A DNA stretch of 64,000 nucleotides, from the NCBI GenBank assembly GCA_008534395.1, contig SHMQ01000002.1, forward strand, positions 74,310 through 138,309. Direction: 5' to 3'. The notes beneath the pieces were generated by a model, which made no database searches, was not told where the DNA came from, and was given only the letters and a program-made list of their open reading frames with translations. Each line of letters begins with the position of its first letter. Within the stretch, counting starts at the first letter, position 1. Shown here one piece after another: positions 1-64,000 of this stretch. The DNA is from Candidatus Acidulodesulfobacterium acidiphilum. Lineage in GTDB: Bacteria > SZUA-79 > Acidulodesulfobacterales > Acidulodesulfobacteraceae. Position numbers and translations under genes: made by a program.

Positions 1-339
1 GTTTATAGTATAAAAAACCGTATCGTCGCTAAAATCCTTTTCCCTTAAAGCAAGTTCATCGTGTTCCCAATAATCGCTTGTATTTAGTTCTACTCTTATC
101 ATTGTTTCTTCGTTATCGGTTTTTATAAGAACCATTTCGGCTCTGTTCCAACATTCGTCTTCATACACAACAAAACAAATATCATTAATTTTTATCTTAA
201 AATAATCTTCAAGTTCTTTTATTGCTTCAGGTTTGTTTTTCCTTAAATAATCTACAAATTCTTTTCTTATATCTTCGCCTAAATTTTCTAATTCTTTTTC
301 CATTTCTTTATATTTTTTTACTAAATCTTCGTATCCCAT
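1..339 (-). CDS. Hypothetical protein, C-terminus cut by window edge
   Basis: Begins at an ATG preceded by a strong GGGGGTGG ribosome site and runs off the left edge after 113 codons. The N-terminal third is highly charged and helical (MGYEDLVKKYKEMEKELENL), followed by a more beta-like part containing CFVVYEDECWNRAEM. I recognise no family. It is the most distal visible gene of the minus-strand block that includes the retron, and it is preceded by its own copy of the recurrent promoter-like motif at 375-397, so it is probably transcribed separately from the 402-653 gene. Confidence 0.6.
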   Translation of the reverse strand, partial: MGYEDLVKKYKEMEKELENLGEDIRKEFVDYLRKNKPEAIKELEDYFKIKINDICFVVYEDECWNRAEMVLIKTDNEETMIRVELNTSDYWEHDELALREKDFSDDTVFYTIN

Positions 340-374
340 TTATATCCACCCCCCCTTTTTTTAAATTATTTATT

Positions 375-397
375 TATATATAAATAGCGAAGTTAAA
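375..397 (-). promoter_or_regulatory. Recurrent element-1 promoter-like motif, copy 1
   Basis: Minus-strand TTTAACTTCGCTATTTATATA, upstream of the 1-339 gene. It belongs to a family of at least six near-identical sites in this element, always in front of a minus-strand unit. The TTCGCTATAAT version in front of parA looks like an extended -10 box, so a promoter core is the simplest reading. Confidence 0.5.
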
Positions 398-401
398 ACC
401 T

Positions 402-653
402 TTAAAAACAGTAATAAGAAATATAATCGTCTCCCTGTTTTTTGGCAATTTCCATATCTTCTTTTATTACTTTTTTTGTTTCTTCCCTGATATATTCATC
501 TTTTAATGCTTTTTTTAATTTCTCTAAAGATATCTCGATTATACCGGCAGCATTAGAATTAAGCATATCTATATCGATATACCTTAACAGCTCCCCTATC
601 GAAAAAGAATATTCGTATTCAAGCTTTATTATCCTGTGCGCTCCTACCCCCAT
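402..653 (-). CDS. Hypothetical 83-aa protein downstream of orphan retron-like RNA
   Basis: Starts at ATG with a GAGGTG ribosome site five bases upstream. The product is small, acidic-basic and probably helical, ending in GDDYISYYCF. No family is recognised. It is the first gene downstream of the second retron-like RNA at 736-874 and could be an accessory gene read from the same promoter, but nothing in the protein shows a function. Confidence 0.5.
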   Translation of the reverse strand: MGVGAHRIIKLEYEYSFSIGELLRYIDIDMLNSNAAGIIEISLEKLKKALKDEYIREETKKVIKEDMEIAKKQGDDYISYYCF

Positions 654-735
654 TTTTACACCTCATCTTATTTATTTTTTTTATTTGATTTAAGTTTTTT
701 TTATAAGGCGGTTTAGCTTTAAACTATCCCGCCCG

Positions 736-874
736 CATAGGCACTTAAGTTCCATAATAAGCTCCGCCTGCGGAGCTTTAGGAACGACATATCCGTATCT
801 AACCTCATTGTCTCGCTATGCCGAATCAGCATAGCTATTAATTCTCTAAGTTGTTTTTTTATTTACTGCCTATA
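736..874 (-). ncRNA. Orphan retron-like msr-msd RNA, second copy
   Basis: Same design as the retron RNA at 3372-3575. Terminal inverted repeats at 862-874 (a1) and 736-748 (a2) pair with one C-C mismatch at the same position as in the first copy. An msr-type hairpin at 815-835 (GCTATGC stem, CGAATCA loop) lies exactly 26 nt from a1, as in the first copy, and the linker contains the shared CTAAGTTGTTT. Stem changes are compensatory: GTTATGC/GCATAAC becomes GCTATGC/GCATAGC. The msd-like hairpin is different and short (749-785, GTTCC/GGAAC outer stem with an inner AGCTCCGC/GCGGAGCT stem). No reverse transcriptase gene adjoins it. Transcript ends are inferred. Confidence 0.65.
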
Positions 875-890
875 TTTTTATAGCGAAGTT
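871..890 (-). promoter_or_regulatory. Recurrent promoter-like motif, copy 2
   Basis: AACTTCGCTATAAAAATATA on the minus strand, ending where the a1 arm of the orphan retron-like RNA begins. This places the likely transcription start at the RNA's 5' end. Confidence 0.5.
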
Positions 891-922
891 ATTCATTTTT
901 CTTTTTTGTCCGCATTGCGTAT

Positions 923-1675
923 TTAATATTCTTCTTCATTAAATAAATACTTCCTGTATTGTAATAAATCTTCCCTCGTCAATTCAGGAAAGTCGGCGGC
1001 AAAAGGAAAATCTAAATCGTCCGTTAAATATTCATTTATTTTTATATCCGGAATTTGAAAATTTATAAGCCTTAAACATTTTTTTAAGGTAAAATGCATA
1101 CTCGATAAACTCAAATACTCGTGGGCGGTATGCTCGTTATAGAACCCCGCCGAAAGATTAACGTTAAATCTTGAAAATCTTGACGAAAGCGTTAAAACGT
1201 CAGAATAACTGCCGATATTTTCTTTATATCCAAGCTTTTTGAAAATACGGTTTATATCTTCGCTCCCATAACCGTAATTAACAAATTCCCTAAATCCCCG
1301 ACGGTCAAGCCCGACAAAAAGCTTATGCTTTATGTCGTTAAAATCCATACAAAAAGCATTTACTCCCGCCTTTGTGGTTTCCTCGAAGTCTGTTATTAAT
1401 ATAGAAGCCCCCGCTTTCGCGAGGCTATAGGCTATCCAGACGCCCGCCCTGTCGTCGGCTCCCAAAATACCGTTTCTGTTGTAAATAAAATCGCCATATC
1501 GCTTTATATTAAATTCATTATCTCTTTTAACCGTATCGACGTGCGCATTGAAAAGAACGTCCGTATTACTTCCTTCTAAATAAAAATATGTTTTCTTATA
1601 AATCCCGTTTTTAAAAACCTTTTTAAAGTTATAAAATATTTCCTCTTTGCTTGCCGTTAGAAATTTTTTTATCAT
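923..1675 (-). CDS. M20/M28-type zinc peptidase
   Basis: A 250-aa cytoplasmic metallopeptidase with the full set of di-zinc ligands in order: NAHVDTV (His and Asp), GADDRAG (bridging Asp), TDFEET (catalytic Glu and metal Glu), GLDRRG (Asp) and EHTAHEY (His). This pattern is that of M20/M28/M42 co-catalytic aminopeptidases. It is short because the lid or dimerisation domain is absent. The start codon directly follows the stop of the upstream 286-aa gene (TAAATG), so translation is probably coupled. Its position next to a retron makes it an effector candidate, but it could equally be a nutrient or processing peptidase; the substrate is unknown. Confidence 0.75.
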   Translation of the reverse strand: MIKKFLTASKEEIFYNFKKVFKNGIYKKTYFYLEGSNTDVLFNAHVDTVKRDNEFNIKRYGDFIYNRNGILGADDRAGVWIAYSLAKAGASILITDFEETTKAGVNAFCMDFNDIKHKLFVGLDRRGFREFVNYGYGSEDINRIFKKLGYKENIGSYSDVLTLSSRFSRFNVNLSAGFYNEHTAHEYLSLSSMHFTLKKCLRLINFQIPDIKINEYLTDDLDFPFAADFPELTREDLLQYRKYLFNEEEY

Positions 1676-2536
1676 TTATATGCTCCTTTTATAATCTGCT
1701 AAAGCCTCTTTAATAGAACCGCAGCAGGCTATCCTTGAATGTCTTTTATGTTCAGCTTGTCCGCAAATCGGACAAATGTATTCCTGATTTTCTAATTCAT
1801 TGTAAAAAACTTCTTTTATCATTAGGCTTTTAAAATCTTCTACCTCGCTGTCTTTAACCGCTATAAAAGGGTCTAAATAAGTGCCGTGCATAGCACCCGC
1901 CCCGTTATATTCTTTAATCTTGTATTTTTCTATACCTATTAATTTAGCTATTTCCTGCCTCATCGTTTCCCCGTCAAATTGAGAGCCGTAATTTTTAAAC
2001 ATTAAAAAACCTTTTTTGCCGTCTTTTTCATAGAAATATAGCCAAGCCCTGCTCGTCTTTCTGCCTTTTTCCTGCGAAAATAAAATCGCCGTTCCGGGCA
2101 TTAATGCCCATTTAGGGACGCCGTGCGAATAACAACCGCCATCGGCAAAACAAGACTTAAATGTTGCGAAATCCGAAGGACTTAACATATCCGCAGGATT
2201 TGTAGATATAATAAAATCCGTTTTTCTGTCATAAGCTCCCGATGCATATAATTCAAAGTCGGCGGTATAGTCGTATCCCTTTTCTTTTGCTTTTTTGACT
2301 ATAAACCTTGTAAACTTTCCGTCGTCGGTAAGCCTGTTTTTTATTATCTCTTCGTCCGTTATCGTTTGACCTGTAAAGCTTCCGTAATATCTTTTTAAAT
2401 TTTTTAAATCCCACCTGTCCAAACCGGCAGGTAAAAACATTTTCGTTCTGTAATTATTTTCTTTATTATGTTTTAGCAATATCCTTGTTTTTTCCTTTGC
2501 GGTATTTAACGTGTCTATAAAAAAATCGTTTAGCAT
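1676..2536 (-). CDS. Unknown 286-aa protein with C-terminal zinc finger
   Basis: Translated from ATG at 2536 behind GGGAG. I recognise no family. Visible features are a conserved-looking core with STNPADMLSPSDFATFKSC, GGCYSHGVPKWALMPGT and SRAWLYF, and a C-terminal zinc finger with CPICG then HKRHSRIACCG. The cysteines and histidines in the core suggest a second metal site. It has its own promoter-like motif at 2585-2605 but lies directly downstream of the reverse transcriptase and is translationally coupled to the peptidase, so the three may act together. Retron effector status is inference. Confidence 0.55.
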   Translation of the reverse strand: MLNDFFIDTLNTAKEKTRILLKHNKENNYRTKMFLPAGLDRWDLKNLKRYYGSFTGQTITDEEIIKNRLTDDGKFTRFIVKKAKEKGYDYTADFELYASGAYDRKTDFIISTNPADMLSPSDFATFKSCFADGGCYSHGVPKWALMPGTAILFSQEKGRKTSRAWLYFYEKDGKKGFLMFKNYGSQFDGETMRQEIAKLIGIEKYKIKEYNGAGAMHGTYLDPFIAVKDSEVEDFKSLMIKEVFYNELENQEYICPICGQAEHKRHSRIACCGSIKEALADYKRSI

Positions 2537-2584
2537 TTTTAAAACTCCCTTTTATTTGTCCGCAATGCGAACTTTTTAACTTCC

Positions 2585-2605
2585 TATATATTTAGCGAAG
2601 TTAAA
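2585..2605 (-). promoter_or_regulatory. Recurrent promoter-like motif, copy 3
   Basis: TTTAACTTCGCTAAATATATA on the minus strand, between the stop of the reverse transcriptase and the 286-aa gene. A GTCCGCAATGCG half-palindrome follows at 2558-2569, as near motif copies at 871 and 15595. Confidence 0.5.
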
Positions 2606-3325
2606 TTAACCAAAAATCCCCGCCTTACTTTTAACCATTTTCCCGTAATTTTGCAAAAAAACAACCTTGCCTTGATGTTTTTCCGCCCTGATTTTCTTTT
2701 TCATTTCTTTTGTTAATCCGACTTTTTGATTAACGACAAGACCGCAAACATATTGCCTTTTCCAAGACGGCATTTTCTTTACTTTTTCGTAATTTATTTC
2801 CATACCGTATTTATTTAACTGCTTAACTATAAAAGATAAGGCTTTTTCCATAAGGTCATAGTCGTTTCCCGAAAAAGTTAAATCGTCTGCATATCTCGTA
2901 TATGCTATATTAAACCCAGCTAATTTTTTGGCGGTTTTATAATCGAATTTTTTTAAATATAAATTTGCTATATAGGGGCTCGTCGGCGCTCCCTGCGGAA
3001 GTCTCTTGCCTTTTCCGTCTTTAAAATCATAAAAACAAAGACCCCATTTAAGCTTTGCTTTTATAATCGATTTAGCTTTTTCAAGCGTAATAGAAGGAAA
3101 AAAATCTTTTATATCTATTGAATAAACGAATCTTTTATTTACGTGCGGTTTTGCGTTTGAAACTATGCTTTTGTTCGGCGTAAATCCGTGCGTATAAGGG
3201 CTGGCAGGATAGGCTTTATATAAGTATTTCAAATAATCTTCCTGCCTCTTTTTCGTTATGGGGTCTGGAGCTTCGATATGCCTCGTTCCTCCGTTTTTTT
3301 TCGGAATTTCAAAAACCCTATACAT
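2606..3325 (-). CDS. Retron-type reverse transcriptase
   Basis: RT domain with all core motifs: RT1 around RVFEIPKKNGGTRHIEAP, the retron NAxxH motif as NAKPH, the first catalytic Asp in YSIDIKDFFPSI, LPQGAPTSP, and the YADD box with RYADDLTFSG. The retron VTG motif appears as VCGLVVN. The usual start at 3370 lies almost in the RNA a2 arm and has no ribosome site; ATG at 3325 has AAAGGAGG eight bases upstream and is preferred, giving 239 aa. That is compact for a retron RT (usually about 300), lacking the N-terminal helices and part of the thumb. The msr-msd RNA lies immediately upstream, which argues against group II intron or DGR alternatives. Confidence 0.88.
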   Translation of the reverse strand: MYRVFEIPKKNGGTRHIEAPDPITKKRQEDYLKYLYKAYPASPYTHGFTPNKSIVSNAKPHVNKRFVYSIDIKDFFPSITLEKAKSIIKAKLKWGLCFYDFKDGKGKRLPQGAPTSPYIANLYLKKFDYKTAKKLAGFNIAYTRYADDLTFSGNDYDLMEKALSFIVKQLNKYGMEINYEKVKKMPSWKRQYVCGLVVNQKVGLTKEMKKKIRAEKHQGKVVFLQNYGKMVKSKAGIFG

Positions 3326-3371
3326 TTTCAAATCCTCCTTTGGCGGGATTTTAATATCCCGCCGTTGCATT

Positions 3372-3575
3372 AATAGACACTAAAAGTAAGCGGGGGCGGC
3401 GAAGAGTTCGCAGAGGTAAAGCGTATTCCCCACTATCTTTTTTTTCCTGTAGCTTTACCTTGCGAATCGTCGCCGCCAGAGCGGAAACCTGATAAAGCTA
3501 AACCTGATTAACTTGTTATGCCGAAACAGCATAACCGTTGCAAGAACTAAGTTGTTTGTCTTTTTACTGTCTATT
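3372..3575 (-). ncRNA. Retron msr-msd RNA
   Basis: Lies directly 5' of the reverse transcriptase. Arms a1 (3562-3575) and a2 (3372-3385) form an inverted repeat of eight pairs, one C-C mismatch and five more pairs. The msr hairpin at 3515-3535 has a GTTATGC stem and a TGTTTCG loop. The msd is one long imperfect hairpin at 3395-3477 with arms GGCGGCGA..GGTAAAGC and GCTTTACC..TCGCCGCC and a purine-rich loop. This order (a1, short msr stem, long msd stem, a2, RT) is the standard retron layout. The branching guanosine and exact 5' end cannot be fixed from sequence alone. Confidence 0.82.
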
Positions 3576-3599
3576 TTGATATCTTAATAACGAGTTATT

Positions 3600-3731
3600 T
3601 TAAGCATTGCATAAGCTAAATCCGCAGCAAAAGCAGGTTAAGCAACCCTCTGCGTGATAAAGTTTAGCTCCGCATTCTGGGCAATATTCAAAATTTAAAT
3701 TCTGACTTTTTTCTTCTTTTATCTTTTCCAT
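3600..3731 (-). CDS. Small zinc-ribbon protein (43 aa)
   Basis: ORF of 43 codons starting at 3731 and ending just upstream of the retron RNA. The C-terminal half is a four-cysteine-type ribbon: CPECG, then EGCLTCFCCGFSLC. The arrangement resembles the C-terminal zinc finger of B12-dependent ribonucleotide reductases, here as a free-standing protein. That likeness is by motif only. The recurrent promoter-like motif lies just upstream at 3756-3776, so it may be the first gene of the retron transcription unit. Confidence 0.6.
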   Translation of the reverse strand: MEKIKEEKSQNLNFEYCPECGAKLYHAEGCLTCFCCGFSLCNA

Positions 3732-3755
3732 TTTCGTATCCTCTTTACTGTTCCT

Positions 3756-3776
3756 TATATATAAATAGCGAAGTTG
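3756..3776 (-). promoter_or_regulatory. Recurrent promoter-like motif, copy 4
   Basis: AACTTCGCTATTTATATATAA on the minus strand, upstream of the zinc-ribbon gene and the retron RNA. A degenerate further copy (AATAACTCGTTATTAAGATAT) sits at about 3578-3600, directly before the retron a1 arm. Confidence 0.5.
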
Positions 3777-4078
3777 CGAGGGTTTATTTCCCGACTACGA
3801 TAAATCTTTTTATTTAACATTTTTTATATTTATCTTTTTCCTTAACAACGTTTTTTATAATGCCTTTAAAAACGTCCTCATTTGACCGTAGAGGCGTTTT
3901 TAGCTTCGGGCGTAGGTTTTGTATTAATAAGTTTTTTTAAGAGGTTCTAAAAAGGTGCTTTTTATATAATTTTTTCTTTCGGAATTTAAAGTCCTTTAAA
4001 AACCGCGATGCTGAAATCCGAATAATTTTAAGGGCAGGGGATCGCCTTTATTATATTTAATAATCTTTTTTCAACTTT
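3777..4078. other. Non-coding stretch with a hairpin
   Basis: No ORF with a ribosome site. A T-rich first half is followed by AAAACGTCCTCATTTGACCGTAGAGGCGTTTT-type complementarity at about 3869-3900 (AAAACG and CGTTTT arms), which could end a minus-strand transcript or cap the structured RNA next door. Nothing else was recognised. Confidence 0.4.
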
Positions 4079-4370
4079 AGCGGGGGATTAAAAGGGAGAA
4101 ACGCCCCGAAACCTCAACTTAAAAACGCTTCGAAGGACAAACCGGACAGAATCGTTTCGGGGCGTTTCGGAAACAGGCAAATCCCCCGCCCCGCCGTTAT
4201 AAAAAATTTCAAGGGGAATTCGATAGAAAATTAAACCCGAAGGGCTTGCAGGCTTTAGCCTGTTTATATTTTCTGTCGCAATTCTCCGTCAGGCGGTTTA
4301 GGAAAATTCGATAACAGTTTTATCGTTGTCGAATTTTCCGTTAAAAACCGCCTGTGAAATTTTTGCCTAA
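4079..4370 (-). ncRNA. Structured RNA module, copy 1
   Basis: One of two homologous non-coding modules (the other is 7233-7563). Three nested hairpins are seen. The first is at 4079-4190 with outer GCGGGGGATT/AATCCCCCGC and inner GAAACGCCCCGAAAC/GTTTCGGGGCGTTTC. The second is at 4212-4288 with GGGGAATTCGA../TCGCAATTCTCC and an inner AGAAAAT/ATTTTCT stem. The third is at 4292-4352 with GGCGGTTTA/AAAAACCGCC around GGAAAATTCGA/TCGAATTTTCC. The inner stem of the second hairpin is replaced by AGGTTTG/CAAACCT in the other copy, so pairing is kept while sequence changes. Strand is inferred from the promoter-like motif at 4741-4763. Confidence 0.55.
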
Positions 4371-4740
4371 TAAACCGCCGACGTGGAGCTTGCGGATATG
4401 TCGGCGCACTATTTTGCCGTAGCGGTTTTCTTTTCCAAGAAAAAACAATATAAAAACGGAATAGTTTCAGGCAGCTCTCCTGACCGGACGGACGGTTCCT
4501 GCGGGACGGCGAATCTGCGGCGCCCAGACAAACTTAAAAATGTGGAATAACGATAAAGGGTATTTCTGTAATATAAAGGATTAACGGATTAAAATTGCCG
4601 CCGAAGGCGGCCGGCGCCGCCGGAGTTTTTTTATTTTATTTTCTAAATTATTTTAAAATCGGAAAAAGTCAGGTTATCCGGTCTGTTAAACCGTCGGTCA
4701 GGGGAGCGACCCGCTGACGCTGCCGCCCTGACTTTCTCCT
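4371..4740 (-). other. Non-coding, GC-rich hairpins next to RNA module
   Basis: No credible gene. Hairpins include CGCCGAC/GTCGGCG at 4376-4406, GCCGCC-GAA-GGCGGC near 4599-4613, and AAAGTCAGG/CCTGACTTT at about 4666-4735 enclosing a GTCAG/CTGAC stem. If transcription starts at the 4741-4763 motif, these would form the 5' part of the same RNA. Confidence 0.4.
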
Positions 4741-4763
4741 TATATATTTATAGCGAAGTTAAA
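4741..4763 (-). promoter_or_regulatory. Recurrent promoter-like motif, copy 5
   Basis: TTTAACTTCGCTATAAATATA on the minus strand, between the stop of the 91-aa gene and the structured non-coding region. It suggests that region is separately transcribed. Confidence 0.5.
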
Positions 4764-5039
4764 TCAAATTTCAATGTAAGTATTATGACCGCATAACCTT
4801 ATATACTCTTTAACTTCATTTCTTCTTAAATATTCCTTGAGGGTTCTTTTTAATTCTAAATTTATAATCGCCGCTTGCTGTTCCCGTTTTGCATTTTTTA
4901 TCTCTTCTTTTTTTATTGCGATAACTGCTTTTAATCTGTTGTTGTTTATTTTTTTTAATAAAATGTTTAAAAAGTTATAAAATTCTTTACCCGACTTGCT
5001 AATTGCTATTTTTAAAACTTCCTTTTCTATCGTATCCAT
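4764..5039 (-). CDS. Hypothetical 91-aa helical protein
   Basis: ATG at 5039 follows AAGGAGA. The product is lysine- and glutamate-rich and probably all helical (for example KKEEIKNAKREQQAAIINLE), ending in a small LCGHNTYIEI tail. No family is recognised. It is the last gene of a run of small minus-strand genes (6607-4764) separated by short hairpins. Confidence 0.5.
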   Translation of the reverse strand: MDTIEKEVLKIAISKSGKEFYNFLNILLKKINNNRLKAVIAIKKEEIKNAKREQQAAIINLELKRTLKEYLRRNEVKEYIRLCGHNTYIEI

Positions 5040-5061
5040 GATAAATATCTCCTTTTTAAAA

Positions 5062-5148
5062 TTAAATAAAAAATAATGCTGTTAATAAAATCATAAAGAA
5101 CGTTATGCTTATGCCCTGCTCTATATATTCTTTCGTTATAGCTTTCAT
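5062..5148 (-). CDS. Putative 28-aa single-span membrane peptide
   Basis: A short ORF with ATG at 5148 behind GGGGGC. A charged head (MKAITKEYIEQG) precedes one hydrophobic segment (ISITFFMILLTALFFI). It sits between two ribosome-site-bearing genes of the same strand with an intercistronic hairpin upstream, like its neighbours. It is too short to assign and might be spurious. Confidence 0.35.
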   Translation of the reverse strand: MKAITKEYIEQGISITFFMILLTALFFI

Positions 5149-5160
5149 AATTGCCCCCAT

Positions 5161-5181
5161 GGCGGGGTTGTTAGCCCCGCC
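5161..5181 (-). repeat. Intercistronic hairpin, identical to 6217-6237
   Basis: GGCGGGGTTGTTAGCCCCGCC, a perfect seven-base-pair stem, occurs identically at 6217-6237. Each lies just upstream of a ribosome site. The 5605-5625 (GCCCCT/AGGGGC) and 6491-6507 (GCCTGC/GCAGGC) hairpins occupy the same relative place before other genes of this run. Confidence 0.6.
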
Positions 5182-5207
5182 CGTTATAGTTGTAAAGGTT
5201 GTTTATT

Positions 5208-5597
5208 TTATAAATCTATTTCCAAAGGGTCTTCTCCCAAAACAGGACTGCAAGATATTTTTATCTTTTTTATTTCGCCCGTGTCAATATCGAAACCCCG
5301 CTGAACGTAAAAATCTTCTTCTTCCGCTCTGTTTATGATTTCTCCGTTATTGCCGCAATATTTATCCGATTCCGCAATGGCTTTTATTAATTTGCTTTCA
5401 ATGGAAGGATACTTCTTAATTATTTTTTCTTTTGATAAAATTTCTTTAGCGTCATACAAGAACCCTTCTTTAAGGATTTTTTCAATCCTTTTTTGTGCGT
5501 CTTCGATAAATTCGACCGCTGTAGAAAATTCCTGACAGGCTAAAAAATGTATTGCGTTTTTTAAATCCGTCTGCGTGTTATAAAAAAAATATTTCAT
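5208..5597 (-). CDS. Hypothetical 129-aa acidic protein
   Basis: A longer frame is open to 5657, but ATG at 5597 (MKYFFYNTQ) has a GGGGG ribosome site and is preferred. The first two thirds are helical with many Glu/Lys (FIEDAQKRIEKILKEG); the end is acidic (EEEDFYVQRGFDIDTG). There are no cysteine clusters or membrane segments. The family is unknown. Confidence 0.5.
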   Translation of the reverse strand: MKYFFYNTQTDLKNAIHFLACQEFSTAVEFIEDAQKRIEKILKEGFLYDAKEILSKEKIIKKYPSIESKLIKAIAESDKYCGNNGEIINRAEEEDFYVQRGFDIDTGEIKKIKISCSPVLGEDPLEIDL

Positions 5598-5646
5598 AAT
5601 TACCCCCTGCCCCTCTTTCGAGGGGCTTTTAAAATTAATGTTAAAA

Positions 5647-6195
5647 TTAAAATGCAAAAGCGGTTTGTAAGTTTTTCGTTGCCTGCTCCGGCTGTCTTTT
5701 TTGATATTTTGCTTTTATTTTTATTTCGTCTTCTTCGATTTCGTCCTCGTCGAACATTCCGGCGCTTTCATTGTAGGTTTCCCATTTTTTCGCTGGGATT
5801 AAATCTATAAGCTCTGTTGCTTTTCCGTCCTGAGATATTACGGTATTTAAAGAAGCAGTAAAACAATTTTTCAAATCAAGGTAGCTTATTATCGCTTTTT
5901 CAAGTTTTCTTTCTAATTTATTTTTTTTGCCGGGAATGTAAACTTTTGCGGCTCTTGTTAAGGTAAGAAACAGGCGGTATATTTCGCCTTTTAAATTTCT
6001 ATTAAAGCGGTCGAAGTCTTTCTGGTCTTTAAATTCGATGTTTAAAAATTGCGGATAGTTTGTTGCCTTCTGCATTATCTTTTCAATAAGATATGCTTTA
6101 ATATGTCTATCCATAAGCAAATCTCTATTTATTACTTCTTCGTTCATTTCTTCGATTGCCATATTAACAAATGTTTCAATTATTTCGCTTTTCAT
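5647..6195 (-). CDS. Hypothetical 182-aa protein
   Basis: ATG at 6195 follows AGGAGAAG. An alpha-helical core (residues about 1-120) with FNRNLKGEIYRLFLTLTRA and KLERKLEKAIISYLDL is followed by an acidic stretch (MFDEDEIEEDEIK) and a basic tail. I see a faint likeness in size and residue spacing to the 152-aa protein at 25050-25508 in the other element, too weak to call homology. Function unknown. Confidence 0.5.
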   Translation of the reverse strand: MKSEIIETFVNMAIEEMNEEVINRDLLMDRHIKAYLIEKIMQKATNYPQFLNIEFKDQKDFDRFNRNLKGEIYRLFLTLTRAAKVYIPGKKNKLERKLEKAIISYLDLKNCFTASLNTVISQDGKATELIDLIPAKKWETYNESAGMFDEDEIEEDEIKIKAKYQKRQPEQATKNLQTAFAF

Positions 6196-6216
6196 TTTTT
6201 CTTCTCCTCTATTTAT

Positions 6217-6237
6217 GGCGGGGTTGTTAGCCCCGCC
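6217..6237 (-). repeat. Intercistronic hairpin, second copy
   Basis: Identical in sequence to 5161-5181; lies between the 75-aa gene and the ribosome site of the 182-aa gene. Confidence 0.6.
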
Positions 6238-6249
6238 GTTATTTAAAAT

Positions 6250-6477
6250 TTATTTATTGTGAAATATCCTTTTATATAACTTTACAGTGTGTTTTATCTC
6301 GTCTGGTAGATAATAGCCCCCAATGAAAGATTTACGATTGCCATATATTAATTCAGCTTTTTTTCCTCCTTTTTTCACGTATAAATATAAGGAATGGTAG
6401 AACGTCAACGCCTCCCAATCCTTTACTTTGTATAAAATTTTTGTTGCAATTTTTAAGCTTTCCTCATTCATTCTCAT
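6250..6477 (-). CDS. Hypothetical 75-aa basic protein
   Basis: ATG at 6477 has AAAGGAGA upstream. The sequence is basic with many aromatic residues (KDWEALTFYHSLYLYVKKGGKK), and could bind nucleic acid, but has no recognised motif. It is one of the small genes of the 4.7-6.6 kb run. Confidence 0.45.
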   Translation of the reverse strand: MRMNEESLKIATKILYKVKDWEALTFYHSLYLYVKKGGKKAELIYGNRKSFIGGYYLPDEIKHTVKLYKRIFHNK

Positions 6478-6520
6478 TTTGTTTTCTCCTTTGCCTGCCT
6501 ATGCAGGCTTTTAAAGTTAA

Positions 6521-6607
6521 TTAAATTAAATGTGCTAACTGATAAAGGTTAAAAACTACCAAACTAAAATCTAAAGCCATTAAACTTATTCCGATTAACC
6601 TATCCAT
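6521..6607 (-). CDS. Putative 28-aa membrane peptide
   Basis: ATG at 6607 has a perfect GGAGG seven bases upstream. The product is nearly all hydrophobic (LIGISLMALDFSLVVFNLY). It would be the first gene of the small-gene run that continues to 4764. Its shortness limits confidence. Confidence 0.35.
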   Translation of the reverse strand: MDRLIGISLMALDFSLVVFNLYQLAHLI

Positions 6608-6668
6608 TTTCACTACCTCCGATTTAAATTTTTTTTAACTTTTAATAATTTTTTTTTAAATTTTTTTT

Positions 6669-6980
6669 GCTTTTTTTATCGCCCTTTTACCGTCGGAGAC
6701 ATTTGCGGAGTAAAATTTACTTTTTGCTTTGCAAGGCGTGCCAAAATTTGAAGAGATTAGAAAACAAAATATTTTAAATTTTTCTCTGCGTCGTTAGAGA
6801 TAAAGTAATGTCAATCTATTGTTTGAATGCAAGATATAAAAACGAACTGAAAAATTTAAAATATTTTTTTTCTACTCAAATAAAAAAATATTTTGGCACG
6901 ACTTGCTTAAGCAAAAAGCGTAGCGAAGCGAAGTCCGCAGGATAAATTTTACGTAGCAAATCTGGGGCGATAAAAAAAGC
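6669..6980. repeat. 312-bp imperfect inverted repeat (giant hairpin)
   Basis: Outer arms of 16 bp pair perfectly (GCTTTTTTTATCGCCC with its complement, 6669-6684 and 6965-6980). Further paired blocks follow inward: GTAAAATTTA/TAAATTTTAC, TTTTTGCTT/AAGCAAAAA, CGTGCCAAAAT/ATTTTGGCACG and a 19-bp block AAAATATTTTAAATTTTTC with its complement. The loop is near 6800-6850. No ORF with a ribosome site lies in it. It may be a structured RNA or a DNA site. Confidence 0.6.
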
Positions 6981-7232
6981 AAAAAAATCTAAAAAATAAA
7001 AGAAAAATATTCATACCACAAATACTACAAGTGCTTCTGTTTTAGTGAGGCAAGCAAAGCGAAGCCGAACTAAAACTCTTTTAAATCCTACAACATCGTT
7101 GTTTTTCCAAGTAAAAACTAATAAGTCTTATGCCGGTATTATGAACGCAGCGGGATCGTCGCTGTCTTAATGAAACGAAGTTTCGAAGAGAGTTCGCTTT
7201 TACTTTACTTAATAAGTAGTTATTCCTCGCTT
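6981..7232. other. Non-coding with short hairpins
   Basis: No gene seen. Short stems include GTTTTAGT/ACTAAAAC at about 7039-7077, CAACATCGTTG at about 7090-7100 (also at 8271-8281) and GAAAC-GAA-GTTTC at about 7173. It connects the giant hairpin to the second RNA module. Confidence 0.4.
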
Positions 7233-7563
7233 GCGGGTTCGGGACATAAGGGAGAAAACGGGCGCAAAATCACAATTAAAAACGCCCCAGAGGACAGCCC
7301 CATACAAAAAATTATTTTGCGTCCGTTTTCGGAATAGGTTTGTCCCGAACCGTCGCCGTCCGCAAAAAAATTTCAAGGAGAATTCGATAGGTTTGGTCAC
7401 AGGACGGACGTTATGGGATAACTTATCCAAGTTAAAAAACTATCCGCCGAAGCCTGTGAGCAAACCTGTCGCAATTCTCCGTCAGGCGGTTTAGGAAAAT
7501 TCGATAACAGTTTTATCGTTGTCGAATTTTCCGTTAAAAACCGACTGTAAAATTTTTGCCTAA
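7233..7563 (-). ncRNA. Structured RNA module, copy 2
   Basis: Homologous to 4079-4370. The first hairpin has outer GGTTCGGGACA/TGTCCCGAACC and inner AAAACGGGCGCAAAAT/ATTTTGCGTCCGTTTT. The second keeps the frame GGAGAATTCGATAG../CTGTCGCAATTCTCC but has a different inner part. The third (about 7480-7543) is almost identical to copy 1. A ribosome-site-free ORF at 7231-7494 crosses it and is taken to be spurious. Strand is assigned by analogy with copy 1. Confidence 0.55.
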
Positions 7564-7703
7564 GGGACGGGCGCAAGGAGCGAGCGACGCAGCGCCCCAC
7601 TAAATCGATTTAAGAACGTTAATCTTAAAAGCCTGTCCAAAGAAAAAGCTGGATTAACTTAAATTAAGTCCGAAAAATGCGCTCAGGTTAAGTTACCGAT
7701 ACT

Positions 7704-7785
7704 CTGCTATACGGCACGATATAAAAAAGAATCGGGCGCCCGTTGCGAAGCAATGGGCTAAAACTATAAAGATGCCGTATAGCAG
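7704..7785. repeat. Long hairpin H2
   Basis: CTGCTATACGGCA and its perfect complement TGCCGTATAGCAG enclose a second stem GCCCGTTGC-GAA-GCAATGGGC. It is part of an array of long hairpins filling 6.67-9.02 kb. Confidence 0.6.
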
Positions 7786-7880
7786 ATAAGATAATATAAA
7801 TACGTATAGCCGGATAAGCATACGGTATGCGTATAGATAGATAAACAGTCAGGTATTAGCAGTGAAGCACGTGCAGGGTT

Positions 7881-7983
7881 CAAGAAAGACAGGCGGGGTA
7901 TTCCACTAAAGCATTATAAAGACGAAAAGACTTTTAAAATAAAAAAAGCTCAAACGAAGACGTCCACCCCGCCGTCTTTCTTG
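7881..7983. repeat. Long hairpin H3
   Basis: CAAGAAAGACAGGCGGGGT pairs with ACCCCGCCGTCTTTCTTG around an A-rich 65-nt loop. No ORF. The flanking 7984-8490 holds a purine tract (8110-8205, almost only A and G) and a shadow ORF without ribosome site. Confidence 0.6.
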
Positions 7984-8490
7984 TGTAAGAAAAATAAGCG
8001 GCGCAAGCCGTTACAATTTTGAAACGAAAAGGCGGTTAAGAATAAAAGTTAAAAGAAACTATCAAAGCGGGAATCGGAACGACGAAGATGTTCCGAGAGA
8101 GCCCCAAGGCGAACGAGGAACGAAGGGAAAGGAAAAAAATGGAAAGGAAAAGAAGGGAAAGGAAAAAGGGAAATAAAGGAAAAAGGAAACGAAAAAAAAT
8201 TATCCGTTTATTCGGAGACGAAAAAGGAAAATTATTTATACCGTTCACTACGAATTAGATTTCAAAAACACAACATCGTTGTTTGGTTCGCAAGTGGAAA
8301 CGAAAGCAAAAAAACGATGTAAGAAATTCTTCTACGAAAAGCTGAATAGGAGTGTAAGGCTTTCGCTGTGGAGTGGAACGGCAGGATTGCCTTGTTGATA
8401 AAAAAATAAAAGTGCTAAATTGAATTACGTAAAAAAAGACGATAAAATTCAAAAACAAAAAGGCAATCCGAAGTGAAACGGAACAGCATC

Positions 8491-8542
8491 AGTTTTTATT
8501 TTGCCCAAGACGAAGTCTTGCTTTAATGGCAAAATAAAAACT
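8491..8542. repeat. Hairpin H4
   Basis: AGTTTTTATTTTGCC pairs perfectly with GGCAAAATAAAAACT, enclosing AAGAC-GAA-GTCTT. A CTCCCCCT/AGGGGGTGAG stem follows at about 8550-8577. Confidence 0.6.
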
Positions 8543-8603
8543 CTCAACTACTCCCCCTTGCGAATAGCGAGGGGGTGAGGGGGGTGTCTCACGTGTGGCT
8601 TCA

Positions 8604-8699
8604 GTGCGAGATATTGACTTTCCACTGTTGCAACTATAAAAACGATAAAAATAAAATAAGATAAATGCAAAAAATAAAAACGAAAGTCAATATCCGCAC
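8604..8699. repeat. Long hairpin H5
   Basis: GTGCG-A-GATATTGACTTTC pairs with GAAAGTCAATATC-CGCAC around a 59-nt A-rich loop. Confidence 0.6.
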
Positions 8700-8706
8700 G
8701 GTGTAG

Positions 8707-8746
8707 CATTCGCGGCGATTTCTTTCAACTTAAATCGCCGCGAATG
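8707..8746. repeat. Hairpin H6
   Basis: Perfect 15-bp stem CATTCGCGGCGATTT with its complement, 10-nt loop. There is no T-run on either side, so it is not a typical terminator. Confidence 0.65.
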
Positions 8747-8754
8747 CGTGCAAA

Positions 8755-8865
8755 GAGGTTCGTAGCCGTATCGGCTTTTAAAATAAAACACGCTTTTTTG
8801 TTTTATTTTAAAAGCCGAAGGTTTCACCGCTTCACTTTAAGGTGAAACCGGTAGGCACGAACCTC
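8755..8865. repeat. Branched hairpin H7
   Basis: Outer GAGGTTCGT/ACGAACCTC encloses two side stems: CGGCTTTTAAAATAAAAC with its complement, and GGTTTCACC/GGTGAAACC. The branched fold, rather than a simple stem, points to a structured RNA. Confidence 0.6.
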
Positions 8866-8868
8866 GTA

Positions 8869-9022
8869 TATTTTTTTTTATTTTTTATGTTTTTGCTGCG
8901 GCTCTCTTAGATGGTTTTACTCAACTTGAGTAAAAAATATTGCAGAACACAACAAACTACAACTTAAATCTTCTGCAATATTTTTTATGAGCCGCAGCGA
9001 TAAAAAATAAAAAAAAATATAC
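8869..9022. repeat. Long composite hairpin H8
   Basis: An AT-only outer stem (about 20 bp) surrounds GCTGCGGCTC/GAGCCGCAGC, a small ACTCAA/TTGAGT stem and an inner AAAAAATATTGCAGAA/TTCTGCAATATTTTTT stem. No ORF. Confidence 0.6.
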
Positions 9023-9552
9023 AACACACTATACAACTTTGTCGGTGTTTTTCAAATTCAAAATTACTTAATAAAATTGAATACTTAACTATGGCAAATT
9101 ACCGTATATATTTGAGTGGGGGGTAACTACGGGGGGTAGGTGCATTTTTTTATGTTTTTTTATGGTTAAAAATCGACCGTATTTTGCATTTAAAGGCGAC
9201 GATTTTATCTCTGAATAATTTCTTATTAGATAAAAAAATACGACCTTAAAAACAGTTTTAAGAGCGTTATTTTTTTCATAAAAATGAATTGAAATTTTGT
9301 CATTTTAAAAACAAAGATTTGCAATTTTAAACTTAAAAATTAAAAAAAATTTAACGATAATCATTCTGCTTTTTTATAAAAAAAAATAAAAAACAATCTA
9401 AAATTTAAGTTAATTCCGTCAAAAAGTTTTTAACTTTTAGATGATTTTTGAATTAAAAAACGGCTTTCAAATTTTAATTTTAAGGCTTGTTTTTTTCGTT
9501 CAGGACGTTTACTATCAGGTTAAAAATAGGCGGGATTAAAATCGATTTTACG
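9023..9552. other. AT-rich non-coding region
   Basis: No gene recognised. It contains a G-run (GAGTGGGGGGTAACTACGGGGGG, in two runs near 9114-9138) and, at about 9362-9410, a stretch resembling the leader of the replication-relaxation gene (10440-10490). This may mark an old duplication. Confidence 0.35.
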
Positions 9553-9588
9553 CAAAAAAAACGCCGGATAAAATTAATTTCCGGCGTG
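9553..9588 (-). terminator. Rho-independent terminator
   Basis: On the minus strand ACGCCGGAA and TTCCGGCGT-type arms are followed by a run of eight T. It lies 20 bases past the stop of the replication-relaxation gene and ends its operon. Confidence 0.75.
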
Positions 9589-9607
9589 AAAAATGATAAA
9601 AACAACC

Positions 9608-10438
9608 TTAATTCAGTCCAGTCCATAGTTTCAAAAAAGTTTCGGGATTAGAAAAAAAATCGTCTAAAACTACGACTAAATTTTTATCTGCCGCATCCGA
9701 AAAAATCATTTTTTTGTCTAAAACCGAATCGTATTTAAACGACTCGCCGGCGTAATTCATAAATATTTTTATTAATCTTTCTTTATCTTTTTGACTTGGC
9801 ACAAGCCATACCGTCTTATCGTATTCCTTAAGATATTGCGACCAAAAAAGACGCTTACCGTAATGCTTGTGGTCTGGTTTTATGTTAAGTTCTATTTCTA
9901 TTAATAAGTTTAAATTTCGAATAAGAATATCGGGACGGATTTTATATTTATTCTTTTTGTCTATGTAAATTCTTTCGTCGTTATAGTCGTCCAAAACCGA
10001 TTCCGTTTCATAATTTAGGAGTTCGTTTTTGTTACCGTTTTCATCTATCCTAAATCTTTCTACTATGGCGGCTACCCTTCGGATGTATAAATTATGTTTA
10101 AGATGTTCGCCCTGAACGCCTACTGTTTTTATTTTTTCTTTGCCGAATAATTTACAACCTTGAGTATCAAGACTAAATGCCGTCAGTAGTTCAGGTTTTG
10201 CATTCCAATCAGGGGAATTTATCGTGATTCTTGTTTTACGAATATAATTGTAAGAGATTAGTTTTTTAATTCTGTCCCAAAAAGCTCTGTCACTTTTTTT
10301 ATTCAATAAAATTTTGGCGGTTACGTCGTCAATATATTTATTGTCTGCTATAAATCGCAATAAAAGTTTATCGTTATTTTGTAATTCTATTCTTTTTTTG
10401 CTTAATGAATCTTTAATTTTTGAAAAATCTATCGTCAT
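9608..10438 (-). CDS. Replication-relaxation family protein
   Basis: A 276-aa protein resembling Replic_Relax proteins of plasmids and integrative elements. It has an N-terminal winged-helix region (about residues 15-75, FIADNKYIDDVTAKILL), a central HxxxHNLYIRR stretch, and a C-terminal nuclease-like part with RPDILIRN, LIEIELN and WLVPS. Such proteins are usually beside TraG/FtsK-like ATPases, as here. No ribosome site is seen before the ATG. The IscB-omega RNA insertion separates it from the operon that probably once contained it. Assignment is by overall pattern, not by a diagnostic motif. Confidence 0.6.
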   Translation of the reverse strand: MTIDFSKIKDSLSKKRIELQNNDKLLLRFIADNKYIDDVTAKILLNKKSDRAFWDRIKKLISYNYIRKTRITINSPDWNAKPELLTAFSLDTQGCKLFGKEKIKTVGVQGEHLKHNLYIRRVAAIVERFRIDENGNKNELLNYETESVLDDYNDERIYIDKKNKYKIRPDILIRNLNLLIEIELNIKPDHKHYGKRLFWSQYLKEYDKTVWLVPSQKDKERLIKIFMNYAGESFKYDSVLDKKMIFSDAADKNLVVVLDDFFSNPETFLKLWTGLN

Positions 10439-10590
10439 AATTTAGCTGTTTTTTTATAAAAAAAATAATTAAATATAATCTAAATTTTTACTCCAAAAGT
10501 CATTGCTCAGATTGCAGTTTGAAGCGGTGAAAATTTTTCAAAATTTTGAATATTGACAGGCTTATATTTAACTCCCCCGCCGAGAAGTCC

Positions 10591-10619
10591 CCGTCTGTTA
10601 GGGCGAGGATAACAGGCGG
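10591..10619 (-). repeat. Hairpin at right end of IscB insertion
   Basis: CCGTCTGTTA pairs with TAACAGGCGG (one wobble) just downstream of the IscB stop. It is placed like the right-end hairpin of IS200/IS605-type elements or a terminator. The rest of 10439-10590 shows no gene. Confidence 0.45.
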
Positions 10620-10637
10620 TAATAGTTTCTTTATCTT

Positions 10638-11927
10638 TTACGCCAGTATTCTTTCCGTTATCCAATTGTTATTCCTCCTTATATGCTCTATTTTATCTGC
10701 GGCAACCTGCTTATAGGATTTGCCGTCCGCTTTTATATAGTCACCGTTAATATCCTGAACGTAGCAGGCGTTTCCGGTAAATCCCGAAATATATCCCTTT
10801 TTACCGCATACCTTAACTTTATCCCATAATGCAAACTTCCTGCCGTTTACGGTAATTTCTTTGGTATTTTTAGCGTTCCTGACCGAATGGACGTTAGGCT
10901 CTTTTCTGCCTTTCCTCGCCGTAGCTTCGTGCAGGGAACGTTTCTTTTTTCTTGCCTGCTTAATAACAGTTATAAGAATAACGTTATCTTTTACTTCCGT
11001 TATGCCTGTAATAGCTATGGCGTCGTTATAATGCTCTTTTTCTAATTCAAGACTGCGCCTGTTTATAGAAGTAAGATAGCCGTAGGTAAATGCAACCTTA
11101 TCTCCATAAATAGCCTTAAATTCGTCCATAAGTTTATATCTTACGGCGTTATACATTGCGGCGGATATAAACTGCTTTGCTTTTTTGAGTTTTGATAAAG
11201 CTCCTGTCTTATGTCCTTTTATATGACAGCTTTTATGTAATAACGCAAGATTATCGGGTTTATTAGTCCCGCCGTCCGCTCTCGGTATTATATGGTGAAT
11301 ATGCCAGCCGTCATTTTCTTTGTAACCTTTATGACAAAGCTGGCATTTGCCGCTTTCTCTTACGAGTAAAAACTGCTTGGCGTTTTCATAGCCGTATAAA
11401 GAGCCCTGCTGATATTCAACGCCGGATATGTCGGGATTAATAAGTTTTTGCATATCGAATTTATTAATTTCTATTTTTAACGTATAATCGGGATAATAGC
11501 TTACGAGTTCGTTAATTTTATTAACTATATGCCTTGCTTTTTGTTCTATGCTCGACGGTAACCGTCCTGCTTTTTTATTGCAGCGGTTTAAAAATCTTGC
11601 CTTGCGGTAACGGGTATTTCTGTTTCTTCTACTACGTCTCAATACTTTTCTTGCCGCAAGTAAAGATTTAACGTCGGTTCTTAACCTGATTTCGCCTTTT
11701 TCTACTATTTTACCGTTATCCAACGCTACTGCGTATCCGGTAGTATCGCCGGGGTCAACGCCTACGGTTGCGTGCTGGACAATTTCGGGAGTATCGAACA
11801 ATAACCGGATAGTAAACGGCTTTTTCGATATTATTACCGCCTTGCCTTCTTTTAGCATACGCCTTACCTTGCCGTATCTTTTGGTCGGCATAAGCTGTTT
11901 TCCGTTCTTGCTAATTACTTTTACCAT
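10638..11927 (-). CDS. iscB: IscB RNA-guided nuclease
   Basis: A 429-aa protein with the full IscB domain order: PLMP domain (QLMP at residues 11-14, KAVIISKKPFTIRL), RuvC-I (GVDPGDTTGYA, about 56-66), arginine-rich bridge helix (RRSRRNRNTRYRKARF), RuvC-II (KIEINKF), HNH with a zinc ribbon (CQLC, then HIHHIIPRADGG, NLALLHKSCH), RuvC-III (HYNDAIAI) and a C-terminal target-recognition domain. All catalytic residues are present, so both strands of a DNA target could be cut. ATG at 11927 follows AGAGGT. The omega RNA lies directly upstream. No tnpA transposase is visible, so mobility would need one in trans. Confidence 0.93.
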   Translation of the reverse strand: MVKVISKNGKQLMPTKRYGKVRRMLKEGKAVIISKKPFTIRLLFDTPEIVQHATVGVDPGDTTGYAVALDNGKIVEKGEIRLRTDVKSLLAARKVLRRSRRNRNTRYRKARFLNRCNKKAGRLPSSIEQKARHIVNKINELVSYYPDYTLKIEINKFDMQKLINPDISGVEYQQGSLYGYENAKQFLLVRESGKCQLCHKGYKENDGWHIHHIIPRADGGTNKPDNLALLHKSCHIKGHKTGALSKLKKAKQFISAAMYNAVRYKLMDEFKAIYGDKVAFTYGYLTSINRRSLELEKEHYNDAIAITGITEVKDNVILITVIKQARKKKRSLHEATARKGRKEPNVHSVRNAKNTKEITVNGRKFALWDKVKVCGKKGYISGFTGNACYVQDINGDYIKADGKSYKQVAADKIEHIRRNNNWITERILA

Positions 11928-11936
11928 TTCTTACCT

Positions 11937-12204
11937 CTAAAAAGTTACTGTAAGTCTTCCTTTTGGAAGTTATTGCCCATCGGCAATGTTATAAGCGCTT
12001 TGTTAAATGAGGTTGACTAAGAGTTTCCTCTTTGTTTACAGAGCCTCGATAGAGCTTGACGCTTGGGCATTACGTCAGGGTATCATCACGCAAATAACGT
12101 AGTATCGGTTATGTCTCCGATACTTAGCCTAGACAACCAATTACTCTTGAACCTTACGGTTCAAACCCCGTCCGAAAGGGCGGGGTGATTGACATTACTC
12201 CTCC
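11937..12204 (-). ncRNA. IscB omega RNA with guide
   Basis: The 250-nt space before iscB is highly structured. In transcription order: ACCCCGCCC/GGACGGGGT (12165-12186), TTGAACC/GGTTCAA, AGTATCGG/CCGATACT, then smaller TTGCC/GGGCAA and ACTTCC/GGAAG stems near the gene. This is the position and style of HEARO/omega RNAs. In the family the guide precedes the scaffold, so it should be the roughly 16-18 bases at 12187-12204 flanking the insertion. Exact ends are inferred. Confidence 0.75.
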
Positions 12205-12588
12205 TTATTCACCTAAACGTTTTTTGTCGTCTAAAACGTCGAGCGAAAACTTGTTTTTTTTATCGCTTTTTATGCAGTAATCTTTTATATTTTTTTCGTC
12301 CTCTTTTAAAAAAAATCTAATAAGAAGAATGGCAAGCGTAGATAGAAAAAGAAATAAAACTATATAGAAATAAATTCCGAGCAGAGCGCTTGAATGTTTA
12401 GTCGGAGATACATAAATATAGCCGTAATATCCGTATTTGACAAACGTAAAAACTTTTGAAAACATATCCCCGAACACAAACGTAAAATAGCGTCCGTAGA
12501 ACAATTTAAGAAACAAAAAGGGAAGGAAAAAGCATAAAAAAATTATAAAAATAATCGACAGAGCTTTGACTACGTGGTCTTTATACAT
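12205..12588 (-). CDS. Membrane protein of transfer operon
   Basis: A 127-aa protein with two strong membrane segments (about residues 8-30 and 70-92) and a charged cytoplasmic C-terminus. It overlaps the upstream ATPase gene by 8 bases. It may be the membrane anchor partner of that ATPase, as in split coupling proteins, but there is no motif to prove it. After its stop an AGGAGGAGTAATG ribosome-site-plus-start sequence leads straight into the IscB insertion, suggesting a downstream gene was interrupted. Confidence 0.55.
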   Translation of the reverse strand: MYKDHVVKALSIIFIIFLCFFLPFLFLKLFYGRYFTFVFGDMFSKVFTFVKYGYYGYIYVSPTKHSSALLGIYFYIVLFLFLSTLAILLIRFFLKEDEKNIKDYCIKSDKKNKFSLDVLDDKKRLGE

Positions 12589-13798
12589 TCCTTAGCGCTT
12601 CCTCCATATTGATATGTTGAAACTTCATAATACACTTCGTTAAATCCTGCCTTATCAATATTTTTCCTATAGCGTTTCCCGGTTTCAAAGCCGATATCGC
12701 AGACGGCTGGACGAGCCAGTCTTTTACCTGCCCTGACGACACCATTGTAGTTCCGTGCGTCTCCATCGTGCGGGATTTAACCTCTTCGATTTTATAGCCG
12801 AAGAGTCTCGAAATATCTTCGTTCCTTAATCCGTCCTGCGCGAAGATAATTTTATTTCTTGCGTTGTTTAGTATGATATCTAAAAGCGTCGGATCAAATC
12901 TATCGGCATCGGAAAATGACTGAGTAAGCAAAGCTATTTCGATTCCGAATCCTCTTATTTCTTTTATAATTTTACTGAAATAAGAAAACATTAAATCCGA
13001 AAATTCATCTATGGCAAACGTCATAAGAAAATCTCTCTGACGCGGTTTTACAAGTCTGATATACTCTATCGTCATTCTTCCGAAAGCGTTTTCAGTTTCG
13101 ATATTTCTTAGCGAAAACCAGTTGTCGGCTTTAATATCTATATTTTCCGCATCTTCATAATTTAAATTCTTAGCAAGAGCGAACGGCTGAAGTTTATTTA
13201 AAAAATTAGATATCAAAGAGGCGTAATCTGAGTTATTGACTATACCCGATAAAATTAGTTCTTCAGGCTTCGATAAATAGCTTTTATAAGTATCGTACAG
13301 CCTTTTCATCTCGTCCCTAAATAACGATAAAAACAATTTTTCAAAGGTAATATTTTCGATATAATCTATCGCAAAAGACAGAGCCTGAACCGCAAAATTT
13401 TGATAAAACGTTTCTTCCGTAGATATAACTTTAGGATAGAGCGAATTCTTTAACATTTCGAGTATTTCATCTTTTTTAAGACCTTTAAGCAGATTTATTT
13501 TAGATTTCATATCGTAAAAATTAGCTTCCGGCTTATAAATCCTTGCGACCATTTTTGCATTTTCATCGCCCTTGCCGTCTATTACCGTGATATTTTTTTT
13601 ATTAATCCAAAGCGGCAATAAAACGCTTTCGGTTTTTCCGGAGCCGGTTATACCGAAAGCTATCATATGGGCATCGGGAAAAGGGATTTTTATAACAGGA
13701 CTGTCATCTTCTTTGGTCATATCCTTGATTAAGGCAAAAACCGGCAACGATTTTTTTTGCATATTATCAGACTGCTTTTTGTTATTTAGAATATCCAA
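12581..13798 (-). CDS. TraG/VirD4-like coupling ATPase
   Basis: A 405-aa soluble ATPase. Walker A is GITGSGKTES, Walker B is FAIDEFSDL, and the downstream motif ALLTQSF matches the TraM-recognition/TraG region of type IV coupling proteins. There is no N-terminal membrane segment; the next gene (12205-12588) could supply it. It follows parA-parB and the RHH gene by 3 bases. Role inferred: DNA delivery to a transfer channel supplied by another element, since no T4SS genes are present. Confidence 0.75.
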   Translation of the reverse strand: MDILNNKKQSDNMQKKSLPVFALIKDMTKEDDSPVIKIPFPDAHMIAFGITGSGKTESVLLPLWINKKNITVIDGKGDENAKMVARIYKPEANFYDMKSKINLLKGLKKDEILEMLKNSLYPKVISTEETFYQNFAVQALSFAIDYIENITFEKLFLSLFRDEMKRLYDTYKSYLSKPEELILSGIVNNSDYASLISNFLNKLQPFALAKNLNYEDAENIDIKADNWFSLRNIETENAFGRMTIEYIRLVKPRQRDFLMTFAIDEFSDLMFSYFSKIIKEIRGFGIEIALLTQSFSDADRFDPTLLDIILNNARNKIIFAQDGLRNEDISRLFGYKIEEVKSRTMETHGTTMVSSGQVKDWLVQPSAISALKPGNAIGKILIRQDLTKCIMKFQHINMEEALRNV

Positions 13799-13800
13799 AA

Positions 13801-14022
13801 TTATTTTTCCTCCGTTTTTTTAGATTTAGCGGCTTTATTTTTCCCGTTAAGGTCTTCTATTAATTTCTGTTTTGAACTTTCAATTAAAGTTTTAACTATT
13901 TCCGACTGTTCTACTTTGTATTTCTTGGAAACTTCCGTTATTAAATCGTAAATAGATTTTGAAATTTTAACGTTCTTTAACGAAACGGTTTCTTCTTTTA
14001 CGAGTCTTTCAAAAATAGACAT
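13801..14022 (-). CDS. Ribbon-helix-helix-like DNA-binding protein
   Basis: A 73-aa protein whose N-terminal half fits an RHH fold (beta strand VSLKNVKISKSIYDLI, then two helices) and whose tail is lysine-rich. It lies 4 bases after parB. Plausible roles are relaxase accessory factor or operon repressor. Confidence 0.5.
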   Translation of the reverse strand: MSIFERLVKEETVSLKNVKISKSIYDLITEVSKKYKVEQSEIVKTLIESSKQKLIEDLNGKNKAAKSKKTEEK

Positions 14023-14025
14023 AAC

Positions 14026-14832
14026 TTAATCCTCCTTAATTTTAATTATTTGTTTTAATATTTTTTCCGTCTTTAATCCCGATGGAATTTTTAAAGTTAT
14101 ACTGGTCATTTTTTTTAAAAATAAAACCGACATTTTAGATGAATGTTCTTCGTTAAACCGGTTTATTAAATAGGTGATATTATCATTATCCAACGAAGAA
14201 TTTTTCTTATTTTGAATATCTTTAATATGCAGTTCATCAAAATCTTTTATTATCTCTTTTTTAACTTTAGCTTCGTCAATTCTCGAAACTTCTATCGCCT
14301 TTCTTACGTTTTTTTTGGTTATTTTGCCTTGCAAATCGTTTTCTACGCTTAAAAGGGAAATCATATCGCTTATATGACTTTTGCTTTTACCGACAAGACT
14401 TGCTATATCCCTTATAGTTTTGTTTTTGTCTAAAAGTTTTTTATATGCCTTTGCAAGCTCTATGGGTTCTAATTCTTTTCTTTGCAGATTTTCTATAATC
14501 TGAATTATAAAAATATCTTCTTCCTTTATATCGTTTCTTATATTGGCTTTGATAGTTTTTAAGCCTAACTGTCTAAACGCCGCAAGCCTTCTTTCGCCGC
14601 ATATAAGATTATAGTTGCCGCCACCGTCTTCTTTTACTACTATAGGTTCTAATAATCCGTGGGTCTTAATAGAATTCATAAGTTCGTCAAACTCTCTACC
14701 GCCTATATTTTCTCTTGGCTGCGAATATATTATTTTGACTTTTTCAGTTTCTATTTCGGTTTTATCGGTTTTATTTTCTTCGGCTTTTCCTCCGAGCCAA
14801 GACAAGGGATCTTTTAGTTCAAATTTTGCCAT
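14026..14832 (-). CDS. parB: ParB-type partition protein
   Basis: ParB/Spo0J family. The N-terminal CTP-binding domain shows GLLEPIVVKE and the GERRLAA box, followed by the IQIIENLQRKELEPIELA motif and an HTH (TIRDIASLVGKSKSHISDMISLL). ATG at 14832 behind GGGAGG is chosen over the upstream ATG because it fits the 14-base overlap with parA. With parA it stabilises the element when it is extrachromosomal, or marks a plasmid origin for the element. Confidence 0.85.
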   Translation of the reverse strand: MAKFELKDPLSWLGGKAEENKTDKTEIETEKVKIIYSQPRENIGGREFDELMNSIKTHGLLEPIVVKEDGGGNYNLICGERRLAAFRQLGLKTIKANIRNDIKEEDIFIIQIIENLQRKELEPIELAKAYKKLLDKNKTIRDIASLVGKSKSHISDMISLLSVENDLQGKITKKNVRKAIEVSRIDEAKVKKEIIKDFDELHIKDIQNKKNSSLDNDNITYLINRFNEEHSSKMSVLFLKKMTSITLKIPSGLKTEKILKQIIKIKED

Positions 14833-15586
14833 ATTTGCCTCCCGTAATTTCTTTGGCAAGGTCGATGTAGTCCGCCGCGCATTTAGAATTATTTTTGTAA
14901 GTATAAACCGTTTTACACATTGCTTGAGCTTCTTTTAATTTAGTATCCGTTCTAATAACCGTTTTAAACATTTTATCTCCAAGCTGAGGTTTTAAAACAG
15001 ATTCATAAATTTGTTTAGATACGGAAAGTCTTTTATTATAGCCCACGGCTAAGTATCCCATTATTTCGAGATTATTATTGATTTTTGATTTCACTCTGTC
15101 AAAAGTATTCAAAAAATCCGAAAGGCCGTCCACGGCAAACTTTTCAAGAAGTATAGGCACTATTATCCGGTCTGAAGCGGCAAGGGCGTTAAGTGATATT
15201 AAACCTAAAGAAGGCGGGCAGTCGATTAAAATATAATCGTATTTGTCTTTTACGTCCTTAAGAGCGTCCTTTAAAATATATTCCCTGCCTATTTTCATAA
15301 AAATTTCAAGCTCTACGCCCGATAAAGAAATATTCGAAGGCACTAAATCAATGCCGTCAACGTTGATTACGACATCTTTTAATAACGCCTTTTCCATTAA
15401 AACCGCTGATATTGATTTTTCAGGTTCTACTCTTTCGGTTAAATGAAGCGTAGCGTTTGCCTGAGGATCTAAATCTACGAGCAGAACTTTTTTTGAAGCA
15501 AGAGGCAAAGTTAAAGATTTTGAAAGATTAACGGCCGTCGTAGTTTTACCGACGCCGCCTTTCTGATTTACGATAGAAATAATCAT
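14819..15586 (-). CDS. parA: ParA-type partition ATPase
   Basis: A 255-aa deviant-Walker ATPase: KGGVGKTTTAVNL, LLVDLDPQANAT and LIDCPPSLG are all present. It lacks the long N-terminal HTH of type Ia ParA, so it resembles the Soj type. ATG at 15586 behind GGGGG is preferred to the one at 15598. First gene of the par-coupling ATPase operon, with a TATAAT core in the promoter-like motif just upstream. Confidence 0.9.
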   Translation of the reverse strand: MIISIVNQKGGVGKTTTAVNLSKSLTLPLASKKVLLVDLDPQANATLHLTERVEPEKSISAVLMEKALLKDVVINVDGIDLVPSNISLSGVELEIFMKIGREYILKDALKDVKDKYDYILIDCPPSLGLISLNALAASDRIIVPILLEKFAVDGLSDFLNTFDRVKSKINNNLEIMGYLAVGYNKRLSVSKQIYESVLKPQLGDKMFKTVIRTDTKLKEAQAMCKTVYTYKNNSKCAADYIDLAKEITGGKYGKI

Positions 15587-15594
15587 AAAATCCC

Positions 15595-15612
15595 CCATTA
15601 TAGCGAAGTTAA
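15595..15612 (-). promoter_or_regulatory. parA promoter, recurrent motif copy 6
   Basis: Minus-strand TTTAACTTCGCTATAAT. Here the motif contains a perfect TATAAT -10 box with TTGCGG 18 bases upstream, which is the basis for reading the whole motif family as promoters. Confidence 0.6.
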
Positions 15613-15618
15613 ATAAAA

Positions 15619-15632
15619 GTCCGCAATGCGGA
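15619..15632. promoter_or_regulatory. Palindrome TCCGCAATGCGGA at parA promoter
   Basis: GTCCGCAATGCGGA overlaps the -35 region of parA. Half-palindromes GTCCGCAATGCG (2558-2569) and GTCCGCATTGCG (908-919) lie beside other copies of the promoter motif. It is a candidate operator or ParB site. Confidence 0.45.
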
Positions 15633-15662
15633 TTAATAAAAAAATATCACTTTAATAAATGT

Positions 15663-15687
15663 TTGTCAATACAAAATTTATTGACAA
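15663..15687. promoter_or_regulatory. TTGTCAATA palindrome, dsb-like gene operator
   Basis: TTGTCAATA and TATTGACAA are perfect 9-bp arms with a 7-bp spacer. They lie in the divergent region between parA and the thioredoxin-like gene, and include a TTGACA that could serve as its -35. The XRE regulator encoded at 16339-16875 is a possible binder. Confidence 0.5.
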
Positions 15688-15718
15688 TGTAATTTTAATA
15701 TGATATTTTTTAAACATT

Positions 15719-16297
15719 ATGAAAAAAATATTAATTCTTATCTTTATTTCAGCTTTATTTTTTACGGTAAGAAATACATTCGCTTATAATATAGGAAACC
15801 CTGACGCTAAAATAAAAATAATAGAATACTCCGATTACGAATGTCCATATTGCAGAAAATTTGAACTAAAAGTATTTCCATATATTTATAAAAACTATAT
15901 TAAAAGCGGCTATATCGATTGGGATTTTAGGGATTACCCGTTGGTAAATATTCATGCTTTCGCTTATAAGGCGGCGGTTATAGCCGACTGCTCCGGAAAT
16001 AATTATATGACGGTAAGGTATTACCTTTTTAAATATCAAAACGAATGGAAACAAACCGGAAATATATATAAAATATTAAAAAGATATATAAACATAAAGC
16101 CTGTGGAAACTTGCGTTAATACGAGATACTCTCAAAAGATAGTAGATAACGATTTAAGGCAAGCGTATAAATTGGGATTAAGAGCTACGCCGAGTTTTGT
16201 TATTGATAAAAACGGCAAATATTTACAGACTATAAAAGGATACCATAATAGCGGTTTTTGGTATTTGACTTTGAATTTTCTGTTATCCGACAAATAA
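15719..16297 (+). CDS. Periplasmic DsbA-like thiol oxidoreductase
   Basis: A 192-aa protein with a signal peptide (hydrophobic residues 4-20, cleavage near TFA-YN). The thioredoxin-fold active site is CPYC in DYECPYCRKFE, and the cis-proline loop is RATPSFVID. The two further cysteines (ADCSG, ETCVN) may pair. This is the DsbA/thioredoxin_4 family that forms or reshuffles disulfides. On a transfer element it may help fold transfer or surface proteins. It is transcribed away from the par operon. Confidence 0.85.
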   Translation: MKKILILIFISALFFTVRNTFAYNIGNPDAKIKIIEYSDYECPYCRKFELKVFPYIYKNYIKSGYIDWDFRDYPLVNIHAFAYKAAVIADCSGNNYMTVRYYLFKYQNEWKQTGNIYKILKRYINIKPVETCVNTRYSQKIVDNDLRQAYKLGLRATPSFVIDKNGKYLQTIKGYHNSGFWYLTLNFLLSDK

Positions 16298-16338
16298 TTT
16301 CTTTAACTGCAATTGTCAACTTATTTTTTTAATTAATT

Positions 16339-16875
16339 ATGAATATAAAAGAAGTCAATAAAATCATTGGAAATAATATAAAAAAATATAGAAAAGGACA
16401 GGGAATCACGCAAGGTGATTTATCTAAATCTTTAAAAATAACGCAGCAAGCTATCGCTAATTACGAAAAAGGTTTAAACCGCATTGCTTATGATAAACTT
16501 GAGCATATAGCTGTTTTACTCGGTATTCCTTTGTTGTATTTTTTTTTAGATACTAATAATGAAACTTTAGTTAATAATATAAATTTCGATTATTTATTGA
16601 AGTTAGCTTCTGATTATTTCGATATAAAACTCAATGAATCGCTTAAAATAGACCTTAAAGAATCATTGCAAAAAGTTTTTCAAAATAAGACGATTAGAAA
16701 TCAATTTTTTGGAGAATATGGACAATTTCAAGGGGGATTTAGGGAAGTTAAAAAACTGATGGATATATATATATCAGGAAATGAAACATTAATAACTAAT
16801 ATAAATAATCAAATAAATTTAATACATTCAATGCTCAAAAAGACAAACTTAGATAAATATCCCGAAGAAGAATGA
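16339..16875 (+). CDS. XRE-family transcriptional regulator
   Basis: The N-terminal 65 residues are a Cro/CI-type HTH (IKKYRKGQGITQGDLSKSL, then ITQQAIANYEKG). The C-terminal 110 residues are helical with no peptidase motif, so it is not a LexA-like cleavable repressor. It lies between the thiol oxidoreductase and the small gene pair near the integrase and probably controls element genes. Confidence 0.8.
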   Translation: MNIKEVNKIIGNNIKKYRKGQGITQGDLSKSLKITQQAIANYEKGLNRIAYDKLEHIAVLLGIPLLYFFLDTNNETLVNNINFDYLLKLASDYFDIKLNESLKIDLKESLQKVFQNKTIRNQFFGEYGQFQGGFREVKKLMDIYISGNETLITNINNQINLIHSMLKKTNLDKYPEEE

Positions 16876-16979
16876 AAATAGTAAAACAAATGCTTTTTCC
16901 TAAACTTGATTATCTTTCCGTATAGTGGTATATTTTATTATATAATGAGTTATAAAAAATTAAATAAGGGGTAAAAAAA

Positions 16980-17210
16980 ATGGATAAAAAACCAATAAAT
17001 ACTGAAGATGCAATGGATGTAGCAAAAGGAGTGGCCGAAAAGGCTGGTTTGCCTTTAATGTTTACAACTATAAACAGCATTAAAAAAGAAAATGAAGAAT
17101 ATATTATAATATTATCCAATACTTTAAATAAGAATAGTTATAAAGTTCGTATTAATGCTAAAACCGGGGATGTAATCGAATGGGAAGAGATGATACAACA
17201 GAAGCCATAG
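16980..17210 (+). CDS. PepSY-like small protein, partner of downstream gene
   Basis: 76 aa, preceded by AAGGGG. The C-terminal part YKVRINAKTGDVIEW resembles the end of a PepSY domain. There is no signal peptide. Its 3' end overlaps the next gene by 31 bases, as in toxin-antitoxin pairs. Role unproven. Confidence 0.5.
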   Translation: MDKKPINTEDAMDVAKGVAEKAGLPLMFTTINSIKKENEEYIIILSNTLNKNSYKVRINAKTGDVIEWEEMIQQKP

Positions 17211-17581
17211 AAAAAATTGGGAAATATAAGCATAGAGCCGAGAAACTTTTTGAAAATGCTAAGATATTCTTAGATAAAGGAGAATATGAAAAAACCGGAG
17301 AGTTTTTATGGGGTGCTCTTGCGGCATATATTAATGCCATTGTATTTCTCAGGACAGGCGAAGCAAAATATAGCCATAATAAGTTAGTTACGGCAGGAGA
17401 AAACATTGCTAAGGCTACAAAAGATGCGGATTTATTAAAGGCTATTCGTCAAACAGGACAGAAACTTCATGCGAATTACTATCATGGTTTTCTTATTCTT
17501 GAAGATTTTAAAGATATGTTTCCTGAAATCGAAAATGCAATAGAAAAACTTGATAATATTCTCTTTAATGAATTAAAATAA
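17180..17581 (+). CDS. PaREP1/HEPN-like protein
   Basis: A 133-aa all-helical protein resembling PaREP1 family proteins of archaea and bacteria: KHRAEKLFENAKIFLDKGEY, FLWGALAAYINA, HNKL and a C-terminal RQTGQKLHANYYH. The last contains R-x6-H, compatible with the HEPN ribonuclease motif, though this motif alone is weak. Overlap with the upstream small gene suggests a two-gene module, perhaps toxin-antitoxin. Confidence 0.6.
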   Translation: MGRDDTTEAIEKIGKYKHRAEKLFENAKIFLDKGEYEKTGEFLWGALAAYINAIVFLRTGEAKYSHNKLVTAGENIAKATKDADLLKAIRQTGQKLHANYYHGFLILEDFKDMFPEIENAIEKLDNILFNELK

Positions 17582-17640
17582 AAAAATCCTTTCAAATTTC
17601 CGTTTTAAGGCCTTTGACTTTTTATTTAGTTATAAAACCA

Positions 17641-18684
17641 TTAATCTTTTTTACTACTCTTATTCCACACGTCGTCAACGGCCTTGCGTAAAGTGCTTGG
17701 AACTAAATGCGAATACCTTTTCGTCATCTGCGTTGTTCTATGTCCCAGAAGTTCCCCTGTGATATAAAGCGACGTCCCGTCCATTACCATTTTACTTGCG
17801 AAGACGTGCCTTAAATCGTGAATGTGCATATCCTTAAATCCCGCATTTTTACAGGCGGTATTGAAAGACTTCTTAAAATCGCCTAATTTAGCCCCGTTTT
17901 TGTTAAATACGTATAAACAGTCCTGATGTTTTTCAATACCGCCTAAAAGCTCTTTTAAGGGCTTACTTATCGGAACATAGCGGTCATACTTAGTCTTAGT
18001 TCCCTTTATGGCTATTACGTCGTTCTGTAAGTCCACGTCGTCCCATTTGAGGTTAAGGGCTTCCCCTTTCCGGCAGCCTGAAAGGATTAAGAAAGTTATT
18101 AAGTCTTTAGTAAGTTTATTGGAAGCTCCATTAATCAATTTTAAGATATCTTTATCGGATAAAGTTTTTAACCTGGACAGCTCGTTAAGTTTTTTAACGC
18201 CGCCTGCCGGATTCTTTTCGATGAGTTCCTTTTCAATGCAGAAGTTAAAGAAGTGATGAAGGGTAGTTATTTCTAAATTTACCGATCTGAAACTTATTTC
18301 GGATTCTTTTTTGCCGATATTTTTCGGCATGGCCATAATTTCTATTTTTCTTTTCAACTGGTAGTCTTTGATATTAGACTGCGTAATATCGGAAATGCTT
18401 TTGTCTTTAAATATAGGTAGGAAATGTTTAGATAGGCTTATTTTATCTTTCGTAGTCTTGCTTGAATGGCTCTGGTTTTTTATATATTGCTCCCATGCCG
18501 TTAAAAAGGTATAATTATTTTTAACCGGCATGCTGAATTTTTTCCGGACCAGATCGGCTTCTATTGTATTTGCTATTTGCTGAGCAAGTTTCTTATTGTC
18601 AGTTTTGGTAGAACCGCGGTATCTGAATCCGTTAAGACGTATTTGATACCAGTATGTATCGTTTCTTTTATAAATGCTTGCCAT
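17641..18684 (-). CDS. int: Tyrosine recombinase (element 1 integrase)
   Basis: 347 aa with an SAM-like core-binding region (about 60-160) and a catalytic domain with the R-H-R-H-Y set: SGCRKGEAL, HIHDLRHVFAS, LLGHRTTQMTKRYSHL. ATG at 18684 (MASIYKR) is preferred to the 23-codon longer frame, which starts with an unlikely aromatic-rich stretch. It lies 166 bases from the tRNA-Lys fragment it presumably uses as attachment site, transcribed inward. Confidence 0.92.
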   Translation of the reverse strand: MASIYKRNDTYWYQIRLNGFRYRGSTKTDNKKLAQQIANTIEADLVRKKFSMPVKNNYTFLTAWEQYIKNQSHSSKTTKDKISLSKHFLPIFKDKSISDITQSNIKDYQLKRKIEIMAMPKNIGKKESEISFRSVNLEITTLHHFFNFCIEKELIEKNPAGGVKKLNELSRLKTLSDKDILKLINGASNKLTKDLITFLILSGCRKGEALNLKWDDVDLQNDVIAIKGTKTKYDRYVPISKPLKELLGGIEKHQDCLYVFNKNGAKLGDFKKSFNTACKNAGFKDMHIHDLRHVFASKMVMDGTSLYITGELLGHRTTQMTKRYSHLVPSTLRKAVDDVWNKSSKKD

Positions 18685-18850
18685 ATTTAGCCGTAAAATA
18701 ATGTGGTCGTTTTTGTGTCTAAAATAAAAATACGATACGGTAAAATATAGCATTTTACGGACTAAAAAAGCAAGAAAAATTTTAAATATAAAAACCGCAA
18801 AGCATTAAAAATATTGATTTAGCAAGGCATTAATGATAATAAAAGCTTAT

Positions 18851-18897
18851 GACTCTTAATCAGTAGGTCGTCGGTTCGATCCCGACACAGCCCACCA
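18851..18897 (+). mobile_element. Attachment site: 3' half of tRNA-Lys(CTT)
   Basis: The sequence from the anticodon loop (CTCTTAA) to CCA of a tRNA-Lys is present with an intact T arm (GTCGG TTCGATC CCGAC), but the 5' half is missing: the bases before it do not pair with the anticodon stem. This is the right-hand att site. The complete tRNA should lie left of the window, so the element is longer than 18.9 kb. Confidence 0.85.
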
Positions 18898-18915
18898 GTA
18901 AAATAAAGACTGTAA

Positions 18916-19125
18916 TCATTTTCTTATTAAATACATAATAATAGTCAATATTATGCTTGCAATTATACTTAATCCCAATGGAAAATAAAAAGTAAAATTG
19001 CCTTTTTTAATTATTATATCTCCCGGAAACTTGCCTATAGGCAGTTTATGAAAAACAATAAATAATAAACCTAAAATTATCAATACTATTCCGGTTAATA
19101 TAAGGAATCTGCCTAACCCATACAT
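18916..19125 (-). CDS. DUF2905 membrane protein
   Basis: 69 aa with two membrane segments separated by the family signature LPIGKFPGDIIIKKGNFTFYFPLG. Short conserved bacterial inner-membrane protein of unknown role. It is the first chromosomal gene after element 1. Confidence 0.85.
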   Translation of the reverse strand: MYGLGRFLILTGIVLIILGLLFIVFHKLPIGKFPGDIIIKKGNFTFYFPLGLSIIASIILTIIMYLIRK

Positions 19126-19165
19126 ATATTTAACCTCTGAGCTTTTGAAATTAATTTGTTAAAAT

Positions 19166-20401
19166 TTATACTTTTATATCCATAAGCGGCATAGAAAATC
19201 TAATTTTATGTCCTGCGTTTAAAGAAGGAATGCTTGAAGCAAGATGAACGGAATTTCTTCCTAATTTTTTATTTATACCGTCTATAGAATCGTATATGCG
19301 TTTTATTTTATCAATTTTAACAATATCGTCAAAAAGCGAATACTGGACGTTTTCCGTAAGGTACAAAACTATTTCCGTCTGCCTGTATAGATATATTTTT
19401 TCATATATATACTTAAAACCTTCTTTTAAAGCATTCATAAGAAGAGGCGGGAAGGCGGAAGGCGTAGTAAGTTTTATCTGAACGCCGGTTGTTTTAAAAT
19501 CCTGCGTTTTTAAAAAAATAGAAATTTTTGCGGCGGCTAAGTCAAATCTTCTGGCTTTAGCGCAGGCATTTTCTAAATTTTTAGTAAGTTCCGAAAAAAG
19601 AAACATCTCGTCGCTTGAGGGCGGATAAAAACTCTTAGCCTTGCTTATAGTTTTATAAGTCGATTTAGCGGATGCGTTAATTCCTAAAACTGCATTTCCT
19701 CTAAGTTCAAGCCATGTTTCTTTATAAGGTTTAGATAAATACCTACCTATAAAATTTTCGTCTTTGAGAGCAAAATCTAAAGCGGAATTTATGCCGAATT
19801 TTTTCAAAAGATACGCCGTATTATTTCCTATGCCCCAGACGTCTTCAATCTTGATATTGCATAAAATATTTTGTATATCCCTGCCTTCTATTACGGCAAG
19901 CCCTTTAGGCTTTTTAAGTTTAGAAGCTATTTTAGCAAGCGTTTTCGTTATGCTTACGCCTATCGAAACGGTTATAGACAACTCTTTTTCTACCGCAATC
20001 TGCATTTTTTTAGCAATTTCTTCGTAGGAACAGGAAAACACCCTTCGTAATCCGCTTAAATCGACGAACGCCTCGTCTATCGAATACTCTTCTACCTGCG
20101 GCGAAAAGTTTTTTATTATATTAAACATACGTAAAGAAAAAAGGGAGTATGCTTCGTAATCGGATTCTATAACTATAAGCCCGGGACATATTTTTTTAGC
20201 TTCGAAAGACCTCATGCCGCGCTTTACTCCTTTTGCTTTAGCTTCATAGCTTAAAGCCGTTATAATGCCCCGCTCTTTTCCTACCGCGACGCATTTTCCG
20301 TTTAAAGACGGATTTAACGCACGCTCGCATGCTACGAAAAAAGCGTCGGCATCTATGTGGGCGATAGCCTTCGGCCATGAATGTACGCAAAAATTGGTCA
20401 T
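19166..20401 (-). CDS. dinB: Y-family DNA polymerase (DinB/UmuC)
   Basis: 411 aa. The catalytic motifs are AHIDADAFFVACE and YSIDEAFVDL, with the finger region GVKRGMRSFEA and a helix-hairpin-helix (EDVWGIGNNTAYLLKKFG), then a little-finger domain. It performs error-prone translesion synthesis. The gene follows lexA by 32 bases on the same strand, giving an SOS-controlled repressor-polymerase operon. Length is between DinB and UmuC, so subfamily is not certain. Confidence 0.88.
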   Translation of the reverse strand: MTNFCVHSWPKAIAHIDADAFFVACERALNPSLNGKCVAVGKERGIITALSYEAKAKGVKRGMRSFEAKKICPGLIVIESDYEAYSLFSLRMFNIIKNFSPQVEEYSIDEAFVDLSGLRRVFSCSYEEIAKKMQIAVEKELSITVSIGVSITKTLAKIASKLKKPKGLAVIEGRDIQNILCNIKIEDVWGIGNNTAYLLKKFGINSALDFALKDENFIGRYLSKPYKETWLELRGNAVLGINASAKSTYKTISKAKSFYPPSSDEMFLFSELTKNLENACAKARRFDLAAAKISIFLKTQDFKTTGVQIKLTTPSAFPPLLMNALKEGFKYIYEKIYLYRQTEIVLYLTENVQYSLFDDIVKIDKIKRIYDSIDGINKKLGRNSVHLASSIPSLNAGHKIRFSMPLMDIKV

Positions 20402-20433
20402 AAAATTTTTGTTATACGATTATAATTTAACCG

Positions 20434-21081
20434 CTATTTATATTTTCTTATAGTGCCTACTACGACTCCAGCAACCGTTAATTCCTGTTTAGGCGTTATA
20501 ATCCCATATTTAGGGTTTGCAGCTTCAAGTATATATTTGCCGTTATCTTTTCTGAGATATTTTATCGTCCAGTCGCCGTCTACGCGCGCTATTACTATGT
20601 CCCCTTCTTTTGGCGTCAGCGATTTATCTACTACTACAAAATCTTTAGGCATTATGCCGGCGTTAATCATAGAATCTCCTGAAACTTCAAGCATAAAAGA
20701 AGAATTTGGATTTTTTATCAAAAGCTTATCGATAGAAACGCTGTCTAAAAGCTCTTCTTCCGCAGGACTGGGAAAACCGGCTTCAACGCTTCCAAGAAGC
20801 TTAATAAGACCGCCGCCTGCGCCTGCCGCCGCAAAAATAGCGGATGCATTAGTCATCAGCATAGCCGCCGTATCCGCATAAATACCGGAAACCGGCAGTA
20901 AATACCCCTTTGAATCTTTTTTTAAAAAACCTTTTTCTATAAGCTTGCCGACTATTTTAAAAACCGCATTTTTTGATTTCACCCCGAATAAATCCGTCAT
21001 TTCGGAATAAGTCGGCATCCTTCCGCTTTTTATATAAAAACCTTTTATAGAATCAAGTCTGCCCTTAAGTTTTATATCCAT
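20434..21081 (-). CDS. lexA: LexA-family SOS repressor
   Basis: 215 aa with an N-terminal winged helix (GRMPTYSEMTDLFGVKSKNAVFKIV) and a C-terminal S24 peptidase. The cleavage site is EAGFP (Ala-Gly), the catalytic Ser is in VSGDSM and the Lys in DWTIKYL. A linker rich in alanine and glycine precedes the cleavage site. It heads the operon with dinB. A palindrome upstream (21232-21253) is a likely autoregulatory operator. Confidence 0.88.
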   Translation of the reverse strand: MDIKLKGRLDSIKGFYIKSGRMPTYSEMTDLFGVKSKNAVFKIVGKLIEKGFLKKDSKGYLLPVSGIYADTAAMLMTNASAIFAAAGAGGGLIKLLGSVEAGFPSPAEEELLDSVSIDKLLIKNPNSSFMLEVSGDSMINAGIMPKDFVVVDKSLTPKEGDIVIARVDGDWTIKYLRKDNGKYILEAANPKYGIITPKQELTVAGVVVGTIRKYK

Positions 21082-21231
21082 ATTTATAATTTATAGCGGA
21101 ACAATATGAAAAAATTAAATTAATTAAATTAAATAATGATGAAATTTAAATTTTGAATTATTGAATTATTTGAAATATTCTATATTTATTTACGGCATAT
21201 ATATCGCGATATATAATATATATATTATAAT

Positions 21232-21253
21232 ACAGTAAACAATCGTTCACTGT
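21232..21253. promoter_or_regulatory. Candidate LexA operator
   Basis: ACAGTAAAC-AATC-GTTCACTGT is an inverted repeat with one mismatch in nine pairs. It lies in the divergent region between lexA-dinB and the DUF445 gene. A second AT-rich palindrome around TATATCGCGATATA is at about 21198-21215. Confidence 0.5.
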
Positions 21254-21327
21254 CAAGCAAAAAATAAGCAGTAAAAAAAGCAAAAAAAATTATATCAATA
21301 CTATAAAATAATGATAAAATTAAAAAT

Positions 21328-22887
21328 ATGGATTTAAAAGCCAAAAATAAAATTATCGCAAATCTCTTTCTTTTATTTGCTTTTTTAATTTTTTTAGCAT
21401 CTTACCTTATACACGTCGATAATATCTGGATATTTATACTGCAAAGGGCTTCGGCGGCGGCGCTTATAGGCGGTATCGCCGACTGGTTTGCCGTAACGGC
21501 TTTATTTAAATATCCGCTCGGACTTCATATTCCGCACACAAATACCATTAAAAACAATAAAGAAAAAATTATTAATTCGATAAGCAATACCGTCAACGAT
21601 ATATGGCTCGGCAAAAATTATCTTGCAAAAGAAATAAACGACATAAATTTTTCCTATATCCTGCTAAACATTATAAAAAAAGATAAAAACAAAAATAAAT
21701 TAATGCTGTCTTTAAGAAAATTAATTTTAAAATCAGTTAATTATGCCAAAACGGATAAATTTAAAAATTTTTTACATAAAAATATCGATAAAGCATTGGA
21801 CAAAACATTGTCCGACGACAATATATCCAAAAATATAATAAGCAAATTTGCCGTATTTTTGGAGTCCGAAGATTCGAATTATATTTACGATAATTTAATT
21901 AATTATATAAACGATTATATTAAAACGTATAATGCGGACGTCCTGTCAAAAAAAATCACGGACGCGTATTCGGATGAAATTATAAAATCTATAAAATTTG
22001 CGGGAAATAAAATAATAGATGAAAATTTCGCCTACATTATATCCGATTTAAGCGGCTTCGCAATACGGAACATAGAAGAAAACAGGCCGTATTTAAAACA
22101 ACAGATAGCCGATATAATCGAAAAATATAAAAGCAGTTCCGCCTTAAAGAACGTACTGATGTTCGTAGCGGAAAAAACGAATATTATCGACATAGACCGT
22201 CTTTCTAACGAAATTATAACAAAAATTATAGATTTTATTAAAGATATAAAAAACAACGAAAATAACGAGGTCAGATTAAATATAAAAGATTATATTTTAA
22301 GCGCATTAAACGATATAGACAAAACTTCAAGGATTCAAATTTTAAATGCAGTAGAAAATATTATCGACGAAAATACCGATAAAATAAAAGATTACATAAT
22401 AAACTATTTAAATAACGACGAACTGAAAAAAACGGTTAAAAACAAACTTTCAAATTTTATTAATTCGGAGGGCTTAAATATTATAGTTCGTTTTAAAGAC
22501 CGGTTAAAAAGCATTATGCGCGACGCAATAATAAATTTTATCGGTTCAATACTTAAAAACAACAAAGAATATATCGTTAATAAAAAATTGTTTAAAGAAA
22601 AATTTAATTATCTTTTTATTTTCATAGAAAACGAAATATCTAAAAACGCCGATAAAATTGATGTTTTTTTAAAAAACAACATTATATACGTTATGAAAAT
22701 CAATCATTCGGCTATAGGAAAACTTATAAGAAAAAATTTAGAAAATCTCGACGAAGATAAATTAGTCGGCCAAATCGAAGATAAAATCGGCAACGACTTG
22801 CAATATATAAGAATAAACGGCGCTATAACCGGTTCTTTTATCGGAATCATTATAGCCGTATTGAGTCTTATTTTAAAAAAAATATAA
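21328..22887 (+). CDS. DUF445 family membrane protein
   Basis: 519 aa. The N-terminus has one membrane segment and the family signature RASAAALIGGIADWFAVTAL followed by YPLGLHIPHT. A long helical, coiled-coil-rich periplasmic or cytoplasmic body (residues 80-480) leads to a C-terminal membrane segment (GSFIGIIIAVLSLIL). YjiN/DUF445 proteins have no established function. Last chromosomal gene before element 2. Confidence 0.88.
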   Translation: MDLKAKNKIIANLFLLFAFLIFLASYLIHVDNIWIFILQRASAAALIGGIADWFAVTALFKYPLGLHIPHTNTIKNNKEKIINSISNTVNDIWLGKNYLAKEINDINFSYILLNIIKKDKNKNKLMLSLRKLILKSVNYAKTDKFKNFLHKNIDKALDKTLSDDNISKNIISKFAVFLESEDSNYIYDNLINYINDYIKTYNADVLSKKITDAYSDEIIKSIKFAGNKIIDENFAYIISDLSGFAIRNIEENRPYLKQQIADIIEKYKSSSALKNVLMFVAEKTNIIDIDRLSNEIITKIIDFIKDIKNNENNEVRLNIKDYILSALNDIDKTSRIQILNAVENIIDENTDKIKDYIINYLNNDELKKTVKNKLSNFINSEGLNIIVRFKDRLKSIMRDAIINFIGSILKNNKEYIVNKKLFKEKFNYLFIFIENEISKNADKIDVFLKNNIIYVMKINHSAIGKLIRKNLENLDEDKLVGQIEDKIGNDLQYIRINGAITGSFIGIIIAVLSLILKKI

Positions 22888-22977
22888 ATAATATAAACAA
22901 TACTTCCGCATAATCTGCAGAGAAAAAATTTTATGAAATGAAATTGCCTTAAAAGTGCTTATTTACTGCGGTTTTGA

Positions 22978-23025
22978 ATGGAGCCGGCGATAGGAATCGA
23001 ACCTACGACCCGCTGATTACGAATC
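22978..23025. mobile_element. attL of element 2 (tRNA-Thr 3' end copy)
   Basis: 48 bases identical to 50406-50453, covering CCA, acceptor, T arm, variable loop and most of the anticodon arm of tRNA-Thr on the minus strand. The sequence then diverges (TAACGCC), leaving a non-functional tRNA fragment. Confidence 0.93.
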
Positions 23026-23143
23026 TAACGCCCCCTATTTTTTAAAATCCTTATATTTACCTCAACATTTAGTATTTAAGCTATTTTACGGTTTCTATAT
23101 TTTATGTTATTTTCTATATTTTTATGCTTTTTAGTAGATTTTT

Positions 23144-23165
23144 TTAGCACTGTTTTAGCACTGTT
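23144..23165. repeat. Integrase arm-type repeats (left end)
   Basis: TTTAGCACTGTTTTAGCACTGTT holds two copies of TAGCACTGTT. The same pair occurs at the right end (50339-50360), and one inverted copy at 23584-23596. Matching repeats at both ends of the element fit arm binding sites of its integrase. Confidence 0.55.
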
Positions 23166-23179
23166 AAAAATAAAAAAAA

Positions 23180-23200
23180 TGGGAGATTATTAATCTCCCA
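23180..23200 (-). terminator. Terminator after excisionase-like gene
   Basis: TGGGAGATT/AATCTCCCA stem followed by a T-run on the minus strand. Confidence 0.65.
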
Positions 23201-23332
23201 AATAATAAGCTTCTGTTTAGAATATTCCAAATAAACTATAAGGAATAATTGTTTAATAATTTTGCCGATAACAGCAAAACCGACGCAATATAGCATCTTA
23301 ACTCAAGCTTATTAAATTATATTATATTACTT

Positions 23333-23494
23333 TTAAGATTTTAACAATACCAAAATATCGTTTTCCTGAAACCTTATCGAACCGCATATTTTTGTAGATT
23401 TTAATTTTTTACGGTAAACCCAATCATAAATTGTTACCGGCGATACTTTAAAAAATTCTGCAACCTCCTTGACCGTATAAAGTTTTTCTTTCAT
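23333..23494 (-). CDS. Excisionase-like HTH protein (53 aa)
   Basis: ATG at 23494 with GGAGG eight bases upstream; another ATG four bases earlier is out of frame. The product is a MerR/AlpA-type helix-turn-helix of the excisionase family: LYTVKEVAEFFKVSPVTIYDWVYRKKL, then IRFQENDILVLL. It lies near attL, the usual place for a recombination directionality factor or an element regulator. Confidence 0.75.
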   Translation of the reverse strand: MKEKLYTVKEVAEFFKVSPVTIYDWVYRKKLKSTKICGSIRFQENDILVLLKS

Positions 23495-23596
23495 TCATAA
23501 AACCTCCGCGTTCCAAAACGCAAAAATAAATTGACCGACTGATAATATTATACATTATATTATATATAATGTCAAGCTTTTTAAAAACAGTGCTAT

Positions 23597-23625
23597 TTGA
23601 CTTAATTTTTTTTGTGTTTTAATAT
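23597..23625 (+). promoter_or_regulatory. Promoter of primase gene
   Basis: TTGACT, 17 bases, TAATAT, 30 bases before the primase ATG. The whole block is repeated in front of the 39700-40203 gene (40237-40264, minus strand). Confidence 0.6.
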
Positions 23626-23654
23626 TTCATTAAAAAATAAACGGAGGTGGAAAA

Positions 23655-24563
23655 ATGGAAAAATCAAAAGAAATTTTATTAGAGCATTTTAAAAAAATAT
23701 TTTTAAAGAAAGACGATACCGTCGCTTTCGTCTTATTAAAAAAAGATAACAAACCTTTTCAGATTTTTAAAAAAATAGGCGATATCGACGATTCATTTAT
23801 CGAATTTTTAGAAAAAAACAATAATAACGGTTATAGTATTCACGGCTCAGTAAATCCGCTTTTACCAAACCCGACAAAAAGAACTAAAGATTTTTACAGC
23901 GAAAATCAGCGGAGACTATGGCTTGATTTAGATAATAAAAAAAATAATTATATATTATTAAAATTTAAACAATTTTTAATAGATTTTAATTTACCCAAGC
24001 CAAACCAGATAACCCAAAGCTCAGAAGGAAATTATCATATATATTGGGTTTTAGACAAAGAATATAATTTTGAAATATTGTCTAAGATGATGTTGAGAAT
24101 GAATATTTTTTTAAAACTTGATCATACGCAAGATATAACAAGGCTTTTAAGACTGCCAGGATTTTATAGTAAAAAACCAGGCAAAAACGATTTTGTATGT
24201 TGTCCGTTTAAAAGTCTTAACAAATTACCGGTAAATATAAATTCTTTTGCTAAAATTGACAATATAAAAATACAAGCACCTAATAATGAAAATATAAAAT
24301 CTAATATCATGGCTTTCTCAGACGAAAAAGGAGAGTTGTGGAATTTTAAAGTAAACTCAAAGCAGACAACCAGAGATATCTACAATATATCGACAAAAAG
24401 GTTAAAAAGCAAATCTTTATCGGAAATAGATTTATCTTTTGCCAAAATTTTAGATATAAATAATGTGTCTATGGAAATCATAAAAACATTATTGATATCT
24501 TTAGCAACCGGCAGAAAACCTAACCCCGAATATTACGCACAAAAAACGATAGAAAAACTTTAA
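23655..24563 (+). CDS. RepB-type primase
   Basis: 302 aa, ATG behind GGAGGTGG. It matches the RepB_primase pattern of archaeo-eukaryotic-type small primases: RRLWLDLDN (acidic catalytic residues), QSSEGNYHIYWVLD (His), DITRLLRLPGFYSKKPG. It should make primers for replication of the excised element. With the SF3 helicase at 25520-26950 it forms a phage/plasmid-like replication module. Confidence 0.8.
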   Translation: MEKSKEILLEHFKKIFLKKDDTVAFVLLKKDNKPFQIFKKIGDIDDSFIEFLEKNNNNGYSIHGSVNPLLPNPTKRTKDFYSENQRRLWLDLDNKKNNYILLKFKQFLIDFNLPKPNQITQSSEGNYHIYWVLDKEYNFEILSKMMLRMNIFLKLDHTQDITRLLRLPGFYSKKPGKNDFVCCPFKSLNKLPVNINSFAKIDNIKIQAPNNENIKSNIMAFSDEKGELWNFKVNSKQTTRDIYNISTKRLKSKSLSEIDLSFAKILDINNVSMEIIKTLLISLATGRKPNPEYYAQKTIEKL

Positions 24564-24608
24564 ACTCAATTTTTAAAAAAAATAACCGTTAATCCCAGCT
24601 TATTATTA

Positions 24609-24715
24609 ACAAGTCAACGATTTTTCGCAAAATAATAAAAAACGCTATATATATTTTTTTAACGCCGCAACACCTTGATATTACTAAGTTTACCGGTATT
24701 GAGTTTGACTATTTT
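24609..24715 (+). repeat. 107-bp repeat upstream of small gene, copy 1
   Basis: About 85% identical to 47430-47537 in the same orientation. The first 52 bases (ACAAGTCAACGATTTTTCGC onward) are nearly identical. Each copy ends in a TTGACT promoter-like box and is followed by a short ORF (24789 and 47625). Confidence 0.75.
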
Positions 24716-24788
24716 ATTTTTTATAACTATATTTTCATTAATTAATAATAATTATTATTAATAATTTTAAAAAAAAGGGGTGAATAAA

Positions 24789-24914
24789 ATGATTACGATA
24801 ATTTTAGTAGTAATAGCAATAGTTGCTGATATAGTTTTTAACGATTCAATCTTAACGATGAGAGTTTTATCGGTTTTAGCAAATATAGCAAACGAAATAT
24901 TTAAAAATATTTAA
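24789..24914 (+). CDS. Small membrane protein (41 aa)
   Basis: ATG behind GGGGTG. The first 14 residues are very hydrophobic (ITIILVVIAIVADIV), followed by an amphipathic tail. It is downstream of a repeated promoter-bearing region. No family known. Confidence 0.5.
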   Translation: MITIILVVIAIVADIVFNDSILTMRVLSVLANIANEIFKNI

Positions 24915-24920
24915 GTATTT

Positions 24921-24961
24921 AGCGAGCGCAAGATACAGCGCCCGCCGGCTTGCTGGCGCTT
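24921..24961 (-). repeat. GC-rich dispersed repeat, copy 1
   Basis: A GC-rich unit with core AGCCGGCGGGCGC, found also at 40964-41031 and 49109-49155 in the opposite orientation. It can fold (CGGCG/CGCCG). Its GC content stands out sharply from the AT-rich element. No ORF. Confidence 0.7.
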
Positions 24962-25049
24962 AAAACAAAAAAATTAATTTAGGAGGTATAAGGTTTATGG
25001 TTTTATAGTTTTACTATGTTTTCATTCCACGCCGTCCTCGCAGTAAAAA

Positions 25050-25508
25050 ATGAATACAAAAGATTTAGAAAGTTTAATCAGAGAGGCATATTTACCGTTT
25101 TTAGCCGAAGAATATCCTAATAGTTATAATATAAACGAAATTTTGAGCGACAAATATATTTCTGATTATATCATAAAAAAAGCCGCGCAAGGGAAAAATA
25201 AAAATTGTAATAATTGTGATGATTTTCAAGAATTAGACAAATTTTTAAAAATGGAAGTGCATTTTTTATATAAAAATTTGCTATATCGCTTAGAAAAATA
25301 CAATTTTAACGATAAAAAAATAAGAAAGAGCCGTTCAGAGAATATTCTAAAAAAGGCAATGTTGTCATTATTATGGTTTCAAAAATATTTTCATAAAGTC
25401 AGTTTTGACGATTTTATAAGCAATAATAATGGGGAAGGCTTAAGATATGCAGACATTATCGACGACGATGACAAAAGTATTTTTGCATTAAAAGATATTA
25501 TCTTATAA
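25050..25508 (+). CDS. Hypothetical 152-aa protein
   Basis: Mostly helical and acidic, with a small CNNCDD pair in the middle and an acidic end (IIDDDDKSIFAL). No clear ribosome site precedes the ATG. It lies two bases before the ribosome site of the helicase gene, so it belongs to the replication operon. It could be an auxiliary replication factor. Family not recognised. Confidence 0.5.
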   Translation: MNTKDLESLIREAYLPFLAEEYPNSYNINEILSDKYISDYIIKKAAQGKNKNCNNCDDFQELDKFLKMEVHFLYKNLLYRLEKYNFNDKKIRKSRSENILKKAMLSLLWFQKYFHKVSFDDFISNNNGEGLRYADIIDDDDKSIFALKDIIL

Positions 25509-25519
25509 GGGTGGAGAAA

Positions 25520-26950
25520 ATGGAAGAATTAAACGAAGAACTAAAAAAACAATTTCAAGAATTTATTAACAAAAATAAAGCTAAGAGTTTAAATGAAATA
25601 GCTATTATCGGAGATGATAAGGAGAGAAAGGCCGAATTTGAAAATTGGTTAAAAGATTATCAATTCGAAACCGACGACCGCTATTTTTTCGCAAAAGAAC
25701 TTGAGACCGAGAAATTTATAGTTTATGACAAAAATAAAAAGACCGTTTCGAGATTCGAAAATGTGGATATGATTTTATCGGTTTTAGAAAATAAATATAA
25801 TCTATCACTAAAAACTGTTTTGAAATCAAAATTTGTTATATGCCGCATAATTTTTGACCCGAAACAAGAGGCTTTAATTTTCTGCAAAGAAGACGAGATA
25901 GAAAAATTTATAATTAATACATATTTTATCTCAGAAATTGAAGACGAGGCACAAGCTAAAAAAAATGTTAACGGCTTAGAACTTGAAACAGCTATTGATT
26001 ATTTAGACAAAACCTGCCCGAATATTTCAGTTATTATTAACAATTTGTTTCAAAAGCCCGAAGAAAAAAAATATGTTATCAACTGGCTGGCATATATCGC
26101 GCAAACTAAAAATAAGACAAGAAATTCTATTGTCATTAAAGGCGTCCAGGGCTCAGGCAAAAACGTTTTTTTTGAAAAAATAATAACGCCGTTTTTTTCG
26201 AAAAGTCATTGCGTTGTTGTGAGCAATGAAATTTTCAACCGTTTCAATTCGCTCTTAGAAAATAAAACTTTTATAGCTTTCAATGAAATAAAACCGGACT
26301 TTAAAGAAGGCTCAAAAGTTTACGAAATTCTAAAAGAAGTTATAGCCGACGATACGTTGACAATTGAGACGAAATTTCAAAACTCAAGAAAAATTAAAAA
26401 TGTTTCCAATTGTATTTTCTTTTCAAATCATTCAATACCGATTGTTATCGATATGAGCGACAGACGATATTCAATAATAAATTGTATGAACTCATTAACA
26501 GAAAAGTATAGTTTTGAAGATTTAACAAAAATTATTGAAACCGGTATCCCAAACGAAATTGTCAATTTTTGGACAACTATTTTATCTATAAAATTTAATG
26601 GGGCTTTAGCGCTTTCCGTTTTGCAAAACGAACAAAAAGAAATCATACAAAAATCGACTACCGAAATTGTAGATGTTTTTGCTCATTACATTTATAAAAA
26701 AGATTTCGATAATTTTTTTGAATTTTTAGAAAACGAAACAAACTCATTCTTCGATATTGAAATATATATAAATAGTTTAAAAACTCAAATTTCTAAAAAT
26801 TTCATAAACTCTGCAACATTGTTTTCAATATATAAAGTTTTTAAAACAGACGCAACACTTATCAAATTTACAAGAAGGCTTTCGGCAATTCTAGGACAGC
26901 CATTTAAGAAAGAAATCGAGGGCATTCGCTATTACGGATGGTCAATTTAA
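25520..26950 (+). CDS. Superfamily 3 replicative helicase
   Basis: Start set at ATG 25520, with GGGTGG upstream; a GTG at 25511 is part of that ribosome site. The 476-aa product has the SF3 core: Walker A VIKGVQGSGKNVFF, Walker B KTFIAFNEI, motif C NCIFFSNHSIPI and the arginine-finger region DMSDRRYSII. The pattern is that of DUF5906/NrS-1-polymerase-type phage helicases. The N-terminal 150 residues are not a recognised primase; the separate RepB-type protein would fill that role. Confidence 0.85.
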   Translation: MEELNEELKKQFQEFINKNKAKSLNEIAIIGDDKERKAEFENWLKDYQFETDDRYFFAKELETEKFIVYDKNKKTVSRFENVDMILSVLENKYNLSLKTVLKSKFVICRIIFDPKQEALIFCKEDEIEKFIINTYFISEIEDEAQAKKNVNGLELETAIDYLDKTCPNISVIINNLFQKPEEKKYVINWLAYIAQTKNKTRNSIVIKGVQGSGKNVFFEKIITPFFSKSHCVVVSNEIFNRFNSLLENKTFIAFNEIKPDFKEGSKVYEILKEVIADDTLTIETKFQNSRKIKNVSNCIFFSNHSIPIVIDMSDRRYSIINCMNSLTEKYSFEDLTKIIETGIPNEIVNFWTTILSIKFNGALALSVLQNEQKEIIQKSTTEIVDVFAHYIYKKDFDNFFEFLENETNSFFDIEIYINSLKTQISKNFINSATLFSIYKVFKTDATLIKFTRRLSAILGQPFKKEIEGIRYYGWSI

Positions 26951-26969
26951 TTTAAGAGGTAAAAATATT

Positions 26970-27206
26970 ATGGAAAACAAAACAAATATTATAGATTTTT
27001 TAAAAAGATTTTTTAGTTTCAAAAACGTTAAATTTTTAATTATAGCTTATATCTTATTTCATTTTTTGTGTTTATTATTTGTTAACGGTGAAACGATAAC
27101 AATTAAATTTTCAGTTAAGAAAATATTTATGTCTAAAAAACAAATACCTGTTTTGTATATTAAAAAAGACAAAGCTAAGCAACACTATAAGCCAAAACTT
27201 AAATAA
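26970..27206 (+). CDS. Single-span membrane protein (78 aa)
   Basis: ATG behind AAGAGGT. One membrane helix (about residues 19-39, FLIIAYILFHFLCLLFV) with a short basic C-terminal tail. Last gene of the replication operon. Function unknown. Confidence 0.5.
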   Translation: MENKTNIIDFLKRFFSFKNVKFLIIAYILFHFLCLLFVNGETITIKFSVKKIFMSKKQIPVLYIKKDKAKQHYKPKLK

Positions 27207-27237
27207 TATATATATTATATATATTATATATATTAAG

Positions 27238-27446
27238 AATTATAAAACATTATTTATATTATAGAATGTAAAACATTTAAGAAATATAAGACATTATAGA
27301 AATATAAAACATTAAAAGTTAAATAAAATATTTTAAATATTAAAAATACATTTAAGAATTATAAAACATTATTTATAAATTATAAAACATTTATAGGATA
27401 TAAAAACATTATAGAATTATAAAACATTTATAGAATGTAAAACATT
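27238..27446. repeat. Iteron-like array, candidate origin
   Basis: At least nine copies of a TATAAAACATT-type motif (consensus TAWAACATTA) in one orientation within 210 bases of almost pure AT. It lies directly after the replication genes. Iterons plus an AT-rich region are what an initiator-controlled origin looks like; no DnaA box was identified. Confidence 0.55.
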
Positions 27447-27514
27447 TTATTTATTATTTTACAAAATATTTTAACGAAATTAAAACGAAAAATGAATACA
27501 AAATATAACTAATT

Positions 27515-27792
27515 TAAGGCTTACGCCTATTGATTTAGCACACACTACGCACTAAAGTGTCATTATCTTTATCATAGCCTTTTTTTCTATCATTTCCGGC
27601 AAAACATTAAAAAAAACTACCTCAAACGCAAATGATTGCGCTATGATAGGCCTAATTTACACCCCTCAAACCCGCGTAATTCCGTTTAAAATTTCTAAAA
27701 AACCCGCAACATTAAATGATAAAAGGGGTCGCAGGCTTTTTAATTGTATACTATATATAGAAACAAAACAAAAAATTGATTAAAAGGTGAAC
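27515..27792 (+). repeat. 278-bp control region, inverted repeat copy A
   Basis: Identical to the reverse complement of 39419-39696 except for two bases near one end. It ends in the AAAAGGTGAACA ribosome site of the next gene. It holds small palindromes (CACTAAAGTG; GCGCAATCATTTGCG), and lies directly before the relaxase operon, so it could contain both promoter and oriT. Confidence 0.9.
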
Positions 27793-27797
27793 ATAAA

Positions 27798-27995
27798 ATG
27801 GCAAAAAAAATAGACACGATTAAGACGAAAAAATGTGCTGAAAGTTATCTCGATTTTTTACAAAATAAAAACTTAGAAAGCTATTTTTTGTATCAAAAAG
27901 ATTACAACAAATTGAACGCAGATGAGAAATTTTTAGTAATTTTAGATATCACGGTTTTGAAAGAAATAATCAAAGACGAATCAAAAGGTGAATAA
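27798..27995 (+). CDS. Hypothetical 65-aa protein, first gene of relaxase operon
   Basis: ATG behind AAAGGTG. Charged, probably helical, no motif. It ends two bases before the relaxase start and is the first gene of the transfer operon, a position often held by an auxiliary or regulatory protein. Confidence 0.5.
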   Translation: MAKKIDTIKTKKCAESYLDFLQNKNLESYFLYQKDYNKLNADEKFLVILDITVLKEIIKDESKGE

Positions 27996-27996
27996 A

Positions 27997-30900
27997 ATGT
28001 TGAGCGCAGGAAAACAATATCAAAACTACGAATATTACGCTAAAGATCCTATTTTTAGTGTCGAAGAAGGACATTTTATAGGAGGTCTTGCGGCTGAACT
28101 TGGATTCAAAGAAATGAACAAGGAAACATTCGAAAAATTACAAGCCGGACAAAACGCAAAAGGTGAACAAATCATCGAAATGGCGCAAGGGAAACACGAC
28201 CCAGGAAAAGATTTTACATTTTCTTTAGACAAAGATTTGTCAATTTTTATGTTATCATCTGAACAAAATAAAGTCGCAATGCAAAACGCTCTTAATGCAG
28301 CAGTTGACAAAATAATTGATACGGCCATAAGCGAAGGTTTTTTATCGTGGAGGGAACATAAAGGAGACCAAATAATAGACCATAAAATAACCGATAAAAA
28401 TCAAATTGCGGCTTATGGTTTTACTCAATCATTATCAAGAGACAACGATCCAAACGTTCACGCTCACATCGCTTTTTTTAATCAAACTAAAACAGAAAAT
28501 GGAGATTTTAGGGCTATATCTTTTGACGGTCTTTTCACAAAAGGAGCGCGCGAATATTTAGATAATGTCGGTAAAAATACATTTTTAGATACGCTTCAAA
28601 AAGGAATTAATAAAGATATTTCAAGCGAACTTGAAACGAACAAAAAAACAGGAGCAATTAACTTGAAAAGCTATAGCCAGGAAGACAGAGATTATTTTTC
28701 TAAAAGAAGTCAAGAAATAGAAAAAGCGAAAATAGAATTACAAAAAGAATATCCAAATGCTAGTAAGGGCGAGATATCACAAATGGCAAATAAATTGACC
28801 AGAAATGATAAAGATTTTGATTTTAAAAAAGAAGATTTAGACAAAGAATTAGAAAAAGTCAAGGGAAAAACTAACGCTATAGAAGCTAATATCGAGCTAT
28901 CAATGTCTTACAATAAAGAGAATAACTTAAGCTTTTATAAAACAAAACTTGTCTCAAGTTTGGATAATTATATGAAGGCTTTAACTCAAAAAGAAATCTA
29001 TAGCAGCAAAAATTCTTTATTCACGGAAGTATTAAAAGAAAACCGTTATGCTACAATCGAAAATGTCAAACAAGTTTATGACGAATATCTTAAAAACGGT
29101 AAAATTGAAGAACGAGATTTAACTACAAAAAACGGTCAAACTATCAAAACTTTTGCTTTAACCGAAGATTTAAAAGCAGCAGAAGAAATTTACAAAATGG
29201 CGGCAAACGGAAGAGGTAATTCTTTTACCGTAGGAACTAAAGAAGAAAATGATAAAATAATTGCACAATTCGAAAAAGAAAAAGGTTTTATTTTATCTCC
29301 GCAACAAAGAGAAGCAGTTGAAAAATTTATGAACCAAAAAGACCAGTTTAATTTTACGCAAGGATTCGCCGGAGCAGGAAAAACTACAGCTTTTGAATTA
29401 ACAAAAAGATTAGCTGAAAATTCTAATTTTTCTATTGTAGGTTTCGCAAATAACGGCAGCCAAGCTCAAAATTTAATGAATGAGAGCGGTATTAAAAGTC
29501 AGACTATGGCTAGTTTTATAGCCTCTGAAACAAAAAACAGACAAGGAGAAAAAGCCCTTGTAATAATTGACGAAGCGTCAATGACTGGTTTAAAAACTTA
29601 CTCAGAATTTTACAAAAAATTAAATGATACTTTCGGAGCTAATAATTGGAAAACTTCTTTAACTGGCGACACAAATCAACTACAATCAATTGGCAAGGGA
29701 AGAGTTTTTAACGATAATATAGAAAATTCTGAAAATAAAACGGTTATTTCTGATATAAGAAGACAAAAAAACGAAACTTTAAAAAGTCATATATACGAAT
29801 ATTATGAACAATTTGAAAAAAACAAAATAGACGGCCAAGAAATGGTAAAAAGTTTCAAAGATTATATAAAAGTAGTAAAAAAAGAAGATGATATTTTAAA
29901 AGAAGCGGTTAAAACTTATATGTCTTTTAATAAAAAAGAAAGTACCGTAATTTTGGTTAGAACTAACGAAGAAAAAAATATATTAAACGCCGAAATTAGA
30001 AAAGAACTTTCGCAACAAGGAATTCTAAAAGGTAAAGATAATTTTGTCGGAACTTTAACTAAAAAAAATATTGAAGAAACCAATAAATTAAAGTCTGAAA
30101 GCTACGAAAAAGGCGATATTATAAGTTTCAGGAAAAGTGAATATAAAGAAATAAGCCGCACAGACGATAAAAACAATCTTATTTATTATAAATCTTTTGT
30201 GTATAAAAATGTTGATAAAAATGTAAAAATCGACGAAGAAAAAAATAAAGTTTTTATTAAAGATAAAAAAAGCGGTTTAATTCAATCTTATGATTTAAGA
30301 AATTATGATAAAGAATCAAAAAACGTTTCTTATTTTATCGGTAAAAATGAATCAAGACTAAATTTATCCGAAAATAGCGAAAAAACTTTAAAAATTCAAA
30401 AATATGAAGAAAACAAAATATCTCTTAAAAAAAACGATAAAGTCATATTTACAGAAAATATCAATTTAATAAATAACACAGAAAAAACTGTTAAGTATAT
30501 TAAAGCTAGCGACCAAAGCTTGTTAACACAAAAAATTCTAAAAGCCGATAAAAATTTTAACAGAATTTTAGACGAAAAAAAGTTTAATAAAGAAATTGCT
30601 AAAGCGGAAAAATTAGGCGCAATAATTAACAGAGTCGAGCTTAAAAACAAAGACGGCAAATTAATAGGCGAATCGGCGAAAATAGTATATGAAGAGAAAA
30701 AAGAATTAAAAAACGGTCAATTTGCTACTTTTGTAGAAAAAAAAGGGAATATTTATAATTTTAAAGTCGGCGAAAATATTTTATCTTTAGATAAAAACAA
30801 TAAAAGTAACGCCGCAGCTTTACAAAAAATAGAACATGCTTATGCCGTCACGACCGATAAGGCTCAAGGGTTAGCCTTTCTAAATGTCGTTTCCGTCGGA

Positions 30901-31203
30901 GCTGTAAAAAAGACGGCACAAAAAATTTTGGTTGATATTACAAGAGCTATAAAAAACCTTGTGCTTATCGTTTCTGAAAAGTCAATGGAAAAAAAAGAAT
31001 TAGAAAATGGTAAACTCGGGAAAAGCGATTTAGAAAAGGCTTTTGAAAATAAACAAGAAAAAACGACTCTTAGAGAAGAAACTAAAAAGGAAATATTCGG
31101 AAATTCAAAAAATATAGATAAAACCGAAGAAAAAAAAGAAAAATTTGAAAATTCAAAAACTAAAGGTGAAGAAAATGAAAACGTTAGGGTTTATGGCAGA
31201 TGA
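27997..31203 (+). CDS. MobF conjugative relaxase-helicase
   Basis: ATG at 27997 (MLSAGKQ) behind AAAAGGTG; the GTG nine bases earlier is part of the ribosome site. 1068 aa. The N-terminal TrwC-type relaxase has the tyrosine cluster QYQNYEYY, GKDFTFSLDK and the HUH motif NVHAHIAF. The middle holds a RecD-like helicase: GFAGAGKTT, LVIIDEASM, LTGDTNQL, and a C-terminal VTTDKAQG/VDITRA. The third metal ligand, usually His in FxHxTSR, is Gln here (FTQSLSR). It should nick oriT and unwind the strand for transfer. Confidence 0.92.
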   Translation: MLSAGKQYQNYEYYAKDPIFSVEEGHFIGGLAAELGFKEMNKETFEKLQAGQNAKGEQIIEMAQGKHDPGKDFTFSLDKDLSIFMLSSEQNKVAMQNALNAAVDKIIDTAISEGFLSWREHKGDQIIDHKITDKNQIAAYGFTQSLSRDNDPNVHAHIAFFNQTKTENGDFRAISFDGLFTKGAREYLDNVGKNTFLDTLQKGINKDISSELETNKKTGAINLKSYSQEDRDYFSKRSQEIEKAKIELQKEYPNASKGEISQMANKLTRNDKDFDFKKEDLDKELEKVKGKTNAIEANIELSMSYNKENNLSFYKTKLVSSLDNYMKALTQKEIYSSKNSLFTEVLKENRYATIENVKQVYDEYLKNGKIEERDLTTKNGQTIKTFALTEDLKAAEEIYKMAANGRGNSFTVGTKEENDKIIAQFEKEKGFILSPQQREAVEKFMNQKDQFNFTQGFAGAGKTTAFELTKRLAENSNFSIVGFANNGSQAQNLMNESGIKSQTMASFIASETKNRQGEKALVIIDEASMTGLKTYSEFYKKLNDTFGANNWKTSLTGDTNQLQSIGKGRVFNDNIENSENKTVISDIRRQKNETLKSHIYEYYEQFEKNKIDGQEMVKSFKDYIKVVKKEDDILKEAVKTYMSFNKKESTVILVRTNEEKNILNAEIRKELSQQGILKGKDNFVGTLTKKNIEETNKLKSESYEKGDIISFRKSEYKEISRTDDKNNLIYYKSFVYKNVDKNVKIDEEKNKVFIKDKKSGLIQSYDLRNYDKESKNVSYFIGKNESRLNLSENSEKTLKIQKYEENKISLKKNDKVIFTENINLINNTEKTVKYIKASDQSLLTQKILKADKNFNRILDEKKFNKEIAKAEKLGAIINRVELKNKDGKLIGESAKIVYEEKKELKNGQFATFVEKKGNIYNFKVGENILSLDKNNKSNAAALQKIEHAYAVTTDKAQGLAFLNVVSVGAVKKTAQKILVDITRAIKNLVLIVSEKSMEKKELENGKLGKSDLEKAFENKQEKTTLREETKKEIFGNSKNIDKTEEKKEKFENSKTKGEENENVRVYGR

Positions 31204-31453
31204 TGAGCTGCACGAGAAAATAGAGGAATATTGCGGAAAAAACGATATAACAAAAGCAGACTTTTTAAAATCGGCAATATTAGAAAAATTAGGTAAAGAC
31301 AAACCGGCAATAAATGATGTTTTAAGTCGTGTCTATATTATGGTTTATGCTTTAACTAAAAATTCAAATATACAAAATTTTGATAAACTTAAAGAAGAAG
31401 CAGCTAAAACTTTAAGCGCGATAGCAACAAGTTTAAGCGAGGTGGCAAAATGA
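31175..31453 (+). CDS. RHH accessory protein (TrwA-like role)
   Basis: ATG 31175 behind AAAGGTG is chosen over 31145. The 92-aa protein begins with a ribbon-helix-helix (MKTLGFMADDELHEKIEEY, then DITKADFLKSAILEKLG). It overlaps the relaxase end by 29 bases. In MobF systems the small RHH protein next to relaxase binds oriT and aids nicking. Confidence 0.7.
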   Translation: MKTLGFMADDELHEKIEEYCGKNDITKADFLKSAILEKLGKDKPAINDVLSRVYIMVYALTKNSNIQNFDKLKEEAAKTLSAIATSLSEVAK

Positions 31454-31668
31454 AAAAAATACTTTATGAAAATTACGAACTTTTAATTTTATACTTTGTT
31501 CTAAGCATATTAATTACGTTATCAATTTATTTTGACAAAATAAAAGACGCAATAATAGACCTAAAATTAAGAATTATAATGTATTACGGTTATTTTTCTT
31601 TATCAATTTTTTTTGTGTTTATATTTTTAACGATTTATTTTTATTTTTTAAGAAAAAAGGTGAGATAA
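31450..31668 (+). CDS. Two-span membrane protein (72 aa)
   Basis: Two hydrophobic segments (about residues 10-27 and 45-66) with short loops. Starts within the stop region of the RHH gene (ATGA-type overlap). Unknown family; within the transfer operon, so perhaps a transfer membrane component. Confidence 0.5.
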   Translation: MKKILYENYELLILYFVLSILITLSIYFDKIKDAIIDLKLRIIMYYGYFSLSIFFVFIFLTIYFYFLRKKVR

Positions 31669-31669
31669 A

Positions 31670-32101
31670 ATGCAGGAACCATCAAGACAATTAGGCTATT
31701 TCACATATATCAACAACTTTTTAACGCAAATTTACTTGAAAACGAGAGCTCTATTTTTGATAGCGCTGTCAAGTTTTTTAGGAGCTTTTGCTATCACAAT
31801 TATAATTTTTATAAAGCTTTATATAAAAGTGTATAAAGGATTTTATCTTGTTTTTCATACTTTTAAATATAAAATATTTACGGGGCAAGGTTTACACTAT
31901 TTAGGCGTAGTTTTTAGTATGTTTTTGCACGTTTTACTAGAAACCGGAATTGTGATTATTTTTATATCTGTTATATTTTTTTATTTTTCATATACTTTTT
32001 TGAAAAGTAAATCAGCAAAACTTTACAAAAAGAAATATGTCCGCGGCGTTGAAATAATTGAAATGAAAGAACTGATTAAAAAATTAAATAAAGAAGAATA
32101 G
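31670..32101 (+). CDS. Membrane half of a split coupling protein
   Basis: 143 aa with three hydrophobic segments (about 24-50, 80-95, 97-117), then KKKYVRGVEIIEMKELIKKL. The RG and following helix resemble the stretch that joins membrane and motor domains in TraD/TrwB. It ends 8 bases before the motor gene and is out of frame with it; the motor gene has its own ribosome site. So a two-polypeptide coupling protein is inferred rather than a frameshift. Confidence 0.6.
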   Translation: MQEPSRQLGYFTYINNFLTQIYLKTRALFLIALSSFLGAFAITIIIFIKLYIKVYKGFYLVFHTFKYKIFTGQGLHYLGVVFSMFLHVLLETGIVIIFISVIFFYFSYTFLKSKSAKLYKKKYVRGVEIIEMKELIKKLNKEE

Positions 32102-32109
32102 GGTGAATT

Positions 32110-33444
32110 ATGAAATCTAGAATAGAAATCAAAACGGTTGACGGTATTATGAGCCTGCCGCCAAACACAGAAACTAAACATACTTTAGCGGTCGGAGCGA
32201 CAGGCGCAGGAAAAACGCAATTAATCGAACAATACGTCGATAATTTAATTCAAAGAGGCGATAAAGGCGTTATACTTGACCTAAAGGGAGAATTTACCGC
32301 TAAATTTTATCGGCCTGGCGTTGATTTTATATTAAATCCTTTAGACCAGCGAAGCGTTAAATGGACAATTTCAAATGACATTAATTTTAACTTATTAAAG
32401 GCAGACGCTGAAGTTATAAGCAATTCTTTAATAAACGATTTGTCGGCTCAATCCGAAAATGAGAAATTCTTTTTACAATCGGCAAAAAATGTTTTAAGAG
32501 CGCTTATTTATTTTACTTATGCGTCTGGTTTTAAATTAAATAGCGATTTAAACAAAAAGATTTTTAGCGGATATGAAGATATTAAGTCGATGTTAGAAGC
32601 TGTTAAAGCTACAGATTCTTTGTCTGCTTTAGGCGATAAACCGAGTCCTCAATCTGACGGCGTTTTAGCGACAGCTCACGTTTGGAGCAGAGCAATAGAT
32701 TTATTAAGTAATATGGACGGTGATTTTTCGATAGAAAATTGGATAAAAAACGGCGAAGGTCTTATTTTTTTAAACGCCTCACAAAAATATCAAAACATCG
32801 TAAGTCCGGTTGCCAGGTTTTTTATTGACTTTTTATTAAATATACTGTTAGGATTAGGACAAGATTTAGAAAGAAGAATTTTTATAATACTCGACGAATT
32901 TCAAAATTTATCAGCTATTCCGTCTTTGTTAACCATTTTGACTTTGGGTAGGTCTGCCGGAGCAAGCGTAATTGCCGGAACGCAAGATTTCGGTTTAATA
33001 GACCAAAAATATTCACAAAACGCTAAAACGACTTTACTTAACGCGATGAATACTTTATTTTTATTAAGAATTATCGAACCTAACACTGCGGAATATTTGT
33101 CAAAAGCTATGGGCGAAAGTGAGGTTGAGGATTATACGACCTCGTCAAGTTTATCAATGGATGAAAATTGGGACAGAATAAACATTCAATCGAATCGGAG
33201 AAATGAAAGACTTGTTATGCCTATTGATTTGTCAAGTTTAGGAGATTTAGAGTTTTATTTTAAAAATAAAAAATATATGGCGAAATCAAAACTTAAATTA
33301 ACTATAAGGAAAAACAAACAACCTGCGTTTTTACCTATTTCTCAAGAAATAAGCGTAAATAAAGAGCAAGAAACAATACCGGCCGACTCATCTGAACAAA
33401 AAACAGAACAAAAAACACAAGAAAATGAAAAAACTTTATTTTAA
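32110..33444 (+). CDS. TrwB/TraD-type coupling protein motor domain
   Basis: 444 aa. Starts with the typical SLPPNTETKHTLAVGATGAGKT (Walker A), then VILDLKGEF and Walker B IFIILDEFQNL, and the coupling-protein motif SVIAGTQDF. No membrane segment; the upstream 143-aa protein probably supplies it. The Gln/Glu-rich C-terminal tail could recruit substrates. Last gene before the shared terminator. Confidence 0.88.
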   Translation: MKSRIEIKTVDGIMSLPPNTETKHTLAVGATGAGKTQLIEQYVDNLIQRGDKGVILDLKGEFTAKFYRPGVDFILNPLDQRSVKWTISNDINFNLLKADAEVISNSLINDLSAQSENEKFFLQSAKNVLRALIYFTYASGFKLNSDLNKKIFSGYEDIKSMLEAVKATDSLSALGDKPSPQSDGVLATAHVWSRAIDLLSNMDGDFSIENWIKNGEGLIFLNASQKYQNIVSPVARFFIDFLLNILLGLGQDLERRIFIILDEFQNLSAIPSLLTILTLGRSAGASVIAGTQDFGLIDQKYSQNAKTTLLNAMNTLFLLRIIEPNTAEYLSKAMGESEVEDYTTSSSLSMDENWDRINIQSNRRNERLVMPIDLSSLGDLEFYFKNKKYMAKSKLKLTIRKNKQPAFLPISQEISVNKEQETIPADSSEQKTEQKTQENEKTLF

Positions 33445-33475
33445 TTTATTTTAATGTTAGTTTAAAGCAGATATT

Positions 33476-33501
33476 AAAAAAGCCGCTATAAGCGGCTTTT
33501 T
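33476..33501. terminator. Bidirectional terminator
   Basis: AAAAGCCGCT-ATA-AGCGGCTTTTT with A-run and T-run on both sides. It lies between the converging relaxase and secreted-protein operons. Confidence 0.85.
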
Positions 33502-33502
33502 G

Positions 33503-34081
33503 TTATTTTAATTTTTTTATTTTACTTACCCTGGGCATAGCAAGACCAATTGTTTTACCTTTTTTGTTAGATATTGCAGCGAAAGTATCATCAGTGGCTA
33601 AAGCCAACACATAAGTTTTATAAGGGGAAAATAACATTTTTTCGTGTATTATAATCATTTTTTTGGATGAATAATGAATATAAAACTTAATTTCTGCTTT
33701 ATTATTACAATAACCAATCATTTTTATATTATACATTACGCCTCCAGATAACATAGGTAATAAAGTACTTGTTACACTAAAAGAACTTTTATAACCGTTT
33801 AATTCTTTACCTTTAAAAATAATTTGAATGGGTGTATTATTTTGTGAATAACACCACGCAGCAGGTAATAAAAAATCTTTTGTTACTGCAAAATCAATTT
33901 TTATTTTTGGAACTGTAAAAAATAATTGATTTATGACATAATTTTCTAGATGGATTTGTTTATTGATAGTGGAATACGTCCCTTGATAATATATTGATGT
34001 ATAATGTTTTGCTGCAAATGCCGTTTTGTAAATATTAAATACTAAAAATATTGCGATAAAACTTAATATAATTTTTTTCAT
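33503..34081 (-). CDS. Secreted hypothetical protein (192 aa)
   Basis: Signal peptide (MKKIILSFIAIFLVFNIYKTAFA). The mature part is beta-rich with two cysteines (WCYSQ, GYCNN) that could pair, and a basic end. Last gene of the nine-gene secreted-protein operon. No family recognised. Confidence 0.55.
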   Translation of the reverse strand: MKKIILSFIAIFLVFNIYKTAFAAKHYTSIYYQGTYSTINKQIHLENYVINQLFFTVPKIKIDFAVTKDFLLPAAWCYSQNNTPIQIIFKGKELNGYKSSFSVTSTLLPMLSGGVMYNIKMIGYCNNKAEIKFYIHYSSKKMIIIHEKMLFSPYKTYVLALATDDTFAAISNKKGKTIGLAMPRVSKIKKLK

Positions 34082-34096
34082 GATTATTCACCTTAT

Positions 34097-34918
34097 TTAT
34101 TTATTGATTTTTATAAAATGTTTAACGAATAAGCTGACTAATTCGTTAAAATCCTTTAAATTTCCTGACGAAACCATATCGGTTAAACCCTTAATTGTTG
34201 GGAATACTTTTTTACCTGGCGGCGTAATATATGAAATAAACGACGGTGTTAAATTCATTGTAGATATATTTGAATAACCGTTTTGTTTTAACATAAACAC
34301 AAGCTGATTTTGTAGTTGTGTCGAAAACAGAGATTGGGTGACCATAAAACTGTCGCCACTTATCGGATTGCCAGCCACTATGAAAGAGCCACAGGCATAA
34401 GTTGCATAATTGTTTTCTATATGATAATCACAATGGTATTCAAAATCATTATGGTTTAAGCAATAATTATTTAAAATTTTAAGGGCTTTAAACTTATTTT
34501 TACTAACATTTTCTCTAGCTAAAATTAGCGATTTAAGATATAAAGCAGATTTTAAAGCCTCTTTATATCTTTGTAAATTTTGTGTTTGATGTGTATCAAT
34601 ATAATAATTAATTTTTTTTATTTCTGTGTTTACGTAGTTTAAAGCTATAGATATCATAAAAGCTCTATAATTTATCCAAGCAAGTAATTGATAAGTTTTA
34701 TATCGTAAGGCTCTGTTTCCACCGGTTATAATATACTTTTTAAATGCAGGTAAAAGATTAGTTTTAAGACCTACACTTTTTACAAAATAATGATTGGTGG
34801 AGAAAAAAGTAACGTGTGGATAAGGTCTATTACTAGTTTTAATACTATATTGAAACGCTTGAGCAGCCATCGGTATTAATAATACCGCTAAAATTAAACT
34901 TAAAATTAATTTTTTCAT
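34097..34918 (-). CDS. Secreted paralogue family protein A
   Basis: Signal peptide (LILSLILAVLLIPMAAQA). The whole protein aligns with the one at 36785-37774 but lacks its central repeat-like part. The C-terminal 90 residues (LFSTQLQNQLVFMLKQNGYS, then GLTDMVSSGNLKDFNEL and LFVKHFIKINK) are almost identical in 35759-36772 and 36785-37774. Paired cysteines precede this domain (NNYCLNH, YACGSF). No known family; periplasmic or surface location inferred. Confidence 0.55.
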   Translation of the reverse strand: MKKLILSLILAVLLIPMAAQAFQYSIKTSNRPYPHVTFFSTNHYFVKSVGLKTNLLPAFKKYIITGGNRALRYKTYQLLAWINYRAFMISIALNYVNTEIKKINYYIDTHQTQNLQRYKEALKSALYLKSLILARENVSKNKFKALKILNNYCLNHNDFEYHCDYHIENNYATYACGSFIVAGNPISGDSFMVTQSLFSTQLQNQLVFMLKQNGYSNISTMNLTPSFISYITPPGKKVFPTIKGLTDMVSSGNLKDFNELVSLFVKHFIKINK

Positions 34919-34934
34919 GATTGCACCTTTTTAT

Positions 34935-35747
34935 TTATTTATCTTTTTCTAATATATTTAGCAATTCTCTTTGATATTTTGTATTCTTTCGTTTAAGAAT
35001 ACTACCTAAATATGAAAAAACACCAAAAATTTGTTGGCGTAAAACTTGCAAAGCTGTTGGCGAAGAAGTTTGTTTTGTTCCAGAAAGATATTTTGTTCCA
35101 TCACCTTCAGTAAAAGTTTTGTATTTAAAACGAACTGGATATCTCGATAAACAAGTTATGTTTGGATTTATATTTTTATCAGTTAGCAAAACTAAAGCAG
35201 TTCTATATTCTGTTTTAACTACAGCCGTATACAAAGCCGTTTCATAATGTTGCCCTTGACTATTTATATTATTATATATATTATTTAACGTTAATAATCT
35301 TTTGACAAAATTGGCGAGAGCTCTTCCATGATAGACCATAGACACTGGAATAAAATTATCTATTGGACCACTATAAAATCCTTGATATCTATAAAAATAA
35401 ATTTTACATATCGGCTGTTCTGTTTTTTGTTTTACTATTTTATTATTTTTAAACAAATATTGATAATATATACATCCTTCACCTGGTTTTTGGTATTTTC
35501 CGCCTTTTACAAAATTCATTTGTCTGATTAAAAACATAATAGAAGGACTGCCCCTATAATTTCTTAAAAGTTCTCTTAAATCGTGCATTGAAAAATGTTT
35601 ATGCTTTGTAAATACTAGATAAGATAAAACTTTTAATTCTCCAGATAAAACAGGTTTTGAGACTATTTTGTTAACGGAGACCGCATTGGCTGAAACCGTA
35701 AAACCTAAAATTAAAATTAATGCTACAAAAATACTTATTTTTTTCAT
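34935..35747 (-). CDS. Secreted hypothetical protein (270 aa)
   Basis: Signal peptide nearly identical to that of the next gene (MKKISIFVALILILGF), but the mature part is unrelated to the paralogue family. It contains GCIYYQYLF and PICKIYFYRYQGF with cysteines and a basic C-terminus. The shared leader and signal with different body suggest recombination among operon genes. Function unknown. Confidence 0.5.
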   Translation of the reverse strand: MKKISIFVALILILGFTVSANAVSVNKIVSKPVLSGELKVLSYLVFTKHKHFSMHDLRELLRNYRGSPSIMFLIRQMNFVKGGKYQKPGEGCIYYQYLFKNNKIVKQKTEQPICKIYFYRYQGFYSGPIDNFIPVSMVYHGRALANFVKRLLTLNNIYNNINSQGQHYETALYTAVVKTEYRTALVLLTDKNINPNITCLSRYPVRFKYKTFTEGDGTKYLSGTKQTSSPTALQVLRQQIFGVFSYLGSILKRKNTKYQRELLNILEKDK

Positions 35748-35758
35748 GATTATTCACC

Positions 35759-36772
35759 TTATTTATTGATTTTTATAAAATGTTTAACGAACAAATTAAC
35801 CAATTCGTTAAAATCTTTTAAATTTCCTGTTGCAACCATATTGGTTAGTCCCTGGATTGTATTTAATACATATCTATCGAATGGTTTTTCATTTTCTATT
35901 ATATTAGAAAACTTTGGTTTATATGGTTCTGTAATATATGATACAAACGCAGTTGTGAGATTCATTGTTGAAGCATTTGAAAAACCGTTTTGTTTTAACA
36001 TAAACACAAGCTGGTTTTGCAATTGTGTTGAAAATAGAGTTTTGGTAATTATAAAATCATCAGGAGCATTGAAAGGAACAGTCAGCATAAAAGAACCGCT
36101 CGTATAAATGGTATATCCCATACCATTATTAGTATAGGTTGTATCATTATAACCAACTGAACAGTTATTATGTCTTAAACAATAATTATTCATAATATTA
36201 ATTGCCTTATATCTATTGTTGCCTAATAATTCTTTTTCTTTTGCTATTGCTAATAACACTTTCCCCCTTTTTGCCGCTAATATTTTTTGTTCATCTAATT
36301 TTGCTAATGAAAATAATGGCGAATATTTAACATAATAATTGTGAAATTTTTTATTATCTTTTATAAGTTTCATAAAATAAGAGAACATATTTAGAGTATA
36401 AGACAATCCATAAGAAGTTGCTTTATTTGTTATTTTTAAATTGGGAACAACATTTTCAAAAAAGTTTTGTATTTCGGCTTTTTTTACCCAAAAAAAGGAA
36501 CCATTAGGATAAAAATAATTATACATATACGAAGCCAAAATTTCCTCATATTTTATTGGATATTCTCTGTTTGGATGTTCCAACATTTTTTTTGCCATAC
36601 TATAAGAAAGTTTATGTTTTACTGACAAACAACCCCCTGTGTAATACTTAGTCGTGTAATGATGTTTACTAAGTATCGGAAATTGTATAGGTTTATAATG
36701 ATAAGAAGCAAAAGATTGACTTGCAAAACCTAAAATTAAAATTAATGCTATTAAAATACTTATTTTTTTCAT
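35759..36772 (-). CDS. Secreted paralogue family protein B
   Basis: 337 aa, signal peptide MKKISILIALILILGFASQS. The N-terminal half is specific to this member; the C-terminal 110 residues are shared with A and C (LFSTQLQNQLVFMLKQNGFS, NLTTAFVSYIT). Conserved cysteines around NNYCLRHNNC suggest disulfides. Confidence 0.55.
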   Translation of the reverse strand: MKKISILIALILILGFASQSFASYHYKPIQFPILSKHHYTTKYYTGGCLSVKHKLSYSMAKKMLEHPNREYPIKYEEILASYMYNYFYPNGSFFWVKKAEIQNFFENVVPNLKITNKATSYGLSYTLNMFSYFMKLIKDNKKFHNYYVKYSPLFSLAKLDEQKILAAKRGKVLLAIAKEKELLGNNRYKAINIMNNYCLRHNNCSVGYNDTTYTNNGMGYTIYTSGSFMLTVPFNAPDDFIITKTLFSTQLQNQLVFMLKQNGFSNASTMNLTTAFVSYITEPYKPKFSNIIENEKPFDRYVLNTIQGLTNMVATGNLKDFNELVNLFVKHFIKINK

Positions 36773-36784
36773 GATTATTCACCT

Positions 36785-37774
36785 TTATTTATTTATTTTT
36801 ATAAAATGTTTAACGAATAAGCTGACTAATTCGTTAAAATCCTTTAAATTACCTGACGAAACCATATCGGTCAAACCCTGAATTCTAGATAATACTTCTT
36901 TGCCTGGCGGCGTAATATATGATACAAATGAAGTTGTAAGGTTCATTGTTGATGCGTTTGAATAACCGTTTTGTTTTAACATAAACACAAGCTGGTTTTG
37001 CAATTGTGTTGAAAATAGAGATTGTGTAATCATAAAATTGTTGCCACTTGTCGGATCACCAGAGACCACAAAAGACCCATAATAATAAGTATAATATCCA
37101 TTTTGATCGTGTTTATAGCCCTTAACTTCACAACCATTATGTCTTGAACAATAATTATTTATAATAGCAATTGCTTTATATCTATTATTACCTAATTTCG
37201 CTTTAAATTTTTGTTCATCTAATTTATTTTTTCTTATTAAATATTCAATAGTTTTTTCTACTTTAATAACTGGTAAATGTTTTATTATTGAAGGTTGTAA
37301 AGCAACAGATTCTTTAATATATTTTAAACCTTGTCTATATTTTTTTTCGCGTGCTAATTTTATACCTTTAAAATAAATAGAAATAGCTTTTTGTCTCGCT
37401 AAAATTTTTGATTTAAGATATAAAGCTTTTTTTAAAAAATATTTTGCTTTTGCCGAATTATTTATTTTTTTAATATCTGTATTAATATAATATAAAGCAG
37501 CTTTTGTCATATAAGATTTATAATTTATAAAAGCAAGCATTTGTAAAGCTTTATATTGTAAAATTTTGTTATTACTATTTCTAGCGTCTGCTTTTATAAT
37601 AGGTAAAATGTTAATATTAATGCCTGCTCCCTTGACCATATAACCATTTGTAGAGAAAAACACAACATGAGGATAAGGTTTATTGTTAATCTTAGCCTTA
37701 TATTGAAACGCTTGAGCAGTTATCGGTATCAATAATACCGATAAAACTAATAAACTTAAAATTATTTTTTTCAT
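36785..37774 (-). CDS. Secreted paralogue family protein C
   Basis: 329 aa, signal peptide ending AQA. Aligns end to end with A, with an extra middle part (about 105-190) that looks TPR-like (GIKLAREKKYRQGLKYIKES). The C-terminal domain is the shared one. At DNA level the 3' ends of A, B and C are nearly identical, so they are recent duplications or are kept alike by gene conversion. Confidence 0.55.
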   Translation of the reverse strand: MKKIILSLLVLSVLLIPITAQAFQYKAKINNKPYPHVVFFSTNGYMVKGAGININILPIIKADARNSNNKILQYKALQMLAFINYKSYMTKAALYYINTDIKKINNSAKAKYFLKKALYLKSKILARQKAISIYFKGIKLAREKKYRQGLKYIKESVALQPSIIKHLPVIKVEKTIEYLIRKNKLDEQKFKAKLGNNRYKAIAIINNYCSRHNGCEVKGYKHDQNGYYTYYYGSFVVSGDPTSGNNFMITQSLFSTQLQNQLVFMLKQNGYSNASTMNLTTSFVSYITPPGKEVLSRIQGLTDMVSSGNLKDFNELVSLFVKHFIKINK

Positions 37775-37819
37775 TTTTAATTACCTCTAATTTTAGCAAG
37801 GTTAGCTTGCTATAATATA

Positions 37820-38098
37820 CTAAAATTTTGAAAGCTGAGCAAGTTTTTTATTAATATTTTGCGTTGAAATTTTCTTTTGTATTTGCTCATTTAATTGCTT
37901 TTGTCTTTTTTCGGCTCTTTTCTTATATACTTTTTTACCGGTAAATTGATAATTAAACTCATTCCAATCCCTAGAAAAAGCAATACTTTGCTTTTTGACA
38001 ATAGCGTGTTGTTTATGTTGTTGATTTTCTATATAAAAAAATATCAAGATTAAAACCGGAATAAACAATAATAATATTTTGAACCATGAACTTTTCAT
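37820..38098 (-). CDS. Membrane-anchored small protein, paralogue of 43691-43981
   Basis: 92 aa: an N-terminal membrane anchor (ILLLFIPVLILIFFYI) then a charged helical part. The motif FSRDWNEFNYQFTGKK is matched by FNRDWNNFNANFYGSKK at 43691-43981. The anchor and coiled character suggest a periplasm-facing scaffold. Unknown family. Confidence 0.5.
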   Translation of the reverse strand: MKSSWFKILLLFIPVLILIFFYIENQQHKQHAIVKKQSIAFSRDWNEFNYQFTGKKVYKKRAEKRQKQLNEQIQKKISTQNINKKLAQLSKF

Positions 38099-38115
38099 AA
38101 TTTGCCACCTCTATT

Positions 38116-38994
38116 CTATAATAGACCGCTTGTTAACATATCCGAGGCAATATCGTTTTTAATGCCATCGACCCAATTAACGGCTCTATCCCTTGTAGTA
38201 TTTGAACTATAATCGCTATTTTTTCCGTATCCGATAGTAATTATATCGTTTTGACCGGCAAAATCAGCCTGAGGATTAAACCAGTCTAAACCGCCCCATG
38301 ATAATTTAGGTGACCCCTCAAGCGATAAGAAAACGCCGCCGCATTTAATATTTTTGCCGTATAAAACGCAGCTATGACTTTTTATTTCTCTTTTAATTTC
38401 TTTAAAAGAACTTTTTAACCTTTTATTTTGGTGCATAATTGCGGCTAGCAAAGAGGCTTCCGTATAAGCATAAAAAGCGTTTACCGATATATTATCGACG
38501 GAACCGCCAATATTGTTATTTAAATCGTCAAAAGTTTGAGCTATAATTAATCCATAAGTTGCGGCACATATCATATAGTTTTTAACTTTTCTTTGATTTA
38601 ATATTTTTGTTTTCATTCCTAGTTCCTGCGAATTATTCATATATTGTAAAGCGTAGGTATCTATTACCTGAACACCTGAATAATCTTTTCTGACTCCAGT
38701 CACAAAAGAGCTTAAAGTTTTAGGATTTGTAACTAAACCGCATTTTTCAAAAAAAGGAACTGTTTGCTCTAATCTTGACAAATAAGGTAAATAAAGAGAA
38801 TATATAGCTAAAGTTTTTGTAAATTCTGCTTTATTTGTCATAGCCCTTTTTTGGTCTAAAGCTTGTTTTTCGGCAACTGATAAATCGGAATTTGCGGAAA
38901 CCCCTACCGACATCGCAAACGCTCTGCTATCTATTATTGCTAACAAAAATAAAACAACAAAACTTGATATAATTAATATTTTTTTTATCATCAT
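38116..38994 (-). CDS. Secreted protein (292 aa)
   Basis: ATG at 38994 with AGGT upstream is preferred to 39060. A signal peptide ends near RAFA-MSV. The mature part has an N-terminal helical half and a C-terminal half with cysteines (SHSCVLYGKNIKCGG) and SLEGSPKLSWGGLDWF. Size and position suggest a principal product of the operon. No family recognised. Confidence 0.5.
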   Translation of the reverse strand: MMIKKILIISSFVVLFLLAIIDSRAFAMSVGVSANSDLSVAEKQALDQKRAMTNKAEFTKTLAIYSLYLPYLSRLEQTVPFFEKCGLVTNPKTLSSFVTGVRKDYSGVQVIDTYALQYMNNSQELGMKTKILNQRKVKNYMICAATYGLIIAQTFDDLNNNIGGSVDNISVNAFYAYTEASLLAAIMHQNKRLKSSFKEIKREIKSHSCVLYGKNIKCGGVFLSLEGSPKLSWGGLDWFNPQADFAGQNDIITIGYGKNSDYSSNTTRDRAVNWVDGIKNDIASDMLTSGLL

Positions 38995-39005
38995 TTTTTT
39001 ACCTA

Positions 39006-39179
39006 TTATATTATTAATGCTAAAATAATCAAAAATGCTGACGAAGCCATAATTACCCAACCATCACACGATATTGAAAATCTTGAATAATTAGAATAAT
39101 TATAAGGTGCAATCAATGAATTAAATATATGTGAATAATTATAAGGCGTAATCAATGAATTAAATATATGCATTATCAT
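39006..39179 (-). CDS. Small protein with internal duplication (57 aa)
   Basis: ATG at 39179 behind AGAGGT. Two tandem copies of HIFNSLI[TA]PYNYS come from a 45-bp direct repeat at about 39102-39170. A C-terminal membrane segment (MASSAFLIILALII) follows. Overlaps the upstream gene by 20 bases; co-translated with the secreted-protein operon. Confidence 0.5.
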   Translation of the reverse strand: MIMHIFNSLITPYNYSHIFNSLIAPYNYSNYSRFSISCDGWVIMASSAFLIILALII

Positions 39180-39414
39180 TATTTACCTCTTGACGATTGC
39201 CAGCCTTTAATTTTTTAACAAAATCAATGTAAGATTTTTTACTTATTTTTTTATCTTTAATTGACTTTTGTAAGATTTCTATTTGTTTTTTTATAGATAT
39301 TTTTTTGTCAATCATTAACTTTATTTCGTCTTGAAAAGATTCCAGAAAATTTTCATTTGACGTTAAAATATCTATCTCTTTTTTAATCTTTTCTTTTACT
39401 TTTTTGATATTCAT
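39160..39414 (-). CDS. Hypothetical 84-aa helical protein
   Basis: First gene under control region copy B, with an AGGTGAACA ribosome site. Lysine/glutamate-rich, probably coiled coil (VKEKIKKEIDILTSNENF). It holds the same position in its operon as the 65-aa gene at 27798 in the other. No sequence likeness to that protein was seen. Confidence 0.5.
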   Translation of the reverse strand: MNIKKVKEKIKKEIDILTSNENFLESFQDEIKLMIDKKISIKKQIEILQKSIKDKKISKKSYIDFVKKLKAGNRQEVNNDNAYI

Positions 39415-39418
39415 TATT

Positions 39419-39696
39419 GTTCACCTTTTAATCAATTTTTTGTTTTGTTTCTATATATAGTATACAATTAAAAAGCCTGCGACCCCTTTTATCATTTAAT
39501 GTTGCGGGTTTTTTAGAAATTTTAAACGGAATTACGCGGGTTTGAGGGGTGTAAATTAGGCCTATCATAGCGCAATCATTTGCGTTTGAGGTAGTTTTTT
39601 TTAATGTTTTGCCGGAAATGATAGAAAAAAAGGCTATGATAAAGATAATGACACTTTAGTGCGTAGTGTGTGCAAATTCAATAGGCGTAAGCCTTA
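39419..39696 (-). repeat. 278-bp control region, inverted repeat copy B
   Basis: Reverse complement of 27515-27792 with two mismatches. It heads the secreted-protein operon. The identical leader implies the two converging operons are expressed under the same signal. Confidence 0.9.
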
Positions 39697-39699
39697 TTT

Positions 39700-40203
39700 T
39701 TAATAAACAGCGCTTAAACTTTTTAAAAAATCTTTATAATCAACTTTTCTATCATCTAATAAATTTAGTATTTCGATTTTGTTAACAATTTTTGCCATAT
39801 TAAATATTCTAGTCTCAATTTCTTGAAAAATATTTTGTTCTAAATCGGCTCTTAAGATTTCGTAAAAACCTCCAAGAATGTTATAACAATCAAGCTGAAA
39901 TACTAAATCTTTATTGTCAAAATTATATGTTATAAAGCTGTTATCCAAAGTCTGTAAAATTTTAACAGGTTCTGTTTTAAGCAGTCTAAAATTTATTATT
40001 GATTCTTCTACTTTTTCTAAAATATTTTTAAATAAATATTCAGATTCAATTGTAAAACCTTGAGCAACCTTTTTTTCTTGTTGTTCCGATAAAAATTTCA
40101 TAAAAATTAATGTTAATAAACAATTTTTTTCGCAGGGCTCGTCAAAATTAATTTCGCTTTTTACTTCTTTTAAAATTTTTAAAATAGCTTTTTTATTTTT
40201 CAT
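39700..40203 (-). CDS. Hypothetical 167-aa protein
   Basis: ATG at 40203 with GAGGTGG upstream. Helical, with two cysteines early (PCEKNCLL). Its promoter is a copy of that of the primase gene, so it may be expressed with replication. It ends inside the start of control region B. No family recognised. Confidence 0.5.
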   Translation of the reverse strand: MKNKKAILKILKEVKSEINFDEPCEKNCLLTLIFMKFLSEQQEKKVAQGFTIESEYLFKNILEKVEESIINFRLLKTEPVKILQTLDNSFITYNFDNKDLVFQLDCYNILGGFYEILRADLEQNIFQEIETRIFNMAKIVNKIEILNLLDDRKVDYKDFLKSLSAVY

Positions 40204-40236
40204 TTTTTCCACCTCAATATAAAGTTTTTTAATGAA

Positions 40237-40264
40237 ATATTAATACACAAAAAAAATAAGTCAA
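40237..40264 (-). promoter_or_regulatory. Promoter, copy of primase promoter
   Basis: TTGACT, 16 bases, TAATAT on the minus strand. The stretch from TTTGACTT to TTTCATTAAAAAA matches the primase promoter region at 23595-23637 with few differences. Confidence 0.6.
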
Positions 40265-40290
40265 ATTAAAAACCTATAAACTCAACAATA

Positions 40291-40875
40291 TCAAAGGATT
40301 GCTGTTTTATATCTTTCACTAAACTTTAAAACTTTTAAAACGTAATGGTGGACATTATCCGTAGGATTTGTGGATGTCGGCAGATGTTTTGTTTTCAAAA
40401 AATAAAGGGCGGCGTTATAACCGGCGTTATAACCGGCTATAGCATAAGCAATTTGAGAAAAATTTTTTAAAAGAAAGCTTAAATATTCAATACCTATTCT
40501 AATATTTAATTTTTTATTGTTAATCAATTCTTCACATGAAAAGTTTTTATGCGTAATAAATAAAGCCGTTGCCGGTTCTATTTGCATTATACCGCAAGCC
40601 CCTGCCGGAGATTTTAAATATCTGCCGTTATTGCTCTCTTCCTTTATGATTCCTTTCACTAAGGCAGGGCTTACTTTATAAATTTTAGAGTAATATTTAA
40701 TATAGTTATTAACGTTATTTTTACAAGCCTTTAATAAAACATTTTTATATTGATTTAAAGAAATAATTTTTAATGTAAATATAGTTTTTATAGGCTTTTG
40801 TTTATTATTGCTTTTAAAAAATAAACCGTTAAATAATAATATTGCCGTTATTGTAATGATTATGTATTTTGTCAT
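40291..40875 (-). CDS. Lytic transglycosylase (VirB1/SLT-like)
   Basis: A 194-aa SLT-domain protein with an N-terminal anchor or signal (YIIITITAILLFNGLFF). The catalytic Glu is in GIIKEESNNG, followed by SPAGACGIMQIEPATA and YAIAGYNAGYNAAL, the typical SLT motifs. It cuts peptidoglycan to let a transfer or secretion structure pass. A terminator for upstream genes lies before it; the ribosome site is weak. Confidence 0.88.
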   Translation of the reverse strand: MTKYIIITITAILLFNGLFFKSNNKQKPIKTIFTLKIISLNQYKNVLLKACKNNVNNYIKYYSKIYKVSPALVKGIIKEESNNGRYLKSPAGACGIMQIEPATALFITHKNFSCEELINNKKLNIRIGIEYLSFLLKNFSQIAYAIAGYNAGYNAALYFLKTKHLPTSTNPTDNVHHYVLKVLKFSERYKTAIL

Positions 40876-40881
40876 GATAAT

Positions 40882-40912
40882 AAAAAAGCCCAATAAATAT
40901 CATTGGGCTTTA
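40882..40912 (-). terminator. Terminator upstream of transglycosylase gene
   Basis: AAGCCCAATG/ATTGGGCTTTTTT on the minus strand. Confidence 0.75.
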
Positions 40913-40963
40913 AATAATAGTTTTTGTTATTCTAGATTTTAAAAACCTGTCGTAAGTGCTGAA

Positions 40964-41031
40964 AGCGCGCTAGCGTAAGTGCTAACGAGCCGGCGGGCGC
41001 CGTCTCTAGCGCTCGCCAAGGCTTAAATGAG
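40964..41031 (+). repeat. GC-rich dispersed repeat, copy 2
   Basis: Contains GAGCCGGCGGGCGCCGTCTC followed by AGCGCTCGCCAAGGCTTAAA. Matches 49109-49155 directly and 24921-24961 inverted. Confidence 0.7.
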
Positions 41032-41111
41032 CAAAACAATCTGACTTTTTATAGGTTCAGCAGGAAATTTTATGGGAGATAATGGAAATCCAAATAGTAT
41101 ATAAATCTTTT

Positions 41112-41345
41112 TTACTTAAATCCAATACCGAAATCGTTAAAATCTGAACCGGAAGGATTACCATAGGTATCTATCCCATTTATAGTAGGTAAACCATTAG
41201 CGGGATTTACTCCGTGTTCAGTATTATCATTATCTTCAAAAGTGCTATTATTTTCGGTAGATTTTGAGCTATTTTTTATACTCAAAATTCCTATTATTAC
41301 CAACACCAATATGGGAATCGTAATAAATAATATTGAACCTATCAT
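41112..41345 (-). CDS. Small membrane protein with polar tail (77 aa)
   Basis: ATG behind GGAGG. N-terminal membrane helix (ILFITIPILVLVIIGIL), then a disordered, Asn/Gly-rich tail (NPANGLPTINGIDTYGNPSG). Same layout as 41728-41967 and 42133-42387. Confidence 0.5.
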   Translation of the reverse strand: MIGSILFITIPILVLVIIGILSIKNSSKSTENNSTFEDNDNTEHGVNPANGLPTINGIDTYGNPSGSDFNDFGIGFK

Positions 41346-41428
41346 TTTTTTATCCTCCTTAATTTTATATTTTATTAATTTAATTGTAAATCAGTTTTTA
41401 ATATAACTTGATATTTATAATTAATTTA

Positions 41429-41644
41429 TTAAATTAAATACACTAAAATTAAAACTAACACACTAAAACCATTAAACATTAAATTAACATCAAAATCATT
41501 ATTTTTTATCTTACTTAATCTTATTTTAACCCAACCTTTATTTTTAGCTAAACCCCAATTTTTTATCGGTTTATAAACTATTCCTGCCGGAGTCCAAATA
41601 TCCAACATTAAATGGGTTATTCCAACTATTAACCCCTGTATCAA
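41429..41644 (-). pseudogene. DUF457/YdjM-like fragment
   Basis: THLMLDIWTPAGIVYKPI resembles the HxxxD-T-P-x-G signature of DUF457 (YdjM) membrane hydrolases. Only the C-terminal part remains: no ATG is found, only TTG at 41644, and the expected N-terminal membrane half is missing. The upstream sequence shares ATTTAGCACACA with the control regions, suggesting a recombination break. Confidence 0.45.
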
Positions 41645-41727
41645 AATATATAATAAAAATTTATGTGAAGTTTAAAGCTTGTGTTTATGGATTTAGCACA
41701 CATGCCAGGCAATAGTTAAGATAATGT

Positions 41728-41967
41728 TTAGTCATCATCGTGATTCATTGAAATAGGACAACCAATTGACATTGAGACTGGATCTGTAGTTCCCATTAGC
41801 TTATTCTTTTTTTTATCATCATCATAACCTGTAATTTTAATATTACCTTCAAGGATTTCTATTAATAGTATTAAAAACACTATTAATACAATAGCGCCAA
41901 TAGATAAAAGTATCCATAAAGGCAATGTTAAAATATTATTTAAAAAACCGTGATCATATATTGACAT
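41728..41967 (-). CDS. Small membrane protein with acidic tail (79 aa)
   Basis: ATG behind AGGAGGTG. Membrane helix at about 15-38, then a charged tail ending SIGCPISMNHDDD. Unknown family. Confidence 0.5.
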   Translation of the reverse strand: MSIYDHGFLNNILTLPLWILLSIGAIVLIVFLILLIEILEGNIKITGYDDDKKKNKLMGTTDPVSMSIGCPISMNHDDD

Positions 41968-42000
41968 TTTATTAACACCTCCTAAATTAAATATATTAAA

Positions 42001-42137
42001 AAGTTAGCATTGAAATTGTTCTAATCACAGTTAAATTTTGTAGTCTATATATTTATAGTTTTATTAAAGTTTGACTACTAACCGACTATATAAATAAAAA
42101 CTACGAGCATGGACAGATATTAAAATAGATATTTAAA
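42001..42137 (-). pseudogene. Remnant copy of the 43691-43981 gene
   Basis: Closely matches 43845-43981 (for example AGTTAGCATTGAAATTGTTC and AAACTACGAGCATG) but with changes that remove the start and reading frame. It is a decayed 5' end of a duplicated gene. Confidence 0.7.
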
Positions 42138-42387
42138 TATAATCATCTGAAGATATTTCTGTACTATCCCTACTAACATAAGAATAATCATAGTTATAAC
42201 TATTAAACGGATGATCGTCGTCGTCTTCACTATAATCTACATTAAAAGGACTTTTATTATAATCTACTTTGCTATTATAATAATGTAGCATTTCTCCATT
42301 TTTTTTAGCAAAATAATTTTTTATTCTACCAATAAGTCCGAGTCCTATCATAATTATACCTAATATTATAATTATTGTATTTACCAT
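42133..42387 (-). CDS. Small membrane protein with acidic tail (84 aa)
   Basis: ATG behind AGAGGT. N-terminal membrane helix (IIIILGIIMIGLGLIG) and an acidic, Tyr/Ser-rich tail (DYSEDDDDHPFNSYNYDYS). Unknown family; third of this architecture in a row. Confidence 0.5.
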   Translation of the reverse strand: MVNTIIIILGIIMIGLGLIGRIKNYFAKKNGEMLHYYNSKVDYNKSPFNVDYSEDDDDHPFNSYNYDYSYVSRDSTEISSDDYI

Positions 42388-42589
42388 TTTATTTACCTCT
42401 TAAAACTTCAGTTATAATACATAATTAAAATAAACACGCCAAAAAACATTAAATTATAGGCTTGGGTTACGAAAATTAAAAGCGCCGTTGCTAATTATCT
42501 AGTCGTCGCTTTTTTCCTAGTCACTCATTAACCTAATTTCTTTATACAACCAAAAATTACAAAAGTCAAGTTATACATAATTTTTTAAC

Positions 42590-43684
42590 TTATTTTTTCG
42601 CTTTCTTTATTGTATATACGATAAACCCAATTCCGCCAGCTAAAATTATAACAACAATTATTATTATAAAAAAAGAAGATTTATTATGGCTTGGGACTAA
42701 AACAAAATCTTTATATTTTTTAAAATCTGTTTTACTTATTGTAAAAACAATATGATTACCTGTAAAAAAATAAGTATTATTTTTTGATTTCCTAAGACCG
42801 TAATAATAATAAATAAAGTTTTTAGCATATGATTTATACGGTTTTTTGTATTTAATTGCCAAATATTCAATAATAGCGACTGATTTATTTTTTTTAGTAA
42901 GCTGCCCTATTGACTGATTTTTTACAAGTGTCATAAATAAATTTTTTTGAATTTTTCTTACTTCATTCACGTGTGTGATAAAAGGGTCATAAATAAAATT
43001 TCTGGATTTGGATATTAAACCCATATATAGAACTGACATTAAATAATTATCAGAACTTGTAATCGGTGTAAATATGTTTAATTTATCGACTACTTTTTTA
43101 TTATTGTGAAAAATAAACATCTGCAATAATTCATCTATTCGGTCATAATTTCCGGCACGATACAACGACAATATTTTTTTTGCGCCCTCTACGACTTGCC
43201 AAATTGCTGGAGCGGCTGGATAGTAGTTTTTACCTATATAATAGGCAAAGTCAAGATTATAATTTATATTTATAGAGTTAGAATTACTAAGGTTTTGAGA
43301 CATATTTTTTGATATATCATAAGCATTCTCTTTTTTCACCGATTTATCACTGCCGACGTTTATACCGGTTATTTCCGGTATGGAAATACCGGTCTTATTA
43401 TCTATTTCGTTAATTAATTTATTAGAAACCGTTTTTGATGAATTTATTGAGTTTATAATTTGTTTATAATTTGAGATTGTAACAGGCAGACCGTCTAAAC
43501 CTGTAATATCTGCAAAAGTTGCGCTGTTAAGACCTATGCCTCCGGTTGGCGATTCCCAATAAATTTTTAAAGCTCCGTCAGAGCCAACACAAGACCCGTT
43601 TGTGCAGCTAATATTCATAGCGTATGATTTTACGCTTAAAAATACGGTTAAAACTAAACTAAAAATTACTAAAATTTTTTTCAT
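42590..43684 (-). CDS. Secreted, C-terminally anchored protein (364 aa)
   Basis: Signal peptide (ILVIFSLVLTVFLSVKSYA), two early cysteines (SCTNGSC), a long mature part, and a C-terminal membrane helix (FFIIIIVVIILAGGIGFIV) followed by basic residues. This is a membrane-anchored surface or periplasmic protein. No family recognised. The 6-base gap to the 43691 gene suggests they are co-translated. Confidence 0.55.
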   Translation of the reverse strand: MKKILVIFSLVLTVFLSVKSYAMNISCTNGSCVGSDGALKIYWESPTGGIGLNSATFADITGLDGLPVTISNYKQIINSINSSKTVSNKLINEIDNKTGISIPEITGINVGSDKSVKKENAYDISKNMSQNLSNSNSININYNLDFAYYIGKNYYPAAPAIWQVVEGAKKILSLYRAGNYDRIDELLQMFIFHNNKKVVDKLNIFTPITSSDNYLMSVLYMGLISKSRNFIYDPFITHVNEVRKIQKNLFMTLVKNQSIGQLTKKNKSVAIIEYLAIKYKKPYKSYAKNFIYYYYGLRKSKNNTYFFTGNHIVFTISKTDFKKYKDFVLVPSHNKSSFFIIIIVVIILAGGIGFIVYTIKKAKK

Positions 43685-43690
43685 GATAAT

Positions 43691-43981
43691 TTATCTTATA
43701 TTATTTAATTTTTTTTTGAGCTCTTTTTGTTGCTCTTTTTTCTTTTTTTCTTCTTTCTTTATATCATTTAATTTTTTTTGATAATTATCGGCTCTTTTTT
43801 GATAATCGTTTCCAGTCATAGCCTTTTTCGAGCCGTAAAAGTTAGCATTGAAATTGTTCCAATCACGGTTAAATTTTGTAGTCTGTATATTCATAGTTTT
43901 ATTAAAGTTCGACTGCTGACCAACTATATAAAGAAAAACTACGAGCATGACGGGTATTAAAAAAAATAGATATTTAAACAT
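43691..43981 (-). CDS. Membrane-anchored small protein (96 aa)
   Basis: N-terminal anchor (LFFLIPVMLVVFLYIVG), the FNRDWNNFNANFYGSKK motif, then a lysine-rich coiled coil. Paralogue of 37820-38098; a remnant third copy is at 42001-42137. Confidence 0.55.
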   Translation of the reverse strand: MFKYLFFLIPVMLVVFLYIVGQQSNFNKTMNIQTTKFNRDWNNFNANFYGSKKAMTGNDYQKRADNYQKKLNDIKKEEKKKKEQQKELKKKLNNIR

Positions 43982-44033
43982 AATATTATTACCTTAATTT
44001 TATTTTTGTTACTTTTTAATCTGCCTATCTAAG

Positions 44034-44486
44034 TTAATTGTTGGCACTTTTTGCAATATCTAATTTTGCGTTGTTATTATCTTTGTTTACGTTGTTGTCG
44101 TTTTTTTTAATAGTTTTTGTATTCACATTATTTTTTTTACCGTAAATCTTTACAGAAACTATTGAAACCTTATTGCCTCTAAATTTAAAAATTACACATC
44201 TACTTTTTACGTTTTTAGTGTGAAAAAATGTTAAATAAGTTGTGTTTGTGGTATATTTTCCGCAATATGACCAATTTCTATAGCCGTTTGAATTATATTT
44301 TCTTGATGGAACTCCATATTTCGCTAAAATATAATTTTTACTTACGCCTTTTATAGATTTAACATTTTTTGATTTTATAAATCCGGCGCTTGACTGTCCT
44401 TTAACGTTATAAAACCCGCAACCGCTTAAACTTAAACCTAAAATTGCTAATATCGAAATTCCTAATAATAATTTTGTTTTTTTCAT
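44034..44486 (-). CDS. Lipoprotein (150 aa)
   Basis: A lipobox LSLSGCGFY after a hydrophobic signal shows it is lipidated. The middle part, with FIKSKNVKSIKGVSKNYILA and YGVPSR, recalls small outer-membrane lipoproteins of the SmpA/BamE size class, but this is only a resemblance. Asn/Lys-rich tail. Confidence 0.65.
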   Translation of the reverse strand: MKKTKLLLGISILAILGLSLSGCGFYNVKGQSSAGFIKSKNVKSIKGVSKNYILAKYGVPSRKYNSNGYRNWSYCGKYTTNTTYLTFFHTKNVKSRCVIFKFRGNKVSIVSVKIYGKKNNVNTKTIKKNDNNVNKDNNNAKLDIAKSANN

Positions 44487-44488
44487 GA

Positions 44489-45289
44489 TTACACCTCTTT
44501 TTTTCTGATAATTAATCTTTTAAATAATTTTTTATTGCCAATTATAGGGCTAATTGCGTCTACTATTTCATACTTTTCTTTGTTATAACATTTTAAAAAA
44601 GTAACAGGAACGCCGATTAAACCATTATAATTATTTGGTATATCTTTAATCTTATCTACATTAATTGCATTATAATTGTCGTATATATAATATGAACAAT
44701 ATTCTTTTCTAACATTCGTTTTATCTACTTTTTTAATATTGTTTAGCCATGCAGTCAAAACTTTAACTTTTGTTAAATCAGGCGTTAAAAAAGTGTTTGG
44801 ATAATTATTACCGAGCCATATTTTGTCATTTTTTATTAAATTAAATATATTTTTATTTGTATAGGACAAAAAAGGAAATATTATTAAAAATTTCTTATTA
44901 TATTTAACCAATAAATCAATATATTCTATAAGTAAAGAAAATGGCGGATTAGTACAAATTATATCAGCCTTATTTAATAAAGCTATACAATCAGGGCTTC
45001 TAAAATCTCCATTTTGCGATAATTTAGATTTAACAATTCCTTTTTTTGTTAATTCTATTTTATAATTTCCGTGTTTATGTGTTATTATTAATTTTTTAAG
45101 TTTTAAATTATTAAAATTTTCTTTAAAATATAACCAAAAATTAGAAAATTCTGAATCGCAATTACAATATACTACTTTATTTTCAAATTGTTCTTTATAA
45201 TAAGGCAGTTCTTTTTCTATGTCGCTTATTTGCGTATAAAATTCATCGTTTTTAACTTTTTTTGCTTTATTTAAATGTTTAGTGTTCAT
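44489..45289 (-). CDS. EcoRI-type adenine-specific DNA methylase
   Basis: 266 aa. Matches the EcoRI_methylase family: KAKKVKNDEFYTQISDIEKEL at the N-terminus, CDSEFSNFW, GDFRSPDC, and the catalytic ICTNPPFSLL (NPPF). No restriction endonuclease adjoins it, so it is an orphan methylase that could protect the element or regulate it. It is shorter than EcoRI methylase (about 325). ATG overlaps the stop of the upstream gene. Confidence 0.8.
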   Translation of the reverse strand: MNTKHLNKAKKVKNDEFYTQISDIEKELPYYKEQFENKVVYCNCDSEFSNFWLYFKENFNNLKLKKLIITHKHGNYKIELTKKGIVKSKLSQNGDFRSPDCIALLNKADIICTNPPFSLLIEYIDLLVKYNKKFLIIFPFLSYTNKNIFNLIKNDKIWLGNNYPNTFLTPDLTKVKVLTAWLNNIKKVDKTNVRKEYCSYYIYDNYNAINVDKIKDIPNNYNGLIGVPVTFLKCYNKEKYEIVDAISPIIGNKKLFKRLIIRKKEV

Positions 45290-45471
45290 TTCTCCTTATC
45301 TTTAAATTTAAAATAACTGCATTTTTCAAAATCTTGATATGATATAGCTTTTTCGCCATACTTGACTTTTTTAAGATAAGCTAAAGCTAAATCAGTTATC
45401 AAAGTATTTTTACATTTCAAACCTACTTTAAGCGTTTCTAAATCACAGCCGCATTTTGGACATTTATTCAT
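45286..45471 (-). CDS. Zinc-ribbon protein (61 aa)
   Basis: CPKCGCDLETLKVGLKCKN at the N-terminus could bind zinc; the rest is charged. Overlaps the methylase start by 4 bases (ATGA), so it is a likely partner or co-regulated protein. Confidence 0.5.
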   Translation of the reverse strand: MNKCPKCGCDLETLKVGLKCKNTLITDLALAYLKKVKYGEKAISYQDFEKCSYFKFKDKEK

Positions 45472-45498
45472 AATTAAACCTGTGTTTAAGCAGAGCGC

Positions 45499-45894
45499 TT
45501 AAAATTTATAACTGAAAAGCGTAACAAATATTGCCATAGCACTTAAACTACCTAAAATAGTGACTGTTGGGCTTATTCCAGAACCGCTGCCTGAAGAAAC
45601 ATTACCATTTGCAGGAACTACGCCTGGTAATCCGACAGGGCTACCGGAGTTTGTATTAACTTTAGAACCATAATTTTGAGGCGGTAAACCCACTACAAAG
45701 CCAGGATTTGAAACATTAGTAGGTGCCCCGTAATTTTGTGCAGGTAAACTGACAGGCAATCCGACAGACGAATTTTGAGCAGGCGCCCCGTAATTTTGAG
45801 CAGGCAAACCTACAGGATTAGCGGCAAAAGCCGATGTGCTTAAAAAAGTCGATAAAGCTAAAGACATTACTAAAAATATAATATTTTTTTTCAT
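45499..45894 (-). CDS. Repeat-containing anchored surface protein (131 aa)
   Basis: Signal peptide ending in AFA, then four imperfect repeats of VGLPAQNYGAP, a Gly/Ser-rich linker and a C-terminal membrane helix. Repeats and anchor suggest a surface or envelope-spacer protein. Unknown family. Confidence 0.6.
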   Translation of the reverse strand: MKKNIIFLVMSLALSTFLSTSAFAANPVGLPAQNYGAPAQNSSVGLPVSLPAQNYGAPTNVSNPGFVVGLPPQNYGSKVNTNSGSPVGLPGVVPANGNVSSGSGSGISPTVTILGSLSAMAIFVTLFSYKF

Positions 45895-46005
45895 TTTAAT
45901 TTACCTATAAAACAAGGATTTTAAAGGATCCTTAACCCGATTTTAAAAAAAATAAAAAGGATTTTAAAAAAACGGATAATCCTTAAACCGTATCACCTTA
46001 TCACC

Positions 46006-46185
46006 TTATTTATCATCTAAATTTAGACTTAGAACTGATTCCAAGACTTTTTTAATATTTTGATAATCCTTTTCCGTTGTTATCAAAAAATGTATCACTA
46101 TATTTTTTGTAATATGAATTTCAAAGAAATTAACCGGAGCGGGATACTTACAAACTTTAATATCAATATCATCTATTTTTTTCAT
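46006..46185 (-). CDS. Hypothetical 59-aa protein
   Basis: ATG at 46185 overlaps the stop of the upstream zinc-ribbon gene (ATGA), preferred to a longer frame. No motif seen. Confidence 0.45.
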   Translation of the reverse strand: MKKIDDIDIKVCKYPAPVNFFEIHITKNIVIHFLITTEKDYQNIKKVLESVLSLNLDDK

Positions 46186-46460
46186 ATTTTTTCTATTTTT
46201 CCGCCACAGAAAGGGCATTCGTCATATTTTTCTTTAAATATTTCATAACAATCTTGACAAAAATAAGCGTTTTGTATATGTATATAATTATTTAATTGTT
46301 GTATGTTTATTTTGTATAATCTCACAGGTATTTTATTTATATTTAATAAAAAATTTTTTAACGGAATTAACGAATTGCCGGAACCGCAATTATCACATCT
46401 GTTTTTATCGGTCAAAATCCCGCAATGCCAACATATTTTTACATTTTCAGTTATTTTCAT
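46182..46460 (-). CDS. Double zinc-ribbon protein (92 aa)
   Basis: Three CxxC-type pairs: CWHCG with CDNCG, then CQDCYE with CPFCGG. Two zinc ribbons are likely, as in small nucleic-acid-binding or scaffold proteins. First gene of the long minus-strand block of element 2. Confidence 0.6.
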   Translation of the reverse strand: MKITENVKICWHCGILTDKNRCDNCGSGNSLIPLKNFLLNINKIPVRLYKINIQQLNNYIHIQNAYFCQDCYEIFKEKYDECPFCGGKIEKI

Positions 46461-47235
46461 AATATTAAGGGGGTGCCGCCCCTGGAATAGGGACGGCTGG
46501 AGAGAAATTGACCTTTCGAAGGTTTTTATAAATTTGTAATAGCAACTATTACCTATATATAGTAAGCAACTTTTTATAAAAATTTTTAGCTTAAAAGCCT
46601 TATAAAATAAGCGTTTAAAAGGTATTAAACTTGACTTTAAAAGCGAAATTTCGCGTTTTTTTAAAACAAAAAAACAAAAAAAAGTAATAATTTATAATTG
46701 CTAGATATTTATTATTTATTGAATAAGGGGGGTCGCTTTTGCTCTCAAAAGCCCCCCCTCACCCCCAGCAAAAAGAGGATGGCATATGAATGCCTATAAC
46801 AATTTGTCCTTCTATTGATAATCTATTTTTAGATGTTATACTATTTTTGCTAGCTAAAAAAGGGGGAGTGCTTAACGGGCTTTTAGTAGGGGCTTCACCT
46901 TTAAAGGTTATTGAAAAATTCTTCCTAGCCCAGACACAAGAAAAAAGAGAGTTTTTTTTGTTGTTAATCGGTTTTTATTAATAAAAAATGTTATAATTGA
47001 CGTTTTACAACAAAAAAACGCCCCAAAATAAAAAAAATGCTTAATTAAATATTTATGAAACTCTGCGTTAGTTTTTAATACGGCGTTTTTTTAGAGCGCT
47101 AGCGATTATTCCGATTTAAAAAAAATAGCAAGCTATTTTTTTTTAATCTACAGTCGCCCCCTTTGAAAAACCAGCAAGCTGCTTTTTCAAAGGGTCTTTT
47201 TTTTCAATGGATTAAATTCCTTGATTTTTTTATTT
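46461..47235. other. Non-coding region with hairpin
   Basis: No credible gene. A hairpin GGGGGG-TC-GCTTTTG / CAAAAGC-CCCCCC lies at about 46729-46758. A 63-aa ORF at 46790-46981 has no ribosome site and is rejected. A TTGACTTTA box occurs at 46631. Confidence 0.4.
46927..46948 (+). repeat. 22-bp inverted repeat, left arm
   Basis: AGCCCAGACACAAGAAAAAAGA is the perfect reverse complement of 48914-48935, 2.0 kb away. The two arms enclose the repeat-rich region. Confidence 0.7.
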
Positions 47236-47390
47236 TAGCGGAGCTCTTGACTTTATAAGGTTTATGCGTAATATAACATTATATAACGAATAATTTAGTG
47301 GAGTTCTTGACTTTATAGGTTTTATGCGTAATATAACATTAAACAACGCAGAAATTAGCGGAACTCTTGACTTTATAGGTTTTTAGCGGA
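47236..47390 (+). repeat. 60-bp tandem repeats with promoter-like boxes
   Basis: Two and a half units with an exact 60-base period, each with AGCGGA-CTC-TTGACTTTATA followed by ATGCGTAATATAACATT. TTGACT and TAATAT are 16 bases apart in units 1 and 2. These could be tandem promoters or binding sites. Confidence 0.7.
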
Positions 47391-47429
47391 AAATCAAAAA
47401 AAATAGCCGTCAATCCTTACGTATTATTG

Positions 47430-47537
47430 ACAAGTCAACGATTTTTCGCAAAATAATAAAAAACGCTATATATATTTTTTTTAACGCCGCAATCCCTTGA
47501 TATTGTTGAGTTTGCCGGTGTTTAGGTTGACTATTTT
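47430..47537 (+). repeat. 107-bp repeat upstream of small gene, copy 2
   Basis: Direct repeat of 24609-24715; followed by the 47625 small gene. Confidence 0.75.
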
Positions 47538-47624
47538 TTTTTGTATATTATAATTACATTATTAATTAAATATAATTATTAAGTTTACTGAATACATTGA
47601 GAGACTTGATAAAAAGGTAATAAA

Positions 47625-47774
47625 ATGAAAAAAAATAAAGGAAAAGTAATAGAAATAAAAAAAAGTGATATGGAAGCCGTTTGGAAAGATTTGACAAAAT
47701 ATTATGAAAAACATAAAAAAGATATAATAGAAACAAAAAAAAGTGAACCACGTTTGAAAATAAGACTAATTTAG
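47625..47774 (+). CDS. Small basic protein (49 aa)
   Basis: ATG behind AAAAGGT. Lysine-rich, with a central DMEAVWKDLTKYYEKHKKD helix. It has a promoter-like repeat upstream and a strong terminator 20 bases downstream, so it is likely a genuine single-gene unit. Unknown family. Confidence 0.5.
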   Translation: MKKNKGKVIEIKKSDMEAVWKDLTKYYEKHKKDIIETKKSEPRLKIRLI

Positions 47775-47793
47775 AGACAAAGTATAATTCTTT

Positions 47794-47819
47794 AAAACCC
47801 GATAATATCGGGTTTTTTT
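47794..47819 (+). terminator. Rho-independent terminator
   Basis: AAAACCCGATA/TATCGGGTTTTTTT directly after the 49-aa gene. Confidence 0.85.
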
Positions 47820-47832
47820 ATACCTTTAAAGA

Positions 47833-48329
47833 TTACTTAAAGTCAAGTCAGTTTATAAAATATTATATTATGCGTAAAATTTATTAATTACGCTTAAAAA
47901 TCTTTAACAAATGTTAAAAAGTGCTTAAAATATAAAAAGTCAAGACGCCCGCCGTGTTATTACGTTTTGTATAGCAATATAATTAATTATAACGCTTTAA
48001 AATTTAAGCGCTTTTCGCGCTAGCGCAATCTTAAAAATTAATTTTATTTAATTTTTCTGTTTAAAGTTAAAAATTGGTGCTATGGATTAATTACTTAAAG
48101 TCAAGAAAAAGGGTGCCATGGATTAATTACTTAAAGTCAAGATTTTTTACTTAAAGTCAAGAAAATAATTACTTAAAGTCAAGAATAATTACTTAAAGTC
48201 AAGAAAAAAAAACAGGGCTTAAACTTAGTGCTGGCGTGAGGTTGCGGGAAATGGCAAAAATTGACTTTATAGTAAAATTAGGGCTCCCCAGGGTGCCATG
48301 GATTTTCGTTTTTTTTACTTAAAGTCAAG
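47833..48329 (+). repeat. TTACTTAAAGTCAAG iteron array
   Basis: Seven identical 15-mers at 47833, 48091, 48127, 48147, 48169, 48189 and 48315. The central ones are 20-22 bases apart, two helical turns. TTGACTTTA boxes in the opposite orientation also occur nearby. A candidate initiator-binding or regulatory array. Confidence 0.7.
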
Positions 48330-48428
48330 AAAAAAAAAATCCAGCTGCCCTAGTGCAGGCGTGAGGTTGCGGGAACAGCTAAAATTGACTTTTTAGTAAA
48401 ATCAGGGCTCCCCAGGGTGCCATGGATT
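48230..48428 (+). repeat. Two ~77-bp direct repeats
   Basis: 48230-48306 and 48352-48428 share GGCGTGAGGTTGCGGGAA, AAAATTGACTTT, AGGGCTCCCCAGGGTGCC and ATGGATTT. The GGGTGCCATGGATT word recurs in both orientations up to 48714. Confidence 0.7.
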
Positions 48429-48750
48429 TTTTGCGACCGCAACGCTTAGATACTATTAACGGAAATGGCAATTTACAAATTACCCAAAAAAATCTATGGC
48501 ACCCATTCAAACCCTTATATAATAAGACATAGAAAGAAAAACGACACGGATTTGAGAAAAAACACAACTCGTTGGAAAAAATTTTTTTTTTGGAGAACTT
48601 TTTTTATTTTTTCGAAAATCTGTGGCACCCCCCTAAGTTTCCTTATTTTTCAAGGGGTTGAGTGGGTGCCATGGATTTAAAAATCCATGGCACCCCAAAA
48701 ATCTATGGCACCCCTTAATTTTCAAAGGGTTTAGCGTAAAATCGATTTTA

Positions 48751-49070
48751 AGCCCCCTAATAAGCGTTTTAAGGCGTTTTGGTTTTAGGTATATGGTTTA
48801 CTACTAAAAATTAATTTAAAGGGCTTTAAAAGGCTATTACGGCGTTTTTTTTAATAACCGTTATAATAATATAATTTTAGTGCTTTGCTTATCGGAACCT
48901 TAAAAAAAGCGTTTCTTTTTTCTTGTGTCTGGGCTTATCGCTCCGTTCGTATAATCAAAAAAGTAAAGCCCATAACGATAGCTTTGCTTAATAGCCTTTT
49001 TAAGCCCCCTAATAGCCCTTTAGAGGCGTTTTGGTTTTAGGTATATGGTTTACTACTAAAAATTAATTTA
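48751..49070 (+). repeat. Two ~70-bp direct repeats
   Basis: AGCCCCCTAATA followed by AGGCGTTTTGGTTTTAGGTA and TATGGTTTACTACTAAAAAT occurs at about 48751-48818 and 49002-49068. No ORF with ribosome site in 47.8-49.25 kb. Confidence 0.65.
48914..48935 (-). repeat. 22-bp inverted repeat, right arm
   Basis: Perfect complement of 46927-46948. Confidence 0.7.
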
Positions 49071-49108
49071 AGCGCTTTTCGCGCTAGCGCAAGCTTAAAG
49101 GGCTTTAA

Positions 49109-49155
49109 GCGCTAGCGAGCCGGCGGGCGCCGTCTCTTGCGCTCGCCACGGCTTA
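49109..49155 (+). repeat. GC-rich dispersed repeat, copy 3
   Basis: GCGCTAGCGAGCCGGCGGGC onward, ending CTCGCCACGGCTTAAA. Same unit as 40964-41031 and, inverted, 24921-24961. Confidence 0.7.
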
Positions 49156-49273
49156 AAGGGCAATTACGAGCGTTTTTTAAAAAATATAACACACTGAATA
49201 AAAACGCTTGACGTTATATATATTTTTGTGATAAAATTAATCAGTAGGTCAATTATTGAGGAGGATTTTTAAA

Positions 49274-50332
49274 ATGAAAATTTACAAAAGAAACACCGGA
49301 GTTTATTATGTGAATACCGGAACGCGCAGAGTTTCATTAAAAACTAAAAACAAAAAAACAGCAGAAGCTATTTTTGAAAAAATGCTGGCGACAGGCGCAG
49401 ATATAAACACAAAAAAAAATAATAATTTTGGTTTTGAAGATTTAATAAATCGATATATGGAATCGGCAAAAACTTTAAAATCTTTTTATAGGTTAAAAAG
49501 TTTTATCAAAACTTTAATGAACTTTTACGGCAAAAATAAAAAAGTCGATTCATTCACGGCTGGAGATATAGAACATTTAAAAAAACATATTCTGACAGAG
49601 AAAGGATTATCTAAAACTTATTTTAATAGACTTTTTGTGATTTTAAAAATTATTATTAAAAAAGGGGAAGATTGGGAACTTGTCGATAAAAACGTTTTGC
49701 CAAAATTAAAAAAAGTCAAGTTGGAAAAAGAAACGGCAAGGATTCGCTTTTTAAGCGAAGACGAAATAATAAAGATTTCAAAAGCTAAAAGTTATAAGGG
49801 ACAACACAAAAACATTATTTTATTGGCACTTTTTACGGGAATGCGTAAAAACGAAATATTATCTTTAAAATGGGGAGATATTGATTTTGAAAATAAAATG
49901 ATTAATATCAGAGCCGAAAATTCGAAAAATGGAATTAACAGATATATACCAATACCGGAACCGATACAAAATATTTTATTAAAAATAAAAGAAACGTCAA
50001 AAAGCGAATATGTTTTTTATAACAAAAAGACTTTAAACCGTCTTTACGATTTTAAAAAACCTTTTAACTATATATTAAGTCAAGCCGATATTAAAGATTT
50101 ACATTTTCACGATTTGAGACACACTTTTGCGTCTTATCTTGTCATGTCGGGGGTTGGAATTGCTGAAGTACAACAATTATTAGGCCATAAAGACATAAAA
50201 ATGACGATGCGTTATTCAAACTTATCACATAAACACTTGAGAAATTCTATAAGTATATTTGATAATAAAGAATTTCAAAGCGAAAAGGAAAAAGTAGAAA
50301 AGATAAAAGAAATATTTATGACGTTATTATAA
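49274..50332 (+). CDS. int: Tyrosine recombinase (element 2 integrase)
   Basis: ATG at 49274 follows GAGGAGG, preferred to TTG at 49256. 352 aa, with a core-binding domain (about 60-155) and catalytic residues in LFTGMRKNEIL, HFHDLRHTFAS and LLGHKDIKMTMRYSNLSH. It ends 74 bases from attR at the tRNA-Thr gene, the usual layout for tRNA-integrating elements. Confidence 0.93.
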   Translation: MKIYKRNTGVYYVNTGTRRVSLKTKNKKTAEAIFEKMLATGADINTKKNNNFGFEDLINRYMESAKTLKSFYRLKSFIKTLMNFYGKNKKVDSFTAGDIEHLKKHILTEKGLSKTYFNRLFVILKIIIKKGEDWELVDKNVLPKLKKVKLEKETARIRFLSEDEIIKISKAKSYKGQHKNIILLALFTGMRKNEILSLKWGDIDFENKMINIRAENSKNGINRYIPIPEPIQNILLKIKETSKSEYVFYNKKTLNRLYDFKKPFNYILSQADIKDLHFHDLRHTFASYLVMSGVGIAEVQQLLGHKDIKMTMRYSNLSHKHLRNSISIFDNKEFQSEKEKVEKIKEIFMTLL

Positions 50333-50338
50333 AAAATT

Positions 50339-50360
50339 TTTAGCACTGTTTTTAGCACAC
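50339..50360. repeat. Integrase arm-type repeats (right end)
   Basis: TTTAGCACTGTTTTTAGCACAC, mirror of the left-end pair at 23144-23165. Confidence 0.55.
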
Positions 50361-50405
50361 TTTAAAAATTTTAAAAAATTAATAACCTTGAAACCCTTAT
50401 AAAAT

Positions 50406-50453
50406 ATGGAGCCGGCGATAGGAATCGAACCTACGACCCGCTGATTACGAATC
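50406..50453. mobile_element. attR of element 2
   Basis: 48-bp direct repeat of attL (22978-23025), inside the intact tRNA-Thr gene. Confidence 0.93.
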
Positions 50454-50481
50454 AGCTGCTCTACCCCTGAGCCACGCCGGC
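50407..50481 (-). tRNA. tRNA-Thr(CGT)
   Basis: Complete cloverleaf: acceptor GCCGGCG/CGCCGGC, anticodon stem GCTGA/TCAGC with loop TTCGTAA, T arm GGTTCGATTCC, CCA encoded. Its 3' half is the attachment site of element 2. Confidence 0.95.
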
Positions 50482-50512
50482 ATTTTGAAGATTTAGATAT
50501 TGTTTTACGAAT

Positions 50513-51235
50513 TTATAATATTTTGTTAGCGGCAGTAATAAAATTAAGCCTTTCTTTCTTGTTTTCTATTTCTTGTGCTAAATTTTTTATTAAATTTTCA
50601 ATATTGTCTGCATGAAAATTATTTGCGTTTTCGTTTAAATCCTTAAGCTTTTCGTCGAAAATAATAGAAGATATCGGGCCTAAATTTTCCGAAAAAAGAT
50701 CTTTCAGCGCTTCCATTTTATCTTTTTGAATTATTTCTCCGGAATTTATTCCGTCTCCTGCCATTCCGTTATCATTTAAAATGGAATTAAATACAGCCTC
50801 GTTTTGAGCAAAAGAGCCGGCACCGCTTTCATCGCTTATAATATCGCTTGCTTTTTTTGAGTTATCGGCGGTTATCGATTGGTTTACTATTTTAATGAAC
50901 TCGCTTTCAAGATAAGCAGTCTCCATCTTAAGAAGATTAACGTTAGAATTTCTCCTGCTAAGGATAAAAATAAACCCGCTTCCAAATCCGTTGACTATTA
51001 TATTTCTGTCGTCAAAATTCAAGTAAAGAGAAGAAATTTCTATCGACGAAATAGAATATGATGCAAATAATTTGCTTATTTCTCTTGATACCCTGCTTAT
51101 TTGTTCGGACTGTATTTCGGGATCGTTAGCCTCGAATTGTAAAACTTCGCCGTCTAAAGACGATATTGCGCAAGCATCTACACCGGCAATTTTGAGAATT
51201 TTATATATAATGCTTTTATCGTCGGTTGCGTTCAT
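50513..51235 (-). CDS. Roadblock-like protein
   Basis: 240 aa. The N-terminal 120 residues fit a Roadblock/LC7 domain (VDACAISSLDGEVLQFE, then NIIVNGFGSGFIFILSRRN). A Ser/Asn-rich linker leads to a C-terminal helical part with LFSENLGPISSIIFDEKL. Such proteins regulate small GTPases or form scaffolds in bacterial polarity systems. No GTPase gene is nearby. Pairs with 51275-51967. Confidence 0.55.
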   Translation of the reverse strand: MNATDDKSIIYKILKIAGVDACAISSLDGEVLQFEANDPEIQSEQISRVSREISKLFASYSISSIEISSLYLNFDDRNIIVNGFGSGFIFILSRRNSNVNLLKMETAYLESEFIKIVNQSITADNSKKASDIISDESGAGSFAQNEAVFNSILNDNGMAGDGINSGEIIQKDKMEALKDLFSENLGPISSIIFDEKLKDLNENANNFHADNIENLIKNLAQEIENKKERLNFITAANKIL

Positions 51236-51274
51236 AAATTTATATTGCTAAATAACTGTATATGTAATTATATT

Positions 51275-51967
51275 TTAATTTTCCTTAAGTAATTTTATAG
51301 CTTCCATCTGCGTTTTTAACGCAGGGACTTCAGACGAAACTTTAAGGCTGTATAAAACATTTTTATTATTAATAATTATTTTTTTATAATTATTGGCTTC
51401 GCATATCGCGCTTTTTAATTTATTAAAATTTAATATATCGCCTAATTCTTTTGATTGATTAAAAAGAAATAAAGCGTCGGCGGATTCGAAATCTGTATCG
51501 TCGATGCCTTTAGAATATAATACTTCGCCGTCCTCTTTAACCGCAAGAATAGATTCTACGCCGTTTATTACGGATAAAGTTTCTGCAATTTTAACTACTA
51601 AAGCAGGACTTGATTCAGTATAGTTTTTTACAATTTCAGTATCGGAACTTTTTGCGTTATTAGGTTTTTGATTGCTATCCGATCCCTTGCCGTCTTCGTT
51701 AATTATTTGTATAATTTCGTCTAAATATTTATCAAGGGTAATTTCAGGAGAAGATTCTCCAATGCTAACCTGTATATTTATCGGCGCATCTAAGCCGTTT
51801 AATTCTTTAAATACGTCTATGTCCTGTTTTGTTCCTAAAAAGGCGTGCAATATTTTTCCGCCGGAAAAATATATAACGCCCTGCTTATCTAAAATTTCAA
51901 ACGATAATTTTATATTTTCGAAACTATAAAATTGATCAAGCTGATATTTTATATCTTCTAGTACCAT
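51275..51967 (-). CDS. Two-domain protein with C-terminal Roadblock-like fold
   Basis: 230 aa. The N-terminal part (about 1-95, GVIYFSGGKILHAFLGTKQD) resembles DUF4388-type domains; the C-terminal part (VNGVESILAVKEDGEVLYSKG) is Roadblock-like. Separated by an acidic linker. Same strand and adjacent to the other Roadblock-like gene, so probably a functional pair. Confidence 0.5.
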   Translation of the reverse strand: MVLEDIKYQLDQFYSFENIKLSFEILDKQGVIYFSGGKILHAFLGTKQDIDVFKELNGLDAPINIQVSIGESSPEITLDKYLDEIIQIINEDGKGSDSNQKPNNAKSSDTEIVKNYTESSPALVVKIAETLSVINGVESILAVKEDGEVLYSKGIDDTDFESADALFLFNQSKELGDILNFNKLKSAICEANNYKKIIINNKNVLYSLKVSSEVPALKTQMEAIKLLKEN

Positions 51968-52147
51968 TTGGTATTATATTAAAAATATTATTACTTCATT
52001 AAATACGCAATCATATTTTATACTATCAAAAAAAACAACAATATGCAATGAAAAATAAATTCTTCTTAAATGCCTTTATGTAAAGGCGGGTATAAAAGAA
52101 TAAAATAAATATTATAAATTTACCGTTAAAAAAGAAATACTGGAAAG

Positions 52148-52224
52148 TGGCGTCCCCAACGGGATTCGAACCCGTGTTGCCGCCGTGAAAGGGCGATGTC
52201 CTGGGCCGGCTAGACGATGGGGAC
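52148..52224 (-). tRNA. tRNA-Glu(TTC)
   Basis: Cloverleaf with acceptor GTCCCCA/TGGGGAC, anticodon loop CTTTCAC and T arm GGGTTCGAATCCC. CCA is encoded. Confidence 0.95.
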
Positions 52225-52306
52225 AATGTTTTTTAAATGCAGAAAGAATATTATGTCATATTTATATAAGAAAAGCAAGAAAAAAATCTATAGGAAATCT
52301 ATAGAT

Positions 52307-52873
52307 TTAAAATCCTAGTTCCCCTAAAATTGAATTTACGCCGTTTTGAGCCATTTTTTGATTATCGGACACCATATCTTTTAATTTTCCGTATATTTCG
52401 GCTTTTTTTTCAGCCGGTATTTCTTTGGCTTCTACTTCGGAATCGACCAGTACTTTTATAAGTTTTGCCTTAGTTTCATTAAGCGTATTCTGTATTTTAT
52501 AAAGTTTCTGTCCCGTTAAGTCCTGGAAGGAAAGAAGAGAAAGAACGCCTAATATTTTGTCTATATTTTTATTATTAAGATCTTTAAGATTAATAAGACT
52601 CTCTCTTATCTTCTTAGTAGGATTTAAATTAATAAGATCGACGAGCTGTTTATTTATATCGTTTGAATTTTCGTTTATCTCGTCCAGCAAATTCATTATG
52701 TTATTCGCCGCTTTTTCAGTTTCTTTGATGATATCGGAAATACCTTCCTGCGCAAGCGGTATGTTATCCGAGCTTTCTTTGACAGGCACCTTTAAATCTC
52801 CTATTTTTTTAGTAGCCTCGTCCACAACCTTTGCAATGTCTTTCAGCTCTCTCATCATGTCGTCTATAGCCAT
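52307..52873 (-). CDS. CheZ-like phosphatase
   Basis: 188 aa, all helical. The active-site motif is FQDLTGQKLYKI (Asp and Gln of CheZ), and the C-terminus NGVNSILGELGF is like the CheY-binding tail of CheZ. It would dephosphorylate a CheY-type response regulator. No chemotaxis genes are adjacent. Confidence 0.75.
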   Translation of the reverse strand: MAIDDMMRELKDIAKVVDEATKKIGDLKVPVKESSDNIPLAQEGISDIIKETEKAANNIMNLLDEINENSNDINKQLVDLINLNPTKKIRESLINLKDLNNKNIDKILGVLSLLSFQDLTGQKLYKIQNTLNETKAKLIKVLVDSEVEAKEIPAEKKAEIYGKLKDMVSDNQKMAQNGVNSILGELGF

Positions 52874-53001
52874 AATATCGTCCTATTTTTTTAAATATTA
52901 AAATAATTTATTATTTAGATTTTAAAACGTCGAAAATTTTTAGATAATTAATTTTATACACTAAATACGATTAAAAAACAATATAATTTTTATTCATGCT
53001 T

Positions 53002-53541
53002 TTAATTTTTATTTAAAAGCTTGTTTGTAATTTCGTAAAGTGCTCCTTTTGTTATCTCGCCTACCCAGTGAAACATAATACGTCCGTTTTTGGATATAAA
53101 AAATGTCTGCGGTATCTCGTTTATGCCGCCGTAATTGCTTATAACGCGGGAAGTTGCATATACTACCGGATACGTAATACCGCCGTCAAATTTTTTAAGA
53201 AAAGACCTCACGCCCCCAAGATTGTTATTGACGTTTATGCCTAACACGACAACACCGTTAGAACGTTCAGCGTTATAAAATTTTTTAATCATGGGTATTT
53301 CCGCTCTGCATGGCGGACACCATGTTGCCCAAAAATTAACGACTACTACGTGACCCCTAAAATTTTTTAGCGAAAAATTGTCGTATCCCGATAAAGTCGG
53401 ATTAAGAACTTTTAAATTAAAATTATAAGCTTTTTTTGTACTTGCCTGCGCATGTTTAATGCCGGTTAAAAAAATAAACGCGAAAATAAACGCTATTATT
53501 AAAAACGTAAATATAAAACTGCGTTTGCGGCAACCGTTCAT
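53002..53541 (-). CDS. TlpA/ResA-like thioredoxin
   Basis: 179 aa with an N-terminal anchor or signal (FTFLIIAFIFAFIFLTG). Thioredoxin fold with active site WATWCPPCRAEIP and cis-proline IPQTFFI. Periplasm-facing disulfide reductase, for example in cytochrome c maturation; the substrate is not shown by context. Confidence 0.85.
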   Translation of the reverse strand: MNGCRKRSFIFTFLIIAFIFAFIFLTGIKHAQASTKKAYNFNLKVLNPTLSGYDNFSLKNFRGHVVVVNFWATWCPPCRAEIPMIKKFYNAERSNGVVVLGINVNNNLGGVRSFLKKFDGGITYPVVYATSRVISNYGGINEIPQTFFISKNGRIMFHWVGEITKGALYEITNKLLNKN

Positions 53542-53619
53542 TAAGATAGACCTCCATATTTTATTAAATTTTTATTTAACGTATATTATAATATAATAAT
53601 TAAAATAAATAAATTTATT

Positions 53620-54102
53620 TTAACGATTTAACGATCTGCTCTTAATAGCTCTTTCTACCTCTCTTTTATTTTCTTTTTCCTTAATAGAAGCTCTTTTGTC
53701 GTAATTCTTTTTTCCTTTTACCAATGCTATTTCTACTTTTGCCCTGCCTGATTTTAGATAGATTTTTAGAGGAACTACCGTTAAGTTTTTTTCTTTTATT
53801 TTGCCTAACAGTTTTAAAATTTCATGCTTATGTAAAAGCAAAACTCTCGTTCTGAGGGGGTCTTTATTTTCTCTGTTGGCCTTTTCGTAAGGGCTTATAT
53901 GCACGTTCAACAAAAGTGCTTCTCCGTCTTTTATGACAACGTAACCGTCGGAAATATTTGCTTTGCCGGCTTTTATAGATTTTATTTCGGGACCGTAAAG
54001 CGATATTCCTGCTTCATACTTTTCGATAATTTCATAAAGAAAAGAAGCTTTTCTGTTATCTGCTACTATTTTTATTTTTTGTCCGGCAAGCGGATTTGAC
54101 AT
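53620..54102 (-). CDS. smpB: SsrA-binding protein SmpB
   Basis: 160 aa, usual length. Shows NRKASFLYEIIEKYEAGISL, YGPEIKSIKAGKANISDGYV and the basic C-terminal tail KGKKNYDKR. Binds tmRNA for trans-translation; ssrA is the next gene upstream on the same strand. Confidence 0.96.
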   Translation of the reverse strand: MSNPLAGQKIKIVADNRKASFLYEIIEKYEAGISLYGPEIKSIKAGKANISDGYVVIKDGEALLLNVHISPYEKANRENKDPLRTRVLLLHKHEILKLLGKIKEKNLTVVPLKIYLKSGRAKVEIALVKGKKNYDKRASIKEKENKREVERAIKSRSLNR

Positions 54103-54170
54103 ATATTAATTTGCGGTATTGCCGGACTTAAATCCGGCGTCGCTATTACGTTTGTTAAAAAAAATCATGG

Positions 54171-54520
54171 TGGAGGCGGCGGGAGTCGAACCCGCGTCCG
54201 AAGATTTAAAACTAAAGCTTCTACATGCTTAGTTTATTCTTTAAATACGGCTTATGAAAGCAAAGAATAAACAAAACCTTTCTTCGTCGTCCTTTTAAAG
54301 ATTCGGATTTGACGAAAAGGAAACGTCAAACCTATACCCTGCAGTTGTCGCCTTTGAATTTTGCAGGTAGAAATTTCAAAGACGTTAGCCGATTAAGCGG
54401 CTAATGCGTAATCGTAGTTATCTGCGATTATGTTTTGCTTTGAATGATTAACGAGCCTACAAAGCATCCTCGGCATGCAGCTTATAGCACTAATATCACC
54501 GTCGAAACCGTTGCGCCCCC
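54171..54520 (-). ncRNA. ssrA: Transfer-messenger RNA (ssrA)
   Basis: 350 nt. The 5' end GGGGGCGCAACGGTTTCGAC and the 3' end with GGGTTCGACTCCCGCCGCCTCCA in tRNA-like form are typical. The tag ORF encodes ADNYDYALAA followed by TAA at about 54393-54425. The canonical ALAA ending is preserved. Confidence 0.95.
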
Positions 54521-54632
54521 AATTAAAGAAATTAAATAGAGCAATTTATAATATTTTTATCTTCACTGCTAATATAAATATATAAAAATGTATTAATATT
54601 ATACCACATTTATAAAAAATATTTTTATTTAT

Positions 54633-55607
54633 TTAACTTTTTAAAAATAGCATGGAATTTAACAGGTATCTGTCAAGAGGTTTTGAATACTGACTCCATA
54701 AAGCGTTGCCGCCGTTTTCTATAAAATCTGCTATCTGATTAACCTTAGAGTCCATGTTATCTATGTAATGGAGAAGAAATGCTTCCGTTGTTTTAGGTCT
54801 TTTGGGCGAACCGTATTCCATTTCTCCGTGATGCGATATTATGCTGTGGATTAAAATCAGTTTCAAATTTTCAGGAAATCCGTTTATTTCCGATATTTTT
54901 TTATCAACTGCAGACGAACCCAATACTATATGGCCTAAAAGCCTACCTTCGTCGGAATATTCCGTTATGTTGTTCTTGATTTTAAGTTCTTCTATTTTGC
55001 CGGAATCGTGAAGAAATATTGCCGCCAGAAGAACGTCTTTTATAACGTATTTTTTATAATGCTCGGCAAGAAAAGTTCCTATTTTAAGCATGCTTAACGT
55101 ATGTTCAAGAAGCCCGCCTATATATGCATGATGTATAGATTTTGCCGCCGGAAGCGTTTTTAAAAGCTTTACGTAATTTTCGTCTTCCAAAAATTTATTG
55201 ACGAGCCGTATAATATATTCATCGGTTAAATTTTCCTTTAAAACGGTTTTTAAATCGCTATACATTGATTCTATATCGTTCTTCGAGGACTTAAAAAAAA
55301 GAGCGGCATCTTCTGCGGCAATATTTTTCAAATCTATTTTTTCTATTTCCGTAATACTTAGCTGAAGTTCGTTTTGAAACAGCGAACTTTTTGATTTTAC
55401 CTTTATTATATCGCCAGCTTCAAAAATGGGCGCGAGTTTATCTACGTTATCCCAAATATATCCCTTAATTTCGCCGGCTTTATCGGACAGTTTTAAATAA
55501 ACGTAAGGTTTTCCGGTTTTACCCATAGCCTGAGATTTGCTTTTTACAAGAAAAGCCGAATCTACTTTCTGATTTTCCGTTATTTCCGACACTAAAATTT
55601 TTTCCAT
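54633..55607 (-). CDS. YhaM-family 3'-5' exonuclease (OB plus HD)
   Basis: 324 aa. N-terminal OB-fold (residues about 12-90; KPYVYLKLSDKAGEIKGYIW) and a C-terminal HD domain with GGLLEHTLSML, FLHDSGK and ISHHGEMEYGSPKRPKT. The architecture is that of YhaM, which trims RNA and DNA 3' ends. Translated just upstream of the tatD fusion. Confidence 0.85.
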   Translation of the reverse strand: MEKILVSEITENQKVDSAFLVKSKSQAMGKTGKPYVYLKLSDKAGEIKGYIWDNVDKLAPIFEAGDIIKVKSKSSLFQNELQLSITEIEKIDLKNIAAEDAALFFKSSKNDIESMYSDLKTVLKENLTDEYIIRLVNKFLEDENYVKLLKTLPAAKSIHHAYIGGLLEHTLSMLKIGTFLAEHYKKYVIKDVLLAAIFLHDSGKIEELKIKNNITEYSDEGRLLGHIVLGSSAVDKKISEINGFPENLKLILIHSIISHHGEMEYGSPKRPKTTEAFLLHYIDNMDSKVNQIADFIENGGNALWSQYSKPLDRYLLNSMLFLKS

Positions 55608-55624
55608 TTTATTTTTTTTCCTTA

Positions 55625-57082
55625 TTAACCTACGTTATTATAATGTCTGAGTTTAAAATTGACTCCAAGATTTTTTGCAAAATTTTCAATAAACGCTATA
55701 TCGACGCACGGAAGGTCTATTGCCGTAACGGTCACGTTTTTAATATATTTTTTCGATTCTTTTACAAAATCTATAACGGCATTATAAGGTTTTATTCCTT
55801 TTGAAGCAAGTTTGGGATCGCATATAGCATCGTATATTTCGGAACTTTGCGCATTTAAGCTTATGCTTACGGAATCTATAATATTTTCAAGTTCTGCAGC
55901 TATGTTGCGTCCGTAAACCGCGTTTGCAAGTCCGTCGGTATCAAGCCTTATTTTTATATCCGCCGGATCGGTTCTATAGGTACCTTTTTTAATTACTGAG
56001 GCAACTTTCTTTAAGGTTTCTATGCGCAAGGTAGGTTCTCCGAGACCGCAGAATACTACTTCTTTAAAATCGTAATAACGAAAAATAGAGGATAAAACTT
56101 CGCTCACGGAAGGTTCTTTTTTAAGTTTAAGATTGTACCCCTGCACGCAGAAATTGCTTTTGCCGCCCTGATATTTAGGACAGAAAGTGCATCTGTTTGT
56201 GCATTTATTCGTGAGATTTACGTAAACCGAGTTTCTTATTTTATATGCAACTGCAGGGTAAAATCCGTCCACGCCTTCAAGAGAAAAAAGATTTACCGTG
56301 TTCTGGACGGTTAAATCGTTCATTATTTTTAGTTCCGCGCCTTTTTCAGCCGTCACGGTTTCCAAAACGAAGCGCACGTAAGAAGGCTCGTTTCTTTTAC
56401 CTCTGAAAGTTTGGGGCGCGAGAAACGGGCTGTCGGTTTCTATTATAATTTTTTCGGAAGGTATTATTTTAGATACTTCCCTTAATCCTTCATTTTTTTT
56501 GTATGTTATATTTCCTGAAAATGAAATAAAAAAACCCATTTTTATTAATTCTTCTGCAGTCGTCTTATCGGAAGAGGAAAAACAGTGTATAACTCCGCCG
56601 AAAAAACCGTCGGAACTTTTCGCATATTCTTTTAAAATCTCTAATGCATTCTCATATGCGTCTCTTATATGAATTATAACCGGCAAGCCTTTGGAAGAGG
56701 CAATTTTAAGCTGAAATTTAAAAAGTTCTTTCTGTTTTATTTTAATTTCTTCTATTTCTTCTTTGGATGCTTCGGGCAGGAAATAATCTAATCCTATTTC
56801 TCCTACCGCTACTATTTTATTTTTATTGCCGGAATAATATTTTTCAAACTTTTCCGCTATATCTGCAATATCTCGGTAAGGGCTTTTTGGATGGACGCCG
56901 AGAGTAGTAAATATATTGCCGTAAGAATTAATTATTTCTATCGTCTTATCGATTCTTTCGTGCTGAGCTAAAGAACCGATAGAAACTGCATGCGTTACGC
57001 CGTTTTCGGACATTCTCGACAAAACGCCGTCAAGGTCTCCGTCAAATTCATGCATTTCAAGGTGGCAGTGCGAATCTATCAT
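55625..57082 (-). CDS. TatD nuclease fused to radical SAM domain
   Basis: 485 aa. Residues 1-262 are TatD-type metal-dependent DNase: MIDSHCHLEM, GEIGLDYF, VIHIRDA, VIHCFSS and ETDSPFLAP. Residues about 275-485 are radical SAM with CTNRCTFC (CxxxCxxC) and GLGEPTL. The fusion is the known TatD-associated radical SAM arrangement; the second domain's reaction is unknown. Neighbours metG, ricT and holB form the classical cluster. Confidence 0.9.
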   Translation of the reverse strand: MIDSHCHLEMHEFDGDLDGVLSRMSENGVTHAVSIGSLAQHERIDKTIEIINSYGNIFTTLGVHPKSPYRDIADIAEKFEKYYSGNKNKIVAVGEIGLDYFLPEASKEEIEEIKIKQKELFKFQLKIASSKGLPVIIHIRDAYENALEILKEYAKSSDGFFGGVIHCFSSSDKTTAEELIKMGFFISFSGNITYKKNEGLREVSKIIPSEKIIIETDSPFLAPQTFRGKRNEPSYVRFVLETVTAEKGAELKIMNDLTVQNTVNLFSLEGVDGFYPAVAYKIRNSVYVNLTNKCTNRCTFCPKYQGGKSNFCVQGYNLKLKKEPSVSEVLSSIFRYYDFKEVVFCGLGEPTLRIETLKKVASVIKKGTYRTDPADIKIRLDTDGLANAVYGRNIAAELENIIDSVSISLNAQSSEIYDAICDPKLASKGIKPYNAVIDFVKESKKYIKNVTVTAIDLPCVDIAFIENFAKNLGVNFKLRHYNNVG

Positions 57083-57103
57083 AAAATTATAAAAGGTAAA
57101 CGA

Positions 57104-58690
57104 TTATTTTTTAATATTTTTATCGGTATTTATTTTTGGGAACATAATTTCGGTTTTTTCGGCTATACGCAATCCGTCTTTAAACAAGCCGGCGCATACG
57201 TCCGCAATACTGTCGGCTCCAGCCGAAAACCCCTGAGCGTCGAAAGGAGCGATATTAAATATAGCATTAATTTTTCGCGAAGTTTCCGGCATAAAAGGAT
57301 ATATCAGATAAGAAATATAATAAATGGAAACGGAAGCCGTTCTTAGTATATTCAGTAATTTTCTTTTTTGTTCCGGATCGTCGGCGTTTAATTTCCAGGG
57401 CGCAGAATCGTTGATATATTTATTTAATATATTTATAAATTTAAATACGTCTTCCAATATTTTAGCAAAATCATATTCTTCGTATCTTTCGTCTAATTTT
57501 TTTAATATATCTGAGGCAGTATTTAATACGCCGCCGTCTTCGAACGCCGAATTTCTTCCGGGAACATTCCCTCCGGTATATTTATTGAGCATTGCGGCGG
57601 TTCTCGAAACTAAGTTTCCAAGGTCGTTCGCAAGAGCGGAATTGTACCTAAGTATAAAATTATCGGTATTAAAATCTCCGTCCAAGCCGAGCGTAATTTC
57701 GCTCAAAAGATAAAAACGTAGAGGATCTGAACCGTATGTTTCTATTAAAGATATCGGGTCAACCGCGTTTCCTGTAGATTTAGACATTTTTCTGCCTTCG
57801 GTCAGCCACCAGCCGTGGGCGGTAACCGACTTCGGCGGTTCTAGTCCGAGAGAGAAAAGCATAATAGGCCAGTAAACTGCATGAAACCTTAATATATCTT
57901 TGCCGACTATATGATTAGCCGTTTTAAAAAAATTCTCAAAATCAGGATTTTTACCGTTAAGATAGTCTTCGTATCCTATTCCCGTAAGATAGTTTACAAG
58001 AGCGTCGAACCAGACGTATATAACGTGCTTTTCGTCGTCGGGAACGGGAATCCCCCATTTAAAAGACATTCTCGAAATGCTTAAATCTTCCAAACCCTCC
58101 TTGATAAAAGATAAAACTTCGTTTCTTCTAAAATCAGGCTTTATAAAGCCTGGATTATTTTCTATATAATCAAGTAGCCGTTTTTCATATTTTTTTAATT
58201 TTAAATAATAGGTTTTTTCTTTTACTTTTGAAGTAGTCCTTCCGCACTGGGGACATTTTTCGCCGTCTAAAAGCGACTTTTCCGTAAGAAAAGTCTCGCA
58301 AGGAGTGCAGTACCACCCTTCATATTCTGAAAGATATATGTCTCCGTTTGCCTCCATTTTTTTAAACGCAATCCTTACAGTTCTTATATGGTCTTCATCC
58401 GTAGTTCTGATGAATCTGTCGTAAGATATTCCTATAGCGTTAAAAAGTTCTTTAAATTTTATATGAACGGAATCGGCAAGCTGTTTGGGCGTTATTCCCC
58501 TTGAATCGGCTTCTTTTTCTATTTTTAAACCATGCTCGTCCGTTCCCGTTAAAAAAAACGTTTTATATCCGCATAATCTTTTAAACCTGGCAATAGTATC
58601 GGCTATTATAGTAGAATATGCGTGTCCTATATGCGGTTTATCGTTTACGTAATAAATAGGAGTGGTAACGTAAAAATAATCGTTCTTCAT
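57104..58690 (-). CDS. metG: Methionyl-tRNA synthetase
   Basis: 528 aa. HIGH motif PHIGHAYS, KMSKS motif GRKMSKSTGN, a zinc knuckle CTPCE with CPQCGRT, and WFDALVNYLTG. The C-terminal tRNA-binding dimer domain found in longer forms is absent. Charges tRNA-Met. Confidence 0.96.
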   Translation of the reverse strand: MKNDYFYVTTPIYYVNDKPHIGHAYSTIIADTIARFKRLCGYKTFFLTGTDEHGLKIEKEADSRGITPKQLADSVHIKFKELFNAIGISYDRFIRTTDEDHIRTVRIAFKKMEANGDIYLSEYEGWYCTPCETFLTEKSLLDGEKCPQCGRTTSKVKEKTYYLKLKKYEKRLLDYIENNPGFIKPDFRRNEVLSFIKEGLEDLSISRMSFKWGIPVPDDEKHVIYVWFDALVNYLTGIGYEDYLNGKNPDFENFFKTANHIVGKDILRFHAVYWPIMLFSLGLEPPKSVTAHGWWLTEGRKMSKSTGNAVDPISLIETYGSDPLRFYLLSEITLGLDGDFNTDNFILRYNSALANDLGNLVSRTAAMLNKYTGGNVPGRNSAFEDGGVLNTASDILKKLDERYEEYDFAKILEDVFKFINILNKYINDSAPWKLNADDPEQKRKLLNILRTASVSIYYISYLIYPFMPETSRKINAIFNIAPFDAQGFSAGADSIADVCAGLFKDGLRIAEKTEIMFPKINTDKNIKK

Positions 58691-58836
58691 ATCGCTATAT
58701 TAAAAAATTAAAACCCCTTTATCTTTATATTATTAATGTTTATTTATATTTTTATATCGTTTGTATATTATGTATATTAACTTATCGAGAATCCGGAGGA
58801 TTATCGGAACTGCATGAAACGGAGACGCTTTTCGGT

Positions 58837-59514
58837 CTATTTTTCCAAAGGCTGCTTTTCGCCTACGCAGCATTCGTCTTCCGTAGGCGGGTCGAAAGCT
58901 AAACAGCATAGAAGCCGTCCGCAATAACCGACAAATTTACTTGTATTTTGGCACTGCAGTTTGGTAATTTTAGAAGTTACAGGATTCATTTCGCCTATTA
59001 CGGAGGTGCAGCAACAAATTCTTCCGCAAATGCCGATTCCGCCCAATATTTTACATTCGTCGCGAATATTAATCTGGCGCATTTCTATTCTTATGTGAAA
59101 TTTGGAAGCCAGAATCTTAACTAATTCCCTAAAATCTACTCTTTCCTCGGCGCTGTAATAAAATATCAATTTATTGTCGGCGACGGCATATTTGACTTTC
59201 AGCAGTTTCATTCTCAAACCTAGCTGTTCCGCATTTTTTTTACAAAAAAAGTAGCCTTCTTTTTCCGTTTTATAGTATATGAATTTATCGCCCGTTTCGA
59301 AAGGAAAAAGTTTTCTTATTATGAAAGAAGACGGTTTCTGCGTTAAGACGGCGGCATCTTCCGTAAATACTTTAGTTTCTCCTGCTACGGTTCCTATGCG
59401 AATATTTCCATCCAAATCTATTACCACCTTATCTTCGGGTATAAGATTTGAAATTTTGGAAATACACTCTATAGTATCGCCTGTATTAAATATTTTTACT
59501 TCTACGGTTCTCAT
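58837..59514 (-). CDS. ricT: PSP1-domain protein (RicT/YaaT-like)
   Basis: 225 aa. The signature CKILGGIGICGRICCCTSV and GYCGRLLCCLAFD with many cysteines marks the PSP1 family, whose RicT member holds iron-sulfur clusters and assists RNA processing. Sits between holB and metG as in many bacteria. Confidence 0.88.
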   Translation of the reverse strand: MRTVEVKIFNTGDTIECISKISNLIPEDKVVIDLDGNIRIGTVAGETKVFTEDAAVLTQKPSSFIIRKLFPFETGDKFIYYKTEKEGYFFCKKNAEQLGLRMKLLKVKYAVADNKLIFYYSAEERVDFRELVKILASKFHIRIEMRQINIRDECKILGGIGICGRICCCTSVIGEMNPVTSKITKLQCQNTSKFVGYCGRLLCCLAFDPPTEDECCVGEKQPLEK

Positions 59515-59538
59515 ATTTTATTGGTTTAGTTTTTTAAT

Positions 59539-60681
59539 TCAAGCGGATATAAGGTTTGAGAAGTACGAGTCTATAGATATCGATTTATTTAAATTATAAC
59601 TGTTTATTTTTTCTATATATAAAACCGTAGTTTCAATCATATGCCTTATATCGTCGGGAGAAACTCCGCTTTCAAGAGCAAATTTTTTTATTTCTCCTGC
59701 AATGTCTTCATTATACAATATTTCTTCATCTTTTAACAAACTATAAATATAAATATCTCTAAATATAAATAAAATCAGCTCGAAAATATATGTTTTTTCT
59801 TCATCTTCGTCCGCAGACGCATCTTTAACTTTAACTTCGGTATCTATACTACCGTTTTTTTTCTTCGCGTTTTTGCTTTTGGAAACCTTTTCCTGAAACA
59901 TAAATTTTGAAGCAAATTCTGCAGATATACCGTAAATATCTCCTCTTTTTTTAAATTCGGAAAAAAGTTTTTCAAATATGCCGTTAATCAAAAAATCTCT
60001 TTTTTCTAAATATCCGCCTTCTATCAGCTTTATAAAACCTGAATAGCTTCCTCTGGCAAGTTTTAAAAAAATCTTAAGCTTATTATCGTTTATATCGGGA
60101 TATTTTAATTTAACAGCGCCGGATAAAATTTCATCGGCGATAGGAGCGAAACCTAGCAAAATACATCGCGATACAATCGTAGGCGCAAGCGTGCCTATAT
60201 TTGACGTTATAAGAATAAAAACGGTTTTTTCCTGCGGTTCTTCAAGTATCTTAAGGAGGGCGTTAGACGCCGAAGGGTTCATAGCCGAAGCGTCGTCGAT
60301 GATTATGAATCTGTGGGTCGGATACTGAGGTTTAAGAGCCAAAAAAGACGTAATTTGATGAATTGTTTCTATCTTTATAGAATTTCCGGACGACTCGACC
60401 ATAAAAATATTTTGATTCATGCCGTTTAAAAAAGAGAAACAGGACGGACATTTACCGCAAAAATTCAAGGAAGAAGAAGCGGCGGCTGCTTGAAAATTTT
60501 CTGCGTAATCGCCGCATAAAACCGAAGCGGCAAAGGACAGCGCCGTAATATTTTTTCCTATATTCTTTTGTCCGTAAAACAAAAGTCCCGACGGCATCCT
60601 TTGCGAACCGTAAAGTCCGCTTAAAAAATCCGTCTGTTTTTTATGCCCTATTATTTCGGACAAATTATAGTTTAAAGCCAT
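59539..60681 (-). CDS. holB: DNA polymerase III delta' subunit
   Basis: 380 aa. AAA+ clamp-loader: Walker A region FYGQKNIGKN, zinc cysteines FCGKCPSC, HRFIIIDDASAMN and NALLKILEEPQ with the SRC motif VSRCILL. The C-terminal part carries an acidic low-complexity insertion (about residues 265-290). Confidence 0.9.
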   Translation of the reverse strand: MALNYNLSEIIGHKKQTDFLSGLYGSQRMPSGLLFYGQKNIGKNITALSFAASVLCGDYAENFQAAAASSSLNFCGKCPSCFSFLNGMNQNIFMVESSGNSIKIETIHQITSFLALKPQYPTHRFIIIDDASAMNPSASNALLKILEEPQEKTVFILITSNIGTLAPTIVSRCILLGFAPIADEILSGAVKLKYPDINDNKLKIFLKLARGSYSGFIKLIEGGYLEKRDFLINGIFEKLFSEFKKRGDIYGISAEFASKFMFQEKVSKSKNAKKKNGSIDTEVKVKDASADEDEEKTYIFELILFIFRDIYIYSLLKDEEILYNEDIAGEIKKFALESGVSPDDIRHMIETTVLYIEKINSYNLNKSISIDSYFSNLISA

Positions 60682-60996
60682 AGCGTAAATTAAAAAATTT
60701 AAAAAATAAATTTAAAAAAATAAACTCTAATTAATTACATTTAGAGAAACCGTATATATTATTATATACTTTTTTGCCTCGGTATTTCCATAATATAACT
60801 TTAATCCTTTACTGTAATATAATAACAGAAAAACCTCCCGAATATGTTATAATTGATAAAAAAATGCTTAAGAAAAAGTTTTCGGATTAGATTTTATTTT
60901 ATGCATACGAAAAGAAACAATGATATTTCCTAAAATAAAATATGGCGCCTTTTTCTTTCCACTTTTCACAAAAGTTATTGTATAATATGGGTTTAT
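60682..60996. other. Divergent intergenic region holB/queA
   Basis: No gene. AT-rich. TATAAT at 60981-60986 lies only 10 bases before the queA ATG, so the queA mRNA would have almost no leader. The holB promoter is not clear. Confidence 0.45.
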
Positions 60997-62061
60997 ATGA
61001 AAATAGATCTGTTCGATTACAAATTTGACGCGGAAAAAATAGCAAAATATCCGAAAACAAACAGAGACGAAGCTAACCTTATGGCCGTCGACGTAAAGAA
61101 TTTTAAAATAACGCATAAAAAATTTTACGAAATAACCGATTATATCGAAAAAGGCGACGCCGTAGTCGTAAATAATTCCAGCGTAAAAAAAGCCAGGATT
61201 TTCGGAAAACGGGTTTCGGGCGGCAAAGTTGAAATATTTATTACCGAATTCCCCGCCGATATTTCTTTTCCTTTAAAACTTAAATCTCTCGTAAAAGCGC
61301 ACAAAACTATAAAAGAGAACGAAAAAATAGAAGTAGCCGAAAAAATTTATATTACGGCTGAAAAAAATTTTGGCGGCGGCCTTTACGAAATATCGGTAGA
61401 AACTAAAAGCGATTACGATTATATTTTCGAAAAATGTGCAGCAATTCCTCTGCCGCCTTATATAAAGCGGGCGGCGGACAAAAAGGACGATATATACTAC
61501 CAAACCGTTTATGCAGACGATTCCGCCGGTTTATCGGTCGCAGCGCCTACCGCGGGACTTCATTTTACGGAAAAAATTATAAATTCCATCAAAGAAAAAG
61601 GCGGTATTTTTACGGACGTTTCGCTGAATATAGGCCTCGGCACTTTTTTGCCCGTAAGGACTGAAGATATAAGACAGCACGAAATACACAAGGAAACTTA
61701 TACCGTAACAAAAGAAACTGCCAATATAGTTAACGGTGCGATAAAATCAGGAAACAAAGTAATAATTACTGGGACTTCGGCGGTAAGGTCGCTGGAATCG
61801 GCTGCGGTAGAAAATAAAGACGGCACTTGCTTGATAACTACACGTAAAAACGAAGAAACATCTTTGTATATATATCCGGGTTATAAATTTAAAGCGACTA
61901 AAAATCTGATAACTAACTTTCATCAGCCTAAGTCGTCGCTTTATATTATGATATGCGCGCTTATAGGCATTGACAAAACAAAAGCCGTTTACGAAGAAGC
62001 TTTAAAAAACGACTATTCACTGTTCAGTTACGGAGACGCCATGTATCTTTATAATATATAA
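60997..62061 (+). CDS. queA: tRNA preQ1(34) S-adenosylmethionine ribosyltransferase-isomerase
   Basis: 354 aa. Family motifs: NNSSVKKARIFG, AAPTAGLHFT, GLGTFLPVR and NFHQPKSSLYIM. Converts preQ1 in tRNA to epoxyqueuosine using SAM. Followed by tgt, which acts just before it in queuosine synthesis. Confidence 0.96.
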   Translation: MKIDLFDYKFDAEKIAKYPKTNRDEANLMAVDVKNFKITHKKFYEITDYIEKGDAVVVNNSSVKKARIFGKRVSGGKVEIFITEFPADISFPLKLKSLVKAHKTIKENEKIEVAEKIYITAEKNFGGGLYEISVETKSDYDYIFEKCAAIPLPPYIKRAADKKDDIYYQTVYADDSAGLSVAAPTAGLHFTEKIINSIKEKGGIFTDVSLNIGLGTFLPVRTEDIRQHEIHKETYTVTKETANIVNGAIKSGNKVIITGTSAVRSLESAAVENKDGTCLITTRKNEETSLYIYPGYKFKATKNLITNFHQPKSSLYIMICALIGIDKTKAVYEEALKNDYSLFSYGDAMYLYNI

Positions 62062-62100
62062 ATATATAATAATATAAAAATAAAACAATTATCTAAAACA

Positions 62101-63204
62101 ATGACTTTTAAAATAACCGCAAAAGATACGTTAACCAAGGCAAGAACCGGATTGCTGGAAACTAAAAACGGAACTATAGAAACGCCGGTTTTTATGCCTG
62201 TAGGAACTATAGGAACGGTTAAGTCTCTTTCTCCTTTCGAATTATACGACGAAGGCTTTAAAATTATGCTTTCCAATACGTATCATCTATTTTTAAGACC
62301 AGGGACGGACATAATCGAAAAATTCGGTTCTTTAAGAAATTTTACTAAGTATAAAGGTTCTATATTGACGGATTCAGGGGGATTCCAAATTTTCAGCCTT
62401 GCAAAATTTGCTAAAATAAAAGATGACGGCGTTGAATTCATGTCGCATATAGACGGCGAAACGCACTTTTTTACGCCCGAACGCGTAATAGAAATACAAA
62501 GTATTCTTGATTCCGATATAATGATGCAGCTTGACGTTTTTTCGGGACCAGGCGTAAAAAAAGAACAGGCTGAAAAGGATTTAGAAATTACGCTGGAATG
62601 GGCAGGAAAATCTATAGAAACTAAAAAAAATTACCGGAAGGATAATCTGCTTTTTCTTATAACGCAGGGTAATTTTTTTGAAGATTTAAGGGAAAAATCA
62701 GCGCGCGCAATGTCGGACTTAAACGCCGACGGTTATGCGGTAGGAGGTTTGGCTGTAGGAGAATCTAAAGAAACTATGCTTAGAATGCTTGAAATTTCGT
62801 CATCTAATCTTCCGGAAAACAAACCCCGATACCTTATGGGTGTCGGCACTCCTTCCGATATCGTTAAAGCCGTATCGCTGGGTATCGATATGTTCGACTG
62901 CGTACTGCCGACCAGAAACGCCAGAAACGGGTTTGTTTTTACTTCCGAAGGAACGGTAAATATTAAAAATTCTGCATATAAATCCAATATCTTACCTATA
63001 GATAAAGAATGCGGCTGTTTTTGCTGTAAAAACTTCAGCGCTGCTTACGTAAGACACGCTTTCATGAGCAAAGAAATCTTTGCGCAGAGGCTTTTAACCA
63101 TTCATAATCTGCATTATTATCAAGATTTAATCGTCAAAATAAGAAATGCCGTTAAAAACGGCGATTTTTCCGATTTATTTAAAAAATATTCATCTTTGTT
63201 TTGA
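62101..63204 (+). CDS. tgt: tRNA-guanine transglycosylase
   Basis: 367 aa, standard bacterial length. DSGGFQIFSL (catalytic Asp), GGLAVGE, FDCVLPTRNARNG (nucleophile Asp) and zinc ligands CGCFCC with a following His. Inserts preQ1 at position 34 of GUN-anticodon tRNAs. Confidence 0.97.
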   Translation: MTFKITAKDTLTKARTGLLETKNGTIETPVFMPVGTIGTVKSLSPFELYDEGFKIMLSNTYHLFLRPGTDIIEKFGSLRNFTKYKGSILTDSGGFQIFSLAKFAKIKDDGVEFMSHIDGETHFFTPERVIEIQSILDSDIMMQLDVFSGPGVKKEQAEKDLEITLEWAGKSIETKKNYRKDNLLFLITQGNFFEDLREKSARAMSDLNADGYAVGGLAVGESKETMLRMLEISSSNLPENKPRYLMGVGTPSDIVKAVSLGIDMFDCVLPTRNARNGFVFTSEGTVNIKNSAYKSNILPIDKECGCFCCKNFSAAYVRHAFMSKEIFAQRLLTIHNLHYYQDLIVKIRNAVKNGDFSDLFKKYSSLF

Positions 63205-63275
63205 CTTTCTTTTAATATAAATATAATATATAAAATTGCGAAATAAAATTAAAAATTAAAGTTAAAGGAGTTAGA

Positions 63276-63641
63276 ATGAAAATTTTATCCGTTTTATCCG
63301 ATTTATTAAATGTTTTAAAAGTTAAATCTGCTTATGCGGCAGGAAGCGCGCCGGCAGCTAAGAGCGGCGGATGGGAATCGACGCTTGTAAGTTTTGCACC
63401 GCTTATTGCCATAGTCGCTATTTTTTACTTATTAGTCATACTTCCACAGCAAAAACGTACTAAAGAGCATAGAAAGATGATAGAATCCCTTAAGGTAGGT
63501 GACGAAGTATTAACTACAGGAGGTATATACGGCGTTATTACCGGAATAGCCGACCAGCTTTTTACTATAGAAATAGCTAAAGACGTTAAAATAAAAATTA
63601 CAAAGAGCGCGATTGCTACCAAAACCGCGAATAAGCAGTAA
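63276..63641 (+). CDS. yajC: Preprotein translocase subunit YajC
   Basis: 121 aa. One membrane segment (LIAIVAIFYLLVILPQQKR, about 47-66) and the YajC signature EHRKMIESLKVGDEVLTTGGIYG. An N-terminal extension with a hydrophobic part precedes it. Leads into secD. Confidence 0.95.
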   Translation: MKILSVLSDLLNVLKVKSAYAAGSAPAAKSGGWESTLVSFAPLIAIVAIFYLLVILPQQKRTKEHRKMIESLKVGDEVLTTGGIYGVITGIADQLFTIEIAKDVKIKITKSAIATKTANKQ

Positions 63642-63777
63642 TATATAAATATAAAAATGTATAATTCGTAAACATACCGAATTAGTTTACCTATTATATT
63701 ATATATAATATATATTAGATTTATTATTCATTAAATTTTTTAATATTAAATATTAACGATTATTATGGTGAGGCTTG

Positions 63778-64000
63778 ATGAAACCCGTTAAAACCAGAGT
63801 TATTTTAATATCGGTATTAATTCTAATATCCGTTTTCTCTATAATACCGTCCGTCTATCAAAATACGCCGGGGTGGTGGAAAGCGGTAATAGGCAACGCC
63901 GAAATGCATCTTGGACTGGATCTCCAGGGAGGCGTTTATCTAGTAGAAAAAGTAGAAACCGGAAAAGCCGTGAAAGAAAAATTATACAAAGATTATGCCG
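63778..64000 (+). CDS. secD: Protein translocase SecD, 5' part
   Basis: ATG at 63778 behind GGTGAGG; 74 codons to the window edge. N-terminal membrane segment (VILISVLILISVFSIIPSV) and the family motif MHLGLDLQGGVYLV. Order queA-tgt-yajC-secD is common in bacteria. Confidence 0.95.
   Translation, partial: MKPVKTRVILISVLILISVFSIIPSVYQNTPGWWKAVIGNAEMHLGLDLQGGVYLVEKVETGKAVKEKLYKDYA

Follow-up and report, generated by a model that had tools for sequence, protein, structure and literature searches.

We found a single retron-type reverse transcriptase (RT) gene between two different, structurally conserved RNAs that have the parts of retron templates (msr-msd RNAs), in a mobile element whose host is an uncultured bacterium. 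In the window, by which we mean the whole 64-kb stretch of DNA analysed, the order on the minus strand is RNA1, RT, two further genes (ORF286 and ORF250) and RNA2, in one compact cassette (Table 1). The reading we favor, with a probability of roughly 70%, is that of a two-template retron cassette on a conjugative or integrative element, in which one compact RT would use two template RNAs and make two msDNAs.

Table 1. Features of the cassette and of its two RNAs in the window.
Feature	Position	Strand	Basis
RNA1, msr-msd-like RNA upstream of RT	3373..3574	-	sequence; covariation; match to model R1 (E 1e-16; RNA1 belongs to its training set)
RNA1 a1, ATAGACA	3574-3568	-	sequence
RNA1 candidate priming G	3567	-	directly after a1
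RNA1 msr hairpin, GTTATGCTG-TTT-CGGCATAAC	3535-3515	-	sequence
RNA1 long msd hairpin	about 3500-3380	-	sequence
RNA1 a2, TGTCTAT	3379-3373	-	sequence
Retron-type RT, 254 aa	2606..3370	-	PADLOC; Pfam RVT_1; Ec86 RT match; alignment; dN/dS
ORF286, uncharacterised protein	1676..2536	-	kept in all cassettes
ORF250, small M20/M28/M42-like di-zinc peptidase (predicted)	923..1675	-	PHROG 4191; phage peptidases; aligned residues
AACTTCGCTAT motif, candidate RNA2 promoter	880..890	-	lies 6 nt before RNA2; seen ahead of many genes of the element
RNA2, second msr-msd-like RNA, downstream of ORF250	737..873	-	RNA1-only model (E 9e-7); conserved position in L038, L039 and L037; covariation
RNA2 a1, ATAGGCA	873-867	-	sequence
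RNA2 candidate priming G	866	-	directly after a1
RNA2 msr hairpin, GCTATGCTG-ATT-CGGCATAGC	835-815	-	sequence
RNA2 msd hairpin	about 790-750	-	sequence
RNA2 a2, TGCCTAT	743-737	-	sequence
AACTTCGCTAT(A), all copies in the window	384-394, 880-890, 3765-3775, 4750-4760, 15600-15610	-	motif search

Both RNAs were located on the minus strand where a preliminary description of this DNA had put them, with the same parts in the same order: an a1/a2 stem, an unpaired G right after a1 and a 9-bp msr hairpin, followed by msds that have little in common. The compensatory changes reported there are real (A-U to G-C in the a1/a2 stem, U-A to C-G in the msr). Its kept 'C-C mismatch' is indeed an invariant opposition in the a1/a2 stem (7/7 RNAs) but reads G-G on the RNA strand, and of its identical 26-nt spacing what stands is that a1 and the CAACTTAG block lie equally far apart in both RNAs; a1 and the msr hairpin are separated by 32 nt in RNA1 and by 31 nt in RNA2. 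The G immediately 3' of a1 is also invariant in 7/7 RNAs, in the context AGT (GGT in one RNA) rather than the usual AGC, and as a candidate priming site it fits the description of the priming G in PMC6868368.

The arms of the RNA2 msd hairpin match yet differ in sequence between the window (AAGCTCCGC/GCGGAGCTT) and the homologous locus L038 (ATGAGCTC/GAGCTCAT), while GGATATGTCGTTC...GAACTT is common to the two RNAs and flanks different hairpin tips. Predicted msDNA hairpins fold better than shuffled sequences (z -3.0, -3.5 and -4.8). The RNA2 hairpins of both loci keep an AGCT, and one might speculate that it is a methylation bait, by analogy with GATC, for which such a role has been suggested in other retrons (PMC12548924). 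Hairpins of the GGCGGGAT...ATCCCGCC type were observed 3' of the RNA1 a2 in all three cassettes (window 3340-3365; L037:8025-8055), and a related hairpin lies 3' of the window RNA2 (705-735). No retron family of Rfam matched within the 12 kb surrounding the cassette, and Rfam therefore neither supports nor refutes the msr-msd identity.

Covariation in homologues, on which the preliminary description had made its structural reading depend, proved to be strong. In a sequence-only MAFFT alignment of seven RNAs, covering the a1/a2 stem (6 pairs, the G-G opposition and U-A) and the 9-bp msr hairpin, 112 of 112 cells were paired and 10 of the 16 pairs had changes on both sides, whereas sliding the partner by 1-3 columns left 31-47% pairing. 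The covariation score was 0.53, compared with 0.23 for shuffled and at most 0.17 for slid partners. When the RNA2 copies were taken together with the hybrid RNA of locus L061 (a relic described below), 6 pairs were double-changed and pairing was 97%; the two unpaired cells were the hybrid's broken msr pair and an alignment gap in the a2 of an L037 RNA. Every tested pair is kept, with compensatory changes, in the RNA2 of the window, L038 and L037.

As a check on circularity, a covariance model was trained on four RNA1s only. It recovered the window RNA2 (E 9e-7), the L038 RNA2 (2e-8) and the third RNA of L037 (5e-6). The RNA2 of L037, the most diverged of the RNAs, gave no match to this model at E < 1, and a model trained without both odd L037 RNAs recovered the two of them (8e-7 and 3e-5). 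A structure-only pattern, written after the RNAs had been seen (any 6-nt a1 with an exact a2, a GT/AG junction and a 9-bp hairpin), fits two places in the 64-kb window, exactly RNA1 and RNA2, two in L038 and three in L037; 60 dinucleotide-shuffled windows, with 7.7 million positions, gave no fit. In the region 3' of the msr hairpin, with the third L037 RNA set aside, identity was 54-65% among RNA2s, 72-88% among RNA1s and 38-58% between the sets, a grouping that is less clear over the whole 5' half. The RNA2 copies are thus an orthologue set and not the product of repeated fresh duplication.

Homologues were sought in a set of 61 genomes and in a phylum set of 30. Among the 61 genomes, close RT relatives (82%, tblastn) occur only in the window's own genome (G000, second copy on contig C5), in G005 of the same genus and in G027, which belongs to another genus of the family. 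In this set, ORF286 and ORF250 show strict co-occurrence with the RT, being found exactly where its relatives are and nowhere else. The order RNA1-RT-ORF286-ORF250-RNA2 is kept in the window, G000:C5, G005:C108 and G027:C64; since the cassettes of the last two are nearly identical, there are three independent cassettes (window, G000:C5 and G005:C108), all in one family of bacteria. These homologous cassettes support the earlier proposal of a retron RT with two msr-msd-like RNAs, but RNA2, previously regarded as a free-standing distant RNA, turns out to be the conserved 3' end of the cassette. The window and L038/L039 have two RNAs per RT and L037 has three, departing from the canonical layout of one ncRNA per RT; in G000:C5, with three RNAs in all, the extra one lies between RNA1 and the RT.

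The RNA model matched only 3 of the 61 genomes, those with this RT, and the same three-genome limit held in the phylum set. At more distant retron RT loci (L025-L030, 38-43% identity) there was no match to the RNA model and no clear msr-like hairpin with a TTCGG loop, and in viral contigs neither relatives of the RT, ORF286 or ORF250 nor msr patterns were detected. All three cassette proteins are under purifying selection (dN/dS 0.08-0.16; 0.10-0.14 for the RT), with dS between cassettes of 0.75-1.8 and one pair saturated. At such divergence functionless sequence, including an unused RNA2, should have decayed.

Sequence comparisons place the RT among the retron RTs. Its best PADLOC profiles are RT_XIII (1e-60), RT_III-A (3e-59) and RT_X (4e-59), the NCBIfam retron St85 RT profile matches below its cut-off, and the nearest solved relative is the Ec86 RT (E 5e-31); outside this bacterial family the nearest relatives are retron RTs at about 31-43% identity. 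The protein has 254 aa, or 239 counted from MYRVFEI. With the retron RT regions X and Y defined as in PMC6868368, the alignment places the region X motif NAxxH (as NAKPH) and the catalytic YADD; in all three cassettes the VTG triplet is replaced by VCG and region Y spans about 47 aa, counted from that triplet to the C-terminus, compared with the usual of about 90. A region Y of half length is unusual, but VTG substitutions occur among validated retrons and the remainder of region Y is variable (PMC6868368), so these two features alone do not exclude retron membership. As region Y binds the msr in Ec86, its half length and the VCG suggest that msr binding may need help. A tblastn flag of a TAG inside the G000:C5 RT was rejected as a disruption; the TAG is the gene's own stop codon near the end, and a 236-aa ORF spans the catalytic core. 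The source genome also carries more distant RT genes at C10:38323 and C20:14294 (30-36% identity), with open frames of 1024 and 377 codons.

The two partner genes belong to no known effector family and have no known link to defence, and no PADLOC model matched either of them convincingly. ORF286 is 73-78% identical among cassettes, with a conserved core and a C-terminal CPxC...CC that looks zinc-binding and zinc-finger-like; it had no significant match in Pfam, PHROGs, NCBIfam, PADLOC, PDB, phages or plasmids. ORF250 matches PHROG 4191 'peptidase' (3e-24) and phage peptidases (best 2e-12). Aligned with the M20 peptidase of Brevibacillus phage Jenst, it keeps H45, D47, D74, E98, E99, D124 and H182, which we take, from general knowledge of the clan, to be the di-zinc site of M20/M28/M42 peptidases; Pfam assigns the aligned phage peptidase to M42, M28 and M20. 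Gliomedin and myocilin, which ORF250 matched in the PDB, were rejected as chance matches, because these alignments ignore the catalytic residues that line up with M20/M28/M42 peptidases. AlphaFold models built from three-sequence alignments (mean pLDDT 38 for ORF286 and 35 for ORF250) were not used.

Genes for a TraG/VirD4-like coupling protein, ParB, ParA and a tyrosine integrase (window 12581-18753, minus strand) place the cassette within an integrative or conjugative element. The same element encodes an IscB-like protein (RRXRR domain plus HNH; window 10638-11927, minus strand), its other side, seen in L040, carries RecT and an RNase T-type exonuclease, and an ArdC homologue is present in L038. 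AACTTCGCTAT occurs five times on the minus strand of the window, where about 0.04 copies are expected, and 9-10 times per 14-16 kb, on one strand each, in L038, L039 and L040 (about 0.01 expected). Optionally followed by an A, it stands ahead of many of the element's genes and lies on their coding strand in every case (window, L038, L039, L040, L041 and L061). The copy before the window RNA2 has a counterpart at the same place in L038, and copies precede RNA1 in L038 and L037; we consider the motif a candidate element-specific promoter or regulator site, including for RNA2.

Two loci of G005 carry scars of this cassette. In L061 (contig C92, 7405-7546) a single hybrid RNA has a 5' half like the RNA1 of L038 and a 3' half like its RNA2; the genes between the RNAs are deleted, no RT is left, and the exchange lies inside the msr hairpin, leaving a C-A mismatch. 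In L041 (contig C41, 2870-3019) RNA1 breaks off inside the msd, where it meets the end of an ORF125-like gene. Cassette loss therefore occurs, in one case through recombination of RNA1 with RNA2.

On the two-template reading, both RNAs would be transcribed and a single RT would recognise their common msr, a 9-bp hairpin ending YG-NNN-CGG, together with the a1/a2 stem and its unpaired G. It would prime on the G after a1 and copy two different msd hairpins, giving two msDNAs, of which the RNA1 product would be long (roughly 100-120 nt) and the RNA2 product short (roughly 55-65 nt). We infer that one RT serves both RNAs because they share the msr, the form of a1/a2 and the unpaired G; RNA2 may, as had been proposed, be supplied in trans and yield a second msDNA. 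The msd of the L037 RNA2 is long, so this second product would not be of fixed size. Retron RTs recognise their own msr, prime on the G at the inner end of a1 and copy the msd (PMC6868368), and a model in which the resulting complexes restrain partner proteins and sense attack by phages or plasmids is summarised in PMC12548924. By analogy with such characterised retrons, RT-msDNA complexes may hold ORF286 (zinc-finger) and ORF250 (peptidase) inactive until a phage or rival element alters either msDNA and releases them, so that two msDNAs would make two sensors. A more elaborate form, which we find conceivable although doubtful, is that the short RT, with half of region Y missing, is aided by the zinc-finger ORF286, and that two or three msDNAs jointly guard a peptidase effector, tampering with either of them triggering the response.

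RNA2 could instead be a conserved RNA that binds the RT without being copied into DNA, acting as a decoy or regulator by titrating the enzyme or adjusting how the RNA1 complex is assembled. Such a role would suit an RNA that keeps its msr and a1/a2 while its msd is short and variable among cassettes, and that has its own candidate promoter motif. However, the a1/a2 stem of RNA2 is maintained together with the unpaired G and a strong msd hairpin whose arms match, and the 3' arm priming cDNA synthesis would be superfluous in a pure decoy; we regard this explanation as unlikely. The idea that RNA2 arose by duplication of RNA1 and is now dead or drifting draws on the existence of relics, the L061 hybrid with its broken msr pair and no RT and the truncated RNA1 of L041. 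It is already largely refuted, and we give it very little credence: synonymous sites are near saturation, yet all tested RNA2 pairs are kept with compensatory changes, and the structure-only pattern, which fails on the L061 relic, fits every cassette RNA2.

The L061 mosaic could also mean that the RNAs are mainly bookends, direct repeats for cassette loss or exchange through homologous or msDNA-templated recombination, and the genes beyond RNA2 do differ among loci (ORF83 in the window, ORF125 in L038, ORF180 in L037). But within a locus the 5' halves of the two RNAs are only 64-65% alike, and it is the pairs that are kept, not identical sequence, unlike repeats selected for recombination; moreover, ordinary recombination suffices for the L061 scar. 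This makes the bookend explanation highly improbable. The least probable of the explanations considered is that the RNAs are cis-regulatory leaders of downstream genes: although each ends 10-90 nt before an ORF, the gene after RNA2 changes from locus to locus while the gene before it is always ORF250, and the architecture and the co-occurrence with a retron RT fit msr-msd RNAs.

The cassette combines a retron-clade RT, with YxDD and NAxxH, and an adjacent ncRNA with a1/a2, an msr hairpin and an msd hairpin, features by which it would count as a retron save for the short region Y and the presence of more than one RNA per RT. Retron Eco1 (Ec86, type II-A), source of the nearest solved RT relative, has the same order of a1, priming G, msr, msd and a2 upstream of the RT and an msr that likewise includes a hairpin whose loop is TGTTTCGG. 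Whereas Ec86 has a 320-aa RT with a full region Y, a nucleoside deoxyribosyltransferase-type effector and one ncRNA per RT, the cassettes described here have two or three RNAs, an RT of 236-254 aa and unrelated neighbour genes. The RT is matched best by the PADLOC profiles of classes XIII, III-A and X, but their effector genes were not found. A peptidase is associated with a retron RT in type XI retrons as well, where a trypsin-like protease is fused to the RT; in contrast, ORF250 is a separate protein and probably a di-zinc peptidase of the M20/M28/M42 type. In Nannocystis exedens, msd-like sequence likewise lies away from the RT, in msDNA-like orphan repeats that, to go by the titles of the reports cited in PMC6868368, are said to be partial copies and probably retrotransposed; compared with repeats so described, RNA2 is complete, occupies a conserved place and is kept by compensatory changes.

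To our knowledge, descriptions and annotations of retrons pair one RT with one template RNA, and a full-text literature search, with key subscription papers on retron classification outside its reach, found no retron with two template RNAs. One RT with two or three RNAs that share the msr and not the msd would show what the enzyme needs to read in its RNA. With a two-RNA retron one could test directly whether distinct msDNAs act as distinct sensors, and genome editing would gain a natural model for producing two DNAs from one RT. The short RT and the pair of new partner genes also widen the spectrum of retron types.

Follow-up and report, generated by a model that had tools for sequence, protein, structure and literature searches.

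Single-strand elements of the sso, ssi and Frpo kinds, found by sequence similarity, are known mostly from model plasmids; Frpo also drives early transcription, and by the F convention the transferred T-strand is the template strand of the tra and leading genes. The sso1 site of ICEBs1 is about 200 bp long, forms three stem-loops, is orientation-specific and is accompanied by a second, redundant region (PMC4595007), and ssi/Frpo sites are present on many conjugative plasmids (PMC7690428). Here we describe a folding element of about 350 bases, present twice in a window of 64,000 nucleotides from Candidatus Acidulodesulfobacterium acidiphilum (contig SHMQ01000002.1, positions 74,310–138,309). 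The module resembles the sso sites of ICEBs1 and rolling-circle plasmids, and ssi sites, in size (200–330 nt), in having several stem-loops, in strand specificity, in its location on conjugative elements and in occurring more than once per element, but no sequence similarity to plasmid records was found, and the module contains a three-way junction with extreme covariation. Like Frpo of F-like plasmids, it is a folded stretch of about 330 nt that is carried by an F-type element and precedes putative leading-region operons; in contrast with Frpo, it has neither homology to plasmid records nor −35/−10 hexamers clearly above chance, and the positions of its divergent copies are not those of promoters. 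Because two defining features of Frpo were looked for and not found, we do not claim Frpo membership.

Three further systems share some of its properties. ROOL and GOLLD are structured, non-coding and carried on mobile DNA, as the module is, but they are longer, and the module matches nothing in Rfam. HEARO (the IscB omegaRNA) is a structured element found on the same conjugative element and in the same genomes, but it adjoins an IscB-like gene, on the gene strand here, whereas the module has no constant protein partner. The IscB-like ORF lies at 10638–12193 (minus strand) with its HEARO RNA (RF02033, 110 bits); HEARO occurs three times on this contig (C2), and nine genomes of the lineage together contain about 20 copies. 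Finally, a retron adjoins module 1, but the slot before its reverse transcriptase (RT) gene is held by the retron's own ncRNA-like fold (about 3370–3580), and most other module copies have no RT nearby, so that both an msr-msd identity and an RT partner were rejected.

Architecture of the module and its host element

The initial annotation described two copies of a structured module, near-identical in some parts and divergent yet still pairing in others. Both copies are indeed present, on the plus strand, and fold far more stably than shuffled sequences (z of −6.6 and −9.4 as RNA; −10.8 for copy 2 as DNA). A 3′ part of 98 nt is 98% identical between them, the 5′ parts have diverged while keeping their pairing, and the compensatory changes quoted are real (GATAGAAAAT/ATTTTCTGTC against GATAGGTTTG/CAAACCTGTC and, in the inner 5′ stem, GAAACGCCCCGAAAC/GTTTCGGGGCGTTTC in one copy against GAAAACGGGCGCAAAAT/ATTTTGCGTCCGTTTTC in the other). 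Instead of the three nested hairpins proposed, the plan is a 5′ hairpin with an inner stem, then a three-way junction (P1, P2 and P3+P4) closed by P1, in which an AG/CGTTAA internal loop joins P3 to P4. The module is also larger than first described, as it ends in an additional 3′ hairpin, and the genome holds four copies rather than two.

The 5′ hairpin of module 1 spans 4080–4189, with an outer stem GCGGGGGATT/AATCCCCCGC (4080–4089/4180–4189) and an inner stem (4098–4112/4154–4168), both of which are swapped for other complementary sequences in copy 2 and in relatives. The core, a three-way junction at 4201–4367 supported by covariation, scores 135.6 bits with covariance model R1, which was built from seven copies including this one; its helices are P1 (4202–4211/4355–4364), P2 (4213–4287), P3 (4290–4299/4345–4354) and P4 (4301–4315/4325–4339). 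The 3′ hairpin (GCCGAC...GTCGGC), read from the sequence, occupies 4377–4405 and is followed by a CACTA-like end; its stem is replaced by GGGCGC/GCGCCC in copy 2. In module 2, the 5′ hairpin (7235–7351) is predicted to have GGGTTCGGGACA/TGTCCCGAACC as outer and GAAAACGGGCGCAAAAT/ATTTTGCGTCCGTTTTC as inner stem, the three-way junction lies at 7365–7560 (fold; 130.1 bits with R1, again for a copy used to build the model) with a longer apical insert in P2 than in copy 1, and the 3′ hairpin GGGCGC...GCGCCC, read from the sequence, is at 7569–7597, with CCCACTA after it.

The host is a large conjugative element with F-type T4SS genes (TraC_F_IV, TraG_N, TraH), a coupling protein, ParA/ParB-like genes and an integrase. 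Almost all of these are minus-strand genes; the TraG/TraD-like coupling-protein gene (12581–13798, minus strand; Pfam TraG-D_C, 1.1e-9) is opposite to the modules. Both modules sit just before minus-strand gene clusters. In the ORF list, the minus-strand ORFs at 402–3370, including the retron-type RT (2606–3370), read away from module 1, and the small ORFs between the modules (4764–5039, 5208–5657, 5647–6195 and 6250–6477) read away from module 2. Further left on the contig, still on the minus strand, are ORFs named by sequence reading as RecT, nucleases, helicase and SSB, and plasmid leading regions carry such genes (SSB, RecT, helicase; PMC11541004). Placement in a leading region, before genes such as ssb, fits the host elements if the position of oriT is assumed, but does not fit all divergent copies.

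The genome's four copies are shared equally between this conjugative element and a related one on contig C5, which has the same order as the window (module, small minus-strand ORFs, long hairpin, module); in one C5 copy P4 is swapped for a much longer complementary hairpin. The inter-module ORFs are partly conserved on the C5 element (5592–6248 at 70%), and ORFs 1676–2536 and 923–1675, which come after the RT, are conserved there. This RT is closest to PADLOC type XIII, and the retron-like unit before it (3365–3585, minus strand) has ends that pair like a1/a2 (ATAGACAGTAAAA/TTTTAGTGTCTAT), as well as hairpins resembling an msr and a long one resembling an msd; a partial second msr-like copy (801–890, 74% to 3501–3577) precedes the small ORF 402–653 and has no RT of its own. 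The long hairpin of the window (6640–7015) is an imperfect one of 350 nt, with a z of −11.2 as DNA, and lies in a largely non-coding stretch of 1.5 kb (6474–8014) that is 88% identical between the two elements, against 67–77% for their genes. A TCCTTATATATAAATAGCGAAGTT-like sequence occurs five times between minus-strand ORFs (371–394, 867–890, 2579–2602, 3752–3775 and 4737–4760) and also on C5. A second mobile element (about 22800–50400), with a TraI/TrwC-like relaxase ORF (27988–31203), a coupling protein and an integrase by tRNA-Thr, gave no module in the R1 search.

Covariation, folding strand and distribution

Searches with R1 brought up additional copies within the lineage, many of which share little sequence. 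With the covariance models (R1 and a second one, R2), relatives were found in 15–17 of the 30 genomes of the phylum-level lineage, depending on the cut-off, the 30-genome set being identical for the family, order and phylum searches; under stricter filters, none was found by covariance model in 116 genomes of other lineages. Neither module type matched any of 72,556 plasmids by blastn, and nine pattern matches in IMG/VR proved to be chance matches lacking the fold. Other conjugative elements carry divergent copies, and so do islands that have integrases and defence genes (such as those for Cas12a, SIR2-like and AriA/AbiL-like proteins). At one such locus (L097, 7023–11224), in another genome of the lineage, a CRISPR array and a Cas12a gene (1180 aa) follow the module directly, and genome G004 carries a tandem partial duplication (L037/L109), in which the full copy is preceded, at about 220 nt, by a second P4 hairpin.

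Covariation, which the initial annotation had proposed as a check, is very strong. In 27 distinct sequences, most of them outside R1 and aligned by fitting to that model, which leans the alignment towards structure, standard pairs fill 94.5% of the pair cells, against 68.7% after shuffling, and changes on both sides are seen at 45 of the 51 pairs, with double changes in 315 cells where shuffles give 91 ± 8; a shift of the partner by a single column lowers pairing to 50% or less. The hairpin tips are conserved, as is a T·G wobble inside an ATA/TGT step, between A–T pairs, once in P2 and once in P4. When both strands were folded, the plus strand was the stabler in 26 of 29 copies with RNA parameters and in 27 of 29 with DNA parameters; HEARO from the same genomes, used as a control, gave 18 and 16 of 19 copies, respectively. 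As relatives on other mobile elements keep the fold while the sequence changes, the fold is real; the plus strand, being the stabler, is the functional one, and the fold acts in single-stranded RNA or DNA. That the module is a structured non-coding element whose plus-strand fold is under selection is thus strongly supported.

To orient the copies, tblastn searches were run with the conjugation, partition and SSB/RecT proteins of the host element. Conjugation and partition genes are opposite to the module strand in 13 loci that carry them near the module, about seven independent placements, while integrases near modules occur on either strand. One further locus (G007:C7) has an SSB gene on the same strand as the module, at a distance of 18.7 kb and on the far side of an integrase. 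Genes to the right mostly run towards the module. The left-hand genes of divergent copies point either way, and the module is therefore not a general leftward promoter.

Transferred single strand, RNA or repeat

The location on mobile elements, the fixed strand and the orientation opposite to the conjugation genes fit an element of the transferred strand. We tentatively favour a reading in which the module is a cis-acting structure of the conjugative element that works as single-stranded DNA, as an sso/ssi site does. During transfer, the plus strand, template of the tra and establishment genes, would enter the recipient; the assignment of the T-strand to the plus strand leans on the F convention. 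On the incoming strand the module would fold into its 5′ hairpin and three-way junction, to which a polymerase or primase would bind to prime synthesis of the second strand. In the host element, the minus-strand operons immediately to the left of each copy may also be transcribed early from it, but a priming site is preferred to an Frpo-type promoter because the −35/−10 and homology tests failed and the divergent copies are not promoter-placed. We further consider, with similar reserve, that the module may be a new family of single-strand-acting structured elements, common to different conjugative elements and islands of one lineage, folding on the transferred DNA strand and covarying like a structured RNA.

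The initial annotation had instead proposed a new RNA class. A structured non-coding module with a selected plus-strand fold and no Rfam match is what we found; as for the RNA itself, no consistent promoter or terminator was seen, and the orientation is explained at least equally well by an element of the transferred DNA strand. It is nevertheless possible, if less probable, that the module is a new class of structured RNA on mobile elements, made as a free-standing plus-strand transcript of about 300–550 nt that binds protein or acts in trans; a life-style comparable to that of ROOL, GOLLD or HEARO is possible to the same degree. The stabler plus strand, the conserved U·G pairs and hairpin tips, the low copy number and the position of copies between genes of either orientation are all consistent with an RNA. 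So is an intrinsic-terminator-like site on the plus strand at 4606–4635, about 200 nt after module 1 and with no plus-strand gene called before it, but no such site was found after module 2. Moreover, −35/−10 hexamer pairs in or near the fold show no clear enrichment over shuffles in 30 copies (mean z of 0.1 ± 0.2 on the plus and 0.5 ± 0.2 on the minus strand), although promoters of this lineage may differ, and a fixed orientation relative to conjugation genes is unexpected for an independent RNA gene. As to known classes, the Rfam 15 gathering scan of the window left the modules without a match, and the hits of E-value scans, run on the window copies and on eight divergent ones, were all far below gathering scores; ROOL, GOLLD, OLE and HEARO, whose Rfam models stay under their cut-offs at the modules, were therefore rejected. 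AttC-like and hammerhead-like readings were also discarded, by eye, as the core motifs are lacking.

The substitution pattern does not separate DNA from RNA. A first count gave fewer one-sided and G·U changes in the module than in HEARO RNA (p about 1e-4), but this difference vanished with independent nearest-neighbour pairs, which handle relatedness (module against HEARO: GU:AC 18:13 and 9:5; single:double 31:62 and 14:19), and the count was set aside. Because evidence lies on both sides and this test failed after the correction, we hold the DNA reading as no more than a preference and keep the RNA as a serious possibility.

It is unlikely that the module is a MITE- or REP-like hairpin repeat, dispersed, non-autonomous and without function for its host element, with arms maintained by hairpin-templated repair. 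Copies of the divergent type form discrete units of about 310 nt that share their ends but have unrelated flanks, stem arms are swapped between close copies, and some contigs end near copies, as expected of such a repeat; however, copying of arms would erase both the strand asymmetry and the conserved T·G wobble, related elements keep the module at the same position, and genomes hold only about one to five copies. A RAYT/REP system was rejected, since the module and the Y1_Tnp gene do not track each other: some genomes have the module but no RAYT-like gene, and others such a gene but no module.

Least probable, and quite improbable, is a recombination or transfer-start site (oriT-like, or a folded single-strand recombinase site) that would allow satellites whose integrases are related to exploit the conjugative element: integrases near copies on several islands are 59–84% identical to that of the host element and the strand is fixed relative to relaxase and coupling-protein genes, but there are two copies per host element, both of them in front of gene clusters, the integrases differ in orientation and distance, and no nic-like motif has been established.

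Significance of the module

The sso, ssi and Frpo elements act on the incoming single strand and help to set the speed at which conjugative DNA becomes double-stranded and is expressed. The module matches no Rfam family, and the likeliest, though tentative, reading is that it works like sso/ssi sites. If it is such an element, covariation and strand orientation can find elements of this kind in uncultured lineages; if it is an RNA instead, mobile elements with defence genes would carry a new and strongly supported RNA class.
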